Source of the DNA: Bacteroidales bacterium | GTDB taxonomy: Bacteria; Bacteroidota; Bacteroidia; Bacteroidales; P3 | Assembly (NCBI GenBank): GCA_024400565.1 | Contig: JAKSMQ010000001.1 | Location: 28,057-92,056, forward strand | Direction of reading: 5' to 3' | DNA: 64,000 nucleotides | Shown here: positions 1 to 64,000 of the stretch, one piece after another | How the letters are laid out: the number at the start of each line of letters is the position of its first letter | Position numbering within the stretch: position 1 is the first letter of the stretch | The notes under the pieces: model-generated | Database searches by the model: none | The model's input: the letters and a program-made list of their open reading frames with translations, nothing else | What the model was told of the DNA's origin: nothing | Position numbers and translations under genes: made by a program

Positions 1-1
1 C

Positions 2-2683
2 AAGGCAGAGGAAGAGCCCGTTCCCGAACCCGAAGTTCCTCAGGCAGAAGAGCCCCAAGTTGAAGAACCCAAGGCGGAGGAGCCCAAGGCTGAAGAGCCC
101 GTCGAAGAGACTCCCAAGTTTGAGCCTACCGTCATCAGCGCAACCGTAGCTGGTGCCAAGGAAGGCAAAGAATCCTTCAACGCCGAGCTCCGCATAGTAG
201 ACAAGATTGACCTCTCCTCGCTCAACGAGAAGACCCGTCCTGCCAAGAAGTCGAAGAGCGAAAAGAAAGCCAAGAAGGCCGAAACCAAGCCTGCAGCCGA
301 AGAGAAACCCGTCGAGGAGAAGGCTCCCGTTGTTGAGGAGACTCCCGCACCCGTAGTAGAAGAGGCTGTGGTTGAAGAAACTCCCGTAGTGGAAACCACA
401 CCCGAGCCTGTTGCAGAGACTCCTGCTCCAGAGCCCGAGAAAAAGGTAGAATTCGTTCCTACCCAATACACCAAACTTGAAGGTCTCAAGACCGTCGGCA
501 AGATTGACCTCTCCCAGTTTGCCAAAGAGAAGGTCTCCCCCGCCGAGAAGCGCAAACGCAAGCGCATCAAGGGCGAAAAGGTTGACCAGAAGGCTGCTGC
601 CGAGAATGTAGCCCGTGGCGACAAGAAGGAAAACAAGCCTGCCAAACCCAATGGCGGCAACAGCGATGCCCAGAAGCCCAATCCCAACAACGATCCCAAC
701 CGCAATAAGGATAAAGCTAAGGAGAAGAAGAACAGAGACAAGAAGGCAAAAGGCAAAGAGGTAAAGGTTGAGGTTGACGAAGCCGAAATCAAGAAGCAGA
801 TCCAGGACACCCTGGCACGCCTCAGCCCAATGGGCAAGTCCAAGACTTCAAAGCACAACCGCGAGAAACGCCAGAAGGTTCAGCAACGTTTTGAGGAGGA
901 GATGCTCCACGAAATGGAGAACCAGAAGACCCTCCAGGTGACCGAGTTCGTTACCGCCAACGAGCTGGCTACTATGATGAACATCCCCGTCACCAAGATT
1001 ATCGCTACCTGTATGTCGGTAGGTATCTTCGTATCCATCAACCAGCGTCTCGACGCCGAGGCCATCAAGCTTATTGCTGACGAGTTCGGATTTGAGATCA
1101 ACTTCGTATCTACCGAGGTTGCAGAAGCTATCAACAGTATTGAGGAGCAGGATAATCCCGAGGACCTCGTGCCCCGTACTCCTATTATTACCGTAATGGG
1201 TCACGTTGACCATGGTAAGACCTCTCTCCTTGACTATATCCGCAACACCAACGTTATCGCCGGCGAGGCAGGTGGTATTACCCAGCACATCGGAGCTTAC
1301 GAGGTAACCATGCCCGACGGACGCAAGATTACCTTCCTCGACACCCCTGGTCACGAAGCATTTACCGCTATGCGTGCCCGTGGTGCCAAGGTAACCGATA
1401 TCGCCATTATCGTTATTGCTGCCGACGACAAGATTATGCCCCAGACCATTGAGGCTATCAACCACGCTCAAGCCGCAGCCGTACCTATGGTATTTGCCAT
1501 CAACAAGATTGATAAACCCGGCGCAGACCCCGACCGCATCAAGACCGAGCTTGCCAATATGAACCTTCTCGTAGAGGAATGGGGCGGTAAGTATCAGAGT
1601 CAGGACATTAGCGCCAAGAAGGGTATCAACGTTGACCAGCTGCTTGAGAAGGTACTCCTTGAAGCAGAAATGCTCGAGCTCAAGGGCAACCCCAAGAAGC
1701 GTGCTAAAGGAACCGTTCTTGAATGCTCTCTCGACAAAGGCCGTGGCTATGTTGCCAAACTCCTTGTCGAAGATGGTACTATCTCTCAGGGCGATCCCCT
1801 CGTAGCAGGTCCTATCTCCGGCCGCGTTAAAGCGATGTACAACGAGCGTAACCAGCTTGTCAAATCAGCAGGTCCCTCCCAGCCTGTACTTCTCCTCGGT
1901 CTCACAGGTGCTTGCCAGGCAGGCGACACCTTCAATGTTACCGAGAACGAAAAAGAGGCCAAGGACATTGCTGCCAAACGCCAGCAGCTTGCACGCGAAC
2001 AGAGTCAGCGTACTACCGGACGTCTTACCCTTGATGAGATTGGACGCCGTCGCGCACTTGGTGACTTCCACGAGATCAAGCTCATCGTTAAGGGCGACGT
2101 GGACGGTTCCGTAGAGGCTCTCTCCGACTCTCTCATCAAGCTCTCTACCGAAGAGATTCAGATTAATGTCATCCACAAGGCTGTGGGACAGATTACCGAA
2201 GGCGACGTTCTGCTTGCTGAGGCTTCCGACGCTATTATCATCGGTTTCCAGGTCCGTCCTTCCGTACAGGCTCGCCGCAACGCAGAAGAGAAGAAGATTG
2301 ATATCCGGCTCTACTCCATCATCTACGACGCTATCAACGAGCTCCACGATGCAATGGAAGGTATGCTTGCTCCCGAGACTCAGGAGAAGATTGTTGCCAA
2401 TCTCGAAATCCGCGAAACCTTCAAGATTTCCAAGGTGGGAACTATCGCCGGATGTATGTGTCTCGACGGAAAGATTCAGCGTAGCCACAACGTACGTATC
2501 ATCCGCGATGGTATTGTAGTCTTCACCGGAAAACTTGCATCCCTCAAACGATTCAAGGATGATGTCAAAGAGGTTGTATCCGGCCAGGATTGCGGTCTCA
2601 ACATCGAGAACTTCAACGACATTAAGGTCGGCGATATTGTTGAGGCATACGAGATCATCGAAATCAAGCGTACGCTTAAATAA
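2..2683 (+). CDS. infB: Translation initiation factor IF-2 (5' end outside window)
   Basis: IF-2 is the GTPase that brings initiator tRNA to the 30S subunit and promotes subunit joining. The frame is open from base 2, so the gene is truncated by the window edge. The first 450 bases encode a low-complexity Glu/Pro/Lys/Ala-rich region with repeated EEPKAEEP-like strings. A KIDLS motif followed by a basic stretch occurs twice (near nt 205-260 and 500-560), as in the long N-terminal extensions of Bacteroidota IF-2. The G domain follows, with P-loop GHVDHGKT at nt 1199-1222, DTPGHE near 1340 and NKID near 1502. Domains II, III and the C-terminal initiator-tRNA-binding part run to the TAA. A GTG at 368 lies inside the reading frame and is not the start. 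A strong terminator follows. Confidence 0.97.
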
Positions 2684-2695
2684 ACTATAGAGAAC

Positions 2696-2743
2696 AAGAA
2701 ACAGGGTGTTGATTCACTCTGAGACGGACGCCCTGTTTCTTTT
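2696..2743 (+). terminator. Rho-independent terminator after infB
   Basis: The arms AAGAAACAGGG (2696-2706) and CCCTGTTTCTT (2731-2741) are perfectly complementary, with a loop of about 24 nt, and the 3' arm ends in a T-rich run. It lies 13 nt after the infB stop and only 6 nt before the tRNA-Arg. Confidence 0.85.
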
Positions 2744-2748
2744 CAACT

Positions 2749-2820
2749 GGCTCCTTAGTTCAACGGATAGAATAGAGGTTTCCTAAACCTTAGATGAGGG
2801 TTCGATTCCCCCAGGAGCTA
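2749..2820 (+). tRNA. tRNA-Arg (anticodon CCT)
   Basis: The cloverleaf folds fully. The acceptor stem is GGCTCCT/AGGAGCT (G-U at the first pair), the D stem GTTC/GAAT, the anticodon stem GAGGT/ACCTT with loop TTCCTAA giving anticodon CCT (codon AGG), a 4-nt variable loop, and the T loop TTCGATT. The T stem contains one A-C mismatch. CCA is not encoded. No TAnnTTTG box is visible between the infB terminator and the tRNA, so its promoter is unclear. Confidence 0.95.
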
Positions 2821-2905
2821 CAACAGAAATTGAAAATCGGTCTGTTATTATTAACCGACATTTGACTGAAACAGTCATCTTGTAACCATACCAAAATCAT
2901 CTTCT

Positions 2906-3715
2906 ATGCATACCAGAAATATCTTCTTCGCCTTGCTGCTGCTCCCCTTATGCCTTCAGGCTTGCGGTAATCAAAACGAGACTAACAACAATACCAAGGA
3001 TTCTATGACCCAGAGTAATTCCGAATACCAGGCTCCAAACTATGCCCCTTACGAGACTGACTGCTTCAAGACTGAAAAAGGCCGCAACGTAGCCATTACC
3101 TTCATCAAGCACGGAACGCTCATGATTGATATTGATGGTTATATCATCCACATTGACCCCGTTTCGATGTTTGGAACAGACTATTCCAAATTACCCAAAG
3201 CAGACCTGCTGCTCATCACACACGAGCATCACGACCACTTTGATATGAAAACCGCTGAGGTTATATTGAAGGAGAACAGCCTATTCTATAGTAACAGACA
3301 GGTAGCAAAACTTTCGGGAAAGAGTAAGGCTATCAAGGCTGGCGAAACTTTTACTACAGAGAATAATATTACTGTCATAGCTACCGAGGCATACAACAAC
3401 AGCAAGGGTCACGAGAAATTCCATCCCAAAGGACAGAACGTAGGATTTCTTGTATGTGTAGACGACATCAATATCTACATTGCGGGAGATACTGAAGACA
3501 TACCCGAGATGACTGACCTCAAGGATATTGATATTGCATTTCTCCCAGTCAACCAGCCCTACACTATGACTCCTCAGCAATGTATTAATGCCGCCGAGAT
3601 GTTTAAGCCCTCAATACTCTATCCTTACCACTACGGAGAAACTGACCTAACTCCTATTGTAGAGCATTTCAAGGATAATCCAGAGATTGAGGTACGGATT
3701 AAGCAGTTGCAATAG
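2906..3715 (+). CDS. MBL-fold metallo-hydrolase, predicted lipoprotein
   Basis: A 269-residue protein with a lipoprotein signal: a hydrophobic stretch at residues 5-19 and lipobox LQAC with Cys20, so it is probably anchored in the periplasm or outer membrane. The metallo-beta-lactamase signature is THEHHDHFD (metal ligands His106, His108, Asp110, His111). AGDT at 193-196 supplies a further ligand Asp and a late His lies near 242 (PYHYGET). This arrangement fits the UlaG/RomA-like branch of MBL hydrolases, whose substrates are diverse. The substrate here cannot be read from the sequence. It stands alone after the tRNA and converges with the next gene. Confidence 0.85.
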   Translation: MHTRNIFFALLLLPLCLQACGNQNETNNNTKDSMTQSNSEYQAPNYAPYETDCFKTEKGRNVAITFIKHGTLMIDIDGYIIHIDPVSMFGTDYSKLPKADLLLITHEHHDHFDMKTAEVILKENSLFYSNRQVAKLSGKSKAIKAGETFTTENNITVIATEAYNNSKGHEKFHPKGQNVGFLVCVDDINIYIAGDTEDIPEMTDLKDIDIAFLPVNQPYTMTPQQCINAAEMFKPSILYPYHYGETDLTPIVEHFKDNPEIEVRIKQLQ

Positions 3716-3753
3716 AAAACGAAAGAGTAGTTTTATCAAAGAATCTCCTTCAG

Positions 3754-4167
3754 CTAGTCATTCTGATTCAACTGATCGAGGGCTGCGATAAAAGTGTCTG
3801 GAAGAGTAACATTACTCAACTGAAGGCATTCTTTGAATAGAGGAGCCATCTCTTCATCACGAAAACCAGCAATTCCGCAACCTATTCGGGTAATAAGAAA
3901 ACGAAGATTAGGATTCGCCTTAGCAAAATCTACAAAATCATCGACATAGGGTCTGATAGATTCTACCCCACCATGCATAGTGGGAATAGCATAACTCTGT
4001 CCTTGAAGACCTACTCCTTGTCCCCAAACAGCCCCAAAGAGCGAATGAGCTGTACGAGCTGCTCCACCTCCGTGGAAACCTGAAAGATTGCTACCGAATA
4101 CAAATATTTCACCTTCCCTAAGGGAGCTGATTCTTATTGGTGTAATACCACATTTATGTTCCTTCAT
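3754..4167 (-). CDS. Small Gly-rich macro-like protein (A1S_2505-like phage non-structural family)
   Basis: A protein of about 137 residues. The N-terminal motif EIFVFGSNLSGFHGGGAART, followed by an IPTMHG segment and an ITRIGCGIAGF segment, matches what I recall of the A1S_2505-type family found in phages and many bacterial genomes. The GxGIAGF and FGSN stretches resemble nucleotide or ADP-ribose-binding macro folds, but activity is unproven. The frame opens at a TTG at 4188, but that TTG is part of a perfect -7 box TATTTTTG (4186-4193). The ATG at 4167 is therefore the likely start. It is a single-gene unit convergent with the MBL gene. Confidence 0.7.
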   Translation of the reverse strand: MKEHKCGITPIRISSLREGEIFVFGSNLSGFHGGGAARTAHSLFGAVWGQGVGLQGQSYAIPTMHGGVESIRPYVDDFVDFAKANPNLRFLITRIGCGIAGFRDEEMAPLFKECLQLSNVTLPDTFIAALDQLNQND

Positions 4168-4185
4168 TTGCTTATTGATTTTTTG

Positions 4186-4193
4186 CAAAAATA
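4186..4193 (-). promoter_or_regulatory. Promoter -7 box (TATTTTTG) for the macro-like gene
   Basis: Exact match to the Bacteroidota -7 consensus TAnnTTTG on the minus strand, 18 nt upstream of the ATG at 4167. No well-spaced -33 TTTG is seen. It decides the start codon of the downstream gene. Confidence 0.7.
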
Positions 4194-4208
4194 CATGTTT
4201 TTATTCAA

Positions 4209-4600
4209 ACATTAATTCTTTTCTAACAAAATAGACCGATAATCTTTTGAAAACAACAAATAAGTTTCATACATCTCATTGAAATACTATCACATGATTA
4301 CTTAAAAACAAAGAATCTATTTCATTATAATCTTGTCAATAATTACCTATAGTAATCGCCAACAACGTTCAAAACACTATTATCTCTAACCCGAAGACAT
4401 ATTAATATAACGACATATTACGATGAAGAATCAAGAAAAATCAGTCTTTTCTACATTTATTTTTTGAATTCGGTATTATCACTATCACACTTTATATACA
4501 TAATATATAATTATATATTTCAATAACTTATCTCAAAAGAAAGAAAGATATCAGAAACAAAAAAAGCCGATAAATCAATATTTTTTTATCCATTTCAAAA
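4209..4600. other. AT-rich intergenic stretch without a gene
   Basis: Very AT-rich DNA between two divergent transcription units. I see no supportable ORF; the longest ATG frame of note is a 14-codon one at about 4422. No repeat or structured RNA is recognised. Confidence 0.6.
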
Positions 4601-4607
4601 AAAAGTG

Positions 4608-4615
4608 TATTTTTG
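4608..4615 (+). promoter_or_regulatory. Promoter -7 box (TATTTTTG) for the aminotransferase
   Basis: Exact TAnnTTTG match about 115 nt upstream of the ATG at 4730, implying a leader of roughly 110 nt. No recognised riboswitch is visible in that leader. Confidence 0.7.
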
Positions 4616-4729
4616 CAAAAGAAAACTACGTAGACAGGATATAGTTTAGTACCATCTAACACATTAGAAAGCATAACTGTTACGCCGAAATCCAAAAGAA
4701 AAATAATAAGTAAAAATACAATAAATACA

Positions 4730-5932
4730 ATGGAATTTCTCAGCAATCGTATTCTTAACATGGCAGAGAGCGAGACTCTCGCCATGACCGCCAAGGCAGG
4801 CGAACTCAAGGCTCAGGGAAAAGATGTAATCTCTCTCTCCATTGGCGAGCCCGATTTCAACACCCCTGATATCGTAAAAGAAGCAGCAAAGCAGGCTATC
4901 GACGACAACTTTACCCACTATCCTCCAGTACCCGGTTATGCTGACTTGCGCAAGGCTATCTGCGAAAAGTTCCGCCGCGACAATGGTTTGGAGTTCACCC
5001 CCGACCAGATTGTTGTTTCTACTGGTGCAAAGCAGAGTATCTATCAGCTCGCTCAGGTTCTTCTCAACCCTGGTGATGAGGTAATCATCCCTACTCCTTT
5101 TTGGGTAAGTTACAAAGAGTTTGTTCGCCTTGCTGGTGCTACTCCTGTATATGTAAAGACCAAGATTGAAAACGATTTCAAGGTTACTCCTGCTCAGCTT
5201 GAAGAGGCTATAACTCCCAAGACCAAGCTTATCATGTTCTCCAGCCCATCTAATCCTACTGGTATGCTCTATACCAAGGAAGAGTTGAAGGGTATTGCCG
5301 AGGTTGTTGCCCGTCATGAGAACCTCTTTGTAATGGCTGACGAAATTTATGAGCACATCAATTTTGTTGGCAAACACGAGAGTATCGGCCAGTTTGCTGA
5401 AGTTAAGGACCGCGTCATCACTATCAATGGCGTAGCTAAGGGCTTTGCTATGACTGGCTGGCGTATTGGTATTCTCGCAGCTCCTCTGCCTATCGCAGCT
5501 GCATGCAAGAAACTTCAGGGCCAGGTATCTAGCGCCACCTGCTCCATAGCTCAGAAAGCAACCGTACGTGCTATGATGATGGATCCTACCACTAGCGAAG
5601 ATATCATCAATATGCGCAATATCTTTATGAAACGTCGCGACCTCGTTTTTGACCTCCTTAGCGCTATTCCTGGTCTCAAGGTTCGCAAACCCCAGGGAGC
5701 TTTCTATTTCTTCCCCGATGTAAGCGCATTCTACGGCAAGAGCTACAACGGCACCAAGATTGAAAATTCTACCGATATGGCATTCTACCTCCTAAACGAG
5801 GCTAATGTAGCTACCGTTATGGGATCTGCTTTTGGTGACGACACTTGCATCCGTCTTTCCTATGCTACTAGCGAAGACCTTCTTATTGAGGCTATGCGCC
5901 GCATCAAGGAGGCTCTTAGCAAACTTCAGTAA
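4730..5932 (+). CDS. PLP-dependent class I aminotransferase, aspartate aminotransferase type
   Basis: A 400-residue fold-type I aminotransferase, cytosolic, transferring amino groups between L-aspartate (or a related amino acid) and 2-oxoglutarate. Visible PLP-site features are SPSNPTG (Asn175), DEIYE (Asp204, Tyr207) and the Schiff-base lysine in NGVAKGFAMTGWRIG (Lys237), plus the C-terminal RLSYA arginine that binds the substrate carboxylate. Length and motifs match the AspC subgroup Ib enzymes of Bacteroidota. Exact substrate preference (aspartate, aromatic or prephenate) cannot be decided by eye. It is a single gene with its own promoter and a strong terminator. Confidence 0.92.
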   Translation: MEFLSNRILNMAESETLAMTAKAGELKAQGKDVISLSIGEPDFNTPDIVKEAAKQAIDDNFTHYPPVPGYADLRKAICEKFRRDNGLEFTPDQIVVSTGAKQSIYQLAQVLLNPGDEVIIPTPFWVSYKEFVRLAGATPVYVKTKIENDFKVTPAQLEEAITPKTKLIMFSSPSNPTGMLYTKEELKGIAEVVARHENLFVMADEIYEHINFVGKHESIGQFAEVKDRVITINGVAKGFAMTGWRIGILAAPLPIAAACKKLQGQVSSATCSIAQKATVRAMMMDPTTSEDIINMRNIFMKRRDLVFDLLSAIPGLKVRKPQGAFYFFPDVSAFYGKSYNGTKIENSTDMAFYLLNEANVATVMGSAFGDDTCIRLSYATSEDLLIEAMRRIKEALSKLQ

Positions 5933-5985
5933 CAGACGTTTCCTCCCATAGAGTTTCTATGGAGTAAAAAATATCGTAATAAGGG

Positions 5986-6019
5986 AAGCCGCGACTCCAT
6001 TAGGAGTCGCGGCTTATTT
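5986..6019 (+). terminator. Terminator after the aminotransferase gene
   Basis: A perfect 13-bp stem AAGCCGCGACTCC / GGAGTCGCGGCTT around the tetraloop ATTA, followed by ATTTT. It lies between convergent genes and may also serve mutS2. Confidence 0.85.
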
Positions 6020-6045
6020 TATAAAGTATGCTGGATAACTGATGA

Positions 6046-8493
6046 CTATTTCAAATGAACTACCGTTATTCCATCTCCACCCAATTCCAAACGCTCACTA
6101 TGACAACTCTTTACATCAGAGTTTGACTGCAATCTGTCTCGGATAATGGTCTTGAGAATTCCATAGCCTTTTCCGTGGAGTATACGGAGTTCTTTTTCGC
6201 CTAAAAGCTGAGCTTCATCAAGAAAGCGTTGTAACTGTTCGAGAGCTTCTTCTGCACGTTGTCCCCTAAGGTCGAGTGTAGGATTAAAATATTTCCGTTT
6301 TTCATTTATCTCGTCATATATTGACTGATAGCGGTTGTTCTGACGACCAACTTTGTCTGAAGGAATAGCCTTCTTCTTGGTCTTTTGAAGACGATTCAGA
6401 GAAATGGTCATGCGTAGTGAGTTACTTTCTACTGTAGCCTTTTTACCTCTAATCTCTACTACCTCTCCAAAAGTATCCTGACCATCAACGCGTACAATAT
6501 CACCTACTACAATGGGACCTTCAACAATATCATTATCCTTATTATTCTGAGCAATCGGCTTTTCAGAAACTTTTACTTTTTTCTCTTTCAGTTCTTCTTC
6601 ATGAAGCTCCTGTTGCAACTCCAGGCGTTCGGATTCAGCCTTCATCTTCTGACGAGCCTGTTGCGTCCGTTCTTTCTCGGCTTGAGCCGTACGGATATCC
6701 GAAATGGTCTGCTCTACAGTTCGATTCGCATCTGAGATTATCTGGCGGGCTTGCTGACGGGCCTGAGTTAATATCTCATAGCGCTTACCTTCAACCTTGT
6801 TTGTAAGGGTCTGATATTTCTGTATAACCTCGTTGAGAAACTGGTCACTCAGTTCTAATTCTCGCTTCTGCTTAGCAATTTCTTGCTTGTCAAGTTCTAT
6901 CTGCTGCAGTTGATGTTCGAAATTTAGCATTTCAGATCCCACTTTCTTTTCAGCCGAAGCAAGAATATCATGTGGGAATCCTACTGACCGAGCAATCTCG
7001 AATGCAAAAGAACTGCCTGGATGCCCGATAGAGAGGCGATAGAGAGGACGCAAACGATTGGTGTCAAAAAGCATGGCTCCATTCACAATACCAGGATAGG
7101 CATCCGAAAGGAGTTTTAGGTCTGCAAAGTGAGTTGTGACTACTCCATAGGAATGGCGTAGATATAATTCTTCAAGTAACGCTTCAGCTATAGCGCATCC
7201 TGAACGGGGTTCTGTTCCTCCCCCAAGTTCATCGAGCAAGAACAAAGTCTGAGACGAAGCTGTTGCCAAAAGTTGCTTCATATTCTGCAGATGAGAGGTA
7301 TAGGTAGAGAGGTCATCCTCGATACTTTGCTGGTCCCCAATATCAATAAAGATACTCTCAAAAATACCAAATTCAGAAGTCTCACGACAAGGAACCAGTA
7401 GACCACATTGTAGCATATACTGTATCAAGCCTACCGCTTTAAGGCATACCGACTTGCCTCCTGCATTAGGGCCTGAAATAATAAGAATATGTGCATCATC
7501 ATTAAGCGTAAGATCAAATGGTTGTACCTCATGCTCACGATTCTCGTGCAGATAATTTATATAGAGCAAAGGATGACGGGCTTCAATCCATGTTATCTGA
7601 GTGCGATCTTCCACTTTAGGCAGACCCGCATGAAGAGTAAGAGCCAGGCATGCTTTAGCCCTGATAAAATCTATTCGCGCCAGGAACCAGTATGCATTTA
7701 CCAATGAATCAATCTGTGGGCGAATGAGATCTGTAAACCCACTAAGAATCTTCTGTATCTCGTGACGTTCTGCAAATTCAAGTTCGCGTAAATCGTTGTT
7801 GAGTTCAACCACCTCTGAAGGTTCAAGATAAGCCGTCTGTCGTGTAGCCGACTGGTCGTGAATAAGACCCTTGATCTTGCGACGATGGGTATCAAGCATA
7901 GGTATTACTAGACGCCCGTTACGAATTGTAATTTCTGCATTTTCCGGGGCCCACCCTTCAGCCTTTGCTCGACGCAGAGTGTGACTAATACGACTATCTA
8001 CTTCGCCTTGCTTGCGACGCATCTGTTGGCGAATATCTGCCAATAAGGGAGAGGCATTATCAAATAATTCTCCTTTATCATCAATCAGTTTAGCGAGTGT
8101 TCTGGTTATCAGAGGATCCAGGTCAACCTTTTCTGCCATCTGGCGAAGCGTAGGATAAGGATTCTTGTCATTGTTAAGCAGAAAACGAAGACAATCGCTG
8201 ATAGTACGCAAAGAGCATTTAAGATCAAAAAGAGCCGGCAACTCAATAACAGTATTGCCAACACGAAGTCGATTGAGTTCTTCGGATAGATCGAGAAAAT
8301 CCTGAGAGGGGAAAGAGGGTTCAAACATAAGTATCTGACGAAACTCCTCTGTCTGATTGAGTTCTCTCATCACCCTGTCATACTGAGTATGAAACCGCAT
8401 CTCGTGTGCCATCCTCTCTGCCAAGGGATTGGAACATTCTGCGGCCACATAGTCGCATATCTTATTAAATCCTAACTTCTCTTCTAATTGCAT
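6046..8493 (-). CDS. mutS2: MutS2 family DNA-binding ATPase with Smr domain
   Basis: An 815-residue cytosolic protein of the MutS2 family, which acts on branched recombination intermediates and collided ribosomes rather than in mismatch repair. It has the MutS core (lever and clamp helices), then the ATPase with Walker A SGPNAGGKS and a DELGGGTEP Walker B region. A long Gln/Glu/Lys-rich coiled coil follows (about residues 510-640), then a KOW-like segment and a C-terminal Smr domain with LDLRGQRAEEAL and ILHGKGYG. The N-terminal mismatch-recognition domain of true MutS is absent, as expected. It lies 44 bp after the omega-amidase gene and probably belongs to the ribF operon. Confidence 0.96.
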   Translation of the reverse strand: MQLEEKLGFNKICDYVAAECSNPLAERMAHEMRFHTQYDRVMRELNQTEEFRQILMFEPSFPSQDFLDLSEELNRLRVGNTVIELPALFDLKCSLRTISDCLRFLLNNDKNPYPTLRQMAEKVDLDPLITRTLAKLIDDKGELFDNASPLLADIRQQMRRKQGEVDSRISHTLRRAKAEGWAPENAEITIRNGRLVIPMLDTHRRKIKGLIHDQSATRQTAYLEPSEVVELNNDLRELEFAERHEIQKILSGFTDLIRPQIDSLVNAYWFLARIDFIRAKACLALTLHAGLPKVEDRTQITWIEARHPLLYINYLHENREHEVQPFDLTLNDDAHILIISGPNAGGKSVCLKAVGLIQYMLQCGLLVPCRETSEFGIFESIFIDIGDQQSIEDDLSTYTSHLQNMKQLLATASSQTLFLLDELGGGTEPRSGCAIAEALLEELYLRHSYGVVTTHFADLKLLSDAYPGIVNGAMLFDTNRLRPLYRLSIGHPGSSFAFEIARSVGFPHDILASAEKKVGSEMLNFEHQLQQIELDKQEIAKQKRELELSDQFLNEVIQKYQTLTNKVEGKRYEILTQARQQARQIISDANRTVEQTISDIRTAQAEKERTQQARQKMKAESERLELQQELHEEELKEKKVKVSEKPIAQNNKDNDIVEGPIVVGDIVRVDGQDTFGEVVEIRGKKATVESNSLRMTISLNRLQKTKKKAIPSDKVGRQNNRYQSIYDEINEKRKYFNPTLDLRGQRAEEALEQLQRFLDEAQLLGEKELRILHGKGYGILKTIIRDRLQSNSDVKSCHSERLELGGDGITVVHLK

Positions 8494-8537
8494 CTTTTAT
8501 GATTAATGCTGATAATAATCTGTAATTATGATAATAA

Positions 8538-9275
8538 CTAGTCTGCATCCTTATAGAATGGCCATCGCTCGCGGAAATCGTGCAACTCAGATAGATTGAG
8601 GTCTACTATAGCCACCTCCTCCTTGCCCGACTGACAGGTTGTAATAGGGAACCCCTTATAGTCAATGGCCGCGCTATCACCCACATAGTCCTTACCTACT
8701 CTATTCACACCCACAACATAGCTTTCGTTCTCTATGGCACGGGCTTTCAATAATGTTGTCCAGGCTTCACGCCGTGATGTAGGCCAATTGGCACAAACAA
8801 GCAAGAGGTCGTAATCAAGAGTTTCGTTGCGCAACCACTTGGGGAAGCGGAGATCATAGCAGATGGCGGGTCGTATATTCCATCCCTTCCAGATGAAAGT
8901 TCCCTTGCCATTTCCTGCAGCCAAATCTTCAAACCCTAGATGGAACGGATGACGCTTATCGTAGTAGGAATAACTCCCGTCGGGTTTTACAATATGCATA
9001 CGATTGTGCATCATATCGCCATCACAAACGACCCATGTCCCGACAAAAAGAGCCTGCTTACTGGAGGCCATATTGATTGCAAACTGCAAGGTAGGACCAT
9101 TCTGCTCTTCTGCCATAGCTTTCATATCTGGTCCAAAACCAACGTTGAAGGTCTCAGGGACAACAAAGATATCTGCCTCTACATTATTAAAGGCATCCTC
9201 AACCTTTTGATAGTTGGCCACGGGATTATTCTTTTCGATTCCCAATTGAAAGAAGGCTATACGAAGATTCTCCAT
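8538..9275 (-). CDS. Nitrilase-superfamily amidohydrolase, omega-amidase (YafV/NIT2) type
   Basis: A 245-residue C-N hydrolase. The catalytic triad is visible as Glu41 (VVPETFN), Lys107 (YDKRHPF) and Cys139 (AICYDLRFP). The KRHPF and CYDLRFPxWxRN motifs are typical of omega-amidases, which hydrolyse alpha-ketoglutaramate or alpha-ketosuccinamate made by glutamine and asparagine transamination. Function is assigned by motif only. It follows the LRR gene by 15 nt on the same strand, so the two are likely co-transcribed with ribF. Confidence 0.88.
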   Translation of the reverse strand: MENLRIAFFQLGIEKNNPVANYQKVEDAFNNVEADIFVVPETFNVGFGPDMKAMAEEQNGPTLQFAINMASSKQALFVGTWVVCDGDMMHNRMHIVKPDGSYSYYDKRHPFHLGFEDLAAGNGKGTFIWKGWNIRPAICYDLRFPKWLRNETLDYDLLLVCANWPTSRREAWTTLLKARAIENESYVVGVNRVGKDYVGDSAAIDYKGFPITTCQSGKEEVAIVDLNLSELHDFRERWPFYKDAD

Positions 9276-9290
9276 ACTAATGAAAAGGCA

Positions 9291-9866
9291 TTACTTACAG
9301 TTACACACATGGTCCCAGCGTTTGCGGGGACGGGGGAGTATCTCTTCTATGGCTACCTGCTGGTCATAATCGAGTGGGCAGGCACGCATATCAAGCAACT
9401 TGAGGGAATAATTAAGTGTAAAGAAAGTAGCAGGAACAGATATTACCCCGGTTAGATAGAGAACGAGCTCTTCTAGTTCGGCCAGCTGTCCCATACTCTC
9501 AGGCAAATCCAGTATAGGATTACGGCCCAGGTTGAGATACTTCAAATTAGGAAGAAATCCTATTGAGTCCGGTACAGAATGAAGTCTGTTTCTACAGATG
9601 TTGAAACGCTCTAAATTCTGCAAGCGTGCTATTTGGGGAGGAATAGAATCGATAAAATTCTTACTGAGATCAAGCTCCGTAAGATTAGTAAAGGTAAATA
9701 CCTGAGGAGGTATCTGATGCAGACGTTTGTAGTTAAGTTTCAATTTATACACCTGCGACGGATCATTTATCTCCTTCAGAGACGTATAAACCCTATCCGG
9801 CTGAGCAAAGAGTGAATGTGAAAAAACTACAATGAGGGCAAAAATGACAATACGGATTGCTTTCAT
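9291..9866 (-). CDS. Exported leucine-rich-repeat protein
   Basis: A 191-residue protein with a cleavable signal peptide (hydrophobic residues 4-20, cleavage after SLFAQ), so it is periplasmic or surface exposed. At least four LRRs of the LxxLxxLxLxxN type follow (for example LTELDLSKNFIDSIPPQIAR and LKYLNLGRNPILDLPESMG), with a C-terminal cap. LRR domains bind proteins; the ligand is unknown. Its ATG overlaps the ribF stop (ATGA, 9863-9866), which indicates translational coupling. Confidence 0.85.
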   Translation of the reverse strand: MKAIRIVIFALIVVFSHSLFAQPDRVYTSLKEINDPSQVYKLKLNYKRLHQIPPQVFTFTNLTELDLSKNFIDSIPPQIARLQNLERFNICRNRLHSVPDSIGFLPNLKYLNLGRNPILDLPESMGQLAELEELVLYLTGVISVPATFFTLNYSLKLLDMRACPLDYDQQVAIEEILPRPRKRWDHVCNCK

Positions 9867-10792
9867 ATGGCAAAGGCATTAAGTATCTGTTGTTTATCTG
9901 CAGCGAGTTGCCTGGCCAGTTCTTCCGCATTTGCAAAGCGCACTATGTCACGAATCCGGTCAAGAAACATCACCTCTATCTCCTGTCCATAAAGGTCTCC
10001 GCACTCGCTGAAGATATTAACCTCGAGGGTGCTGCCGTTTTCTTCAAAGGTTGGTTTAGGTCCGATATTGGCCATTGCAAGACTCTCACCAGTTGACATT
10101 ATTACTCTTACAGCATACACGCCATCCTTTGGCAAGATACACAAGCTGTTTTCGGTATTAATATTGGCTGTAGGGAAACCTATCTGACGGCCTACCTGAC
10201 GACCTTTCTCCACTACTCCTTTCAGGCAGAATGGTTGACCGAGCATTTTGTTGGCCAAAACCACATTGCCCTCTTGAATAGCCTGGCGGATTTTGGTTGA
10301 GCTGACTACTATACCATCCAGGTCTACGGCAGAATCATGATAAATTTCAAACCCCTGCTGTTCGGCAAGGAGAGGCAATTGGTCAAAGTCATTATGCTGT
10401 TTGCATCCAAACATATTGTCATAGCCTAGTACCAGCGCTTTCATGCCCATACGATTGCAGAGATACTCTCTTGCAAATTGACAGGCTGTCAGTTGTGCAG
10501 CCTCAGGAGTAAACTCAATTACCTCCACATGACCTTCGAAACCTAAGGCCTCGAGAGTCTGTATGCGCTTCTCGTGCGACATAAGCAGACGCATACCATC
10601 GCCTTTACCTAAAGCCATTCGGGGATGACGGTCAAAGGTAACCACTACGGGAGTAAGATTATGCTCGTCCGCAACACGCTTCAACAACGATAGAAGGTGC
10701 CTATGGCCCATATGCACACCATCAAACATGCCTACCGTAACGGCACATCCTCCATCTATTCTATTGAGTATATTTATATTATTATCTTTCAT
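9863..10792 (-). CDS. ribF: Bifunctional riboflavin kinase / FAD synthetase
   Basis: It makes FMN and FAD from riboflavin in the cytosol. With the start at 10792 it has 309 residues, the usual RibF length. The N-terminal nucleotidyltransferase shows TVGMFDGVHMGH and the later SSTKIR segment. The C-terminal flavokinase shows GRQIGFPTAN and the GVYAVRV strand. A longer frame reaches 10888, but a perfect -7 box (10812-10819) lies within that extension, and the ATG at 10792 gives the family-length protein. It is the first gene of an operon with the LRR and omega-amidase genes. Confidence 0.95.
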   Translation of the reverse strand: MKDNNINILNRIDGGCAVTVGMFDGVHMGHRHLLSLLKRVADEHNLTPVVVTFDRHPRMALGKGDGMRLLMSHEKRIQTLEALGFEGHVEVIEFTPEAAQLTACQFAREYLCNRMGMKALVLGYDNMFGCKQHNDFDQLPLLAEQQGFEIYHDSAVDLDGIVVSSTKIRQAIQEGNVVLANKMLGQPFCLKGVVEKGRQVGRQIGFPTANINTENSLCILPKDGVYAVRVIMSTGESLAMANIGPKPTFEENGSTLEVNIFSECGDLYGQEIEVMFLDRIRDIVRFANAEELARQLAADKQQILNAFAI

Positions 10793-10811
10793 CAAGGATG
10801 CAATAAGAATG

Positions 10812-10819
10812 CAAAGATA
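10812..10819 (-). promoter_or_regulatory. Promoter -7 box (TATCTTTG) for the ribF operon
   Basis: Exact TAnnTTTG match on the minus strand, 19 nt upstream of the ATG at 10792. It rules out the longer ribF start. Confidence 0.75.
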
Positions 10820-11163
10820 CGAAAACAATCCCACATATAAATAAATTGTTTCATTATTATAATAGTTCTTCCTAAAATCAAGAACCACTCACAGACTACT
10901 AACACGATTGAATAATCCGATTCTTCCTATACTTATCTTTGTTCTATGAAGATAGCATCTCAGATTTTCCCCTACAACAAGAGTCTAATTCTTGCGTAGT
11001 TTGGAACTCTAATTTAACAATTTGATATAGATAATAGTCATTACGCCCATAGAAATTCTTATCTTCGGGCAATAAGATAATTATTCTTACATATTGCCTC
11101 CTCATAACGTCCATTAAGAGAGCATACAGATACCATTATTCTACCATATTACGTCACAAAAAG
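10820..11163. other. Intergenic stretch with a lone promoter-like box and an 18-codon frame
   Basis: No normal gene is supported. On the plus strand a perfect TATCTTTG box (10934-10941) is followed after 4 nt by an ATG (10946) opening a 17-residue frame that ends at 10999. A weak hairpin TTATCTT/AAGATAA lies further on, near 11055. It could be a leaderless micro-ORF, a small RNA or chance. Confidence 0.3.
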
Positions 11164-11197
11164 ACATTACGTTCTGCTGGCTAGCAGAACGTAATGT
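11164..11197 (-). terminator. Terminator of the atp/MFS transcription unit
   Basis: A perfect 15-bp stem ACATTACGTTCTGCT / AGCAGAACGTAATGT around a 4-nt loop. On the minus strand it is followed by CTTTTTG. It lies 22 nt after the MFS stop codon. Confidence 0.85.
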
Positions 11198-11219
11198 GGA
11201 GAATAAGTGTAGGATTAGT

Positions 11220-12476
11220 CTATTCTACAGGAATATCCTTGTTTACATTCTTGCTACCTACGAGAGCGTAGAAGAGAATGTAGGCAAAGCCAATGATAAT
11301 CACCCAATAGCTATTGATGTATCCAACGCTATCGGCAATAAGATTCTGCAACCAAGGAATAATACCTCCACCACATACAAGAGCCATAAAGATGCCACTA
11401 GCGAGAGAAGTATATTTACCTAAGCCTTCGGTACTGAGATTGAATATTGCACCCCACATCACACTGGTGCAGAGGCCGGTAAGGGTCATAAATACAATCT
11501 TTACAGGTACCATAGTGTTACGGAAGGAGAATTGCATACTCTCGGGAATGAATACGAAGCAAAGGATGAAAAGGATGGCCAATGAACTAGCGAAAGTAAG
11601 CATAGCACGGCTTGAGACCTTACCGCCAATGGCTGCGCCTATCAGACGGCCACACATCATCAAGAACCAGTATGCGCCGACAAACCAGCCTGCAATATTA
11701 GCTCCGCTCAACTCTGAAAGATAAAGGTTAGCAGTATTAGGAGTACCTACCTCTACGCCTACATAAAAGAAGATACCGATGGCTCCAAGAAGGAAATGAC
11801 GGAATTTGAGGGGAGAGAAGAGATTTGTCTTTTCTTTACCACTCTTACGGGCAGCTTTCTCCTCGGGAGTTTCCATATGGGGTTCAGGAATCTTCGTGAA
11901 CATAATTACAATAGCTGCAACCAGGAAGATAGCCATTGCAATATAAAGAGCAGGAGCAGCATCGCTTACAGTTGCCTTTGCAGTCTCTCCGCCAATGAGA
12001 TAACCCAGGAGAATAGGAGCAATAGTACCACCTACAGAATTAAAAGAACCGCCAATCTGGATGAGCTGGTTACCTTTATTTCCACCTCCGCCGAGGGTGT
12101 TGAGCATGGGGTTAACAACGATATTGAGCAGACACATAGAGAAACCGGCAACAAGAGCGCCTATCACGTAGATGAGGAAAGAACCGGCAAAACCGCTACA
12201 AAGCTGAATGGTCACGCCTACAAAACCTACGATAACAGCTGCCATAGAGGTAAATTTGTAACCTTTACGACGCAAAATAAGACCAGCAGGAATACCCATG
12301 CAGGCATAGGCAATAAAGTTGGCTAGAGTACCCAACTGAGAAAGAGCATTACTGGCGCTAAACTGATTCTTAACGATTACGCCCATTGAACCAGCAAAAT
12401 TAGTCACAAAGGCAATCGAGAAGAAAAGGAGGAACATAACCACGATGGGCAATGTGTAGGATTGTTTCTTTTCCAT
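11220..12476 (-). CDS. MFS sugar transporter (FucP/NagP-like)
   Basis: A 418-residue inner-membrane transporter with about 12 hydrophobic segments. The loop NPMLNTLGGGGNKGNQLIQ with the following SFNSVGG helix resembles the fucose/glucose/N-acetylglucosamine permease (FHS) branch of the MFS. The presence of two nagB-type genes upstream on the same strand makes an amino-sugar substrate plausible, but that is inference. It starts 33 nt after atpG with no separate promoter visible and ends at a strong terminator, so it may be the last gene of the atp transcript. Confidence 0.8.
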   Translation of the reverse strand: MEKKQSYTLPIVVMFLLFFSIAFVTNFAGSMGVIVKNQFSASNALSQLGTLANFIAYACMGIPAGLILRRKGYKFTSMAAVIVGFVGVTIQLCSGFAGSFLIYVIGALVAGFSMCLLNIVVNPMLNTLGGGGNKGNQLIQIGGSFNSVGGTIAPILLGYLIGGETAKATVSDAAPALYIAMAIFLVAAIVIMFTKIPEPHMETPEEKAARKSGKEKTNLFSPLKFRHFLLGAIGIFFYVGVEVGTPNTANLYLSELSGANIAGWFVGAYWFLMMCGRLIGAAIGGKVSSRAMLTFASSLAILFILCFVFIPESMQFSFRNTMVPVKIVFMTLTGLCTSVMWGAIFNLSTEGLGKYTSLASGIFMALVCGGGIIPWLQNLIADSVGYINSYWVIIIGFAYILFYALVGSKNVNKDIPVE

Positions 12477-12509
12477 GTATAGTATCTATTAATTATTGAT
12501 TATTCTATA

Positions 12510-13391
12510 TTATTTCTTTAGGGCTTCACTACCGCTGACAATCTCGATAATCTCGTTGGTAATGGCAGCTTGGCGGGCTTTGTTGTAGGAGAGTTTTAAT
12601 TCTTTCAGCAACTCTGTTGCATTATCGGTTGCCTTCTGCATAGCAGTCATACGGGCACCATGTTCAGCCGCAACAGAATCGAGTACCATCCGATAGAAAT
12701 GTGAACGCAGATTGAGCGGAATCATCTCGTAGAGAATCTCCTCTTTGGAAGGCTCAAAAATATAGTCGTTGTTTACTTTTTTCTCCGAACCGGCCTTCTT
12801 GGATTTAGGCACAATAGGGAGAAACTGTTCGGTAATGAGTATCTGCTGGATAGAATTCTTAAACTCGTTGTATATCAACTCCACTTTGTCTATCTGCTTG
12901 GTACGGAAACGCTCCATAATATCTTCCGCAAGAACGGATATTTCTTCAAAAGATGGATTATCCAACACCTCATCGTGACTCTCGAGCGACAAGTCGCTAA
13001 AATGGCGAGCCAGATGTTCGCTGGCACGTTTGCCCATAGCAAAAAGCATGACCTCACTTACGTCTTTCTGAGCCTGGTAATATTTGATTCTTGCGGTAGC
13101 CTCTTTGATGACATTGGCGTTGAAAGCGCCACAAAGACCTTTGTTCGAAGTAACAACCACAAGGAGCACCTTCTCAGCCTTGCGAACCTCGTGATAGGGA
13201 GTCTGCACACCATCTTCAATACCTATATCGCCCACTATCTCGGCCATCATAGCAGCATAGGGGCGCATACCAAAGATTGCATTCTGAGCACGGCGGAATT
13301 TAGCAGCCGATACCATTTTCATGGCAGAGGTAATCTGCTGAGTACTACTCACCGAGGCTATTCGTGTGCGAACTTCTTTTAGATTGGCCAT
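12510..13391 (-). CDS. atpG: ATP synthase F1 subunit gamma
   Basis: The rotating central stalk subunit of the F-type ATP synthase, 293 residues. The N-terminal helix (EVRTRIASVSSTQQITSAMK) and the C-terminal helix (LKLSYNKARQAAITNEIIEI) form the coiled coil that turns in the alpha3beta3 ring. Both conserved regions are intact. It is the last structural gene of the atpE-F-H-A-G cluster. Confidence 0.97.
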   Translation of the reverse strand: MANLKEVRTRIASVSSTQQITSAMKMVSAAKFRRAQNAIFGMRPYAAMMAEIVGDIGIEDGVQTPYHEVRKAEKVLLVVVTSNKGLCGAFNANVIKEATARIKYYQAQKDVSEVMLFAMGKRASEHLARHFSDLSLESHDEVLDNPSFEEISVLAEDIMERFRTKQIDKVELIYNEFKNSIQQILITEQFLPIVPKSKKAGSEKKVNNDYIFEPSKEEILYEMIPLNLRSHFYRMVLDSVAAEHGARMTAMQKATDNATELLKELKLSYNKARQAAITNEIIEIVSGSEALKK

Positions 13392-13471
13392 TTCTATTTC
13401 CTGGTTTTTATTGAATATTTGGCATAATACTTTCTAATAAGCTAATCTTGCCAAAACTGAATATTCAACAC

Positions 13472-15052
13472 TTATTTTGCATACTTCTCAGCCATATCAA
13501 GGGCTACCTGCTTCATGGTTTCAAGGTCCTCATCGACCAGTTTTCCATTACGCAGATTCTCCATGATAGAAGCATGATTCTGACGCATAAAGAAGAGGAA
13601 TTCAGTCTCGAAGTTGCGTACCTTGCTTACAGGAACCTTCTGGAGCAAGCCTTTAGTTCCACAGAAGATGATTGCAATCTGATCCTCTACAGGCATGGGA
13701 CAATATTGAGGCTGCTTGAGTATCTCTACATTACGGGCGCCTTTATCGAGAACAGCCTGAGTAGCAGCATCAAGATCTGAACCGAACTTAGAGAAAGCCT
13801 CCAACTCTCGGAACTGAGCCTGGTCAAGTTTGAGAGTACCTGCTATCTTCTTCATAGACTTGATCTGAGCCTTACCGCCCACACGACTCACGCTAATACC
13901 TACGTTGATTGCCGGACGGACACCCGAGTTAAATAGGTTTGTCTCGAGGAATATCTGACCGTCAGTAATGGAGATTACGTTGGTAGGAATATAAGCCGAA
14001 ACGTCGCCAGCCTGAGTCTCAATAATGGGAAGAGCCGTGAGAGATCCTCCACCCTTCACCTTGTCCTTAAGGCTGACGGGAAGATCGTTCATCTGGGCTG
14101 CAATCTGGTCGTTCTGGATGATGCGTGCCGCACGCTCGAGGAGGCGTGAATGGAGATAGAATACGTCGCCAGGGTAGGCTTCACGTCCGGGGGGACGACG
14201 GAGAAGCAACGACACCTCGCGATAGGCAACTGCCTGCTTGGAGAGGTCGTCATAGATAACCAGAGCATTTCGGCCTGTATCGCGGAAATATTCTCCGATG
14301 GCTGCGCCCGCAAAGGGAGCATAGTATTGCATAGCAGCAGGGTCGCTGGCTGTTGCAGCCACCACTATAGTATAATCCATAGCACCCTTTTCCTGCAGAT
14401 TTTTCACCAGGTTGGCGACAGTAGATCCTTTCTGACCGCAGGCTACATAGATGCAATATACCGGCTCGCCTTTCTCATAGAACTCACGCTGGTTGATAAT
14501 GGTATCAATAGCAATAGCTGTCTTACCGGTCTGACGGTCTCCGATGATAAGCTCACGCTGACCGCGTCCGATAGGAATCATGGAGTCTATGGCCTTAATA
14601 CCTGTCTGAAGAGGCTGCGATACAGGCTGGCGGTAGATAACTCCGGGAGCCTTGCGTTCGAGGGGCATCTCATACAGTTCGCCGGGGATAGGGCCGTTAC
14701 CGTCAATCGGCTGACCGATTGTATTGATAACGCGACCTACAAGACCTTCTCCTACGGGAACAGAGGCAATACGGCGTGTACGCTTCACGATGTCGCCCTC
14801 ATTGATGGTACTTGATTCGCCAAGCATAACCACACCCACATTGTCCTCTTCAAGGTTCTGGACAATACCCTGCTCTCCGGTAGAGAACTCCACCAACTCG
14901 CCACTCTGGGCATTGTTGAGGCCATAAATGCGGGCAATATTGTCTCCCACGGTGAGCACGGTACCGACCTCTTCCAGTTGCACATCGAGGTCGACCTCGG
15001 CCAGTTGTTTTTTCAGTATCGCCGATACTTCGGCAGGTTTAATCTCGGTCAT
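13472..15052 (-). CDS. atpA: ATP synthase F1 subunit alpha
   Basis: The non-catalytic nucleotide-binding subunit, 526 residues. The Walker A is [11 protein letters not shown]. The [16 protein letters not shown] segment and the C-terminal family features are present at normal length. The catalytic partner atpD (beta) is not in this window. Confidence 0.98.
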
Positions 15053-15138
15053 AGTATTCAGAATTCAGTTAAAGGAGGTTTTCGTAAAGAGGATTAACGA
15101 TTAGGTTATCGTCATCCCGACCTGATTCAACTGCAAAA

Positions 15139-15696
15139 TTATAGTTTCTTTTCGTATATATTTTCATCAAACGCCTGGCGCATTTTGCGCAATTTGGTAC
15201 GCAGACGTGCATCATACATGTTGTTGTCGAAGGTCATACAGAAACCGCCCAGCATCTTGTTGTCCACACGGGCGTTGAGTTCGACCTCGTGCTTTGTATA
15301 GTCGGCAATCAGCTGCTTGACATCGCTGATAGACTCATCGTCCACCTCTACGGCCGTTACCAGTTCGGAATAGATAATGCCGTGATTCTGTCGATAGAGA
15401 TCAATAAAGGCAGCACTTATACCTTTGAGGTTAATGGTACGACGCTTCTTTACTACAAAATTGAGAAACAACATAGTCAGTCTGGTCGCTTTCTCTCCGA
15501 ACAAGTCTTCGAGAATAGCTATCTTCTTCGCTTCCTTTATGACAGGATTGTTGAAGACAACCACCAGCTCGTGATTCTCGGCGCAAACGCTATTTACAAG
15601 CCTCATATCGGCCAAAACCGGCTCCATCTGATCGGTTTCGGCTGCCAGCTGGTATAGCGCCTTAGCGTAGTTGATATTTATTTTGTACTCAGACAT
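15139..15696 (-). CDS. atpH: ATP synthase F1 subunit delta
   Basis: The 185-residue OSCP/delta subunit that joins the peripheral stalk to the top of F1. The NINYAKALYQLA start, the central VVKKRRTINL segment and the C-terminal VDNKMLGGF motif fit the family. Its place between atpF and atpA is the usual one. Confidence 0.95.
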   Translation of the reverse strand: MSEYKININYAKALYQLAAETDQMEPVLADMRLVNSVCAENHELVVVFNNPVIKEAKKIAILEDLFGEKATRLTMLFLNFVVKKRRTINLKGISAAFIDLYRQNHGIIYSELVTAVEVDDESISDVKQLIADYTKHEVELNARVDNKMLGGFCMTFDNNMYDARLRTKLRKMRQAFDENIYEKKL

Positions 15697-15781
15697 AAAT
15701 GTTTTCTAGCATTATGTGTGCCTGTTTCAGAACAAGAATCCTGCAAGAAGTCAATCCTATATTGCCTTACGGCTTGCCAGA

Positions 15782-16279
15782 CTATAGCTTGGTTTTATCC
15801 AGTTCGCGGTCGATCAATTCGTTTGCCTTCTGCTTGTCGGAGAGTTCGCTCTTGAGGAGTTTTTCTGCTATCTCGATGCTGAGATTGGCAATCTGATTCT
15901 TCAGATCGTGCATAGCCTTCAGCTTCTCGGATTCGATATTCTCCCGGGCATTATCAACGATACGGATTGCCTCGGCCGTAGCCCTGTTTCGAGCATCTTC
16001 TATTATCTTCTCGCTAGTGAGACGGGCATTGCGTAGCATTTCGTCGCGTTCCAGTTTGGCCTGTTTCAGCAGGTCTTCATTGTGACTCTGCAACTGACGC
16101 ATCTCTTCCTTGGCCTTATCGGCAGCATGGAGGGCATCGTTGATGGCCGTTTCGCGCTCCTTGAGACTCTTCAACACCATGGGCCATCCGAACTTCATCA
16201 GCACGAAAGCCAGAATGCCAAACGAAACGAGCATCCACACCAGGGTACCAAGACCAGGACTTACTAGAGGGTTATTCAT
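15782..16279 (-). CDS. atpF: ATP synthase F0 subunit b
   Basis: The peripheral stalk subunit, 165 residues. One N-terminal transmembrane helix (about residues 9-30) is followed by a long charged coiled coil rich in Lys, Glu and Ala that reaches F1. PGLGTLVWMLVSF is typical of Bacteroidota AtpF. The spacing to atpE is 83 nt. Confidence 0.95.
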   Translation of the reverse strand: MNNPLVSPGLGTLVWMLVSFGILAFVLMKFGWPMVLKSLKERETAINDALHAADKAKEEMRQLQSHNEDLLKQAKLERDEMLRNARLTSEKIIEDARNRATAEAIRIVDNARENIESEKLKAMHDLKNQIANLSIEIAEKLLKSELSDKQKANELIDRELDKTKL

Positions 16280-16362
16280 AGTTATGAATTTGGTTTGAAT
16301 CTTTCATTAAAAACATCCGAAGCCGCAGTCTGCTGACAGGCAGCTTCGGACGAAACGCCGAC

Positions 16363-16620
16363 TTATAGAAAAACTATGAGTAAGCAAACTACTACTGCAA
16401 AGAAAGATACACCCTCAACTAAGGCGGCAGCAATAATCATGGTGCTACGGATAGTACCAGCCATTTCGGGCTGACGGGCAATACCTTCCATGGCGCCCTG
16501 TCCGATTTTTCCGATACCTAAACCACAACCGATGGTGGCCAAACCGGCTCCGATACCAGCTCCGAGATAACCAATAGCGTTACTTGCGACTGCTTGCAGT
16601 AAGATTAATAGACTAGTCAT
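16363..16620 (-). CDS. atpE: ATP synthase F0 subunit c
   Basis: The 85-residue hairpin proteolipid of the c-ring. Two transmembrane helices flank the polar loop ARQPE (48-52). The ion-carrying acid is Glu69 in AAALVEGVSFF. The residue after it is Gly, not the Ser/Thr of classical sodium rings, so proton coupling is more likely. It is the first gene of this partial atp cluster, with its own -7 box about 92 nt upstream. Confidence 0.96.
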   Translation of the reverse strand: MTSLLILLQAVASNAIGYLGAGIGAGLATIGCGLGIGKIGQGAMEGIARQPEMAGTIRSTMIIAAALVEGVSFFAVVVCLLIVFL

Positions 16621-16712
16621 AATTGTATATTTATAAATGTTTCTTTATATTTTATTGCCATCAAGAGCATTAGGATTATCAATCCTCTATTCTTTACACT
16701 CCGATGGAAATG

Positions 16713-16720
16713 CAAAGATA
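16713..16720 (-). promoter_or_regulatory. Promoter -7 box (TATCTTTG) for atpE-F-H-A-G
   Basis: Exact TAnnTTTG match on the minus strand between nagB and atpE. TTTTG elements lie 16 and 22 nt further upstream as possible -33 boxes. It shows that the operon really begins with atpE. Confidence 0.7.
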
Positions 16721-16825
16721 CAAAAAAATTATAATTCAAAAACAAAATCCTCAAGAAAAGGACAAGAAATCTGAAATAATCGGCTCATCGCATTCTAAAC
16801 CAGACTCCTGCCTCTCCAGGATTTA

Positions 16826-17620
16826 CTACAGCAACTCGGGGGCCTCGCGGTCCTTGAAATAGCGGTAGGTCGACACCTTGATTTCTGTTGCCGCATCGTC
16901 GTCGCAGACCAGGATTCCATGACGATGGAGCTGAAGAGCCGTAATGGTATGGAGATGGGTAAGAGGGCCTTCTACGGCACGCTGAACGGCATCAGCCTTA
17001 CTATGTCCGGTAGCAAGGATTATGAGTTCGCGGGCATCCAGAATGGTATCCACTCCTACCGTGAGAGCAAGACGGGGAACAAGGTCTGTATTGTTGTCGA
17101 AAAACCGGCTGTTGGCCACTATTGTGTCCCATGCCAGACTCTTGATACGGGTACGCGAACGGAATGAGGAGAAAGGCTCGTTGAACGCAATATGCCCGTC
17201 GTTGCCGACTCCTCCAAGAAAGAGGTCGATACCGCCCAACTCGTTCATACGCTGTTCGTAGGCCTCACATTCAGCCTCGGGGTCGGGAGCATTTCCGTTG
17301 AGGATATTGACATTCTCGGGCCTGATGTCGATATGAGAGAAGAAATTATCCCACATAAAACGATGATAGCTTTGGGGATGATCCTCGGGCAAGCCTACAT
17401 ACTCGTCCATATTGAATGTCACCACATTCCGGAAGCTTACCTCTCCACGCCTGCACATTTCTATCAGTCTGGCATACGTAGGCAATGGCGTAGAACCGGT
17501 AGGGAGACCCAAAACGAAAGGTCTGTCTGACGAGGCATTATGACGGTTGATGGCTTTTGCAATATAGCTGGCCGTCCAACGACCTACCTTTTCGGAATTT
17601 TCTTGTATGATAAAACGCAT
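16826..17620 (-). CDS. nagB: Glucosamine-6-phosphate deaminase
   Basis: Converts glucosamine-6-phosphate to fructose-6-phosphate and ammonia in the cytosol. The 264 residues align with E. coli NagB without gaps in the active-site part: Asp72 (FNMDEY), Asp141 and His143 ([13 protein letters not shown]) and Glu148 are all present. The phosphate loop [11 protein letters not shown] is also seen. It lies 45 nt downstream of the NagB/PIG-L fusion gene and is probably co-transcribed with it. Confidence 0.96.
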
Positions 17621-17665
17621 TATTCTGAGTTTGTGTTGTGATAATGAATAGACTGATCGGATATT

Positions 17666-19624
17666 CTAATTCTGACGGAAAAATCCGTTATCCATTTCTA
17701 CGAATACTTCAATAGCCTGATATTCTGCCATTCCCAGCGCATCGTAAAGCTGGGCCGTATGCTGGGTACGCTCTTCGGCACGTTGCCAGAACTCGCGGTT
17801 GTCGTTTCCCGGGAAGGGAACGATATCCTTCTGTGAGAGATGTTTATAGATAGCATGACGTTTCTTGAGCATCTCGTCGGGAGACAACGGAACAGCCATG
17901 TCCACCATATCCAGATCCCACTCCTGCCATGCTCCGCGATAGAGCCAGAGATGACATTCCGAGGTCCAGCTTTCTTTCTGAGCCACAAGCTGACGGAAGG
18001 CCTCAAGTACCGCTTCTGTACAGATACGATGGGTGCCGTGAGGATCGGAGAGATCGCCAGCAAGATATATTTGATGGGGCTTTATCTGCTCCATCAGTTG
18101 GCGGATAATCTCAATATCGGCTTCCGAAAGAGGATTCTTCTTTTCTGTCCCTGTCTCGTAGAAAGGAAGATTCAGAAAATGGGTATGGGTGTCGGGATTG
18201 AGGCCGAACGAAGCCACGGCTCCCCTACTCTCTCCCCTTCGTATGGCGGCCTTGATCTGACGCAATTCCATCGGTTCGGGCTGACCCGCTTTCTTATTTG
18301 CTATCAGAAACTTGACATGGTCGTAAGGAGAATTGAGACCCAACTCGCGGGCTGTATCAAAATGCTGCAATACCACGTCGTCGTGAACGGCATAATTGCC
18401 CGAGGTTTCGTAGGCCACATGCACATCGTGTCCCTGATGGAAGAGTCGGATAAAAGTGCCGCCCATCGAGATGACATCGTCGTCGGGATGGGGAGAAAAA
18501 ATGAGTACCCGCTTGGGGAATGGAACCGATTTGACAGGTCGGGTAGAATCGTCGGCATCGGGCTTTCCTCCCGGCCATCCGGTAATGGTATGCTGAAGAT
18601 CGTTGAAGACCTCGATATTGATGTCGTAGCTTGTTGCCTGACGCGACTCAAGTAGCGGACCCAGAGAGTTTTCCATATAGTCCTGATGGGTCAGTTTAAG
18701 CACAGGCTTGCCCACCTTCTGGCTGAGCCATACGACAGCCTTGCGGGTAAATTTGCGCGTCCAGTTGCAGTCGCCTACCAGCCAGGGGCTACGCATACGG
18801 GTAAGCTTCTGGGCAGCATTCTCGTCAACCACAAGACTCACATTCCGATGTGTCTGCAACAAGGTGGCGGGAATGTCCTCCGAAAATGAGCCTTCGACCA
18901 GACGTACTACGGCATCAGACTTGCCTTCTCCCCAGGCCATTACGACTATCTTCCTGGCCTTCATGATGGTTCCCAGTCCCATCGTTACGGCCATAGAGGG
19001 CGTTTCGTTGAAGGAGGGAAACAGCTTGGACTGGACCTTGCGCGAGGCATACGACAGCTGAACCAGACGGGTAAAGGAATTGGGGTAGGAACCGGCCTCG
19101 TTGAAGCCCAGCTGTCCCTGTTTACCCACGCCGATAATCATGAGGTCTATCTTTTCTATACGGCGCTCATATTCTTCGCAATGGGCCTGCATCTGCGAGA
19201 TAGGAAGTTTGCAGTCGGGAAGATGCACATTTTCGGGAAGGATGTCAACGTGATTCAGAAACTCGTCGTGAATGCGGAAATTGCGCGAATTGGGTTCGAG
19301 CGGGGCTATAGGATAGAACTCGTCGAGGCTGAACACCTCTACGTTGCGGAACGAGACCTCGCCCTTTCTGTAGCGGTCGACCAGCTCGCGATAAATGCCA
19401 CGAGGAGTATTACCCGAAGTGAGTGCGATGGAAAACAGTCCGTCGGCCGTAGCGTTGATATCGGCCACTATGCGGTCGGCAAGGACATTTACCGCTTCAC
19501 TTTCATTCTTATAGATAAAGGTAGGAAGCTTTTCGAAACGTCCCAGAATATCAAGAGGAATAGAATCTCGGTCGATAAGGCCTCCGTCCTGGGGGAGCGC
19601 ATACTGGATGGTCTGATTTGCCAT
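17666..19624 (-). CDS. NagB-like domain fused to PIG-L/LmbE-type deacetylase
   Basis: A 652-residue two-domain protein. Residues 25-290 are NagB-like: SGNTPRGIY phosphate loop and FSLDEFYP with Asp101 matching NagB Asp72. Residues 370-640 are a PIG-L/LmbE zinc deacetylase with SPHPDDDVISMGG (His379, Asp381, Asp382) and a later DPHGTHR His motif. In the NagB part the active-site string is GVGKQGQLGFNE. The catalytic Asp141 and His143 are thus replaced by Gln169 and Gln171, while the Glu is kept (Glu176). The isomerase/deaminase activity is therefore doubtful, whereas the deacetylase motifs look intact. The fusion itself is known in Bacteroidota and is commonly annotated glucosamine-6-phosphate deaminase. 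Confidence 0.9.
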   Translation of the reverse strand: MANQTIQYALPQDGGLIDRDSIPLDILGRFEKLPTFIYKNESEAVNVLADRIVADINATADGLFSIALTSGNTPRGIYRELVDRYRKGEVSFRNVEVFSLDEFYPIAPLEPNSRNFRIHDEFLNHVDILPENVHLPDCKLPISQMQAHCEEYERRIEKIDLMIIGVGKQGQLGFNEAGSYPNSFTRLVQLSYASRKVQSKLFPSFNETPSMAVTMGLGTIMKARKIVVMAWGEGKSDAVVRLVEGSFSEDIPATLLQTHRNVSLVVDENAAQKLTRMRSPWLVGDCNWTRKFTRKAVVWLSQKVGKPVLKLTHQDYMENSLGPLLESRQATSYDINIEVFNDLQHTITGWPGGKPDADDSTRPVKSVPFPKRVLIFSPHPDDDVISMGGTFIRLFHQGHDVHVAYETSGNYAVHDDVVLQHFDTARELGLNSPYDHVKFLIANKKAGQPEPMELRQIKAAIRRGESRGAVASFGLNPDTHTHFLNLPFYETGTEKKNPLSEADIEIIRQLMEQIKPHQIYLAGDLSDPHGTHRICTEAVLEAFRQLVAQKESWTSECHLWLYRGAWQEWDLDMVDMAVPLSPDEMLKKRHAIYKHLSQKDIVPFPGNDNREFWQRAEERTQHTAQLYDALGMAEYQAIEVFVEMDNGFFRQN

Positions 19625-19731
19625 AGCTTTTTCGTATTGGATGGGTAATAATAACGGAAAAGGAGTGCAAATATTGTAGTCCGGGACAGAAAAAACGTCT
19701 CCTTATATTCTTCACCTTCTTACAAGCGCCT

Positions 19732-19840
19732 AGACAGCATATAGACAGCATATAGGCAGCACCTAGACAGCACACAGGCTCCACCAAGGGTCGTAAAACC
19801 GGGCAGAAAGCCGAGCCTAAGTGGAGGCTATGTGCTGCCT
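19732..19840. repeat. Inverted array A of 11-nt units (AG-N4-CACAT family)
   Basis: Lies in the 454-bp divergent gap between the NagB/PIG-L gene and the C10 protease gene. Left arm, in exact 11-nt register from 19732: AGACAGCATAT, AGACAGCATAT, AGGCAGCACCT, AGACAGCACAC, AGGCTCCACCA. Right arm: AAGTGGAGGCT (19819) and ATGTGCTGCCT (19830), the reverse complements of such units. The core is 19787-19818 (32 nt). No ORF is supported in the rest of the gap. Confidence 0.75.
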
Positions 19841-20036
19841 ATAACGAGAGAAGAGGCTGTCTGGCGACCGGAAAAAGAGTATATTTTTGGCCCTACAGAA
19901 CGAAACATTCCGGAATGACTGGCCGAGGTTCTAAATACGATTTTCGGGAACCACACTAATTCATATAGTTACAAAAATATTTTGTTAAAAAATCAATAAT
20001 AATCGGCCAAGTAATACTAAAAAGAAAAAAAAATAG

Positions 20037-20044
20037 TATTTTTG
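20037..20044 (+). promoter_or_regulatory. Promoter -7 box (TATTTTTG) for the C10 protease gene
   Basis: Exact TAnnTTTG match 34 nt upstream of the ATG at 20079, in strongly AT-rich DNA. Confidence 0.75.
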
Positions 20045-20078
20045 CATCGCTAAAAAAGAAAATTAATAATATACTATA

Positions 20079-21599
20079 ATGAAGAAAATTACTCTTTACT
20101 TGGGTGTTATAGCCGCCCTCGTGTTTGGCCAGACCAGCGCCAATTTGCTTCGTGCCGACAATATCGACGTGAACAAAGCCCGCCAACTCGCTGCTAACTA
20201 TATGGCAGTTCAGACCGGCCAGAAAAACCTTTCGAGCAACGACCTAAAACTCGTTTATGAGATTCCCAACGTAGAGCAGGGTGTTGCAGCACTCTATTTT
20301 TTCAACACCAGTAATGGTGGCTTCGTAGTTATGTCAGCCAGCGATTGCATGGACCCCGTTCTTGCTTATTCTACCGAAGGTGTTCTCGACCCCAACAACC
20401 TTCCTCCCGCCATGCTCTGGTGGATGAATGGCTATGCCAACACCATCTGCTACGCTCAGAACAACAACCTCACTCCCGATGCCGAGGTTAAGGCTATGTG
20501 GAACGAACTGGAAAGAAAAGACATCCGTCCCGACGAGCCTAAGGCTATCTACAAGACTATGACTTCTGTATGGAATCAGGACTATCCCTACAATATCTAC
20601 AGCCCCAAGGTAAACGGCGAAAGATGCCCTACCGGTTGTGTTGCAACCGCTATGGGTCAGATTGTCCACTATTGGAAGTATCCCGTTAAGCCTAAGGGTA
20701 TGGTCAACTATCAATACACTTGTGGATCGACCAACACCTCTCATACCCTTGGCGTAAATTTCGACACCGTCAAGTACGACTACTCTCTTATGCCCGACAC
20801 AGCATATCGCGGATATTCCAACCAGACCTGGTGGAACGATGCTCAGATTCGCGAAGTTTCCAAGTTAAACTACCACCTCGGTATCGCCAACCGTATGAGC
20901 TACGACCTTGAAGGTAGCGGAGCTCAATCTGGCCGTTATACCAAGAACGCTTTCGTCAACTACTACAAATATCGTAGCAACACCATCAAGGAACTTGACC
21001 GTTCCAACGCTTTCTGGGCTAACAACACCACTACTCCCAACGCAAAGGACACCCTTTGGGTAGATACTCTTGCTAACGAAATCAAGAACAAGCGCCCCGT
21101 ATTCTACACCGGATATGATATTTCTTCCTCCGGAGTACATGCCGGCCACGCTTTCGTTCTCGAGCGCTTCAACACCACCACCTTCAAAGGCTGGTTCAAC
21201 TGGGGTTGGGGCGGCAGCGGCGACTGCTGGTGCAACATTGTTAAGTCTGCCCTCAATACCGCAGGCTACAACTTCAGCAACAACCATAACGCTATTATCG
21301 GCATTCAGCCTCCCAAAGATTCCATCAACACCGGCAACGTAGGCATCACTACCATAAGCCAGGAGATTGAAATTCTTCCCGCTTATCCTAATCCTGCCAA
21401 CACCTGGATCAACATTCCCTACAGCCTTGGCAACAACACCAGCGCTCTCCTTCAGATCTTCGCTATCGACGGCCGACTCATGGAACAGCGTACCATCTAC
21501 TCCAGCTCCAACAAAGCTGCTGTAAATGTAGAAAGCTATCCTCACGGCATCTATGTATGTCGCATCGGAGGCATCAGCCGCAAGTTTGTAGTTGAATAA
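20079..21599 (+). CDS. Secreted C10-family cysteine protease with T9SS C-terminal signal
   Basis: A 506-residue streptopain-like (SpeB/interpain) protease. It has a signal peptide at residues 1-26, a propeptide of about 130 residues, then the catalytic domain with nucleophile Cys187 in ERCPTGCVATAMGQ and His357 in HAGHAFVLE, plus the family WFNWGWGG motif (372-379). The last 80 residues form a Por-type type IX secretion signal (YPNPANTW, then IFAIDGRLM, then a GIYVCRI strand and FVVE end). It should be exported across the outer membrane by the system that includes SprA (encoded at 44460). Family members degrade host or dietary proteins; the substrate here is unknown. Confidence 0.93.
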   Translation: MKKITLYLGVIAALVFGQTSANLLRADNIDVNKARQLAANYMAVQTGQKNLSSNDLKLVYEIPNVEQGVAALYFFNTSNGGFVVMSASDCMDPVLAYSTEGVLDPNNLPPAMLWWMNGYANTICYAQNNNLTPDAEVKAMWNELERKDIRPDEPKAIYKTMTSVWNQDYPYNIYSPKVNGERCPTGCVATAMGQIVHYWKYPVKPKGMVNYQYTCGSTNTSHTLGVNFDTVKYDYSLMPDTAYRGYSNQTWWNDAQIREVSKLNYHLGIANRMSYDLEGSGAQSGRYTKNAFVNYYKYRSNTIKELDRSNAFWANNTTTPNAKDTLWVDTLANEIKNKRPVFYTGYDISSSGVHAGHAFVLERFNTTTFKGWFNWGWGGSGDCWCNIVKSALNTAGYNFSNNHNAIIGIQPPKDSINTGNVGITTISQEIEILPAYPNPANTWINIPYSLGNNTSALLQIFAIDGRLMEQRTIYSSSNKAAVNVESYPHGIYVCRIGGISRKFVVE

Positions 21600-21621
21600 A
21601 TGCCCCTGTCCGGGCACCCCT

Positions 21622-21663
21622 CAAGGCACGGAGTTCTCCACAAAAGACTCCGCGCCTTGTTTC
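21622..21663 (+). terminator. Terminator after the C10 protease gene
   Basis: The arms CAAGGCACGGAGT (21622-21634) and ACTCCGCGCCTTG (21647-21659) pair with a single mismatch and are followed by TTTC. Confidence 0.75.
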
Positions 21664-21688
21664 ATTAATATAATATATTGTATATTCT

Positions 21689-23491
21689 ATGATAACGTAT
21701 CGTCCTGTCACACCCAAGGAACAGAGCCTGCTCCAGTCGTATGGCAACCGTGCCGACAACTGGGAAGAGATATTCATTACCGACGAGACCACCCTGTCGC
21801 TCATTCAGAACTGCCGTTTCTATGGACGCGTCCGTATCGGGGCACTCCAGTTCTCTATGCGTAAATATCCTCACAATCCCGAAGGCATCTCCTCCTCTGT
21901 TCTTTCCAATTGCGTGATAGGCGATCATTGTTCTATCAGCCAGGTACACCTACTGAGCGACTACACGGTAGGGTCGCACGTGACGCTCTTCAATATTGGA
22001 GAAATGACCGCCGATGCCGACGACATCTCGCCCCTTACCGTCATCAACGAGAATGGTGGCCGAGGGGTTGTCCCTTTCCCCGGAATGACCGTAGGCGAAG
22101 CCTATCTCTGGGCACGCTACCGCGGACGCGGGCGCTTTATGGAGAAGCTGTCCGAATTTGCCCGCAAAGAGCTCAAGGAAGGTCTGGGTCTGATAGGTGA
22201 CGGATGTGTGATACGCAACACGGAAGCCCTACGTAACGTACTGGTAGGCTCGGCTGTAGACAATCCGACCCTTATCACAGACTGCGTATCGCTGGTAGAC
22301 GGCATCATCGAACAGGGATGCTGGATAGAGAGCGGAACTATTGCCCATCGTTTTGTATTGGGCGAACATGTCCACCTAGCATTCGGTCTGCGTCTCAACG
22401 ATACCGTTGTAGGAGCCAACTCAACCCTATGCCGTTGCGAAGTGGGCCATAGCATGATATTCCCTGCTCATGAACAACACCACAACAATTCCTTCCTTAT
22501 TGCCGCCCTCGTAATGGGGCAGAGCAACGTTGCAGCCGGAGCCACCATAGGGTCAAACCACAACGGACGGACGGCCGACAACGAACTTCACGCAGGCCGC
22601 GGATTCTGGCCCGGACTATGCTGCAGTCTCAAACATAGCTCGCGATTCACGTCCTATACCCTTCTTGCCAAGGGAGACTTTCCTGCCGAGCTCAACATCA
22701 CCCTCCCCTTCTCCTTGGTCAACAACAATCCGCAGAAGAACCAGCTTGAGGTCATGCCTGCCTATTGGTGGATGTACAACATGTATTCGCTCAAGCGCAA
22801 CAATACCAAATTCGCAGCCCGCGACAAGCGAGTGCTGAAGACCCAGCATATAGAGTTTGACATCCTCGCTCCCGACACGGTAGAGGAGATAATCACGGCC
22901 CGCCATCTTCTCCGTGAATGGACCTCCGAGGCTTATCTGCGCTCACGCAACGAAGGAACAGCCGTCAAGGTTATGGGTCATGGCATGGAACATTCCAAGC
23001 GTCCTACCGTCATCCTCAAAGCAGCCGAGGGCTACCAGGCCTACGAAGAGATGCTGATCCACTACTCTATGTCTCTATTGCGAAAATCCTACGCCGACGC
23101 TCTTCCTCCCGCCTCATTGGGAGAAGGCGAACGCGAGGCTCATTGGGAGAATATCGGCGGTCAGATAATCTCAAAGCCCGATATCGAACAGCTCATATCC
23201 GATACCGAGAAAGGCGTTATCAACTCCTGGGGCGATCTTCACGACCGACTGAACCAGCTTTGGCAAGCCTATCCCGAGGCCAAATTGCGCCATGCCTACA
23301 AGGTACTCTGTCTCATTACGGGCAACAAGACCATCGACTCCGAACAATGGGCAAACCTCCTGCTGCGCCATGCCAAGATTGAAGAATTCATCCAGCAACA
23401 GATTGCAGCCACTCGACAGAAGGACGATACCAACCCCTTCCGCCAGATGATGTACCAGGATCAGGCCGAAAGCGATGCCGTCTTAAAATAA
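21689..23491 (+). CDS. DUF4954 family protein with left-handed beta-helix
   Basis: A 600-residue cytosolic protein (no signal peptide) recognised as the Bacteroidota DUF4954 family. Residues 45-330 carry hexapeptide-like turns of a left-handed parallel beta-helix (CVIGDHCSIS, GSHVTLFNIGE, GCVIRNTEAL, GANSTLCRCE), as in nucleotidyltransferase-acyltransferase proteins. The C-terminal third is alpha-helical. The enzymatic role is not established; a link to sugar-nucleotide metabolism is only suggested by the fold. It follows the protease terminator by 25 nt and has no obvious partner. Confidence 0.82.
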   Translation: MITYRPVTPKEQSLLQSYGNRADNWEEIFITDETTLSLIQNCRFYGRVRIGALQFSMRKYPHNPEGISSSVLSNCVIGDHCSISQVHLLSDYTVGSHVTLFNIGEMTADADDISPLTVINENGGRGVVPFPGMTVGEAYLWARYRGRGRFMEKLSEFARKELKEGLGLIGDGCVIRNTEALRNVLVGSAVDNPTLITDCVSLVDGIIEQGCWIESGTIAHRFVLGEHVHLAFGLRLNDTVVGANSTLCRCEVGHSMIFPAHEQHHNNSFLIAALVMGQSNVAAGATIGSNHNGRTADNELHAGRGFWPGLCCSLKHSSRFTSYTLLAKGDFPAELNITLPFSLVNNNPQKNQLEVMPAYWWMYNMYSLKRNNTKFAARDKRVLKTQHIEFDILAPDTVEEIITARHLLREWTSEAYLRSRNEGTAVKVMGHGMEHSKRPTVILKAAEGYQAYEEMLIHYSMSLLRKSYADALPPASLGEGEREAHWENIGGQIISKPDIEQLISDTEKGVINSWGDLHDRLNQLWQAYPEAKLRHAYKVLCLITGNKTIDSEQWANLLLRHAKIEEFIQQQIAATRQKDDTNPFRQMMYQDQAESDAVLK

Positions 23492-23769
23492 CATATTTAT
23501 CATCTATAACACAAATAATATCAACTATTTAATAGACATACAACTCTCAAACAGACGCCCTAATACAAATCCACGCAAACACACTATCCGATTAAATATC
23601 AACACAATACAAGGATATCATCAGAAGTAACGACAGAAAAAACATTCAGAAATTGCAAATTTAGGTCATTCTTACGATAATTTGAAGCAAAAATAAGGTT
23701 CATCTCGCCATAAAACAAAAAATTATTTCATTAATAATCACACATATTACAAAAAAAATCAAAAATAAA
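23492..23769. other. AT-rich intergenic stretch without a gene
   Basis: Between the DUF4954 gene and the tRNA-Val promoter. I see no supportable ORF, repeat or structured RNA. Confidence 0.6.
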
Positions 23770-23801
23770 TTTGGTGGAATTGAAAAAAGTGTGTACTTTT
23801 G
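23770..23801 (+). promoter_or_regulatory. Promoter of tRNA-Val
   Basis: TTTG (23770-23773), a 20-nt spacer and TACTTTTG (23794-23801). This is the best-formed Bacteroidota promoter in the window, with both -33 and -7 elements at the expected distance, 32 nt before the tRNA. Confidence 0.85.
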
Positions 23802-23833
23802 CAACCGAATTCAAGAGATGAAATCAACCTTTT

Positions 23834-23911
23834 GGGAGTATAGCTCAGCTGGTTCAGAGCACCTGCCTTACAAGCAGGGGGTCACAAGTTCGAACCTTGT
23901 TACTCCCACCA
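23834..23911 (+). tRNA. tRNA-Val (anticodon TAC), CCA encoded
   Basis: Acceptor GGGAGTA/TACTCCC, anticodon stem CCTGC/GCAGG with loop CTTACAA giving anticodon TAC (codon GTA), T loop TTCGAAC, and encoded CCA at 23909-23911. An open frame running across it from 23791 is not a gene. Confidence 0.97.
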
Positions 23912-23920
23912 AAAGAAAAG

Positions 23921-23950
23921 AAAGCCGACTACAAGTTAGTCGGTTTTTTT
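23921..23950 (+). terminator. Terminator of tRNA-Val
   Basis: The stem CCGACTA/TAGTCGG, extended by A-T pairs, is followed by a run of eight T. Confidence 0.85.
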
Positions 23951-23982
23951 TATTTTATTATTCCTATTCTCTATTTTTTTCG

Positions 23983-23990
23983 TATCTTTG
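23983..23990 (+). promoter_or_regulatory. Promoter -7 box (TATCTTTG) abutting the DUF4296 start codon
   Basis: Exact TAnnTTTG match ending only 4 nt before the ATG at 23995, which predicts a leaderless or nearly leaderless mRNA. Confidence 0.65.
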
Positions 23991-23994
23991 CATT

Positions 23995-24342
23995 ATGAAA
24001 CGGAACCATCTTATTCGAATCTTCTTACTCTCGCTACTGATACTCACCTCTATTGCCTGTTCCAGAAAGACTATTCCCGACGACATTATCGACGAAAAGA
24101 CTATGGTCAGCATTCTTACCGAGGCCCATTTGTCCGAGAGCTATTACAACATAGAGTCAAACTTCCACCTCAAAGAGATACGTCCCATGATGCAGGCCAC
24201 CTACGATTCAATATTCATGAAGCATGGTGTGACACGCGACGATTTCGACCGCAGCCTGGACTACTATACCCGCAACGAAGCCCAGCTTGAAGCCATCTAC
24301 CTCCAGGTATCCGACTCTTTGAAAGCCATCCTAAACCAATAA
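23995..24342 (+). CDS. DUF4296 family lipoprotein
   Basis: A 115-residue protein with a lipoprotein signal (hydrophobic residues 8-19, lipobox SIAC with Cys20) and a DUF4296-type domain of three or so helices (MVSILTEAHLSESYY, then RPMMQATYDSIFMKHGVTRDDFDRSLDYYT). Members are Bacteroidota-specific cell-envelope proteins without known function. A frame continues upstream through tRNA-Val, so the ATG at 23995 is chosen because it directly precedes the signal peptide and follows the -7 box. The next gene starts 7 nt after its stop, so the two are co-transcribed. Confidence 0.85.
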   Translation: MKRNHLIRIFLLSLLILTSIACSRKTIPDDIIDEKTMVSILTEAHLSESYYNIESNFHLKEIRPMMQATYDSIFMKHGVTRDDFDRSLDYYTRNEAQLEAIYLQVSDSLKAILNQ

Positions 24343-24349
24343 CCGCCCC

Positions 24350-25888
24350 ATGCTAGTCAAGACCTATGGAAGCGCCATACAGGGCGTAAACGCATATACT
24401 ATTACCGTAGAAGTAAGTGTTGAACCAGGTGTCAACTTCACCCTAGTCGGACTACCCGATAGCGCCGTCAAGGAGAGCCAGCAACGTGTCCAGTCGGCCC
24501 TACTGCAATGTGGATTCCATATCCCAGGTAAGAAAGTTGTCATCAATATGGCTCCTGCCAGCATTCGGAAAGAAGGAGCCGACTACGATCTTACCATAGC
24601 CATAGGAATTCTTGCAGCAAGCGGCAATCTGGCCGCCGACAAACTCGACCAGTACATCATCATGGGAGAGCTCTCTCTCGACGGAAGTCTGCGTCCCATC
24701 AAAGGCGTTCTGCCCATTGCCATCGAAGCCCGAAAACAGAAATTCAAAGGCATCATACTCCCCAAGGCAAACGCCCGCGAAGCCGCCATTGTCAACAATC
24801 TCGACGTCTATGGCGTAGACCACATGTCGCAGGTCATCAATTTCTTCAACGGCTCTGTCAACCTCGAGAAGACCGAGTTCGACACCCGTGCCGAATTTGC
24901 ACGCTCGCTCAACCAGTACGAATACGATTTTGCCGACGTAAAAGGACAGGAAGAGGTCAAACGCGCCCTGGAGATAGCGGCAGCAGGCGGACACAACGTC
25001 ATCCTCATCGGCAGCCCCGGAAGCGGAAAGACCATGCTTGCCAAACGGCTTCCTTCTATCCTACCTCCTCTCACCCTGGAAGAATCACTTGAGACCACCC
25101 GCATACATTCCGTAGCAGGCAAGATGCGAAGTCAGGATGCCCTCATAGCCTGCCGTCCTTTCCGTGCTCCCCATTTCACGGTCTCCAACGTAGCCCTCGT
25201 TGGCGGAGGATCCACACCCCAGCCAGGTGAAATATCCCTGGCCCACAATGGTGTGTTATTTCTTGACGAACTACCTGAGTACCAGAGGTCTGTAATAGAG
25301 GTATTACGCCAGCCGCTCGAAGAGAGAAAGGTTACCATCTCGCGTGCAAGGATGACTACCGACTATCCGGCTTCATTTATGCTCATAGCAGCCGCAAATG
25401 CATGCCCTTGCGGCTATTACAACCACCCAACCAAGGAATGTACCTGCTCCCCGGGCCAGGTCAACAAATACCTTGGAAAAATTAGTGGTCCTTTGATGGA
25501 TCGTATAGACATCCACCTCGAGGTGATGCCTCTCAGTCCCACCGAATTAGCCAGCAAGAAACCCGGAGAGACCAGCGCCGAGATACGCCAGCGCGTAATT
25601 GCCGCCCGATCCATCCAAGAAGAGCGTTATCGCAATTTCCCCGGCATCCATTGCAACGCTCAGATAAACACCAAGCTGTTCAACCAATACTGCGCCATCG
25701 ATGCCGACTGCCAGCGACTGATGGCTCAGGCCATGGAAAAACTGGGACTTTCCGCACGTGCTCACGACCGCATCCTGAAAGTAGCCCGTACCATCGCCGA
25801 CCTGGCCAACTCCGAGTCCATTACCGTAGAACACATCTCCGAAGCAATCAACTACCGGACCCTCGACCGCAACTCCTGGGGAAGATAA
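24350..25888 (+). CDS. YifB/ComM-family Mg-chelatase-like AAA+ ATPase
   Basis: A 512-residue protein of the YifB/ComM family. The N-terminal Lon-S5-like domain (SAIQGVNAYTITVEV, LVGLPDSAVKES) is followed by the AAA+ core with Walker A GSPGSGKTMLAKR and the Mg-chelatase signature DELPEYQRSVIEVLRQPLEE. A Cys-rich segment NACPCGYYNHPTKECTC and a C-terminal helical domain complete it. ComM is a branch-migration helicase that helps integrate incoming DNA; the same role is likely but not shown here. Confidence 0.94.
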   Translation: MLVKTYGSAIQGVNAYTITVEVSVEPGVNFTLVGLPDSAVKESQQRVQSALLQCGFHIPGKKVVINMAPASIRKEGADYDLTIAIGILAASGNLAADKLDQYIIMGELSLDGSLRPIKGVLPIAIEARKQKFKGIILPKANAREAAIVNNLDVYGVDHMSQVINFFNGSVNLEKTEFDTRAEFARSLNQYEYDFADVKGQEEVKRALEIAAAGGHNVILIGSPGSGKTMLAKRLPSILPPLTLEESLETTRIHSVAGKMRSQDALIACRPFRAPHFTVSNVALVGGGSTPQPGEISLAHNGVLFLDELPEYQRSVIEVLRQPLEERKVTISRARMTTDYPASFMLIAAANACPCGYYNHPTKECTCSPGQVNKYLGKISGPLMDRIDIHLEVMPLSPTELASKKPGETSAEIRQRVIAARSIQEERYRNFPGIHCNAQINTKLFNQYCAIDADCQRLMAQAMEKLGLSARAHDRILKVARTIADLANSESITVEHISEAINYRTLDRNSWGR

Positions 25889-26344
25889 TAATTGTAGAAC
25901 ACGATAAGCTCCTACAACGGGGGAATGCAACATTTCTGATTGAGCCATCCCCCCCCTCCATCGTACCGGCGGACACGATTCCTCAACCTTCGGAGGAGGA
26001 GGATTCTGTTACGATTTGCATATCTGCCTTCGTTCGGATTGACCTGTTCAACCCGCATCTGCATGACAACGCCCTTAAAATTGGACACAAAGAGGAATAT
26101 TATTTTGATAATTCACAAAAGTTTATGTATTTTTGCAGATTATATGTGCACACGCATATATAATGTAAGCATAATGTAATCAGCAAATTATTCAGATACA
26201 CATACCAATATCCGACGCCTCATATCTGTCGTTTTGCTGAATATCCTTCCAAACCTTCCTCCATACACAAGGTATTGAAAGAACCCGAGATACACATCCA
26301 ATAGAATCAACATTGTCACACAATAAATAGTAATCAACAAAACC
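25889..26344. other. Intergenic stretch and probable long leader of the nitroreductase gene
   Basis: The stretch between the YifB and nitroreductase genes contains no supportable ORF. A perfect -7 box TATTTTTG on the plus strand at 26128-26135 lies 209 nt before the nitroreductase ATG, implying a leader of about 200 nt with no recognised riboswitch. Confidence 0.5.
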
Positions 26345-26959
26345 ATGAAAATCTCATTCGGAAAAGGAATGCTGCTTGTAGCAATTGCCGCAATGTTGCA
26401 GATTGGCTGCAAGAGCGATATGCAAACTCAAAACAATACAGATACTATGAATTTCTTGAAATTGGCGCAGGACCGTTACTCCTGCAAACAATTTGACGGC
26501 GTCAAGGTTGCTAAAGAACAGATGGACGTCATTCTCGAAGCCGGACGCGTGGCTCCTACCGCAAAGAATCTCCAGGAGCAGCACGTCTATGTAGTAGAAT
26601 CTGCCGAGATGTTGGCAAAGATAGACTCTCTGACTCCCTGCCGCTACAACGCAGCCACCGTACTGGTTGTCACCTGGGACAAGAACAACGTATTTACCTA
26701 TCCCGACAGCGAGCGCAACTCGGGTGCCGAAGACGCCACCATCGTTGCCACCCACATGATGCTTGCCGCCAAGTCGGTAGGCGTTGAGAGCTGCTGGATC
26801 AACTTCTTCAATCCCGACAAGATGCGCACCACTCTGGGCTTGCCCGAAAACGAGGAGGTACTCATGCTGCTCGACCTTGGTCATGCCGCCGAAGGAAGCA
26901 AACCTCTCGACAACCACTTCTCCCGCAAGCCCCTCGAGGAGACCGTTTCTTACCTCTAG
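26345..26959 (+). CDS. Nitroreductase-family lipoprotein
   Basis: A 204-residue FMN-dependent nitroreductase-fold protein preceded by a lipoprotein signal (hydrophobic residues 8-20, LQIGC with Cys22). The nitroreductase part starts near residue 37 (DRYSCKQFDG, where RxS normally contacts FMN) and continues with GRVAPTAKN, SGAEDATIVATHMMLAAKSVG and SCWI. Family members reduce nitroaromatics, quinones or flavins. A lipid-anchored extracytoplasmic version is less usual and would need exported FMN. The glutathione peroxidase gene follows after 61 nt, suggesting a redox or stress unit. Confidence 0.87.
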   Translation: MKISFGKGMLLVAIAAMLQIGCKSDMQTQNNTDTMNFLKLAQDRYSCKQFDGVKVAKEQMDVILEAGRVAPTAKNLQEQHVYVVESAEMLAKIDSLTPCRYNAATVLVVTWDKNNVFTYPDSERNSGAEDATIVATHMMLAAKSVGVESCWINFFNPDKMRTTLGLPENEEVLMLLDLGHAAEGSKPLDNHFSRKPLEETVSYL

Positions 26960-27020
26960 ACCTATATCGTCAGACCCGACGACAATCCCTCCGAAACATA
27001 AAAAACAAATCTGATAATCC

Positions 27021-27629
27021 ATGAAAAGAATCCTTCTCGCTTTAGCCATACTGATAGTCACCCTTCCTGCTATGGCCCAAAAGAACATCTACGGATTTAC
27101 CGTTACCGACAACCAGGGCAAAGAAGTGTCCCTCTCCCAATACAAAGGCAAGGTAATCCTGATTGTCAACACCGCCACCCATTGCGGCTTCACTCCCCAG
27201 TACGAAGACCTCGATTCTCTCTATGCAGCCTATGCAGACAAGGGACTTGAGATTCTCGACTTCCCCTGCAACCAGTTTGGCGGACAGGCACCCGGAACCG
27301 ACGCCGAGATTCAGCAGTTCTGCGTTGCCAACTTCAACACCCTCTTTCCCCGTTTCCACAAGATCGACGTCAATGGAGCCAACGAGTCGCCTCTCTACAC
27401 CTACCTCAAGAAGAAGAAAGGCTTTGCCGGTTTCGACCCTGCACATCCTCTCACCAATGTGCTCCACACCATATTCAACAGTACCGACCCCGACTATGCC
27501 AAGAAGCCCGATATCAAATGGAATTTCACCAAGTTCCTCATCGACAGGAAAGGTCGCGTAGTAGCACGCTTTGAACCCACAGCCACCAAAGAGACTATTG
27601 CTCCTGCTATCGAAACGCTTCTGAAATAG
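27021..27629 (+). CDS. Exported glutathione peroxidase-type thiol peroxidase
   Basis: A 202-residue protein with a signal peptide (cleavage after AMAQ, residue 20), so it acts in the periplasm. The peroxidatic Cys55 is in NTATHCGFTPQY, the family FPCNQFGGQAPG motif follows, and WNFTKFLID carries the conserved Trp and Asn of the catalytic tetrad. Bacterial members generally use thioredoxin-like donors rather than glutathione. It is probably co-transcribed with the nitroreductase lipoprotein. Confidence 0.93.
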   Translation: MKRILLALAILIVTLPAMAQKNIYGFTVTDNQGKEVSLSQYKGKVILIVNTATHCGFTPQYEDLDSLYAAYADKGLEILDFPCNQFGGQAPGTDAEIQQFCVANFNTLFPRFHKIDVNGANESPLYTYLKKKKGFAGFDPAHPLTNVLHTIFNSTDPDYAKKPDIKWNFTKFLIDRKGRVVARFEPTATKETIAPAIETLLK

Positions 27630-27725
27630 CTTCTCCCCCGTCATAGCGAGGATTCCTTTCGCAGGTGGGGCGACGCCTTCCGACGCATTCCCCCCACTCT
27701 TTCCGGGATTCCTCTGCCACTCCCA

Positions 27726-27757
27726 GGCACCGGCTTTGCAATTGCCGGTGCTTTTTC
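27726..27757 (+). terminator. Terminator after the glutathione peroxidase gene
   Basis: A perfect 8-bp GC-rich stem GCACCGGC/GCCGGTGC with a 9-nt loop and five T. It marks the left edge of the accessory zone. Confidence 0.85.
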
Positions 27758-27828
27758 TTATATACCTACGGCCTCGGTTTCTTCTCCCTTTGTCGACAGG
27801 GTAGTCGCTAGCAGATCTGTAGACGGGT

Positions 27829-27933
27829 TTATCTTGGTTTATCTATGTTTTTTCCAGAAGTGACCTGCATAGACCAAGGAGGTTTATCTATGTTTTTGTC
27901 TAAGAGCGACCAGGAGCAGAAGGAGTTTTTCAT
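27829..27933 (-). CDS. Candidate small ORF with a repeated KNIDKP motif
   Basis: A 34-residue frame (start ATG at 27933, stop TAA at 27829) preceded by a perfect -7 box TACTTTTG on the minus strand at 27983-27990. The peptide contains KNIDKP twice because it reads through two copies of the 45-nt GTTTATCTATG repeat. It may be a real small peptide, a transcript leaving the MITE-like element, or coincidence. Confidence 0.25.
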   Translation of the reverse strand: MKNSFCSWSLLDKNIDKPPWSMQVTSGKNIDKPR

Positions 27934-27982
27934 AGGTTTTTGGGGATTGATGGTTGGTGAGGTTTGACTTCGAAATCGTTTG

Positions 27983-27990
27983 CAAAAGTA
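27983..27990 (-). promoter_or_regulatory. Promoter-like -7 box (TACTTTTG) reading out of the MITE-like element
   Basis: Exact TAnnTTTG match on the minus strand inside the element, directed toward its left end. Confidence 0.4.
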
Positions 27991-28223
27991 CCAACTTTTT
28001 CTCTCGCCGTGGGACGTTTGGGGAACGGATGGGAAGGAATCTTTTACGGCTCATCTCAATCCCTTCGCAATCATCTTGATTGGCTAGGGGATAGAATACC
28101 CTTTTTTATCCTTCGGGTCGCGTCCTGGGCGCGAAAAGGCCTTCAGGAGCCCGTTCATTTCGCAGATTTTGAAGAGGAAACTGGGGCTGATTCAGGATGG
28201 ATGAAGGCTTACAGAATAGTTGT

Positions 28224-28299
28224 AGATAGCACATAGATAGCACAATGGGTGCAGAAAACCAGTCATCTACGCGTTTTGCGTGCCGAGTATGTGCTGTCT
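28224..28299. repeat. Inverted array D of 11-nt units
   Basis: Left: AGATAGCACAT (28224) and AGATAGCACAA (28235) in register. Right: ATGTGCTGTCT (28289), the reverse complement of AGACAGCACAT. It is the shortest of the four arrays and sits in the middle of the MITE-like element. Confidence 0.6.
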
Positions 28300-28574
28300 G
28301 AGTGCCGAGAAAGACTTCGCTTCTGACAGGATTAAGATTTTTAGTCCGGATTTTCAGTTGGGATTTTATCTGTTGGTCGCCTTTTAGACAAAAACATAGA
28401 TAAACACGGGCCGACATTTGTCTTCGATATTGTATCGGGGTTTGTCGGCGAATTACGATGTTGGCAGAATATTATGCGACAATACAATCCGGCAACAAAT
28501 GCAATAGCGTTTAGGCTAGCGGCCAGGGTTTATCTTGGTTTATCGCCTTTGGAGGGGCTTGGCGGCTGAGGGGG

Positions 28575-28612
28575 CAAGTTTTTCCGGGAGCTTGCTCACG
28601 AGGGAAAACTTG
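28575..28612. repeat. Hairpin in the accessory zone
   Basis: CAAGTTTTTCC (28575-28585) pairs with GGGAAAACTTG (28602-28612), an 11-bp stem with one T-G wobble. No T run follows in either direction. The surrounding 28406-28668 holds no supportable gene. Confidence 0.45.
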
Positions 28613-28668
28613 AGTCCGCAGATGCCGAAGATGCGAAGCAGCTTCAGAAGAGAAGCCCTTTCAAAGGA

Positions 28669-28745
28669 TGTTTATCTATGTTTTTTTCTACAATCAACCC
28701 GACCTTGACCAAGGGGGTTATCTTTGTTTTTTTCTAATTTGACCC
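28669..28745. repeat. Tandem copies of the 45-nt GTTTATCTATG repeat
   Basis: Two units beginning at about 28670 and 28717 (GTTTATCTATG and GTTATCTTTG, each followed by a T run, TCTA and a GACC motif). The same unit occurs in tandem at 27836 and 27881, inverted at 28371-28405, and as a fragment at 28527-28545. It overlaps the 3' end of the pseudogene on the minus strand. Confidence 0.55.
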
Positions 28746-29058
28746 ACTCATCGTAGAGGTCGTTCTTGCAGTCCATGCGCGCGTTAGAGAGTGTTTCTAC
28801 CTGATTGGACAGTTGACCCTCATTTCCGCCGCTGTCGGCTACTAAATTTGCCATCATACCATCCGTTTCCAGCCCTGAAAGGTCAGAATTCCGGAGTTGG
28901 CCGTTACTCACATAAGTCTCCAAAATGAGGAACAACATCGGCAAAATGAACTCTTAGATGCCTTTTGAGACCTGCAAAAGGAGAATTTTGAGGTCTTTTG
29001 AGCCCTATTTGAGCTCTGGCATCTTAGGAGGTTGGGGTTTAGTAATGTCGTATTTCAT
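28675..29058 (-). pseudogene. Decayed N-terminal fragment of a DUF3987-like gene, copy 1
   Basis: From an ATG at 29058 the minus strand reads MKYDITKPQPPKMPELK, then TAG, then GSKDLKILLLQVSKGI, then TAA, and stays open through MANLVADSGG and EGQLSNQVETLSNA to a stop near 28675. As I recall them, these phrases are the N-terminal hallmarks of the DUF3987/primase-like proteins common in Bacteroidales mobile regions. Two in-frame stops and loss of the C-terminal two thirds show it is dead. A diverged second copy lies upstream. Confidence 0.65.
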
Positions 29059-29096
29059 TGTTGTTGTGCTTCTTAGGGAAATATTATATGTGGTTA

Positions 29097-29252
29097 GCGT
29101 TTCAGTTTCAGTTGTTTCAGTTGTTTTTTGAGGGGTATCAATATCATCTATTCCTATATATCTATTTAATTATTAATTAGTTAAGTATTCTATAAGGGGA
29201 TATTGACATAGCATTTTTTAATTGAAACACTGAAACATTGAAACGCTGAAAC
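29097..29252. repeat. Inverted 8-nt array element 1 (GTTTCA type)
   Basis: The left arm has three GTTTCA copies between 29099 and 29119. The right arm has four TGAAAC copies at an exact 8-nt period (29223, 29231, 29239, 29247). The arms flank a core that starts GAGGGGTATCAA and ends with AAGGGGAT and a poly-T. It sits between a gene-end fragment (minus strand, peptide AFECFVEK then stop, near 29271-29300) and the start of pseudogene copy 1. Confidence 0.65.
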
Positions 29253-29315
29253 AAAAATGTCTTACTTCTCTACGAAGCATTCGAAAGCCTGTGGTACATC
29301 AGTATAAGCCTTCTA

Positions 29316-29584
29316 CTAACACGCAACCTGATTTGACAATTGATCCTTGTTACCGCAATTTTTGCCATCAGACTGGCCATTATTCCACACGATTCCTTTC
29401 AATTTTGGTTGGGATAGAGATATTGGGGTTCGGTCATATTTGCATCCAAAATAGGAAAAAGCATAGGTACAAGGGGCTGATTCATGTCTTTTGAGGTCTG
29501 AGAAAGGATTAATTTGATGCATTCTGTGCCCTTTCCGAGGATAGGCATCGTAGGAGAATGCCTTTTAGTGATATCATAATTCAT
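29316..29584 (-). pseudogene. Decayed N-terminal fragment of a DUF3987-like gene, copy 2
   Basis: From ATG 29584 the minus strand reads MNYDITKRHSPTMP, then QTSKDMNQPLVPMLFPI, then YPNQN followed by TGA. The homologous reading continues past the stop (KESCGIMASLMA), then shifts frame to NCGNKDQLSNQV and ends. It is the same gene segment as copy 1, with one stop, one frameshift and a truncated end. Confidence 0.65.
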
Positions 29585-29624
29585 TGTTCTACTGTTAGAT
29601 ATTTTTAATTGTTAAAAATTTTAC

Positions 29625-29772
29625 GTATCAGTATCAGTGTGTCAGTCCGATTTTTGAGGGGTATCAACTTCCCTTTTATCTATATAACTATCTATATATT
29701 AATATTATAGATATTATTATAGAGGGGATTGTGATGCATTTTTTTTGGACTGATACACTGACACACTGATAC
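29625..29772. repeat. Inverted 8-nt array element 2 (GTATCA/GTGTCA type)
   Basis: Left arm GTATCA (29625), GTATCA (29631), GTGTCA (29639). Right arm TGATAC (29751), TGACAC (29759), TGATAC (29767), at an 8-nt period. The core is like element 1 (GAGGGGTATCAA then AT-rich then AGGGGAT and poly-T). The position relative to the gene fragments is the same: the preceding minus-strand fragment ends AFECLGEK then stop (29811). Confidence 0.65.
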
Positions 29773-29829
29773 GCTTTTCTTGTAACTTGCTCTTGCTGAG
29801 TCTTATTTCTCTCCGAGGCATTCGAAGGC

Positions 29830-30192
29830 ATGAAGGAGATCGTTGATGAGTTAGAGGATATAGGTTTTCTCTACGAAGCCTGGCCCCATATGGAGTCGCT
29901 TGAAGTTGAAACGGGGCTGACCGTCGCATCTGCAGAAGGGAGAGGATTAGATATTACAGCCAGAGCAAACCGTCTGACCGATATGGAATCAAACTAAACA
30001 ATTGTAAATCTAAAAAAATCGTATCTTTACAATTCCTTTTACAGGACCAGCAAGAATATCTACACATTCATCAGCAAGGCGATGAATGAGCTTGAAGAAG
30101 ATGGCGTGAAGGTTATCAATAAAGACAAGGCTAGAGCTAACGCAGAGGCCGTTTACGAAGCATCCCGCAAGGCTCAGGCTATGGCCCTCTAA
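29830..30192 (+). pseudogene. Interrupted open frame of unknown type
   Basis: A plus-strand frame from ATG 29830 is interrupted by one TAA (29995-29997) and then continues in the same frame to a stop at 30190. The downstream part reads like true coding sequence (FYRTSKNIYTFISKAMNELE, then charged helices ending AQAMAL). I do not recognise it. The upstream half may be chance, since it overlaps the end of a minus-strand fragment. A TATCTTTA box lies near 30030. Confidence 0.35.
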
Positions 30193-30225
30193 TAAGTGAA
30201 TATTAATATACAAAAAAAACAGATC

Positions 30226-30438
30226 ATGAGAACAGATGAAGTCGACGGAAAGACATATCAGGTCAAGAACGAAAGCGTAAACGAAGGAAATTATACATTT
30301 GCAATAGCAGATGGAATGTACGACCTACACACGATACATACACTTGAGAATGCCGGTTTAGAGTGCCACATAGACAAAGGCGAAGGCAATGAGCTAGTAT
30401 GCAGAAGTAATAAACCTATCCACATAAAAGAAGACTAG
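30226..30438 (+). CDS. Small protein of unknown function, paired with an XRE regulator
   Basis: 70 residues from the ATG at 30226 (a GTG at 30196 is possible but adds a poly-basic stretch without support). It is acidic with no membrane segment and not recognised. Its stop is 2 nt before the start of the helix-turn-helix gene, so the two form a small operon, an arrangement reminiscent of toxin-antitoxin or mobile-element control modules. No toxin fold is visible. Confidence 0.55.
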   Translation: MRTDEVDGKTYQVKNESVNEGNYTFAIADGMYDLHTIHTLENAGLECHIDKGEGNELVCRSNKPIHIKED

Positions 30439-30440
30439 CC

Positions 30441-30644
30441 ATGGGGAAAATAATAGAACAAGCAAGGAAGATCCGAATGGAGTCGGGAATCACACAGCAG
30501 GACGTGGCCGAGCGAATGGGAATAGCGCAGACGGCGGTGTCGAGGTTGGAAATCGGGGCGCATTCGCCGTCGCTGGACATGGTGGAGAGATATGCAGAAG
30601 CATTAGGCTGTAGATTGAAAATTGAGAAAAAGGAGGAGAAATAG
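30441..30644 (+). CDS. XRE-family helix-turn-helix regulator (67 aa)
   Basis: Nearly the whole protein is a Cro/CI-type HTH domain: ITQQDVAERMGIAQTAVSRL covers helices 2-3, followed by SPSLDMVERYAEALG. The short Lys/Glu tail leaves no room for a sensor domain. It is a DNA-binding regulator of unknown target, probably of its own operon. The nearby 16-bp palindrome at 30688-30735 is a possible binding or structural site. Confidence 0.88.
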   Translation: MGKIIEQARKIRMESGITQQDVAERMGIAQTAVSRLEIGAHSPSLDMVERYAEALGCRLKIEKKEEK

Positions 30645-30687
30645 AGGTGGAGAAACTAGTGAAACCAGAAAAATTTTTGATGGTAAA

Positions 30688-30735
30688 AATATAGATAAAT
30701 AGGCACTTTGCGAGGAGTTCCTATTTATCTATATT
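30688..30735. repeat. Perfect 16-bp inverted repeat
   Basis: AATATAGATAAATAGG (30688-30703) and CCTATTTATCTATATT (30720-30735) with a 16-nt spacer. There is no T run, so it is not a clear terminator. The ATAGATAAA core resembles the ends of the MITE-like repeat (ACATAGATAAAC). Confidence 0.6.
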
Positions 30736-30755
30736 AATATATTAGAAAATATATG

Positions 30756-30763
30756 TATTTTTG
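30756..30763 (+). promoter_or_regulatory. Promoter -7 box (TATTTTTG) for the 89-aa ORF
   Basis: Exact TAnnTTTG match 9 nt before the ATG at 30773. It makes the upstream ATG at 30761 an unlikely start. Confidence 0.6.
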
Positions 30764-30772
30764 CAGACAATT

Positions 30773-31042
30773 ATGAAGCAAAGAAAAGACATACCAGAAG
30801 AGGTGAAAAACGCCCTGAAGGAAGAGATATCACAATACGGTGATAGAGTCTCTTTTGTTGGTTCTTTTGGAAAAGGAGAGTGTCCCGTTGAAGGGTTTGA
30901 AGATGGCGCGGATCTTTTTTTGTTTCGTAATCCAGGTGATTTAGATATCGGATTCCCTCTCGTTGTTCTTTTTGCAGGTGGCAAGGCTGTAGATATAAGG
31001 GAAAGACTTTCTCTTCTACTGCTCAGGAGTTTCAAATATTGA
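30773..31042 (+). CDS. Small protein of unknown function
   Basis: 89 residues, with a charged N-terminal helix (EEVKNALKEEISQYGDRVSF) followed by Gly-rich and hydrophobic segments (VGSFGKG, GFPLVVLFAGGKAVD). I do not recognise it. It has its own promoter. Its 3' end overlaps an opposing orphan frame by 27 nt, so the C-terminus may have been altered by a rearrangement. Confidence 0.45.
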   Translation: MKQRKDIPEEVKNALKEEISQYGDRVSFVGSFGKGECPVEGFEDGADLFLFRNPGDLDIGFPLVVLFAGGKAVDIRERLSLLLLRSFKY

Positions 31043-31267
31043 AGCAAATTTTGTATTGAACACTTTGTTGTCGATACGAAGTATTCCTCTTGTGTATATT
31101 GGTTTTGTTCCTGCTCTGTTGGCGATATTGTCGACAGGTAGGAATGTGCCATCATAGTCGTAGTATTCTTGAGGCTCAATATATACAAGCTTACCATCTT
31201 TCTGTCTTTGGAGGATTGTAGCCGGGAGCCGTGGGACCATAGAGACCCAAACAAACCCCAAAAGCAA
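31016..31267 (-). pseudogene. Orphan fragment of an unknown gene
   Basis: The minus-strand frame reads like the coding C-terminal end of a larger protein (QEYYDYDGTFLPVDNIANR, KPIYTRGILRIDNKVF, stop). It has no proper start or promoter; it opens from a TTG. It lies against the rplS terminator and is probably a remnant left by rearrangement. Not recognised. Confidence 0.35.
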
Positions 31268-31312
31268 CCTTGAACGGCCTTATTTCCCGTCCCAGGATGA
31301 GGTCATAGAAAC

Positions 31313-31345
31313 CAAAAGGCGAACCCCACAGAATGGGATTCGCCG
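31313..31345 (-). terminator. Terminator of the infC-rpmI-rplT-rplS operon
   Basis: On the minus strand GGCGAATCCCA / TGGGGTTCGCC forms a stem with one mismatch around TTCTG, followed by TTTTGG, 37 nt after the rplS stop. Confidence 0.8.
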
Positions 31346-31381
31346 ATGGAAAATGGTATCTGCAAAGGAGCGAAGAGTCGC

Positions 31382-31738
31382 TTAGCGCATTCTTCTTTCC
31401 TTGATACGGGCTTTCTTACCGGTGAGATTACGCAAGTAGAAGATACGAGCGCGACGTACAGCGCCGTGCTTGTTGACATCAATCTGCTCGATGAAGGGGC
31501 TGGAGATGGGGAAGATACGCTCTACGCCAACGCCATTGGTAATCTTACGAACAGTAAAGGTTTCGGTGGCACCAGAACCACGACGCTGGATAACAACGCC
31601 CTGGAAGTTCTGGATACGCTCTTTGTTTCCTTCACGGATTTTATAGTGAACAGTAATGGTATCGCCAGCGCCGAATTCGGGGAATTCTTTGCGTTCGATC
31701 TGGTCTTCTACGAACTGAATTAATTCAATTTTTCCCAT
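31382..31738 (-). CDS. rplS: 50S ribosomal protein L19
   Basis: 118 residues, full length. The [14 protein letters not shown] segment, [19 protein letters not shown] and the basic C-terminus [20 protein letters not shown] are diagnostic. L19 lies at the interface of the subunits. It is the last gene of an operon with infC, rpmI and rplT, which is not its most common location; in many bacteria it follows trmD. Confidence 0.98.
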
Positions 31739-31832
31739 GACTAATAGTAGTTTTTAAAGTTAATACTTAGCATTCCGTATCGTTGCCCAGGCAAAGGAGC
31801 CTTTTTTTCTACGGAAGAGGCTATTGGCTTAT

Positions 31833-32177
31833 TTATTTTACCATCTTTACAACAGCGGTGAAAGCCTCAGGATTGTTCATAGCCAGGTCGGCGAGAACTT
31901 TGCGGTTCAACTCGATGTTGTTCTTATGGAGTTCACCCATGAACACGGAGTAGGAAATGCCATTCATGCGGCAACCGGCGTTGATACGGTTGATCCACAA
32001 GGAACGGAATTCGCGCTTCTTGTTCTTTCTGTCACGGTAAGCGTAGGTCTGACCTTTTTCCCATTTATTCTTGGCAACGGTCCAAACATTTTTACCTCTA
32101 CCCCAATAACCTTTGGTACGGTTGAGGATTTTCTTTCTGCGTGCTCTTGAAGCAACGGCATTTACTGATCTTGGCAT
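31833..32177 (-). CDS. rplT: 50S ribosomal protein L20
   Basis: 114 residues, essential for 50S assembly. The start ([19 protein letters not shown]), the [13 protein letters not shown] segment and the [13 protein letters not shown] end are typical. In other bacteria L20 represses its own operon by binding leader RNA. The 148-nt gap to rpmI or the infC leader could hold such a site, but I cannot identify it. Confidence 0.98.
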
Positions 32178-32325
32178 GTTTAAGTAATTTTGTTTTCGTT
32201 TAAGCGCCGAGCCTCACGACTCGAACTTAGGTGCTGTAAACAATGGTTAATAACTCCGAAAAAGTATTAAGTTGAACGAGGAAGAATGACTCCAGGCGTC
32301 AACCTGCTACTTTTTTTTAAATTGA

Positions 32326-32520
32326 CTAGGCTAAGAGCATTCTCTTAACGCGTTTTTCGTCATCGCGGCTAACCAGAGCGGTGTGGTCGAGATTACGTTT
32401 CTGGCATGTTTCCTTCTTAGTCAGAATGTGGCTATGGTAAGCATGCTTTCTTTTGATTTTACCAGTGCCGGTGAAAGCGAAACGCTTCTTTGCGCTGGCT
32501 TTGGTTTTCATTGTAGGCAT
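32326..32520 (-). CDS. rpmI: 50S ribosomal protein L35
   Basis: 64 residues, very basic ([20 protein letters not shown] then [14 protein letters not shown]), standard for Bacteroidota L35. It lies between infC and rplT as in most bacteria. Confidence 0.98.
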
Positions 32521-32608
32521 TACTTTACTGTTTTTTTAAGTTAGACTATATGTTGCAGATACGCATTTTTCTTTATCGGATGAGGCTTGACCCAAAAGGG
32601 GGAACGGA

Positions 32609-33148
32609 TCAGTTCTTTTTGGGAGCAAGCATCATAAACATCTTCTTGCCCTCGAGATGAGGCATCGTTTCGGGCTTGCCGTAGTCGAGCAGAGCCTGAG
32701 CGAACTTGAGAAGCTGGGCTTCGCCCTGGTCCTTATAGACGATGGAACGGCCCTTGAAGAATACTTCTACCTTTACCTTGTTGCCACCCTGAAGGAAGTT
32801 GATGGCATGTTTGAGAAGGAAATCGAAGTCGTGCTCGCCGATATTGGGGCTGAGACGAATCTCTTTTACCACAATCTTGGTCGAGTTGGCCTTCATCTCT
32901 TTCTGCTTCTTTTTTTGCTCGTAGAGGTACTTCTGATACTCGATAATCTTGCAAACGGGAGGATTTGCATTGGGTGAAATCTCCACAAGGTCAAGGCCCT
33001 GGTCGTAAGCCATCTTGAGTGCGTCGCGCACACTAAGGATAACGGGTTCAATGTCTTCGCCTACCACACGAACCATGGGTGCGGTAATGCGTTCGTTGAT
33101 ACGGTGGTCGGGCTCTTTGCGCACAGGACCACGTCCACGCCCTTTCAT
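32609..33148 (-). CDS. infC: Translation initiation factor IF-3
   Basis: IF-3 binds the 30S subunit, prevents premature 50S joining and checks the start codon. The N domain (HRINERITAPMVRVVG, ALDLVEISPNA-type segment) and the C domain (KEIRLSPNIGEHDFDF, FFKGRSIVYKDQG, LEGKKMFMMLAPKK) are both intact. The ATG at 33148 gives 179 residues but has no Shine-Dalgarno before it. The frame stays open for another 16 codons upstream. An AGGAG lies 8 nt before an in-frame ATA at 33175, which would give 188 residues (see the separate entry). It is the first gene of the infC-rpmI-rplT-rplS operon. Confidence 0.96.
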   Translation of the reverse strand: MKGRGRGPVRKEPDHRINERITAPMVRVVGEDIEPVILSVRDALKMAYDQGLDLVEISPNANPPVCKIIEYQKYLYEQKKKQKEMKANSTKIVVKEIRLSPNIGEHDFDFLLKHAINFLQGGNKVKVEVFFKGRSIVYKDQGEAQLLKFAQALLDYGKPETMPHLEGKKMFMMLAPKKN

Positions 33149-33172
33149 AGGGCTTTTTTGTACAGGTGTTGC

Positions 33173-33188
33173 TATAACTAATTCTCCT
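33173..33188 (-). promoter_or_regulatory. Shine-Dalgarno AGGAG and probable AUA start codon of infC
   Basis: On the minus strand AGGAG (33188-33184), an 8-nt spacer AATTAGTT, then ATA GCA ACA CCT in frame with infC. No ATG, GTG or TTG exists in frame between the upstream stop (33199-33197) and ATG 33148. A near-cognate start fits the known E. coli pattern, where infC begins at AUU and IF-3 represses its own synthesis. Confidence 0.5.
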
Positions 33189-33333
33189 ATATTTGTTTAA
33201 TACTTCGGTCGGAATTGCACAATTTGAGCATCTCTCAGGGATATTCGGATTGTACAACCTTCCCATTCAACTTAATCAGGAACAGCGGATTATGCCTTTT
33301 GCAGCAGAACACACCATCCTCTTTTAAGCAATG

Positions 33334-33341
33334 CAAAGATA
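33334..33341 (-). promoter_or_regulatory. Promoter -7 box (TATCTTTG) of the infC operon
   Basis: Exact TAnnTTTG match on the minus strand, about 160 nt before the proposed AUA start. The long leader is in keeping with an autoregulated translation operon. Confidence 0.7.
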
Positions 33342-33497
33342 CACACTTTTTTTGAATACAAAACATTTTGTTGAAAAATATTCATTTTCAGTCTGTGGCA
33401 CAGGGTTGCCCGGGATAAAGATTTGCTATGCCGGCATACTAAAACGCCAACATCTGCGTTATCTGTTTAATCACTTCTGTCCCTCCCGATATTAGAG

Positions 33498-34595
33498 ATG
33501 AAACGAATGAAAACTCTTTTGATATTAATCCTTATCCTGGCCGGTATCGTGGTATTGGTTTCGGCTTGTATGAGTCTTCCTACCTTTGGAGCCAAACCCA
33601 AAGGAGAACGGCTGGAACGCATGAAGCAGTCACCCAATTTCAAGGATGGCGTATTCGTAAACCAGGAACCCACACCTGCTATGGTCCGTGGCGAGATGAA
33701 GGACTCTATCGACAAGCTTTACCGGAGTTTTATCCTCGACTCTATGAGCGACGTTTCTTCGGGATCGAGGAAGCCCTCGGGCAAGATTAATGCCGTTAGC
33801 GCAGACCTCAGGAATCTTCCGTCAGAGGGAGACTGGATTGTATGGTTTGGCCATTCGAGCTATCTGTTCCAGGTGTCGGGCGTCCGCTTTCTTGTCGACC
33901 CTGTGTTCGGAACGGCATCCCCTGTGTGGTTTGTCAACAAACCTGTGGAGGGATCTGACATTTACAAGCCTGAGGATCTTCCTAATATTGATTACCTTAT
34001 TATTACTCACGACCACTACGACCATATGGATTATACAACGTGCAAGAAACTGCGCGAAAAGGTGAGACACGCCGTATGTCCTCTTGGTGTAGACGCTCAT
34101 CTTGAACGCTGGGGTTACAGACCCGGCCAGATTGTTGAAATGGACTGGAACAAGAGTATTTCAATCAACGGGGTTACCATCTATTGTCTCCCCCAACGCC
34201 ATTTCTCGGGACGCACATTCAAGCGCAACCCTACCCTATGGGCGTCTTTTATGATAGAAACCGACGGAAAGACAATCTTTGTTGCCGGAGACGGAGGCTA
34301 CGGACGTCATTTCAAAGAGATCGGGAAGAGATTTCCCTCTATCGACCTGGCCATTCTCGAAAACGGACAATACAATCCGCAATGGCCTTTCATCCACACC
34401 CTGCCCTATCAGCTGAGGCAGGTTATCGACGACCTGGGGGTTAAGCAGATTCTTACCGTTCATCACGGCAAATATGCCGAAGCCCTACATCCCTGGGAAG
34501 AGCCCGAGCGTCTTGTAGACTATCTTGCCAAAGACTCCTCGCTCACCTTTATCCGCCCGGCAATCGGAGAACTGACCAGCCTGAAACTCCGATAA
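33498..34595 (+). CDS. MBL-fold hydrolase lipoprotein, NAPE-PLD-like
   Basis: A 365-residue protein with a lipoprotein signal (hydrophobic residues 7-20, VSAC with Cys24). The MBL signature THDHYDHMD and the upstream VWFGHSSYLFQVSG and FLVDPVFG segments are typical of the NAPE-hydrolysing phospholipase D-like branch. Further ligands are in QRHFSGR, VAGDGGYG and VHHGKYAEAL. A phospholipid-type substrate is possible, but many relatives have other roles. It is distinct from the shorter MBL lipoprotein at 2906. It stands alone and ends in a repeat region. Confidence 0.85.
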   Translation: MKRMKTLLILILILAGIVVLVSACMSLPTFGAKPKGERLERMKQSPNFKDGVFVNQEPTPAMVRGEMKDSIDKLYRSFILDSMSDVSSGSRKPSGKINAVSADLRNLPSEGDWIVWFGHSSYLFQVSGVRFLVDPVFGTASPVWFVNKPVEGSDIYKPEDLPNIDYLIITHDHYDHMDYTTCKKLREKVRHAVCPLGVDAHLERWGYRPGQIVEMDWNKSISINGVTIYCLPQRHFSGRTFKRNPTLWASFMIETDGKTIFVAGDGGYGRHFKEIGKRFPSIDLAILENGQYNPQWPFIHTLPYQLRQVIDDLGVKQILTVHHGKYAEALHPWEEPERLVDYLAKDSSLTFIRPAIGELTSLKLR

Positions 34596-34619
34596 CTATT
34601 GAATCCGTCGCAGGAAGAA

Positions 34620-34746
34620 CGGACGTAACTCCTGGTCGGATACGGATAATAAAAAAGTAAGATGGACGTATCATACGGTCGGTTACGGATGGGGAAAAGT
34701 AAGACGGACGTAACTTCCGGTCGGTTACGGTTTGAAAAAGAATAAG
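34620..34746. repeat. Three tandem 42-43-nt repeats
   Basis: Units start at 34620, 34663 and 34705, with consensus YGGACGTAAC, about 9 nt, GTCGGTTACGG, then an A-rich GTAAGA tail. In units 1 and 3, CGTAAC pairs with the following GTTACG or GATACG segment. The third unit merges into the terminator at 34738. Confidence 0.7.
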
Positions 34747-34774
34747 GATGCTTTGTTTCAGCATCCTTATTCTT
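34738..34774 (-). terminator. Terminator between convergent genes
   Basis: A perfect 15-bp stem AAGAATAAGGATGCT / AGCATCCTTATTCTT with a 7-nt loop. On the minus strand it is followed by TTTTTC, serving the nitroreductase gene; it may also stop the plus-strand MBL transcript. Confidence 0.85.
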
Positions 34775-34794
34775 GTTCTGGGGGAATCGTTTCT

Positions 34795-35445
34795 CTATCC
34801 GATAATCAAATCTTTAAGCTGTACCTTGGGAACAAAATGGACCGTACCCCGCTCGGTATCTTTGCGATAGTAGGCGTGATTGTCCTGTTCGGAGATGGGA
34901 GTCAACTCAAACTGCTCGGCCCCTTTTCCTATAGCCAATACCGCCAACGGGGGATAAGGCAGAGCGAGTTGCTCTTGGATATTCTTCTTGTTGAAGGCAC
35001 AGATAATAAGTCCGTTCAATCCCATTTCTACAGCCTTGAGAAGCATGCTCTGAAGGGAGATTCCAAGGTCGATATCGACCATCTTGTCCTCCTCTTTGGC
35101 AGAACAGACTACTACAAATGCCTCGGGTTCTGTCCCTGGGAAAGGGAGATGCAACTCGGGCAAGGCTCCACCCATTTTTACGTTAGAAAGTACGATTTGT
35201 GATTCGGGACCCTGGGTAACAAGCCTGAACCGCAAAGCCTGCTGATTACGGGCCGAGGGTATGCGGGTGTTAACGGCAACTATCTGTTCAAGCATAGCGC
35301 GAGAAACGACGAAATCTTTCTTGTACCCGCGGGTACTACGGTTCTTGGTGAGGAGTTCTTCAACGGTATGGCCCACCTTTTTGGTTTTGGTAGGACCTTT
35401 TCCGAAGCATTCTTCGTAGCGTTTTTCCAGATAATTGTCAGCCAT
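34795..35445 (-). CDS. Nitroreductase-family protein
   Basis: 216 residues from the ATG at 35445; an upstream start at 35505 only adds a non-conserved stretch overlapping the aspS-proximal gap. NRSTRGYKKD supplies the FMN-contacting Arg-Ser pair, IPSARNQQALRFRLV the second FMN loop, and DIDLGISLQSMLLKAVEMGL the dimer helix. Cytosolic, with no signal peptide. The substrate is unknown. It begins about 85 nt after aspS and is probably read through from it. Confidence 0.88.
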   Translation of the reverse strand: MADNYLEKRYEECFGKGPTKTKKVGHTVEELLTKNRSTRGYKKDFVVSRAMLEQIVAVNTRIPSARNQQALRFRLVTQGPESQIVLSNVKMGGALPELHLPFPGTEPEAFVVVCSAKEEDKMVDIDLGISLQSMLLKAVEMGLNGLIICAFNKKNIQEQLALPYPPLAVLAIGKGAEQFELTPISEQDNHAYYRKDTERGTVHFVPKVQLKDLIIG

Positions 35446-35529
35446 TGGGGATTGGGATTGAAGGGTTTTTAGAAAGGCAGAAGCGAGCAGCCATATGCTA
35501 CTCACTTCTAACCTATTATCTGAGAGTTA

Positions 35530-37290
35530 TTATTTCTCTATAGGGCGAACGTCGATCATCAGTTCGTCGAGCTGGGCATCAGAAATGGGACTGGGGCTTC
35601 CGCTCATTACGTCGCGACCTGCATTATTCTTGGGGAATGCGATAAAGTCGCGGATGTTGTCGGCCTTGCCGAAGAGCGAACACAGACGGTCGAAACCATA
35701 TGCCAGACCTGCATGAGGAGGAGCGCCATAGGTGAAGGCATCCATCAGGAAGCCAAACTGGGAAGCAGCCTGCTCGTCGGTAAAGCCCAGCATGTGGAAC
35801 ATCTTGTTCTGGATGTTGCGGTCGTGGATACGGATAGATCCGCCACCCAGCTCGGTACCGTTGAGCACGATATCGTAAGCGTTGGCACGGATCTCGCCCC
35901 AGCGGCTGGGGTCGTCGATAAGAGCCTCATCCTCGGGCTTGGGAGCGGTAAAGGGATGATGCATAGCGTAGAAACGCTGGGTCTCGTCGTCCCACTCAAG
36001 CAAGGGGAAGTCGACCACCCAAAGGGGAGCGAAGACATCAGGATTGCGAAGACCTAACTGGTTACCCATTTCCAGACGCAAAGCGTTGAGCTGGGTACGG
36101 GTCTTCATAGCGGGACCACAAAGGATGAGCATAAGGTCGCCGGGCTTAGCGCCAAACTTGTCAGCAATAGCCTTGAGAGCCTCGGCATCGTAGAACTTGT
36201 CGACAGACGACTTGAAGGTTCCGTCGGCATTATATTTCACATAGACCATTCCGCCTGCGCCTACCTGAGGACGTTTTACGAAATCGGTAAGAGCGTCAAT
36301 CTGCTTGCGGGTGTATTCTGCACAACCCTCGGCGTTGATACCTACTACCAGTTCTGCGCCATCAAAGAGTCCGAAGCCATGGCCTTTTACTACGTCGTTG
36401 AGCTCGACAAACTGCATACCGAAACGGATATCGGGCTTGTCGGAACCATAGAGACGCATGGCATCGTGCCAGGTCATGCGGGGGAACTTGTCGAATTCAA
36501 GACCCAATACCTCCTTGAAGAGATGATTGGTCATACCCTCGAACATGTTGAGTACATCCTCCTGCTCTACGAAAGACATCTCGCAGTCGATCTGGGTAAA
36601 CTCGGGCTGACGGTCGGCACGAAGGTCCTCGTCGCGGAAACAGCGTACAATCTGGAAGTAGCGGTCGATACCGGCAACCATGAGAAGCTGCTTGTATTGC
36701 TGAGGGCTTTGGGGAAGGGCGTAGAACTCGCCAGGATTCATACGTGAAGGAACCACGAAGTCGCGAGCGCCCTCGGGAGTAGACTTGATGAGGAAGGGAG
36801 TCTCTACCTCGAGGAAATTCTGGTTGCTAAGATAGTTGCGAACCAGCATAGCCATACGGCTGCGAAGTTCGAGATTCTTGCGAACGGGGTTACGACGGAT
36901 GTCGAGATAACGGTATTTCATACGCAGGTCGTCGCCGCCGTCGCTATTGTCCTCGATGGTAAAGGGAGGAGTCTTGGCTGCATTAAGAACCTTGAGTTCA
37001 GTTACCTCAATTTCGATTTCTCCGGTAGGAATCTTGGTATTCTTGCTGGAGCGCTCGATAACGGTACCTGTTACCTGGATTACATATTCGCGTCCCAGTT
37101 TGCGAGCCTGTTCGCAAAGAGGAGCGTTGTTTTCCATATTGAAAGCCAGCTGGGTGATGCCATAGCGGTCGCGCAAGTCCACAAAGGTCATGCCGCCGAG
37201 GTCGCGGCTACGCTGTACCCAACCTGCGAGGGTCACTTGCTGACCCTTATTGCTGAGATTTAATTCGCCACAAGTGTTTGTACGATACAT
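35530..37290 (-). CDS. aspS: Aspartyl-tRNA synthetase
   Basis: 586 residues, class II synthetase charging tRNA-Asp. The N-terminal OB-fold anticodon domain ([20 protein letters not shown]) is followed by motif 2 ([20 protein letters not shown]) with the bacterial GAD insertion domain (GMVYVKYN region) and motif 3 (GLAYGFDRL). It lies 31 nt downstream of the EF-hand membrane gene. Confidence 0.98.
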
Positions 37291-37321
37291 TATTATTCAG
37301 TATTTTTAGTTTCAATTAAGT

Positions 37322-39820
37322 TTATTGGGCAGCAGGTGCTTCGGGAGCGGCCTCTGCAGGGGTTTCAACAGGTTTCTTTACGAAGTAACCCGTAATGGTA
37401 GTATCCTGAGTAAGTCTTACACGACGTTCCATTACGATAGAATCGCGAGTTCCATCGGCACTCTTGTTGGTCAAATCGCTCCAACCCTTGAACTCGTATT
37501 CCATAGGATTGAATTCAGGCTTGATGACATAGGACTTGAGATCTCTGAGTTTCTCGCCGCCGCCCTTAATGGAGCATTCCTCCGTGTTGGAAATCACTTC
37601 AAGTTTGCAATATTTGGTATAGGGACCAAAATGCATGCTGAACATAATTACCCAGATTGCAGCAACGATTAACACGATGGTAACAACCCAACGCAGAGCC
37701 TTTTTCCACCAGGGAGTGTAGTCCATATAAGGATCCTTGGCGCCCTTGAGGTCTACCTTAGGATATTTGGCGAGGCTGGTCATGGTCTGACCAAAGAGGA
37801 TATTGACGATAACCTTGCTGTTGATTGCCCAGCCATTGGCGTTGAGGATAGGTCCGAGGTTACGCTTGCGCAACTTGGTCCATGCAATAAATACGGAAGG
37901 GCCAGAGGTACCGACAGCCAGAACAGCAAGCAGGATAAGAACATTGTACCAGGGGTCGATAATCTGCATAACGGCGCTACCGATCATACCTAAAGCCATA
38001 CCTATGGCAGCAAAGATACCGGCAAACTTAGCAATATCAAATTGAGGAACGGCTGGAGTAGCTGGCTTGGGAGCTGCAGCCTGGGGATCCTGCTGTTTGG
38101 CCGCATTCATATTAGCCTGAGTACTGGCGAGAGCGCTATCGGTCTTGGCCGTAAGATTCTGCATCGACTTGGCTTCTTTCTCTGCAGCCGATTTGTTTAC
38201 CTTGTCGGTAATGAAACGTCCCAGTTTCTTGTAGGGGCTGAAGAAAGCCTGGCGGATAGAAATGGGGTTGTCCACAATCTTGGTTACTACAGCATCCCAG
38301 TCCTGACCGCTACGGTCGTAGAAGATGGCATTCTTGCCCACGCGCATATTGTCGACATCGCCGTCGGTAAGGACAGCCACGATATTCATGGTCTTGTTCA
38401 ATACCTTGCTGGTACAGGTACAATAGATGAGATACATGCCGCTGAGACCTGCCATCTCGGTATGTTTTACCATATCCTCCACACGGATACAGAGATCCAG
38501 ACAACGCTGGTCGATAAAGAGCTTACCGCATTGGAAGATGGCCTCGCTATTGGGACGGTGGCTGTAGAAATCGGAGAAGGTCACATAGTTGCGGAGCAGC
38601 TGGAAGAAGTCGCGCTTCAGATAGAGCAGTTTGTCAACTTCGCCAATAGCATTCACTTCATCTGCAACAGCATTATCCTGGTCGATAAGAGCCTGAAGGT
38701 CGGCCTGACGGTTGTCTGCCACAATCTTGTCGACAGCCTCGATACCCAGTTCTTCTACCTCTACGCCGGCCTTGGCAGCCTTCCATGCTTCGTAGGCATC
38801 AAACTTGGCCACAACTTCTTTCCATTCCTTCTCGGTAAAGGACTCTTTGCCTTCAAATACCTTGTCCAGCACCTGGGCCTTAAGAGAATCCCAGGCATCC
38901 CGCCATGCGGGGTTCACCTGACCGTTCAGGGCCATAGTGCAGTCCTTGGTAGGACGGGCCAGAGGATAAGAGGCAATCTCGTCGGCACAGGCCGAGAGGT
39001 CGCTTCCGCTGATAGCTTCAACCTTGGCCACCTGCACGTCGAGGGCGGCTGCCGTTTCTTCGTCGAAAGCAATCAGTTTGCAACGCATAAAGTAGTCTGC
39101 CACCTTAGCCTTGATGGCATTGAGAGCATTACAGGCTGCATCGGTATCGTCGCCGAAGGGAGTATTCTCCTCGTTGGAAGCATGCACCCATTCGGCATAC
39201 TCGGTACAGGCTTTATAGAAGGCTTCAAGCTTCTCCTGATTGATACCCTTTTCGCCAGAGCGGTCATCTACATCGCCCATTCTCTCCATGATCTTGGCGA
39301 TGATATCTTTCAGCTCTTCGTCATCAGTAGATGCCGGGGTGATAATGCCGTCGCCGTTGAAACGGGTCTTGGCAAAAATAGCCAGACTGTCGCTAGTGTC
39401 GGCAATAGTAATCTTTTCTTCTTCCTTGCCGAGCGATTCAAGAATCTGGCGGGCAATATTCATCAGTCTCTTGCCGTCGTCGGTATCGGAGAAATCTGAC
39501 AGATTAAGGCCGTCGCCACCTTCAATAACAAGCTGAGGGTCGCGAAGAATCTGGCAGAGCCATTGCGAAGCGCTTACCACCTCGTTAACTCGGATTTTGC
39601 CGTCATTGTCCTGGTCCATAAGCGTAAGGGTACGCTCGCAGAATTCCAGTCCCTTAGTGGGGCAGCTCAATACTGTCCACAGCTTCTGGTCCAGTTCTCC
39701 GAGGTGACGCAAATCTTCGCCCGACTCTATATTCACTCTCATCACACCTCCCACCGAAGAGAAGCTCCAATTGTATGAATTCTTGTTAAAGGGAATCAAA
39801 TTCGACAGCTTATTTTTCAT
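37322..39820 (-). CDS. Large EF-hand membrane protein of unknown function
   Basis: 832 residues from the ATG at 39820; the frame opens at 39877, but that extension overlaps a perfect -7 box. Near the N-terminus is an EF-hand-like loop DQDNDGKIRVNE and other Asp-rich stretches (NGDGIITPAS). A long helical region follows, then an Ala/Pro/Gln linker, two hydrophobic segments (FAGIFAAIGMALGMIGSAVM and a following LILLAVLAVG helix), a third membrane helix (WVVTIVLIVAAIWVIMFSMH) and a beta-rich tail ending in Pro/Ala/Glu. No enzyme motif is recognised. Similar unnamed proteins occur in Bacteroidales. It precedes aspS and probably shares its transcript. Confidence 0.8.
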   Translation of the reverse strand: MKNKLSNLIPFNKNSYNWSFSSVGGVMRVNIESGEDLRHLGELDQKLWTVLSCPTKGLEFCERTLTLMDQDNDGKIRVNEVVSASQWLCQILRDPQLVIEGGDGLNLSDFSDTDDGKRLMNIARQILESLGKEEEKITIADTSDSLAIFAKTRFNGDGIITPASTDDEELKDIIAKIMERMGDVDDRSGEKGINQEKLEAFYKACTEYAEWVHASNEENTPFGDDTDAACNALNAIKAKVADYFMRCKLIAFDEETAAALDVQVAKVEAISGSDLSACADEIASYPLARPTKDCTMALNGQVNPAWRDAWDSLKAQVLDKVFEGKESFTEKEWKEVVAKFDAYEAWKAAKAGVEVEELGIEAVDKIVADNRQADLQALIDQDNAVADEVNAIGEVDKLLYLKRDFFQLLRNYVTFSDFYSHRPNSEAIFQCGKLFIDQRCLDLCIRVEDMVKHTEMAGLSGMYLIYCTCTSKVLNKTMNIVAVLTDGDVDNMRVGKNAIFYDRSGQDWDAVVTKIVDNPISIRQAFFSPYKKLGRFITDKVNKSAAEKEAKSMQNLTAKTDSALASTQANMNAAKQQDPQAAAPKPATPAVPQFDIAKFAGIFAAIGMALGMIGSAVMQIIDPWYNVLILLAVLAVGTSGPSVFIAWTKLRKRNLGPILNANGWAINSKVIVNILFGQTMTSLAKYPKVDLKGAKDPYMDYTPWWKKALRWVVTIVLIVAAIWVIMFSMHFGPYTKYCKLEVISNTEECSIKGGGEKLRDLKSYVIKPEFNPMEYEFKGWSDLTNKSADGTRDSIVMERRVRLTQDTTITGYFVKKPVETPAEAAPEAPAAQ

Positions 39821-39866
39821 AGAAAGACAAATACTTATGTTATATACATTAATTAAATACAAAATG

Positions 39867-39874
39867 CAAAGATA
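39867..39874 (-). promoter_or_regulatory. Promoter -7 box (TATCTTTG) of the EF-hand gene / aspS operon
   Basis: Exact TAnnTTTG match on the minus strand, 46 nt before the ATG at 39820. It excludes the longer start. Confidence 0.7.
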
Positions 39875-39970
39875 CAAAAATCTTTGAATATGGAAAGAAA
39901 AAAAAGATTATTTCCCCAGACAAACTATCGATAGCCGTCCATAACCTTTACGCTATGAACTATAAAACAG

Positions 39971-40001
39971 AATAGCCCGGATGTTATTAATCCAGGCTAT
40001 T
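39971..40001 (-). terminator. Terminator of the TM2 gene
   Basis: AATAGCCTGGAT / ATCCGGGCTATT on the minus strand, a 12-bp stem with one mismatch, followed by CTGTTTTA. Confidence 0.7.
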
Positions 40002-40030
40002 AATCAGGAAAGTATGTTTAACTTTCTCTC

Positions 40031-40420
40031 TTAGAAAAGAGGGAAGTCCTTAGGCGTATTGACATATTTCTCCATAAACTCCTCTTGAGTACCACAAAGC
40101 ATGATGATACCCTGGATAAAGAAAAGAACATCCAGAATAACAGCCCCGACGAAGCAGGTAAGAACAGAAATAAGGATACAGATTACTCCAGCCTTGTTCT
40201 TACCGATGTAAAAATACTGAATACCAAGGGTTCCGAGAAATAGAGCAAGAAGGGCTGCTGCAACTCTGTCCTTGGGATTATGGTCATAATATGGTTGCCG
40301 ATAGCTGTTGGGCTGAGGTCTTGAATATTCAGCCTGGCTTCGAGGAGCAGGGGTTCCGCATTTTGAACAAAAAGAAGCGCTATCGTCCATCTGAGCGCCA
40401 CAGGAAGAGCAATATTTCAT
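40031..40420 (-). CDS. Zinc-ribbon plus TM2-domain protein
   Basis: 129 residues. The N-terminal zinc ribbon (CSSCGAQ, then FCSKCGTP) supplies four cysteines. A Pro/Tyr-rich linker leads to a TM2 domain: basic DRVAAALLALFLGTLGIQYF, YIGKNKAGV, then a second hydrophobic helix with an Asp (VILDVLFF). Such proteins are small inner-membrane proteins of unknown role. Confidence 0.9.
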   Translation of the reverse strand: MKYCSSCGAQMDDSASFCSKCGTPAPRSQAEYSRPQPNSYRQPYYDHNPKDRVAAALLALFLGTLGIQYFYIGKNKAGVICILISVLTCFVGAVILDVLFFIQGIIMLCGTQEEFMEKYVNTPKDFPLF

Positions 40421-40512
40421 AATCGTATCGAATTTATTATATCGGTTAATCGCATGACAGACAGATAGAAATATTGATATTTCCCCATGTCTGCCAGGAA
40501 TGTTTCCGAATG

Positions 40513-40520
40513 CAAATATA
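40513..40520 (-). promoter_or_regulatory. Promoter -7 box (TATATTTG) of the TM2 gene
   Basis: Exact TAnnTTTG match on the minus strand, 92 nt upstream of the ATG. Confidence 0.6.
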
Positions 40521-40615
40521 CAAAAAAAATCAATAATCAGGGCCCTGACTCACACTTTTTCCTGAAAAGCTTAAATCATAAACAAAAAAAAGGATTTTCC
40601 TCATATTACCATTTC

Positions 40616-40623
40616 TACCTTTG
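40616..40623 (+). promoter_or_regulatory. Promoter -7 box (TACCTTTG) of the M64 peptidase gene
   Basis: Exact TAnnTTTG match 82 nt upstream of the ATG at 40706. Confidence 0.55.
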
Positions 40624-40705
40624 AGGAAACCCACGGGTTTCATTTCATACATACAATATTTTTGAGTTTTCTCCGTTATTCAATTATCGTTTATAACAAA
40701 AAACC

Positions 40706-42007
40706 ATGAAGAACATTTGCATTCTTATCCTCGCCCTTATTGCTTTTTCCTTGCCCTCTTCGGCCCAAGAACTCAAGCAACCCGACTTCGACCAATACTT
40801 TACCGACAATACTCTTCGTATCAACTATATACGCGAAGGAAACCGCAAAACCGAACGTGCCTATCTCGCCCCTAAGGAGGCCTATTCTGCAAAAAAAGGA
40901 TGGGCTGGTTCCAGGACCATTCTGCTCGACCCTATCGACAACGGAGACTACCGTATCTGGGTAGAGGATGCGGCTACGAATACCCCTATCTATTCCCGTA
41001 CCTTCCACAATCTCTTCCGCGAGTATAGAGACACTCCTGCAGGAGCAGACTCCATAGCTCAGTTCCAGGAAGTTGCCAACATTCCTATGCCCAAGAACGC
41101 GGTCAACATTTACATTCAGGTCCGCGACAACAAGTTGCAATTCCACAACGAGACAAAGTTCGCTTTTAACCCCAAAACGGACAAGGCACCTGTACGGAAA
41201 AGCGTCAAACCCATCCAGTTACAATACAAGGGCTCGTCGGACAAGAAGATAGATGTAGCCATTGTTGCCGAAGGCTACGGCAAGAAAGACAAAGAGAAGA
41301 TGATGCGCGACTTTGAGAAATTTACCGAATACCTGTTTGACGCAGAACCCTTTACAAGCCGCCGCGACGACTTCAACGTGTGGGGTGTAGGCTATTTGGC
41401 CGACCAGAGCGGAGTTACAAATCCCGGCAAGAAAATCAAGGTAAACAGCGCTGTAGGAGCCAGTTATTACACTTTCGGAAGCGACCGCTACCTGATGACC
41501 TCTCAGATTTTCAAACTCCACGACCTTCTCGCCTCTACCCCCGTCGACCACATTATCATTATGGTCAACAGCGAGGTCTATGGTGGAGGAGCCATCTACA
41601 ACTTCTACGCAGTCAGCGCCGTACTCGATATGGCCCGCAATATTCTTCCCCACGAGCTGGGACATTCCATCGGAGGACTTGCCGACGAATATGTCGACGT
41701 CAACCTTCCCTATAACGGCATGCACAAGGAGGAATTCGAACCCATCGAACCCAACATTACCAGCCTGGTCGATTTCGACCGCAAATGGAAAGACATGCTC
41801 CCCGAAAACACACCCATTCCCACTCCCCCATGCAAGCTCGAACACCGGATGGACAACTGCGGGCAACTGGGTGTTTATGAGGGTGCCGGATACAAGCCCA
41901 AAGGACTCTACCGTCCTGTCATGAATTGCATGATGAACTATTATGCTCCCTTCTGCCCCGTATGTACACGGGCGTTGAACCAGATGTTCGACCTCTACAC
42001 CCATTAA
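40706..42007 (+). CDS. Exported M64-family metallopeptidase
   Basis: 433 residues. The signal peptide ends at SSAQ (residue 21). An N-terminal beta domain of about 150 residues precedes the catalytic domain. The zinc motif is HELGHSIGGLADEY (His316, Glu317, His320, with Asp327/Glu328 as the likely third-ligand region), typical of the M64 family named after a Clostridium IgA protease. VAIVAEGY (186-191) is also a family mark. No T9SS tail is seen, so it is periplasmic or exported another way. The substrate is unknown; IgA cleavage should not be assumed. Confidence 0.9.
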   Translation: MKNICILILALIAFSLPSSAQELKQPDFDQYFTDNTLRINYIREGNRKTERAYLAPKEAYSAKKGWAGSRTILLDPIDNGDYRIWVEDAATNTPIYSRTFHNLFREYRDTPAGADSIAQFQEVANIPMPKNAVNIYIQVRDNKLQFHNETKFAFNPKTDKAPVRKSVKPIQLQYKGSSDKKIDVAIVAEGYGKKDKEKMMRDFEKFTEYLFDAEPFTSRRDDFNVWGVGYLADQSGVTNPGKKIKVNSAVGASYYTFGSDRYLMTSQIFKLHDLLASTPVDHIIIMVNSEVYGGGAIYNFYAVSAVLDMARNILPHELGHSIGGLADEYVDVNLPYNGMHKEEFEPIEPNITSLVDFDRKWKDMLPENTPIPTPPCKLEHRMDNCGQLGVYEGAGYKPKGLYRPVMNCMMNYYAPFCPVCTRALNQMFDLYTH

Positions 42008-42118
42008 CAGCTCGTTAAGACATCTGCCTTATAAAACAAACCGATCCCCGATTTACGAAACCTGCTCCCGAAACTGCAGGAGATTATTCCTTGCATTCTC
42101 TTCCGGGAGAAAATCTCC

Positions 42119-42249
42119 AGACAGCACATAGGCAGCATATAGACAGCACTTAGCGTCCACTTAGCGTCCACCTAGGGTCGGGGTAGCGTCCACATTGCCT
42201 CGCAAAAAACGTTCAAAACAGGACGCAATGTGCTGCCTAAGACGAGTCT
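42119..42249. repeat. Inverted array B of 11-nt units
   Basis: Seven left units in unbroken 11-nt register from 42119: AGACAGCACAT, AGGCAGCATAT, AGACAGCACTT, AGCGTCCACTT, AGCGTCCACCT, AGGGTCGGGGT, AGCGTCCACAT. A 21-nt core (42196-42216) follows. The right arm has AACAGGACGCA (42217), ATGTGCTGCCT (42228) and AAGACGAGTCT (42239), reverse complements of such units. It fills the 350-bp gap between the M64 gene and the beta-helix lipoprotein gene; nothing else is visible there. Confidence 0.8.
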
Positions 42250-42357
42250 ACCTGCTGAGAAGGCTAGGAGAATCCGAGTACCGAACATCTTAAAAACTCA
42301 AAAAAAACGATAGTCATACAATAATAAATATAGAGGTTCGTTATTATATAATTATTA

Positions 42358-43821
42358 TTGAAAAAGACAGACGTGAAATATTTCAAGATACTGGCCAGCA
42401 TCGCCCTCCTTCTCATACTGATGCCCATGCTCACCACCTCCTGCGTAAAGGAAGAGGAATGGCTATGCGACGATGCCAGACTTGATTTCTCGTGCGACAC
42501 CGTGGCCTTCGATACCGTCTTCGTTACGATGGGTACTACCACAAAGCAACTCAAAGTCTACAACAACAACGAGCAGCCCGTACGCATCAGCTCGGTCACT
42601 CTGCAAGGAGGCAAGCTCTCGCGGTTCCGCCTCAATGTCGACGGAGACACCTCTCTGGTTGTACGCAATATAGAGATTGCCGCCCACGACAGCATCTTTA
42701 TCTTTGTCCAGGCCAACATCAATCCCAACTCGTCGGCAGAACCTTTCCTTGTCGAAGACGCCATCCAATTCAACTTTGAGGAATCGCAGAAACAGATTCC
42801 CCTTACAGCCTATGGCCGGAATGCCGTCTATCATGTAGCCAAACCGGGCAACTGGACCAGTATTATCGACTGCGACAACTGGGACCACTCGCTTCCGCAT
42901 GTCATTCTGGGTTATGCCGCCGTTGACTCTTTGTGTACCCTCAACCTGATGGCCGGCGACAAGATCTATTTCGGCAACGACGCCATACTCCTCGTTTACA
43001 ACGGGGCCACGCTAAAGGTACAGGGCTCGCACGACAATCCCGTGCTTTTCACCTCGTTACGCCACGACGGATGGTACGACACGCTCCCAGGCCAATGGGG
43101 CTACATCTGGCTCTATCAGGGCAGCCGCAACAACGAGATAGACTGGGCCGTTATCGAGAACGGAACCATCGGACTGGTGGTAGACACCCTGGCCAACAGC
43201 AACCCTACTCTTACCATACGCAACAGCCGCATCCTCAACCAGTCGCGTGCCGGACTTCTCGGACAGGGTTCGTACATAGAGGGCGACAACCTTTTGATAA
43301 CCAATTGCGGACAGGCCACCCTTGCGCTCCAATACGGAGGACGCTACCGGTTCCGCAACTCAACCTTTGCCGACTACTGGCCTTATAGCGGCAACCGTCG
43401 CAAGAATCCCAGCGTGATCCTCAACAATCTATACGTCAACGGAGAGACCGGGAATGCCTATCCCCGTCCTCTCGAGCAGGCCTATTTCGACAACTGCATC
43501 ATCTGCGGAAACTATGGCAGCAGCAATGGAGAAAACGGAGAGGTATTGCTCGACATCGACCCCTCAACAGGCCACAACATCAAGTTCCGCAACTGTATGG
43601 TAAAATCGAGCCAGATTGACGAATATTGCCAGGATTGCATTCCCTTTGCCAATCCCCAATTTGATACAGCTTCCAATCTTCGCTATCATCCCTCGGCCAA
43701 CTCTCCATTTGTCGGCCAGGGAAATAGCGCTTACATAACACTCCCCAACGACCTCGACAATACTCCCCGAAGCATGCCTCCGACCATAGGAGCCTTCGAA
43801 CTGAAAGGAAACAAAAGATAA
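42358..43821 (+). CDS. Beta-helix lipoprotein of unknown function
   Basis: 487 residues with a lipoprotein signal (LTTSC, Cys29 from this start). An Ig-like N-terminal part (about 35-150) is followed by a right-handed parallel beta-helix (about 160-440) with repeated short strands, for example PTLTIRNSRILNQSRAG and IEGDNLLITNCGQATL, and an end resembling pectate-lyase-like folds (DNTPRSMPPTIGAFE). No catalytic residues can be assigned. There is no ATG at the 5' end; the start is TTG at 42358 or GTG at 42373, and the GTG gives a compact MKYFKILAS signal peptide. It lies 48 nt upstream of ruvA and sprA. Confidence 0.8.
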   Translation: MKKTDVKYFKILASIALLLILMPMLTTSCVKEEEWLCDDARLDFSCDTVAFDTVFVTMGTTTKQLKVYNNNEQPVRISSVTLQGGKLSRFRLNVDGDTSLVVRNIEIAAHDSIFIFVQANINPNSSAEPFLVEDAIQFNFEESQKQIPLTAYGRNAVYHVAKPGNWTSIIDCDNWDHSLPHVILGYAAVDSLCTLNLMAGDKIYFGNDAILLVYNGATLKVQGSHDNPVLFTSLRHDGWYDTLPGQWGYIWLYQGSRNNEIDWAVIENGTIGLVVDTLANSNPTLTIRNSRILNQSRAGLLGQGSYIEGDNLLITNCGQATLALQYGGRYRFRNSTFADYWPYSGNRRKNPSVILNNLYVNGETGNAYPRPLEQAYFDNCIICGNYGSSNGENGEVLLDIDPSTGHNIKFRNCMVKSSQIDEYCQDCIPFANPQFDTASNLRYHPSANSPFVGQGNSAYITLPNDLDNTPRSMPPTIGAFELKGNKR

Positions 43822-43869
43822 GACCAGGGAATAACTTCAAAGAAAACCACCTAAGACACCAGACAGCCC

Positions 43870-44451
43870 ATGTACGAATATTTATCAGGAAAGCTTGCCG
43901 AAATAACCCCCTCGTTTGCCGTAATAGATTGTGGCGGAGTGGGCTATATGGTCGAGATTACCGTCAACACCTATACCCAGATCAAAGACCGCGACAACGT
44001 GAAGCTCTATGTCCATTATGTGGTTCGTGAGGATGCCCATCTTCTGTTCGGATTCTACGAGATTGCCGAGCGCGAAATGTTCCGTATGCTTATCAGCATC
44101 AGTGGAGTAGGAGTCAATACAGCCCGCGTGATGCTTTCCACCCTGACCGTAGACGAGCTCAAGGAGGCCGTCGCCACCAAGAACGTAAAGAAGGTACAGT
44201 CTGTAAAGGGAATCGGAGCCAAAGGTGCCCAACGCATCATTCTCGAGATGCAGGATAAGATAGGAAAGGTCTCCGACAACGCTATCTCGTCTATGTTCGA
44301 GACCAATCAGAATCTCGAAGAGGCTCTTGCCGCCTTGGTTATGCTTGGATTCCAGAAAGCCGCAGCCGACAAGGTGCTTCAGGCCGTCAACAAGAAACAG
44401 CCCGGACTTTCTGTCGAAGAACTCATAAAGGAAGGTCTTAAAGCACTATAA
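43870..44451 (+). CDS. ruvA: Holliday junction DNA helicase subunit RuvA
   Basis: 193 residues. RuvA holds the four-way junction flat while RuvB drives branch migration. The OB-fold N-terminus (YEYLSGKLAEITPSFAVIDC), two helix-hairpin-helix motifs (ISISGVGVNTARVML and VKGIGAKGAQRIILEM) and the C-terminal domain III that contacts RuvB are present. The stop is 8 nt before sprA, an adjacency common in Bacteroidota. Confidence 0.97.
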   Translation: MYEYLSGKLAEITPSFAVIDCGGVGYMVEITVNTYTQIKDRDNVKLYVHYVVREDAHLLFGFYEIAEREMFRMLISISGVGVNTARVMLSTLTVDELKEAVATKNVKKVQSVKGIGAKGAQRIILEMQDKIGKVSDNAISSMFETNQNLEEALAALVMLGFQKAAADKVLQAVNKKQPGLSVEELIKEGLKAL

Positions 44452-44459
44452 TACCCATA

Positions 44460-47400
44460 ATGAAAGCAAGAACAGCAACAAACAAGTATCGGTTTACCAC
44501 CTGGCTGAAGAGTCTGGTGGCGATAATGCTATTCTTGCTGACAACCGGCATAGCCATGGCTCAGGACGATGGCTGGCGTCCGTCCAACAAGACCGTCGTG
44601 GTTGAATATGATGCCAAAGACAACTCCTATGTCAAGATTACCAAGATAGGAGATATGGTCATCAGCCGCGAATACATGACCTTTGACGAATACCAGGAAT
44701 GGCAGATGGGACAGCTGATGCAGCAATTCTGGGATGACAAGAAGGCCAATTCCAAATCCGATATTGGAGGCGAAGGACTTCTGAGCAAGATTCCCGGATT
44801 TAGCGAAATAAGCCGCAAGCTGGCTGCTCTCGACGGAGAGCCCCTCATCAAGATTGAACCCACCGGAACGGCCGACCTTACCTTCCAGGGCATCTATACC
44901 CATACCGAAGACCCTAGCCGCGATGTGCGCCAACGTCGTCATTTCAATTTTGATTTCGACGAGAACCTCCAGCTTGGAATCAACGCCAAAATCGGCGATC
45001 TGTTCGACTTCAATCTTAACTGGAACACTCAGGCGACCTTCGATTTTGAGAACAAGATTAAGCTCAAATACGAAGGCAAAGAGGACGACATTCTCCAGCT
45101 TTTCGAAGCTGCCGACATTTCCTTCCCCCTCAATACCACCCTTATCAAGGGTAGTCAGCAGCTGATGGGATTCCACACCAAGCTCAAATTCGGACGGCTC
45201 ACTATCGATGCTGTACTGAGTCACAAGAACACAAGTACGGAGAATATGCAGATGCAGGGAGGAGCCAGTACCAAAGAATTTGAGATCAGGGCCGACGAAT
45301 ATGAGGAAAACCGACATTATTTCCTTGCCCAGTATTTCTACGACAACTACAACAAGGCTATGAGCACGTTGCCCATAGTCAACTCCAATATCAAGATTCT
45401 GCGAATGGAGGTTTGGCGTACCAATGTGGGTGCCGCCGTCACAAACAACCGAAACCTCCTTGCTCTTACAGATCTTGGCGAAGCCGACCCCTCCTCTACC
45501 ATCGTTACCGGTATCGGAGCCCATACAGGTGAGACAACAGTCAAGCCCACCAACTCGGCCAACAACCTCATCGCCAGCGGAACGGCCGGAAGCGCGCTCA
45601 TCAATACCTCCACCATACGAAGCATCAATAGCGTAACCTCTTATATGCAGGGATTGGGCCTCACAAGTGGTACCGACTACGAGAAGATTGAGAGCGCCCG
45701 TCTGCTCAACAGTTCCGAATACACCTACAACAGCCAGCTGGGTTTCATTTCGCTCTCCCAACCCCTTGCCAGCGACCAGATGCTTGCTGTTGCCTTTCAG
45801 TATCAGGTTATCGGAGACACAACCGTATACCAGGTAGGAGAGCTCACAACCGATGGTGTCAACGACCCCAACACTCTTGTCGTCAAGCTTCTCAAGAGTA
45901 CCAGCAATAACGTCCACAGCCCGATGTGGAAGCTGATGATGAAGAACGTATACTTCCTCAAAAGTACCCAGCTCAGCCGCGAGAATTTCCGTTTCAACGT
46001 ATTGTACGAGAGTCCCGAAAGCGGAGTAGGTATCGGATATTTTACCGAAGGTCCCAAGGAAGGGAAGCCCTTGATAGAGGTTCTTGGTCTCGACCGCATG
46101 GATGCTTCCATGAATTATTATCTCCCCGATGGTGTGTTCGACTGGATGGATAGCGCAGCCTATAAGGGTGGTACCATTCAGGCAAATAGCGGACGCATCT
46201 TCTTTCCTATGGTAGAGCCCTTCGGTAAGGACCTGAGGAAGATTCTGGGCGACGAACTTGCCGACCAATACTGTTTCGATTCGCTCTACACCATGACTCA
46301 GACCCTGGCCCGACAATATGCCGACAAGAACAAATTCTACCTCGAAGGATACTATAGCAGCTCTGTAAGCGGCGAAATCAGCCTTGGCTATAGCGTTACC
46401 CAAGGTAGCGTTACCGTAACAGCCGGAGGTATGCCCCTTATTGAGAACGTAGACTATACGGTAGACTACACTATGGGTACAGTACGAATCATCAACGAGA
46501 GCATTCTCTCTTCCGGCACACCCATAAGCGTCAGTAGCGAGAACAACTCGTTCAGTATGACCACGAAGGATCTAGTCGGAGCTCATCTCGATTATGAGTT
46601 CGCTCCAGAAATTCATCTGGGTGCCACCTTTATGAATCTGAGAGAGAAAGCCCTCACAACCAAAAACAACTTTGGAGAGGAGCCCACGAGCAACTCCATC
46701 TGGGGTCTTGACTTCAATTACAAACACGAAGTTCCTCTTATTACCAAGCTGGTCGACCTTCTTCCCGGCATACAAACCAAAGCCCCCTCTACCCTGACTT
46801 TCCAGGCCGAAGTAGCTCAATTCCTTCCCAGCATGGCCAATACCGGAGCCAACGAAAAGAATGTATCCTATATTGACGACTTCGAAGGCGCCGAAAGTAG
46901 TATAGACCTGCGTACACCCGGATTCTGGTTCCTGGCAAGCACGCCTCAGGACTATTCTTCATCCATGCCCATGTTCCCCGAATCTGCCATGGGAACGGGT
47001 CTTGCCTACGGAAAGAACAGAGCTCTCGTAGCATGGTATCGTATCGACAACCTCTTCTACAATGGTTCCAGCCCCGCAAATATCACACGCGAGGACTTAA
47101 GCCGCCCCTATGCTCGACGCATTCTTGAAACAGAAGTATTCCCCAACAAGCAGCATTCTGTGGGTGACCCCATGAATGTATACGAACTCAACCTAGCCTA
47201 TTATCCTTCCGAACGTGGTCCCTATAACTATGACGCGGCACCTACGCAATATAGTGCAGGCGTAAATGCCGACGGTTCCCTGGCTAATCCGGCCAGCCGC
47301 TGGGGAGGTATTATGCGACAGCTTGACTATACCGACTTCGAATCTCAGAATATAGAAACCATCGAGTTCTGGCTTATGGACCCCTTTATGGATCCTGTTA

Positions 47401-50400
47401 CCGGAGAGCACGATGACACCCGAACCGGAGGCAAGCTTTATTTCAACTTAGGCGACATCAGCGAGGATATTCTCCGTGACGGACGTAAGTTCTTTGAGAA
47501 TGGTATGCCTCCCAGCAACAACCCGGCCGACCTTGAACAGTATCCTGTCGACACTACCATATGGGGACGCGTTCCCAAGACCCAAAGTATCGTCAACGCC
47601 TTCGTCAACGAAGATGCAGCCCGAATGTATCAGGATATCGGATACGACGGACTGGGAAGTACCAACGGACTGGGTGACGAACAGAGTTTCTTTGCAGATT
47701 ATCTGCATGAGATTCAATTGTTACATGGTACCAGCTCTCAAGCTTACCAGATAGCCAGCAACGACCCCAGTACCGATAACTTCCGCTATTTTATCGACCC
47801 TGAATGGGACGCTCTTGATGCTAAGGTCAACGATCGCTATAAATACTATATGAACCCTGAGGGTAACTCAGCCTCACAGGAGAATTCTACAGGCGTTCGT
47901 ACCCAAGGTACGTCTATCCCCAACATAGAAGACATTAACAAGGACAATACCCTCAGCGAGGCTGAAAACTATTACGAATACGCCATCGACCTGCGTCCCG
48001 AAAAGATGCAGATCGGACAGAACCATATCGTGGATATACAAGAGGCAACCAACATCCAACTGGCAGATGGTACGATTGCCCCATCTGTACGCTGGTACCA
48101 GTTCAGCATTCCTATCCGAGAGCCAGACCGTACCGTGGGTAATCTTAACGGATTCCAGAGCATACGTTTCATGCGTATGTTCCTCAACGAATTCCAGGAT
48201 CCTATTATCTTACGTTTTGCTACCCTTGAACTTGTTTATGGTACCTGGCGCAAATATAGCGAGTCTTTGCTTCAGCCAGGAGATTATACTACCGGTTCAG
48301 ATGCCAACACTTCGTTCACCCTCAGCACCATCAACTACGAGGAGAATGGTTCACGTCAGCCTGTTCCCTATGTGCTGCCTCCAGGAATTGAACGTGAAGA
48401 ATGGTACAGCACAGGCAACTCCTATATCCAGCTCGACGAGCAGTCTGTATCTATGGACATCCAGGAGTTATCTTCTGGTGACGCAAGAGCCATCTACAGA
48501 AATTCCCAATACGACCTTCGCTACTATGGCAAGATGAAGATGTTCGTCCATGCTGAGAAGAAGTTTGAAGCCGACAATCTGCGCGACAACGACCTTTCTC
48601 TCTTTGTACGTTTGGGTAGCGATTTTACGAACAACTATTATGAGTATGAGGTTCCCCTCAAGTTCACTCCCTGGGGTACCCCATCCAGCGACCCGTATTC
48701 TATCTGGCCTACAGAGAACAACGTAGAGATTGACCTTACCAAGCTTGTTGACATCAAGACCAACCGTAATACCAAGATACGTTCGGGAGATTTGGAATAC
48801 AACTCAACAATGCTCTACTCCGAGTTTGTTGACGGCCACAAATATACCGTATTAGGAACACCCAACCTGGGTAAAGTCAAGGTCATTATGATTGGCGTCC
48901 GCAACCCTAAGAAAGAGACGCTTACCGACGGAAACGACATGTTGCCCAAGTCGGCAATAGTATGGATTAACGAATTACGACTCAGCGAATACCACAACAA
49001 GGGCGGATTCGCAGCCATGGCCCTTGCCCGTACCAATCTTGCCGACGTAGGAAGCCTGTCTCTGTACGGAAACTATACAACGGCTGGTTACGGAAATCTT
49101 GAGGATAATATCAACAAGCTTGAACTTATCAATAACCTGAAACTACAGAGTACCCTACAGTTTGAAGTAGGTCGATTCTTCCCCGAAGATTGGGGGGTCA
49201 AGATTCCTTTCTATCTTGATGTAAACAAAGATATCGGAAGTCCCGAATACAATCCTCTTGACCCTGATGTAATCCTCAAGGATGACCTCCGGACCTATCA
49301 GACCAAGGCCGAGCGAGACAGCATCAAACACATGACGCAACATCGCAAAACCACCACGAATCTTACCCTTACCAATATGCATAAAGAGCGTACAGGCAAA
49401 GGGGCGCTCAAACCTCATTTCTACGACATCGAGAACTTTGCTTTCTCCTATGCCTATAGCGGAGAACGTTCGAGCGACGACGATATTGATCACTTCAACA
49501 AGGACCAGCATCGAGGCGGTTTTACTTATAATTTCTCATTCTCCCAGCCCAAACAATTCAAGCCTTTTGAGAAATCAAAGACCTTCAAGGGCAAAAACTG
49601 GAAATTCATGCGCGACTTTAATCTCTATTACCAGCCACGCAGTTTCAATTTCGCAACCGAAGTATACCGCGACCGCGAGGAAACCCTCCTTCGCAATAAG
49701 GGCCAGGCACTTGTCATAATTAATCCTACCTATTTCAAGCAGTTTACCTGGCGACGCGACTATGGTTTCCAATACGATATTGCACGTAGTCTCAAGTTCC
49801 AATATGATGCAAATGCGAACGCACGTATAGACGAACCTCCCGGACTTGTAGAAACTCGTAGCGCTACCGACTCTATCTGGATGTCTATTCTTGATGGCGG
49901 AACCATGCAGAATTTCCGTCAGAATGTCAACATCTCCTGGGATGTTCCCGTAAGCAAGTTGCCCTATATGGACTTTTTGCGTATGCCCGTAACCTATCGC
50001 ACAACCTACAACTTCCTAGGAACAACACAGGCGCTTGCTTCACAGGGTTCTACCCTAACCAACTCTACTACCTTTAACGCGACTGTTACGGGTACTATGA
50101 CCAGCCTCTATAGCAAGTTCCCGCTCCTGAAGAAAGCTAACGCAAAAAGACCACCCAAGAAGGCAGACGACAAGAACAAGAAGGGTAAGGACAACGACAA
50201 GGATAAGAACAAGACTAACGAAAAACGCGGTCTGAAGGATTCGAAACAGACCGAGCGTGATGCCGCTATTGCAGACTCCTTGCGTCGTGAGGAAATCAAA
50301 GAGATGTGGCGACAGGTAGGATACTTTGGTCTTCGCCTGGCTACAAGCCTCAAGTCGTTCAACATGCAAGCCAATATTACAAGCGGCTCGCGCGTGGCAG

Positions 50401-51704
50401 GATATATGGGAGAGCCCTCAATACTTGGTCTTGACCCATCCAATTTCTGGACTCCAGGTCTGGGATTTGTTCTCGGAAGTAGCGAAAGTATTGTAGACAA
50501 TCTCCGCAACAACGACCTGTTGTCGCGTGATTCTCTGATGAATGCTCCTCATCAGAACAATCTCAACCGCGTATTGTCCCTCCAGGCTGCCCTCGAGCCT
50601 ATCCGCGACATGAAGATAGACATTACCTGTACGCTGAGCTACTCCTCCAACGAACAATTCTACTACAAGTATTCGTCGATCCTTGATATGGTTGACGGAC
50701 CTTTATCATACACCATGACAGGCTCTTATACCACAACAGCCTGGTCATTCCGTACCGCCTTCCGCAATAGCGACGACCTCTTCCACGAGTTCCTCGACAA
50801 CAGAATGATAGTTGCCGAACGCCTGGCTGGTATGAATTCTGACTCCTATTGCGACAACTATCTGCTCGACACCATGAATGGCCAATACTATCCGGCCGGA
50901 TATGGCGCCAACCAGCAGACCGTGCTTCTGACCTCCTTCCTTTCAGCCTATATGGGCGGAAGCGCAAGCACACGGAGTTTCTCGCCCTTCTTCAGTCTGC
51001 CTCTTCCCAACTGGAGCCTTAACTACAACGGTCTCAGCAAGATTGAATTCCTGCGCAAGTGGTTTACCAACATCAGCATCTCCCATCGTTATTCCTCGAC
51101 CTATAGCATAGGAAGTTTCTATACAGACGCAGCCCTCTCGGCTGCACGAGGCACTTACGACTATGGTTCGGAAAGCATAATTAACTCAAGCGGAGATTTT
51201 ATAGCCCCTGTCAGCATGGAGGGAATCACAATTGCCGAGCAATTCAACCCTCTCCTCAAGCTATCGGTAAGCATGGTTAACTCCTTGCAGTTCAATCTCT
51301 CAATACAGAAGAACCGCAACCTCCAACTCAGTTTCTCCAACAACCAGCTGACCGAAACGACACGCGATGGAGTAACCTTCGGAGGCGGTTATCGTTTCAA
51401 GGATGTAGAAATCCATCTTAAGGCCGGCGGCAAGCCCCGCGACCTCAAGAGCGATGTGCTCATCCAGCTCAATCTTACCTACAACAACAACAAGACCCTC
51501 ATCCGCAAGATTAACCAGGGTACCGACCAGATAACCAGCGGCTCGCAGGTATGGATGGCCGAGATTTCGGGCGAATATGCCGTATCGTCTTCCATTACGG
51601 TAAAAGCCTTCTTCCAGACCAATATCAACACGCCATACATCTCCAACTCCTACCCCAACAGTACCACAAAGGGCGGTATCACAATCCGTTTCGCCCTCCA
51701 GTAA
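44460..51704 (+). CDS. sprA: T9SS outer-membrane translocon SprA/Sov
   Basis: 2414 residues, the largest gene in the window. SprA forms the very large beta-barrel pore of the type IX secretion system. The signal peptide ends near residue 35 (IAMAQ). SprA-type features include TADLTFQGIYTHTEDPS-like opening strands, GINAKIGDLFDFNLNWNTQA, many amphipathic beta strands, and a charged Lys/Asp/Glu-rich insertion at about residues 1900-1940. The C-terminal barrel ends in GGITIRFALQ. The length matches known SprA/Sov proteins (about 2400-2500). It is the machine expected to export the C10 protease at 20079. Other T9SS core genes are not in the window. Confidence 0.96.
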   Translation: MKARTATNKYRFTTWLKSLVAIMLFLLTTGIAMAQDDGWRPSNKTVVVEYDAKDNSYVKITKIGDMVISREYMTFDEYQEWQMGQLMQQFWDDKKANSKSDIGGEGLLSKIPGFSEISRKLAALDGEPLIKIEPTGTADLTFQGIYTHTEDPSRDVRQRRHFNFDFDENLQLGINAKIGDLFDFNLNWNTQATFDFENKIKLKYEGKEDDILQLFEAADISFPLNTTLIKGSQQLMGFHTKLKFGRLTIDAVLSHKNTSTENMQMQGGASTKEFEIRADEYEENRHYFLAQYFYDNYNKAMSTLPIVNSNIKILRMEVWRTNVGAAVTNNRNLLALTDLGEADPSSTIVTGIGAHTGETTVKPTNSANNLIASGTAGSALINTSTIRSINSVTSYMQGLGLTSGTDYEKIESARLLNSSEYTYNSQLGFISLSQPLASDQMLAVAFQYQVIGDTTVYQVGELTTDGVNDPNTLVVKLLKSTSNNVHSPMWKLMMKNVYFLKSTQLSRENFRFNVLYESPESGVGIGYFTEGPKEGKPLIEVLGLDRMDASMNYYLPDGVFDWMDSAAYKGGTIQANSGRIFFPMVEPFGKDLRKILGDELADQYCFDSLYTMTQTLARQYADKNKFYLEGYYSSSVSGEISLGYSVTQGSVTVTAGGMPLIENVDYTVDYTMGTVRIINESILSSGTPISVSSENNSFSMTTKDLVGAHLDYEFAPEIHLGATFMNLREKALTTKNNFGEEPTSNSIWGLDFNYKHEVPLITKLVDLLPGIQTKAPSTLTFQAEVAQFLPSMANTGANEKNVSYIDDFEGAESSIDLRTPGFWFLASTPQDYSSSMPMFPESAMGTGLAYGKNRALVAWYRIDNLFYNGSSPANITREDLSRPYARRILETEVFPNKQHSVGDPMNVYELNLAYYPSERGPYNYDAAPTQYSAGVNADGSLANPASRWGGIMRQLDYTDFESQNIETIEFWLMDPFMDPVTGEHDDTRTGGKLYFNLGDISEDILRDGRKFFENGMPPSNNPADLEQYPVDTTIWGRVPKTQSIVNAFVNEDAARMYQDIGYDGLGSTNGLGDEQSFFADYLHEIQLLHGTSSQAYQIASNDPSTDNFRYFIDPEWDALDAKVNDRYKYYMNPEGNSASQENSTGVRTQGTSIPNIEDINKDNTLSEAENYYEYAIDLRPEKMQIGQNHIVDIQEATNIQLADGTIAPSVRWYQFSIPIREPDRTVGNLNGFQSIRFMRMFLNEFQDPIILRFATLELVYGTWRKYSESLLQPGDYTTGSDANTSFTLSTINYEENGSRQPVPYVLPPGIEREEWYSTGNSYIQLDEQSVSMDIQELSSGDARAIYRNSQYDLRYYGKMKMFVHAEKKFEADNLRDNDLSLFVRLGSDFTNNYYEYEVPLKFTPWGTPSSDPYSIWPTENNVEIDLTKLVDIKTNRNTKIRSGDLEYNSTMLYSEFVDGHKYTVLGTPNLGKVKVIMIGVRNPKKETLTDGNDMLPKSAIVWINELRLSEYHNKGGFAAMALARTNLADVGSLSLYGNYTTAGYGNLEDNINKLELINNLKLQSTLQFEVGRFFPEDWGVKIPFYLDVNKDIGSPEYNPLDPDVILKDDLRTYQTKAERDSIKHMTQHRKTTTNLTLTNMHKERTGKGALKPHFYDIENFAFSYAYSGERSSDDDIDHFNKDQHRGGFTYNFSFSQPKQFKPFEKSKTFKGKNWKFMRDFNLYYQPRSFNFATEVYRDREETLLRNKGQALVIINPTYFKQFTWRRDYGFQYDIARSLKFQYDANANARIDEPPGLVETRSATDSIWMSILDGGTMQNFRQNVNISWDVPVSKLPYMDFLRMPVTYRTTYNFLGTTQALASQGSTLTNSTTFNATVTGTMTSLYSKFPLLKKANAKRPPKKADDKNKKGKDNDKDKNKTNEKRGLKDSKQTERDAAIADSLRREEIKEMWRQVGYFGLRLATSLKSFNMQANITSGSRVAGYMGEPSILGLDPSNFWTPGLGFVLGSSESIVDNLRNNDLLSRDSLMNAPHQNNLNRVLSLQAALEPIRDMKIDITCTLSYSSNEQFYYKYSSILDMVDGPLSYTMTGSYTTTAWSFRTAFRNSDDLFHEFLDNRMIVAERLAGMNSDSYCDNYLLDTMNGQYYPAGYGANQQTVLLTSFLSAYMGGSASTRSFSPFFSLPLPNWSLNYNGLSKIEFLRKWFTNISISHRYSSTYSIGSFYTDAALSAARGTYDYGSESIINSSGDFIAPVSMEGITIAEQFNPLLKLSVSMVNSLQFNLSIQKNRNLQLSFSNNQLTETTRDGVTFGGGYRFKDVEIHLKAGGKPRDLKSDVLIQLNLTYNNNKTLIRKINQGTDQITSGSQVWMAEISGEYAVSSSITVKAFFQTNINTPYISNSYPNSTTKGGITIRFALQ

Positions 51705-51800
51705 TCGGTTTTTATCCATGGATGGTTGGACAATAGAAAAGGGATAAAAGAAGATTCATGGAAGGGATTGCGAAAGATTAGAAGGACGTAAACATTACTC

Positions 51801-51942
51801 AAATACCACCTAACGTCGGCATAGCGTCCACATAAGGTCGACTTTTTAGCCAAATTGTAGAGGTAATGTGGACGCAACATGGACGCTATGTGGACGCTAT
51901 GTGGACGCTATGTGGACGCTACATGGACGCTACAAGGACTCT
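51801..51942. repeat. Inverted array C of 11-nt units
   Basis: Left units AAATACCACCT (51801), AACGTCGGCAT (51812), AGCGTCCACAT (51823), AAGGTCGACTT (51834). A 21-nt core (51845-51865) follows. The right arm has seven contiguous units from 51866: ATGTGGACGCA, ACATGGACGCT, three ATGTGGACGCT, ACATGGACGCT and ACAAGGACTCT. It lies between sprA and the TPR gene; the rest of that 444-bp gap holds no gene. Confidence 0.8.
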
Positions 51943-52148
51943 AGAGCAGGTCTGCAAAACGAATATCGGGCATTCATACGGGCCTTGGTTCCCGCATTTC
52001 CGGTAATAATTATTTGTGGAAAAATGCTTTATAATGCCGCCTATAAATAAATCTTGTACTATATGCAATAATATAGAAACAACGTCGTTAATAAATAATA
52101 GAGAAAGTAACCCCCGTTTTTGAAAAAGACACACTAACCATACTACTG

Positions 52149-53549
52149 ATGACCGACCGTTTCAAAGATTACAACGCTGAAGTGAAAGAGCTGGTTCTTG
52201 ACTTTGAGGAGATGCAGCGTCGCGGAGAGCGGCACTATTTCGATGTAGACCAACTCTCAATCATCATTGATTACTATATTGAGACCTACGACTACGAACA
52301 ATTCCAGAACGCTGTAATCTTTGCAGAAAGTCTGTATCCCAACGCCAACCCCATCCGCCTGCGCCGGTCTCACCTTCTCTGCTCGCGCGAAAAGTTCAAG
52401 GAGTCCCTTGTGATACTTCAGGACCTTGAGCGCCAGGAGCCCGACAATACCGACGTAATGTATGCCCTTGGGGCTGTATATAGCGCGCTCAATAATCCCC
52501 GCAAGTCAATACGCTATTTCCAGAAAGCCGCAACCGACGGACGCGAGCTGAATGCCGTCTACGGCAACATAGGCGACGAATATGCCCGCCTGGGAGAAGA
52601 CCGCGAAGCGATAGGATACTACAAACGCGCCCTCAAGGCAAATCCCAAAGACGAGCGGGTAATCTACAACCTGTTTGAGACCTTCGAATCGGCCGAAATG
52701 AATCTCCAGGGCATTACCTTCTTTGACGCCTTTGTGGGAGAAAACCCCTTTAGCGTTCCCGCATGGTATTGTCTGGGAATGCTCTATAAGGAGGAGAATC
52801 TCTACGAGCGTGCCGTCGACGCATTCGAATACGTTATCGCCATCGACCCTACCTTCAAGGATGCCTATCTGCAGAAAACAGACATCCTCAACGAGATGGG
52901 CGATACCAAGGGTGCCGTACAGTCGCTCCACGAGGCTATGCCCTACGTGGATGATCAGGCCGCCCTCAACGGGGCTATCGGAGCATGCTACATGGAGGGA
53001 AAGAACTATGAGACAGCTCTCATCTATTTCAGGAAGGCAGCCGAGATGGACCCCTCGAGCGGGAGAGTGATGATGGCTATTGCCGGATGCTATGCCCAGC
53101 TGGGTGACAATTTCAACGCGCTTGACTACATTGAGCGTTCCTTCAAAGAATGTCCCGACGAGCCTTCGCTCCTCTTTGACGCAGCTTCTATCTACAAACG
53201 ATTCGACAAAATAGACCTTGCTACCGAATGCTACGAGAAAGGACTGGAGCTGAATCCCTTCAACGACCGCGCCTGGATTGACTATGCCGACATGATGATA
53301 GGTATTGACGACTATAGGACAGCAACTGAGATTCTGGAACGCGGACTGGTAAACTGCGAAGAACCCCTTTGCTTCAACCAGCGACTGGCTGTCTGCTGTT
53401 TCATTACCAACCAGCGCAATCTGATGTTCAACGCCATCCGGGCTGTTGCAATAGAAGACATCAACAGTCTCGATACCATATTGAGAGTCTGCCCCACGAT
53501 GCGCGAAGATATTGAGGTGATGGACCTTATCAGCAGCTATCTGAAATAG
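52149..53549 (+). CDS. Tetratricopeptide repeat protein
   Basis: 466 residues, cytosolic (no signal), made almost wholly of TPR units of 34 residues (for example VMYALGAVYSALNNPRKSIR, ERVIYNLFETFESAEMNLQG, NDRAWIDYADMMIGIDDYRT). TPRs are protein-binding scaffolds; the partner is unknown. It is followed by the DedA gene after 29 nt, so the two are likely an operon. Confidence 0.9.
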   Translation: MTDRFKDYNAEVKELVLDFEEMQRRGERHYFDVDQLSIIIDYYIETYDYEQFQNAVIFAESLYPNANPIRLRRSHLLCSREKFKESLVILQDLERQEPDNTDVMYALGAVYSALNNPRKSIRYFQKAATDGRELNAVYGNIGDEYARLGEDREAIGYYKRALKANPKDERVIYNLFETFESAEMNLQGITFFDAFVGENPFSVPAWYCLGMLYKEENLYERAVDAFEYVIAIDPTFKDAYLQKTDILNEMGDTKGAVQSLHEAMPYVDDQAALNGAIGACYMEGKNYETALIYFRKAAEMDPSSGRVMMAIAGCYAQLGDNFNALDYIERSFKECPDEPSLLFDAASIYKRFDKIDLATECYEKGLELNPFNDRAWIDYADMMIGIDDYRTATEILERGLVNCEEPLCFNQRLAVCCFITNQRNLMFNAIRAVAIEDINSLDTILRVCPTMREDIEVMDLISSYLK

Positions 53550-53578
53550 ACCCTTCCAATAAGAATAAAACACAACCT

Positions 53579-54379
53579 ATGAAACATAAATTACTCTCTC
53601 TTCTTCTGCTGGTTTTCATGACCACGACCGTCATAGCCCAGACCGACAGTATAGCCACCCAGGATCAGGTTGCCAATACCGAGCAGGCAATTGCCGACAC
53701 ACTCTCCCGACAGGCATCCGATACTAACCAATCCTGGTTCAAGAATACGGTTTCAAATGTAACCGACTGGTACAATGCCAATATGAACTACTATACCGTG
53801 GCAGGTCTGATGACTATTGAGAGTTCTTTCATTCCCTTCCCATCCGAGATAGTAATTCCTCCAGCCGTGTATGCTTCTGAAAAGTGTTCTTCGCCCATGA
53901 AAGTATGGCTCATTGTGCTTTTCGGAACAATAGGCGCTATGCTGGGAGCATTCATCAACTACTATCTTTCACGCTGGCTGGGCAGACCCGTCATATACAA
54001 ATTTGTCGACAGCAAGGTAGGACACCTCTTCCTGCTCAGCGCCGAGAAGATGGAGAAAGCCGAAGCCTATTTCAACAAACACGGAAACATATCTACCCTC
54101 GTGGGCCGTATGGTTCCTGTTGTACGCCAGCTTATCTCCATTCCTGCCGGTCTCTCCCGAATGAACGTGGGCGCTTTCGCACTCTTCACCTTTGTCGGAG
54201 CCTTTGCATGGAACTGTATCCTTGGTCTGATAGGATGGCTGGCTTATCGTGCAGGAACCCTCTCTGTAGTGAAAGAATATAGCGACACCATCTCCTACAT
54301 CCTGGCCGGAGTCGTCGGCCTGGTTATCGTGTGGATTGTCGTTAAGAAAATCCTGAAGAAGCGCAACAACAAGCAATAA
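53579..54379 (+). CDS. DedA-family inner-membrane protein
   Basis: 266 residues. An N-terminal hydrophobic segment resembling a signal peptide (cleavage near VIAQ) precedes a Gln/Thr/Asp-rich linker, then the DedA/VTT core with ESSFIPFPSEIVIPPAVYAS, GAMLGAFINYYLSRWLGRP, STLVGRMVPVVRQLISIPAG and two further membrane helices with a Lys-rich tail. DedA proteins move undecaprenyl phosphate or phosphatidylethanolamine across the membrane. The extra N-terminal export signal is unusual for this family. Confidence 0.9.
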   Translation: MKHKLLSLLLLVFMTTTVIAQTDSIATQDQVANTEQAIADTLSRQASDTNQSWFKNTVSNVTDWYNANMNYYTVAGLMTIESSFIPFPSEIVIPPAVYASEKCSSPMKVWLIVLFGTIGAMLGAFINYYLSRWLGRPVIYKFVDSKVGHLFLLSAEKMEKAEAYFNKHGNISTLVGRMVPVVRQLISIPAGLSRMNVGAFALFTFVGAFAWNCILGLIGWLAYRAGTLSVVKEYSDTISYILAGVVGLVIVWIVVKKILKKRNNKQ

Positions 54380-54384
54380 AACCC

Positions 54385-54519
54385 ATGAAGACTGACAGAC
54401 TGTTCAATCGTGACGACCGCCCGTTGCCTCCCAAGGGATGCAGCTGGGCATTCTATCTGTTTCTGCTCGTCATCATCCTTGTACTCCTGATCAGTTATTT
54501 CTACTACAAACAAGCATAG
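54385..54519 (+). CDS. Small single-pass membrane protein
   Basis: 44 residues: a charged N-terminus (KTDRLFNRDDRPLPPKG) and one strongly hydrophobic helix (FYLFLLVIILVLLISYFYY). It starts 5 nt after the DedA stop and ends 2 nt before the sufS ATG, so it sits tightly inside the operon, which supports it being real. Function unknown. Confidence 0.65.
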   Translation: MKTDRLFNRDDRPLPPKGCSWAFYLFLLVIILVLLISYFYYKQA

Positions 54520-54521
54520 AC

Positions 54522-55715
54522 ATGGATATTCGCAGTCAATTTCCCATACTCTCCCAATCTGTCTACAAACACCCTCTGGTGTATCTTGACAACGCCGCCA
54601 CCACTCAGAAGCCTGTCTCGGTAATTGAAACCCTGACCGAATACTACAAAACCCTCAACAGCAACATTCATCGTGGCGCCCACTATCTGGCAGCCCAGGC
54701 CACAGAGCAATATGAGTCTGTTCGCCGTCAGGTGCAGAAGTTTATCAACGCACGCCACCACCACGAGATAGTATTTACCCGTGGCACGACAGAGAGTATC
54801 AATCTGGTAGCATCCTCATTCTGCAAACGCTTCCTCAAAGAGGACGATGAGGTAATCGTCTCGGGTATGGAACACCACTCTGACATCGTGCCCTGGCAGC
54901 TTGCCGGCGCCCGTCTTAGAGTGATTCCCTTCAGCGACGAAGGTGTGCTTGATCTGGAAGCCTACAAGAATCTCTTCAACGAGAAGACCCGCATAGTGGC
55001 TGTAAACCATGTGAGCAACACCCTCGGAACCATCAATCCGGTAAAAGAGCTTGTTGAAATAGCCCACGCCCACAATGTCCCCATCCTGATAGACGGCGCT
55101 CAGAGCATCAGCCACATCAAGGTCGACGTACAGGAGTTAGGATGCGATTTCTACTGTTTCTCGGGTCACAAGATGTATGGGCCCATGGGTGTCGGAGTTA
55201 TGTATGGACGCGAAGAGCTTCTGAACGAAATACCTCCTTATCAGGGCGGAGGAGAAATGATAAAGGATGTGACCTTCGACCTTACCACCTACAACGAGCT
55301 TCCCTTCAAGTTTGAAGCCGGAACGCCTTCTGTAGGTGATGTTTTAGGACTGGGAAGCGCCATCCGTTTTATGGAGGAGATTGGCATAGAGCAGATTCAC
55401 GCCACCGAGGACGACCTGCTCCACTATGCAGCCGAACAGATGAAGGAAATAGACGGTATGCGCTTTATTGGTACAGCCCCCAACAAGACTTCTGTCATCT
55501 CCTTTCTTATCGGCGAGTCTCATCCTTACGACGTAGGAACGCTCCTCGACAAGCTGGGTATCGCAGTTCGTACGGGCCACCATTGCACACAGCCCATTAT
55601 GGAACGTTTCGGAATCCCCGGAACCGTGAGAGCGTCCTTTGCAGTCTATAACACCCGCGAGGAGGTCGACCTATTCATCAATGCCCTCAAGCGGATTGCC
55701 CCCATGCTGATGTAA
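54522..55715 (+). CDS. sufS: Cysteine desulfurase, SufS type
   Basis: 397 residues, PLP enzyme that strips sulfur from cysteine for Fe-S cluster assembly. The start YLDNAATTQKPVSV, the Schiff-base region FSGHKMYGPMGVGVMYG and the catalytic Cys in RTGHHCTQP (group II desulfurase) are present. The ATG at 54522 is preferred over longer in-frame starts because it follows the small membrane gene directly and gives the usual length. The sufBCD genes are not adjacent. Confidence 0.95.
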   Translation: MDIRSQFPILSQSVYKHPLVYLDNAATTQKPVSVIETLTEYYKTLNSNIHRGAHYLAAQATEQYESVRRQVQKFINARHHHEIVFTRGTTESINLVASSFCKRFLKEDDEVIVSGMEHHSDIVPWQLAGARLRVIPFSDEGVLDLEAYKNLFNEKTRIVAVNHVSNTLGTINPVKELVEIAHAHNVPILIDGAQSISHIKVDVQELGCDFYCFSGHKMYGPMGVGVMYGREELLNEIPPYQGGGEMIKDVTFDLTTYNELPFKFEAGTPSVGDVLGLGSAIRFMEEIGIEQIHATEDDLLHYAAEQMKEIDGMRFIGTAPNKTSVISFLIGESHPYDVGTLLDKLGIAVRTGHHCTQPIMERFGIPGTVRASFAVYNTREEVDLFINALKRIAPMLM

Positions 55716-55813
55716 GAACAGGATGAATGGAAACAACAATTCTTCAAAGTAAAACTCAAAGACTCGCTATTCTCTAAATTACAAACTTCCTCATTCAGCC
55801 CCAAAGTACAACC

Positions 55814-57493
55814 ATGCTTTCCTCCCTCCATATAGAAAACTATGCTCTCATCCGCCAGTCAGACATCATCTTCTCCCCTACGGGAATGACCTCTATTACT
55901 GGCGAGACCGGAGCCGGAAAATCAATTCTCCTAGGCGCGTTAGCTCTTCTGATGGGACAGCGGGCCGACTGTGGCGTGCTTCACGACAAAGAAAAGAAAT
56001 GTGTTGTTGAAGCGCATTTCGACATCAGCACTCTCGCTCTCAATTCTTTCTTTGCCGACAACGACCTTGACTACGACAACACCCTTATTCTGCGCCGCGA
56101 GATTCTGCCTTCGGCCAAAAGTCGCGCTTTTGTTAACGACAGTCCCGTTTCGCTGACTGTAATGAAGGACCTTTCGGCACGTCTGCTTGACATACATTCC
56201 CAGCACGAAACCCTTACCCTTGCCAATAGCGATTTCCAGACTCTCCTTCTGGACTCGTTCAACGACGGTCATAAGGTACGTCAGGAATATGCCCTGGCCT
56301 TTGCAGAATACCAGAAACACAAACGTAAACTCGAGCAACTCAACGAGGCAAACAGCCAAGCCAGAAAAGAGCAGGACTATATGCAGTTTCTTTTCGATGA
56401 GTTGCAGCAGGCCAATCTGCACAACGACGAGCAGGAAGAACTGGAACAGGAGAGCAATCTGCTTGCCAATGCTGAAGGCATCAAAGAGGCACTCAATTCT
56501 GTAATGCAGCTATGCGATGGCAACGAGGATGTTTCGGTAATACCTATGCTCAACGCCTCGCGCTCGCAACTCTCCAGGATAGCCTCCTGTCATCCCGATG
56601 CCGAAAAACTTAATGAGCGTCTGGAATCGAGCCTCATCGAGCTGAAAGATATTCTGGCAGATGTTGAGTCCTTCAACGATAGCATCTCTTACTCTCCCGA
56701 GCGTCAGCAACAGGTCGACGAACGCCTTGACACAATCTATCGCCTTGAGAAGAAGCACAACGTCGACACAGTTGAAGCCTTGATGCAGATCCACGACGAT
56801 CTGGATTCAAAGTTGCAGACCCTGGCCAATATGGACGAAGAGATTCAGCAGGCTATGGAAGCTGTCGACAAAGCCTATTCCAGTATGCAGAGCATAGCAG
56901 AAAGACTGACACTCCTGCGTCAGAAATCAGCCGAGATGGTCCAGCAACAGGTGTTGCCTATCCTTGCCGACTTAGGCATGAAAGAAGCACGGCTCGAAGC
57001 ACGTGTAGAACCCACTTCCGACTACAAATCCTCAGGATGTGACCGCGTTACATTCCTGTTTAATGCCAATCGTGGAGGCGATATGAGAGAGATTGGGAAG
57101 GTAGCATCTGGAGGTGAATTGTCGCGTCTTATGCTGGCCCTCAAATCGCTTACTGCACGCGAATCTTTGCTACCCACAATCATCTTTGACGAAATCGATA
57201 CTGGTGTCAGCGGAGAAGTCTCTTCCCGCATGGCCAATATCCTCGCCCTTATGGCTCAACACATGCAGGTGATAGCCATCACCCATCTCCCCCAGATGGC
57301 GGCCGCAGCCATAAGCCATCTTAAAGTCTACAAACAGGTAGAGGCAGATTCAACCGTGAGCCGTATCAAAGAATTGGATTACGAAGAGAGAGTACACGAG
57401 ATTGCCGTTATGCTCTCGTCCGAACCTCCCACCGAGAGTGCCCGCCAGACAGCTCAGGAACTCCTCTCCCTACGCATCTCCAACACCCGGTAA
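55814..57493 (+). CDS. recN: DNA repair protein RecN
   Basis: 559 residues, an SMC-like ATPase acting early in double-strand-break repair. Walker A SITGETGAGKSIL (residues 28-40), a long coiled coil (about 160-370) interrupted by a small hinge, the ABC signature KVASGGELSRLMLALK, and Walker B PTIIFDEIDTGVSG are in order. The length is normal. Confidence 0.97.
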   Translation: MLSSLHIENYALIRQSDIIFSPTGMTSITGETGAGKSILLGALALLMGQRADCGVLHDKEKKCVVEAHFDISTLALNSFFADNDLDYDNTLILRREILPSAKSRAFVNDSPVSLTVMKDLSARLLDIHSQHETLTLANSDFQTLLLDSFNDGHKVRQEYALAFAEYQKHKRKLEQLNEANSQARKEQDYMQFLFDELQQANLHNDEQEELEQESNLLANAEGIKEALNSVMQLCDGNEDVSVIPMLNASRSQLSRIASCHPDAEKLNERLESSLIELKDILADVESFNDSISYSPERQQQVDERLDTIYRLEKKHNVDTVEALMQIHDDLDSKLQTLANMDEEIQQAMEAVDKAYSSMQSIAERLTLLRQKSAEMVQQQVLPILADLGMKEARLEARVEPTSDYKSSGCDRVTFLFNANRGGDMREIGKVASGGELSRLMLALKSLTARESLLPTIIFDEIDTGVSGEVSSRMANILALMAQHMQVIAITHLPQMAAAAISHLKVYKQVEADSTVSRIKELDYEERVHEIAVMLSSEPPTESARQTAQELLSLRISNTR

Positions 57494-57523
57494 TTACTTA
57501 TTCTACCCTCAAGAAAGAATTCT

Positions 57524-59218
57524 ATGAAACATATATTTGCTCTTTTCCTTTGCCTTGCGTGTATGGTTGTAGCAAAAGCCCAACAGCCAGCAGCCGACAC
57601 TTATCCCAAAGACTATTTTCGACATCCTCTCGACGTAAACGTATACATCACAGGCGGTTTTGGTGAGATTCGTCCTCATCACTTTCATTCTGGAGTAGAT
57701 TTTGGCGTCAACGGCAAGGTAGGAACGCCCATCTATGCTCCTGCCGATGGTTATGTAAGCCGCGTAAACATCAGCGGCTATGGTGGAGGAAAAGTATTAT
57801 ATATAACCCATCCTAACGGACTTCGTACAGTCTATATGCATTGTAACGAGTTCTGTGGCAAGATAGGTGAGTTCGTCACCCAATATCAATACGCCCACCA
57901 TTGCTTTGCTTTCGACACAAACCTTGCAGATGGATTTATCAAAGTAAAGAAAGGAGATATGATAGCCCGTGCCGGCAACACAGGCGGATCTTTTGGTCCT
58001 CATCTCCACTACGAGGTACGCCATGCCCACAACGACCAGCCCATCAATCCCCTCTATTTTGGAACAAGCTATACCGATGGAGCAGCCCCCGTCATAGCAG
58101 GCATCAAGCTCTATCCTGCCACCATCAACACCACTCTCAACGGAAAATGTGCCGAGCATAATCTCCCCCTCAAGGCATCCAAAGGTTCAGACACCGTCAG
58201 GATAAGTGGCCGCTTCTATGCAGGCATCTACGCCTACGACGTACCCTCCGTAGGGTCGGGAAGCAAGAATGGCGTTGAACGGATAGAGCTCTATATTGAC
58301 TCGAAACTGGCCTATACCTATCGCAACTCCACCTACCTCTTCGAGAACACCCGAGGGGTCAACTCACTCATCGATTTCCCCGAATACAAGCGCTCCAGCC
58401 GCTATTACATCCTCACCCGACAGCTTCGCGGAGCTACTTTCGACTGGATAGAGACCTCCAACAGAGGCTATTTCTATTTCGACGAGCCGGGGCTTCATAA
58501 GTTCGAATACAAGGTCTACGACCTCAAGGGCAACAAGTGTCATCACACCTTCTGGGTACGTTCTCTCACCCCCACCCACAACGAGACGGCAGAGCGAGAC
58601 ACTACTGGCGAACCGATAGCATATTTCGTCAAGAAACAGATCTCACGTCCCGATTTCTGCGCCATCATTCCCGAATACACGGTCTACGACAACGACTACC
58701 TCACCTACTCCACTTCCCCCGCATCCATCGGCCAGCGTCACACACTCCTCCTGCGTCGCTATCCGCTCCCTCCCCATCAGGCCTTTACTGTCCGCCTACG
58801 CATTCCCGAGGGCTGCCGCAAGGAGCACCTGGTCATTGTGTCTGCCAACGGCAAAAGCAGAAATGCGCTCCCCACCACCCTGTCCGACGACGGATGGCTC
58901 ACGGCTCAGACCAAATTCTGGGGCGGATTTGAGATTCAGGCAGACACGACCGCCCCGAAGGTAACCCCCGTCAATTTCAAAAACAACCAGACCTTCAGCG
59001 GTAAAGAGCTTCAGATAAAGATATCCGACAACCTCTCGGGCATCAACACCTACCATTGTTACATCAACGGCCAATGGCAGCTTGCCGAGCTCGATGGCAA
59101 ATCAGCCACCCTCTCCGTCAGCGCCCGACACCTCGTCAAAGGCAAGAATCTTGTCAGAATGGAAGTAACAGACCTGGCAGGCAACAAAACCCAGCTGGAG
59201 TATACACTCACTCGCTAA
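57524..59218 (+). CDS. Exported M23-family (LytM) peptidase
   Basis: 564 residues with a signal peptide ending near VAKAQ (residue 20). The LytM domain (about 30-180) has HFHSGVDFG (His and Asp zinc ligands) and GPHLHYEVRH (HxH), so the zinc site is complete and peptidoglycan endopeptidase activity is likely. The rest is beta-rich, ending in an Ig-like domain (DNLSGINTYHCYINGQW then LARHLVKG-type strands). It acts in the periplasm. Confidence 0.92.
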   Translation: MKHIFALFLCLACMVVAKAQQPAADTYPKDYFRHPLDVNVYITGGFGEIRPHHFHSGVDFGVNGKVGTPIYAPADGYVSRVNISGYGGGKVLYITHPNGLRTVYMHCNEFCGKIGEFVTQYQYAHHCFAFDTNLADGFIKVKKGDMIARAGNTGGSFGPHLHYEVRHAHNDQPINPLYFGTSYTDGAAPVIAGIKLYPATINTTLNGKCAEHNLPLKASKGSDTVRISGRFYAGIYAYDVPSVGSGSKNGVERIELYIDSKLAYTYRNSTYLFENTRGVNSLIDFPEYKRSSRYYILTRQLRGATFDWIETSNRGYFYFDEPGLHKFEYKVYDLKGNKCHHTFWVRSLTPTHNETAERDTTGEPIAYFVKKQISRPDFCAIIPEYTVYDNDYLTYSTSPASIGQRHTLLLRRYPLPPHQAFTVRLRIPEGCRKEHLVIVSANGKSRNALPTTLSDDGWLTAQTKFWGGFEIQADTTAPKVTPVNFKNNQTFSGKELQIKISDNLSGINTYHCYINGQWQLAELDGKSATLSVSARHLVKGKNLVRMEVTDLAGNKTQLEYTLTR

Positions 59219-59250
59219 CATCGCTACGAAACAAAAAAACATAAAGTATC

Positions 59251-59706
59251 ATGAGTTTAGAGATTCAGATTAATAACGACATCAAGCAGGCCATGCTTGC
59301 CAAGAAGAAAGACGAACTCGAGGCCCTCCGTGCCATCAAATCAGCCATCCTGCTGCTCAAGACAAGCAAGGACGCCGTCGACGGTCAGGTGCCCGAAAGC
59401 GTCGAGATTTCCACCCTTCAGAAGCTCGTTAAACAGCGTCGCGAAACAGCCGATATCTACATCCAGCAGAGCCGCCAGGATCTTGCCGACGTAGAGCTTT
59501 TCCAGGCATCTATCATCGAGCGCTATCTTCCTAAACAGATGAGCCGTGAAGAACTCGAAACAGCCCTTAAGGCCATTATGTCCGAAGTAGGAGCCACCAG
59601 TCCCCGCGACATGGGCAAAGTGATGGGTGTTGCCTCCAAGCGTTTTGCCGGACAGGCCGACAACAAGGTTGTATCCGAGATCGTAAAGAACCTTTTGGCT
59701 CAATAA
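59251..59706 (+). CDS. GatB/YqeY domain protein
   Basis: 151 residues, the stand-alone YqeY form. The start LEIQINNDIKQAMLAKKKDE, then QKLVKQRRETADIYIQQ and ERYLPKQMSREELETAL are characteristic. It resembles the tail of the amidotransferase subunit GatB and may bind tRNA; its exact role is not known. Confidence 0.93.
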   Translation: MSLEIQINNDIKQAMLAKKKDELEALRAIKSAILLLKTSKDAVDGQVPESVEISTLQKLVKQRRETADIYIQQSRQDLADVELFQASIIERYLPKQMSREELETALKAIMSEVGATSPRDMGKVMGVASKRFAGQADNKVVSEIVKNLLAQ

Positions 59707-59719
59707 AAATCCTTACTCT

Positions 59720-60397
59720 ATGCCTCGAGTATTGGTAGTTGACGACGAGTTCGACCTTTGTGAGATTCTTCGCTTCAATCTTGAGAGCGAAGGCTTCGAC
59801 GTCGATACCGCCCAGTCGGCCGAAGAGGCACTCTCCCTCATCGATGGTGGTCTGCGACCCGACCTTATCCTTCTGGACGTGATGATGGAAAAGATGTCGG
59901 GATTCGATATGGCCAAAGTCCTGCGCCAGAGGGGCGATGAGGTGCCTATCATCTTTCTGACTGCCCTCAATACCGAACAGGAACTACTGCTTGGCTTCGA
60001 GAGCGGAGCCGATGACTATGTCACCAAGCCATACTCTTTCCAGACGGTACTGGCTCGCATACGTGCCGTGCTCAAACGGTCTGCTTCCCAACCTCCAGCC
60101 GTCACTTCCAATACCATCCGCATAGACAACCTCCACATCAATCTTGACGACAAGACTGTTCGGGTCAACGATACAGAAATAATCCTCACTCGCAAGGAAT
60201 ACAGCATACTCCTGCTCCTGGTACAGCATCCGGGCACCTATTTCTCGCGCGAGCAGATTATCAGCCAGGTATGGGAGCCCGACATCTATGTAGGCGACCG
60301 CTCCGTCGACGTTCATATTGCCCGTATCCGCAAGAAACTGCTCGAGGTGGGCGAACGCATCAGCAACCGCACAGGTATGGGCTACTATTTCGCATAA
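59720..60397 (+). CDS. OmpR/PhoB-family response regulator
   Basis: 225 residues. The receiver domain has Asp8/Asp9, the phosphoacceptor Asp53 (LILLDVMM), Thr81 and Lys103 (DDYVTKPYS). The C-terminal winged-helix DNA-binding domain covers about 130-225 (LTRKEYSILLLLVQHPGTYF and SVDVHIARIRKKL). It overlaps the same operon as the kinase, 3 nt apart. The target genes are unknown; the nearby Na/Pi cotransporter is a candidate. Confidence 0.96.
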   Translation: MPRVLVVDDEFDLCEILRFNLESEGFDVDTAQSAEEALSLIDGGLRPDLILLDVMMEKMSGFDMAKVLRQRGDEVPIIFLTALNTEQELLLGFESGADDYVTKPYSFQTVLARIRAVLKRSASQPPAVTSNTIRIDNLHINLDDKTVRVNDTEIILTRKEYSILLLLVQHPGTYFSREQIISQVWEPDIYVGDRSVDVHIARIRKKLLEVGERISNRTGMGYYFA

Positions 60398-60400
60398 GTC

Positions 60401-61264
60401 ATGTCAACCAACACCTTTATACTACTCGTCTCCATCCTGGCACTAATGATGATAGCGCTGGTAATCATGCTGGTATACCAGCGCAAGCTTATCAGAGAAA
60501 TCAACCAGGTGGCCAAAGAAGCCGAGCAGTCCAAGAACCTGATCATCGCCGAACAGCGACGCAACCAGCAGCTCAAACAGGAGATGACCAACAATATTGC
60601 CCACGAGCTCAAAACGCCCGTCAGCGGCATACGGGGTTACCTCGAGATACTCTTGGGCGAAAAGCCCGTGAGCGACGACAAACGGCGCTATTTTCTCGAC
60701 CGTTGTTATCAGCAGACCCTCCGTCTCTCCAGTCTCATCAACGACGTGTCTCTCATCAACAAACTCGAAGAGGCCGACGATCTTTTCCCTCTCACAACCC
60801 TTAACCTCTACGACATAGCACAAGAGGCCATTCGCGACCTGGAAGAGAACATCAGCACCCAAAACGACACCATCATCAACCATCTCCCGACCGATTCCGT
60901 CATCCAGGGCAATACTGAGCTTGTCTACGCCATCTTCCGAAACCTCATCGAGAACGCCATCTCCTACGCAGGAGAACGCGTCACCATCACCGTCGAGACC
61001 TACAAAGAAGCCCCCGACGCCTACTACATCCATTTCTTCGACACGGGATGTGGCGTTGACAACAAATATCTCGACCGCATCTTCGACCGTTTCCTTCGCA
61101 TAGAGGAAGGGCGAAGCCGCAAGAGTGGAGGCACGGGCCTTGGACTTTCTATTGTAAAGCATGCGGTCCTCTTCCACCAGGGCACCATCTACTGTCGCAA
61201 CCGCAACGAAGGCGGCCTAGAGTACTTTCTTTCCCTAAGCAAGGAAAACACGTTAAAAAAATAA
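60401..61264 (+). CDS. Sensor histidine kinase without an extracytoplasmic sensor domain
   Basis: 287 residues, short for the class. One N-terminal membrane helix (residues 5-26) leads straight into a coiled coil, then the H box with His68 (NNIAHELKTPVSG), N box FRNLIENAISYA, G1 DTGCGV and G2 GGTGLGLSIVKH. With no periplasmic loop, it must sense through the membrane, the cytosol or a partner. It pairs with the response regulator directly upstream. Confidence 0.95.
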   Translation: MSTNTFILLVSILALMMIALVIMLVYQRKLIREINQVAKEAEQSKNLIIAEQRRNQQLKQEMTNNIAHELKTPVSGIRGYLEILLGEKPVSDDKRRYFLDRCYQQTLRLSSLINDVSLINKLEEADDLFPLTTLNLYDIAQEAIRDLEENISTQNDTIINHLPTDSVIQGNTELVYAIFRNLIENAISYAGERVTITVETYKEAPDAYYIHFFDTGCGVDNKYLDRIFDRFLRIEEGRSRKSGGTGLGLSIVKHAVLFHQGTIYCRNRNEGGLEYFLSLSKENTLKK

Positions 61265-61328
61265 CCCCATTCAATCCTCTCCCCGACATTTCCCCCCAAA
61301 AAACCTTTCCATTCCCCCCCCCATTATT

Positions 61329-61730
61329 ATGCACACACTCCCAATCCAGATCCGATTCAACGATGTCGACCAGATGGGCCACATCAACAACGCCTGCATC
61401 ATGGAATATTTCGACCTCGGAAAGTATCAGTATTTTGCATCCGCAGGCGTGCCCTGCATACCCGAAGAAGGCGATTTCTGCGTTATGATAGTCCATTTCG
61501 ACGTCGATTTCCACAGCCAGATACGTTTCCACGACAATCCCGTCGTTACCTCCCAGGTGACCCGTTGGGGCAACAAGAGTTTCGAGCTCACCCAGCAAAT
61601 ACTCATCGACGGCAAACCGGCTGCCACCTGCCGCAACATCATGGCCGGCTACCGTCGCAGCACCCAGTCTTCTGCCACCATCCCCGACGAAGTCAAGCAG
61701 AGCGTAATCGACTACGACGCCACCCATTAA
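61329..61730 (+). CDS. Hotdog-fold acyl-CoA thioesterase (4HBT type)
   Basis: 133 residues. The RFNDVDQMGHINNACIMEYF motif carries the catalytic Asp and the helix start typical of 4-hydroxybenzoyl-CoA-type thioesterases. HFDVDFHSQIRFHD and the SFELTQQI strand follow. The substrate chain is not determined. It lies 64 nt after the kinase gene, in a C-rich gap. Confidence 0.9.
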   Translation: MHTLPIQIRFNDVDQMGHINNACIMEYFDLGKYQYFASAGVPCIPEEGDFCVMIVHFDVDFHSQIRFHDNPVVTSQVTRWGNKSFELTQQILIDGKPAATCRNIMAGYRRSTQSSATIPDEVKQSVIDYDATH

Positions 61731-61839
61731 CAGAATAATCCCAAACAGATCATTCCACAATTGCGGCCCGGCCAACCGACCTCGCAGTTGGCACAGACCC
61801 GGCCACGCCCCCACTTCGTTCACTTCTTAACAAAAACTT

Positions 61840-61866
61840 AACAGCCCTTTTGCGGCTGTTTTTTTA
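61840..61866 (+). terminator. Terminator after the thioesterase gene
   Basis: AACAGCC / GGCTGTT with a 7-nt loop followed by a run of T. Confidence 0.8.
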
Positions 61867-61874
61867 CTTTTATG

Positions 61875-61882
61875 TACTTTTG
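61875..61882 (+). promoter_or_regulatory. Promoter -7 box (TACTTTTG) of the Na/Pi cotransporter gene
   Basis: Exact TAnnTTTG match directly after the terminator, 65 nt before the ATG at 61948. Confidence 0.7.
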
Positions 61883-61947
61883 CATCCTGAACAAAAGGCC
61901 CGAATGCCTATCATAAGAACACATTAATCGCTAATACAGAATAGAAT

Positions 61948-63699
61948 ATGTCAGTAGGAGATATTATTTGCATCATCCTCAATTTTGCAGGAGCCCTCGG
62001 AATCTTCCTCTTCGGTATGAAACTGATGAGCGAAGGATTGCAGAAGATTGCCGGCAGCAATATGCGTCACATCATAGCACGCTTTACCGACAAGCCACTC
62101 AGCGGCATCCTGACCGGAACCGTTGTAACGGCAGCCATCCAGTCCTCGTCGGCCACTACCGTAATGGTAGTCAGCTTTGTCAATGCCGGACTCCTCTCCC
62201 TGGCCGGAGCCATTGCCGTCATTATGGGCGCAAATATCGGAACCACCATTACCGCCTGGATCATCTATCTCTTCAGCCTCGACGAAGGTAGCGGATTCTT
62301 CTCCCTGCCTATGCTCTGTGGCGCTATTGCACTCATATTCATGTTTCTCGTCAAGAAGGACAAGCTCAAATCCATAGGTGAGTTCGTAATGGGTCTCGCC
62401 CTTCTGCTGGTCGGAATGGAGTACCTCAAGCAGGCCATGCCCGACCTCCAGCAGTATCCCGCCTTCCTCCAGTTCCTCGGCCAGCTGAGCGACTACGGAT
62501 TCTGGTCCATCCTCATCTTCGTAGGCATAGGCGCCATCCTCACCTGCCTCGTACAGGCCTCCGCCGCCATGATGGCCATCACCCTGGTCATGTGCTACAA
62601 CGGATGGATAGGGTTCGAAGTAGCCGTAGCCCTCGTCATGGGACAGAATATCGGAACCACCATTACCGCCAACCTGGCAGCTATGGTGTCCAACTCCATG
62701 GGCAAGCGTGCCGCCCGAGCCCACCTGGTATTCAACGTAGTTGGAGTAGTACTTACCCTGGTAGTCTTTTACCCCGTTATGGGAATCATAGCCCGCGCCA
62801 CCACAGCCATCTGCGCCGACCCCTACATCATTCCCGGCCAGGAAGGATTCAATCCCAAGGCCGTGTCGCTCGCCATCTGTTTCTTCCACACCTTCTTCAA
62901 CGTCGTCAACACCTTCATCCTTGCCTGGTTCATCCCCTATATCGTCAAGATTGTCAACTGGATGGTTAAACCCGAGAAAGAAGATTCCGACGACGAGTTC
63001 CGTCTCACCTATATCGGTTCCGGCTTTATGAACACCGCCGAGCTCAACCTCCAGGCCGCCAAGGGCGAGATAGAGAACTTCTCCAAGCGCGTGCTGCGCA
63101 TGTACACCTTCCTGCCCTCATTACGCACAGCCAAAGACGACGACGAGTTCAACACCATTATGGATCGCGTATCGAAATACGAGAGCATTACCGACCGTAT
63201 GGAGGTAGAGATAGCCAAATTCCTTACCAAAGTGAGCGAGGGCGAACTCTCCGAAAAAGGCTCCCATCGCATCAGCTCCATGCTCCGTATCGTCGACAAT
63301 CTCGAGAGCGTAGGCGACGCCATCTATCAGATAGCCAAACAGCGACAGGAGAAGCGCGAACTCGCCATCCATTTCGACCAGGACATGAACGACAACATAG
63401 CCCATATGCGCGAACTGGTACAGAAAGCACTCGACGTAATGGATTTCAACCTGCGCCAGAGCTACGACCACATCGATCTCGACGCCGCCTACGTAGCCGA
63501 AAAAGCCATCAACGACTACCGCGACACCCTTCGCAACCGTCATATCGATGCCCTCAAGCTCGGCGTCTACGATTACAATATCGGAACCGCCTACAGCACC
63601 ATCTTTGCCCTCTACGAGAAGTTGGGCGATTACGTCATCAACGTGAGCGAAGCCATCGACAACAGCCGCAAGGTCGCCAGCGAAGAAGAAGAGGCATAG
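61948..63699 (+). CDS. Na/Pi cotransporter with C-terminal PhoU-like domain
   Basis: 583 residues, inner membrane. It has two inverted Na/Pi-cotransporter repeats, each with the QSSSATT or QASAAMM motif (TAAIQSSSATTVMVVSFVN and LVQASAAMMAITLVM) and the GANIGTTITA / GQNIGTTITA signature. From about residue 350 it is cytosolic and helical, PhoU-like (two long helix bundles). It takes up phosphate driven by sodium. Its neighbour is a two-component system, which may regulate it. Confidence 0.94.
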   Translation: MSVGDIICIILNFAGALGIFLFGMKLMSEGLQKIAGSNMRHIIARFTDKPLSGILTGTVVTAAIQSSSATTVMVVSFVNAGLLSLAGAIAVIMGANIGTTITAWIIYLFSLDEGSGFFSLPMLCGAIALIFMFLVKKDKLKSIGEFVMGLALLLVGMEYLKQAMPDLQQYPAFLQFLGQLSDYGFWSILIFVGIGAILTCLVQASAAMMAITLVMCYNGWIGFEVAVALVMGQNIGTTITANLAAMVSNSMGKRAARAHLVFNVVGVVLTLVVFYPVMGIIARATTAICADPYIIPGQEGFNPKAVSLAICFFHTFFNVVNTFILAWFIPYIVKIVNWMVKPEKEDSDDEFRLTYIGSGFMNTAELNLQAAKGEIENFSKRVLRMYTFLPSLRTAKDDDEFNTIMDRVSKYESITDRMEVEIAKFLTKVSEGELSEKGSHRISSMLRIVDNLESVGDAIYQIAKQRQEKRELAIHFDQDMNDNIAHMRELVQKALDVMDFNLRQSYDHIDLDAAYVAEKAINDYRDTLRNRHIDALKLGVYDYNIGTAYSTIFALYEKLGDYVINVSEAIDNSRKVASEEEEA

Positions 63700-63830
63700 C
63701 AGACCTTGTTTGCAGTTTCATATTGTCCTATGGGCAGAGGCCGGCCTACGGCTTCCGTGATGACGATTATTTCAAACTCCGAATCCTTTCTATGCATGAC
63801 GATATCTACGCAAAATTATGATGAACCATT

Positions 63831-64000
63831 TTATTTCACAGGTTCGATGTGAAGCATGATGTGAGTGCATGCACCAAACTCGTCTCTTAATCTCTTCTCT
63901 AATTCAGTAGCGTGAGTGTGTGACTCGCTCAACGTGATGTCGCCAGGCAGTCGAAGATGCATCTCTATGGCAATGATGCTACCAATCCTTCTGGTATGAA
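63831..64000 (-). CDS. Cation diffusion facilitator transporter (C-terminal end; 5' part outside window)
   Basis: Only the last 56 codons are present on the minus strand. They encode TRRIGSIIAIEMHLRLPGDI, then SESHTHATELEKRLRDEFG, then THIMLHIEPVK and a stop at 63831. This is the cytosolic domain of CDF metal exporters (the AH..a..lE.rl pattern and the HIEP end). The metal (zinc, iron, manganese) cannot be told from this part. Confidence 0.85.
   Translation of the reverse strand, partial: HTRRIGSIIAIEMHLRLPGDITLSESHTHATELEKRLRDEFGACTHIMLHIEPVK

Follow-up and report, generated by a model that had tools for sequence, protein, structure and literature searches.

Intergenic arrays of inverted 11-nt units keep register and polarity but not sequence in a Bacteroidales genome

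In the window, by which we mean the whole 64,000-nt stretch of Bacteroidales DNA analysed here, a gap whose upstream neighbour is an M64-peptidase gene holds a run of 11-nt units, a core and then units of the same kind on the opposite strand (array B), and the question raised by this locus is what keeps such a design in place. Array B has the unbroken 11-nt register that a sequence-only reading had described (Table 1), and the core of 21 nt given there holds in the AG...T frame, being equal to 23 nt in the TAG frame used here; this core comes out longer when the stronger units alone are scored. A phase-free scan of the opposite strand placed the second reversed slot at offset +1, on the inner side. 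The statement that all units share AG-N4-CACAT was too strong: this motif is exact in three of the nine slots (at 42119, 42185 and 42228), the non-exact slots end in CATA, CACT or CACC, the sixth closes with CGGGG, and a degenerate sequence (ACAGGACGCAA) fills the first reversed slot. The same design does occur, as had been proposed, at three other sites of the window (arrays A, C and D), and array D carries extra degenerate slots on both outer flanks (51811-51821 on one side and to about 51943 on the other).

Table 1. Positions of the arrays and related repeats (window coordinates unless a locus is named)
Feature	Position	Strand	Content
Array B, left arm	42118..42194	+	seven contiguous 11-nt slots, sequence read directly; slot types ACAG, GCAG, ACAG, CGTC, CGTC, degenerate GGTC-GGGG, CGTC
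Array B, core	42195..42217	.	23 nt in TAG frame, sequence read directly
Array B, right arm	42218..42239	-	two reversed slots: degenerate TTGCGTCCTGT, then TAGGCAGCACA
Array A	19731..19841	.	5 forward units, 34-nt core, 2 reversed units; divergent genes either side
Array C	28223..28300	.	2 forward units, 45-nt core, 1 reversed unit
Array D	51822..51932	.	1 forward unit, 34-nt core, 6 reversed units
GGCCGAACCCA arrays, same genome	L055 2246-2400; L071 1800-1870; L072 1652-1830; L053 1777; L047 2818		
TAGGAAGCACA repeats, Pararhizobium	L169 about 1500-1540; L177 about 1500-1525		

Array C has a second copy in a duplicated region on contig C29 (L059); the duplication is a patchwork (window 27893-29925 and L059 121-2137) made of three blocks with ~95% identity and one with 79%, and parts of it recur in L055 and L071. 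Arrays A and D are flanked by a C10-family peptidase with a type IX secretion tail (20079-21599) and by a SprA-like protein (44460-51704), both ordinary for Bacteroidota. Of the seven proteins scanned beside the arrays of the window, none was an integrase and none matched the ParR/parC-like DNA-binding family (one matched nothing).

These four sites belong to about 50 intergenic arrays in the draft genome (1,894,204 bases in 57 contigs, 71.6% complete). The doubt that shuffled sequence might give as many hits is retained in part for the single unit, whose count of 14 in the window is mildly above the 7.7 expected (2 of 100 shuffles were as high), and is removed for tandem unit pairs, which occur 101 times in the whole draft genome (48 forward, 53 reverse) and not once when the pattern is read backwards as a control. 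Scoring with a weight matrix built from exact unit pairs left 47 arrays above the cut, two of them in L032; visible arrays in L033, L037, L047 and L053 lie below the cut and outside the 47, and the duplicate of array C is included in the 47 and omitted from the arm-matching test, the folding test and the unit-type count. By crude gene calls, the overlap with a gene never exceeds 30 nt in any of the 47. They stand between co-oriented (19), divergent (14) or convergent (8) genes, or lie near contig ends with a gene call missing on one side (6), and, with 14 of the 41 two-neighbour arrays in divergent gaps, they are thus not simply terminators. The unit types counted (n = 298) were led by CGTC (147), followed by ACAG (30), AGTC (24), CCTC (20) and GCAG (19), a count biased by the matrix seed, in which some positions were fixed. 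In the 45 TRF arrays similar to the TAG unit, positions are unevenly conserved, with high values at T1 (0.97), A2 (0.90), C8 (0.94) and A9 (0.90) and lower ones at positions 4 (0.62) and 11 (0.56).

The strict register and inverted orientation noticed in the window hold over the genome. With the phase left free, a clear opposite arm (unit score of at least 3) was found in 42 of the 47 arrays, each time at offset +1 on the inner side, and the best opposite-strand unit of any score lies there in 46 of 47. The five arrays in which the best opposite unit scores below 3 are L032 (at 3), L035, L060, L067 and L068; only L068, at a contig end, is off phase, the other four still being at +1. All scored units of an arm share a single phase in every one of the 47 arrays, and the 186 pairs of adjacent units contain 358 differences without any phase shift. 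Where both arms passed independently (21 arrays), the core measured 12 nt in four cases, 23 nt in nine and 34 nt in eight, and the reversed units started at phase +1 relative to the forward units in all 21. The phase of the weaker arm was imposed in the 42 arrays of the arm-matching and folding tests, and was not imposed for the offset counts or for these 21 cores.

Two features, the rarity of small indels and the locking of independently scored core lengths to the grid, lead us tentatively to favour the possibility that these intergenic, dyad-symmetric arrays on an 11-bp grid are kept for their geometry and form a helix-phased duplex platform for cooperative protein binding. A DNA-binding protein would then occupy the duplex at one asymmetric site per helical turn, and its binding would be cooperative and symmetric around the core, as at iteron or centromere arrays. 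The units and the preference of the protein would co-evolve, slippage and conversion would homogenise the units, and turnover would be fast; nucleoid organisation, segregation and regulation are candidate roles for such a platform. The uneven conservation of the unit also speaks for it, as do the differences between paralogous arrays, which amount to 11 or 22 nt, and the inverted layout built from different units in orthologous gaps of relatives, to which we now turn.

At the array B gap (from the M64-peptidase gene to the next gene), 30 loci were compared, 28 of them scorable and two not, and an 11-nt array was called in eight: this genome, G017, G018, G020, G021, G027, G028 and G064. The calls in G021, G027 and G064 are weak (periodicity at 15-16 of 22 positions and a grid read by eye), G020 has its main period at 22, and the contig of G017 breaks off within the gap. 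The 20 array-free gaps measure 0-124 nt, except for 466 nt in G008. In a tree of the upstream protein, G017, G018, G021, G027 and G064 form one group, all marked with arrays, with a support of 93/83 that is below the tree program's own mark; over the tree, the array label needs 4 changes against a mean of 7.2 when shuffled, and 3 of 500 shuffles were as low. Within this group, G021 and G027, which share 93% identity across 10 kb of nearby sequence, are separated in the gap by one 22-nt indel and base changes. The gap at the opposite end of the M64-peptidase gene holds inverted 11-nt arrays with different units in both of the sister species G008 and G019, and the sequence on either side of that gap is 83-84% identical. 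The expectation that the inverted layout would appear in orthologous gaps was therefore borne out, with other units, in some relatives, and random drift without inverted layout was absent at the gaps with arrays compared; this holds in part only, as 13 of 27 arrays from relatives lack a clear inverted arm and 20 of the 28 scorable genomes lack an array at the array B gap. The letters change, and what persists is register and polarity, together with the position in some relatives.

No array of the TAG-N4-CAC unit was found in the 36 same-genus genomes searched. The unit pair (W and S fixed) was absent from 35 of these 36, the three matches in the other, G028, lying in identical stretches that look coding in our own reading, and it was likewise absent from the 24 genomes searched in other families of the order. 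Tandem repeats of period 11 nevertheless occur 40 times, in 13 genomes, within 1.06 Mb of 21 same-genus genomes, together with period 7 (47), period 8 (16), period 10 (2) and period 13 (1), a density that is no random sample, as part of the stretches were picked around the M64-peptidase gene and some arrays were already known. No period-11 array was found in the 259 kb sampled across 20 genomes from other families, of which 12 contributed stretches below 20 kb, down to 0.4 kb, and none in 114 kb of G033, the closest genome by identity of the upstream protein. A significant opposite-strand arm (p <= 0.03) was present in 14 of 27 11-nt arrays from relatives, a hand-picked subset, and conservation along the unit was uneven at p < 0.05 in 3 of the 11 relatives' arrays tested. 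Intergenic-looking 7-nt tandem arrays were seen in G008, G028 and G033 (L126, L134, L153, L154, L156 and L159).

These surveys also weigh against a protein-binding platform. Several unrelated unit families share the 11-nt period, within G016, within G008 and within this genome, so that one sequence-specific protein could not read them all. The 7-nt arrays in other species of the genus, the share of relatives' arrays with a significant opposite arm or with uneven conservation, and the five arrays of this genome without a clear opposite arm count in the same direction, and a constant register and polarity could come from descent from one ancestral array. The wider proposal, of a chromosome-wide element that conserves geometry alone, with one asymmetric site per 11-bp turn in phase on both sides of a dyad, held at orthologous gaps across species while the site sequence is rewritten in concert as in fast-evolving centromere satellites and their binding protein, is less likely than not.

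About equally likely is the explanation that the arrays are a selfish or neutral palindromic minisatellite, in which one ancestral inverted 11-nt array was dispersed and the period, polarity and register are inherited rather than selected, while slippage by whole units, template switching at hairpins and conversion among copies maintain the period and the homogeneity. Several observations fit this explanation. Five paralogous copies (L041, L049, L055, L071 and L072) lie within longer dispersed repeats, the homology extending past the array. Inside these arrays, the gaps between paralogues measure 11 nt in pairwise alignments (one of them split 9+2 by the aligner and counted as 11) and 11 and 22 nt in the multiple alignment, that is, whole units, whereas the flanks often show gaps of 1-5 nt (260 substitutions and 38 gaps of a length other than 11, summed over five pairs that share sequences and are not independent). 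The units of both arms differ together between the sister species mentioned above, adjacent units (similarity 0.77) are more alike than units of the other arm (0.65) or random ones (0.59), and the genus holds multiple unrelated unit families as well as the 7-nt class. The same explanation does not readily account for the few small indels despite strong substitutional divergence, for cores that look unrelated between most arrays and yet have independently scored lengths locked to 12+11k, for arrays in the same gap in all of the five-genome group (three of the five weak), or for the lack of period-11 arrays in the 259 kb from other families of the order.

The indel comparison, based on TRF arrays with a score of at least 60, bears on both readings. 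The 30 own 11-nt arrays gave 316 mismatches to 4 indel positions, a ratio which, like the two in-register inverted arms, speaks against an ordinary minisatellite. The corresponding counts were 168 to 11 in 16 11-nt arrays and 111 to 11 in 14 7-nt arrays of relatives, 13 to 8 in three 11-nt arrays of the Bacteroidia draft Co_bin.39, and 322 to 25 in 25 period-22 calls of this genome. However, low indel counts are not unique to the family, since two 7-nt arrays of Co_bin.39 gave 108 to 3 and three 8-nt arrays of relatives 21 to 0; the former value, together with the gain and loss of whole units, speaks for an ordinary minisatellite. In the 11-nt arrays of this genome, strand-symmetric substitutions (G-C or A-T swaps) exceed other transversions by about 196 to 114, as calculated from rounded fractions, which we take as a hint only, because they are also raised in the flanks of paralogues (about 47 to 32).

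Dispersed repeats of bacteria are mostly identified through their sequence. In the gaps that we compared, unit similarity is largely lost between species and the layout stays, so that ordinary homology searches would miss such elements. If the phasing is functional, it points to a large genus having a DNA-binding system that co-evolves fast; if it is not, the arrays clearly illustrate how palindromic minisatellites evolve in concert in bacteria.

A less probable explanation is that the arrays act as RNA or single-strand hairpins, i.e., that transcribed arrays form long imperfect stems with one unit per A-form turn and serve in mRNA stability or termination. The foldable structure suggested by the sequence-only reading is possible: folding against shuffles gave a mean z of -3.9, with 32 of 42 arrays below -2 and the other 10 missing this value, near-perfect stems exist among the arrays of relatives, and swapping arms between arrays makes the pairing slightly worse (p 0.023, 26 arrays), which is weak support. 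Unit types are shared more within the arms of an array than between arrays (0.71 vs 0.59, p 0.0002, 42 arrays), but units at matching positions across arms are no closer than others (0.673 vs 0.672, p 0.47, 26 arrays). The folding and arm tests thus suggest that a stem is possible in most arrays and that precise pairing is not what is kept; the lack of position-for-position pairing speaks for duplex DNA over a hairpin, and a hairpin with position-matched arms was not supported. In addition, a core of 12+11k is unnecessary for a hairpin, and arrays in divergent gaps do not suit this explanation. Rfam matches in the window and nine further loci were to tRNA only, which discards a known structured RNA there. 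Phased intrinsic curvature was rejected as well, since the roll and wedge amplitude at period 11 was not above that of permuted units, the percentiles of 28 units being spread from 0 to 0.94.

Very improbably, the arrays would be a by-product of replication, with 11-nt tandem duplications arising from incomplete removal of RNA primers or from a different enzyme that moves in steps of 11 nt. Primers made by primase measure about 11 nt, begin with AG and vary by a nucleotide or so, and the fixed period with varying sequence agrees with this origin, but such variation in length contrasts with the absence of phase shifts in the 47 arrays, units of several relatives lack the AG start motif in our own reading, and the inverted layout is left unexplained.

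Among the matches listed in our literature search, which covered titles and the starts of abstracts with most subscription papers outside it, no description of an inverted 11-nt array was found, and known systems resemble the family in part. The BrickBuilt MITE of Porphyromonas gingivalis is likewise intergenic, species-specific and made of spacer-free tandem units, with about 20 copies per genome, and has a 23-nt unit in direct repeats between a leader and a tail, with small inverted ends (PMC4596501). Its host probably belongs to the same phylum, judging by the type IX secretion genes in the window. In contrast, the arrays described here have 11-nt units of several types in two inverted arms round a core, with other unit sequences in related species, and we do not assign them to BrickBuilt, lacking as they do its conserved 23-nt unit with leader and tail. 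With respect to MITEs in general, the outer ends of the arrays vary with unit number, and short array-free orthologous gaps exist, with no exact empty site aligned.

REP/BIME elements with RAYT transposases share the many intergenic, palindromic and species-specific copies in alternating orientation and the protein binding sites, while their abstract makes no mention of an 11-nt grid (PMC2817692). Mobilisation of this kind was rejected, as the RAYT (Y1) transposase family PF01797 was not found in this genome (G000, 71.6% complete); it is also absent from the array-bearing G008, G014, G016 (100% complete), G017, G019 and G029, and present in 28 of 41 genomes of the genus. The parC/ParR system of plasmid R1 has 11-bp repeats read by a DNA-binding protein, with family-specific repeat sequences; it is a single plasmid locus of direct repeats beside parM (PMC9426499), whereas about 50 chromosomal loci with inverted arms are found here. 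TAACTGA and other heptamers are abundant, short, intergenic tandem repeats of fixed length, some in Bacteroidetes too, and they are 7-nt repeats of one sequence, nearly all direct and mostly near start codons (PMC4679880), unlike the present arrays with 11-nt units, varied sequence, inverted arms and a position often in mid-gap.

Outside the order, a Pararhizobium contig has tandem 11-nt TAGGAAGCACA repeats resembling TAG-N4-CAC at two sites separated by about 10 kb. By our own reading of sequence and protein, one site precedes an integrase-like gene and each has a tRNA-like sequence nearby. These are possibly integrase arm-type sites; in contrast, the arrays of this genome lie in many ordinary gaps. 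Matches to a three-unit pattern elsewhere (16 stretches on genome contigs and 5 on viral contigs) were not accepted as family members, their number being attainable, by our own estimate, from 11-nt tandem repeats.

Several other repeats were observed alongside. This genome has a second, unrelated family of direct 11-nt arrays (GGCCGAACCCA; Table 1), some copies of which adjoin TAG arrays, and a further 11-nt family, GTACAACCAGT, at L045 2203. Near-pure TAGCGTCCACA arrays stand at contig ends (the start of C2, L032 1-116, and the end of C50, L068 1967-2035), and such long near-identical arrays may break the assembly. Among the 7-nt arrays of relatives, the one at L126 2508-2619 has a visible reversed second arm. 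Finally, one viral contig (L197, about 515-670) carries more than 10 tandem TAGGTTGCAC(A/C) units upstream of a reading frame.
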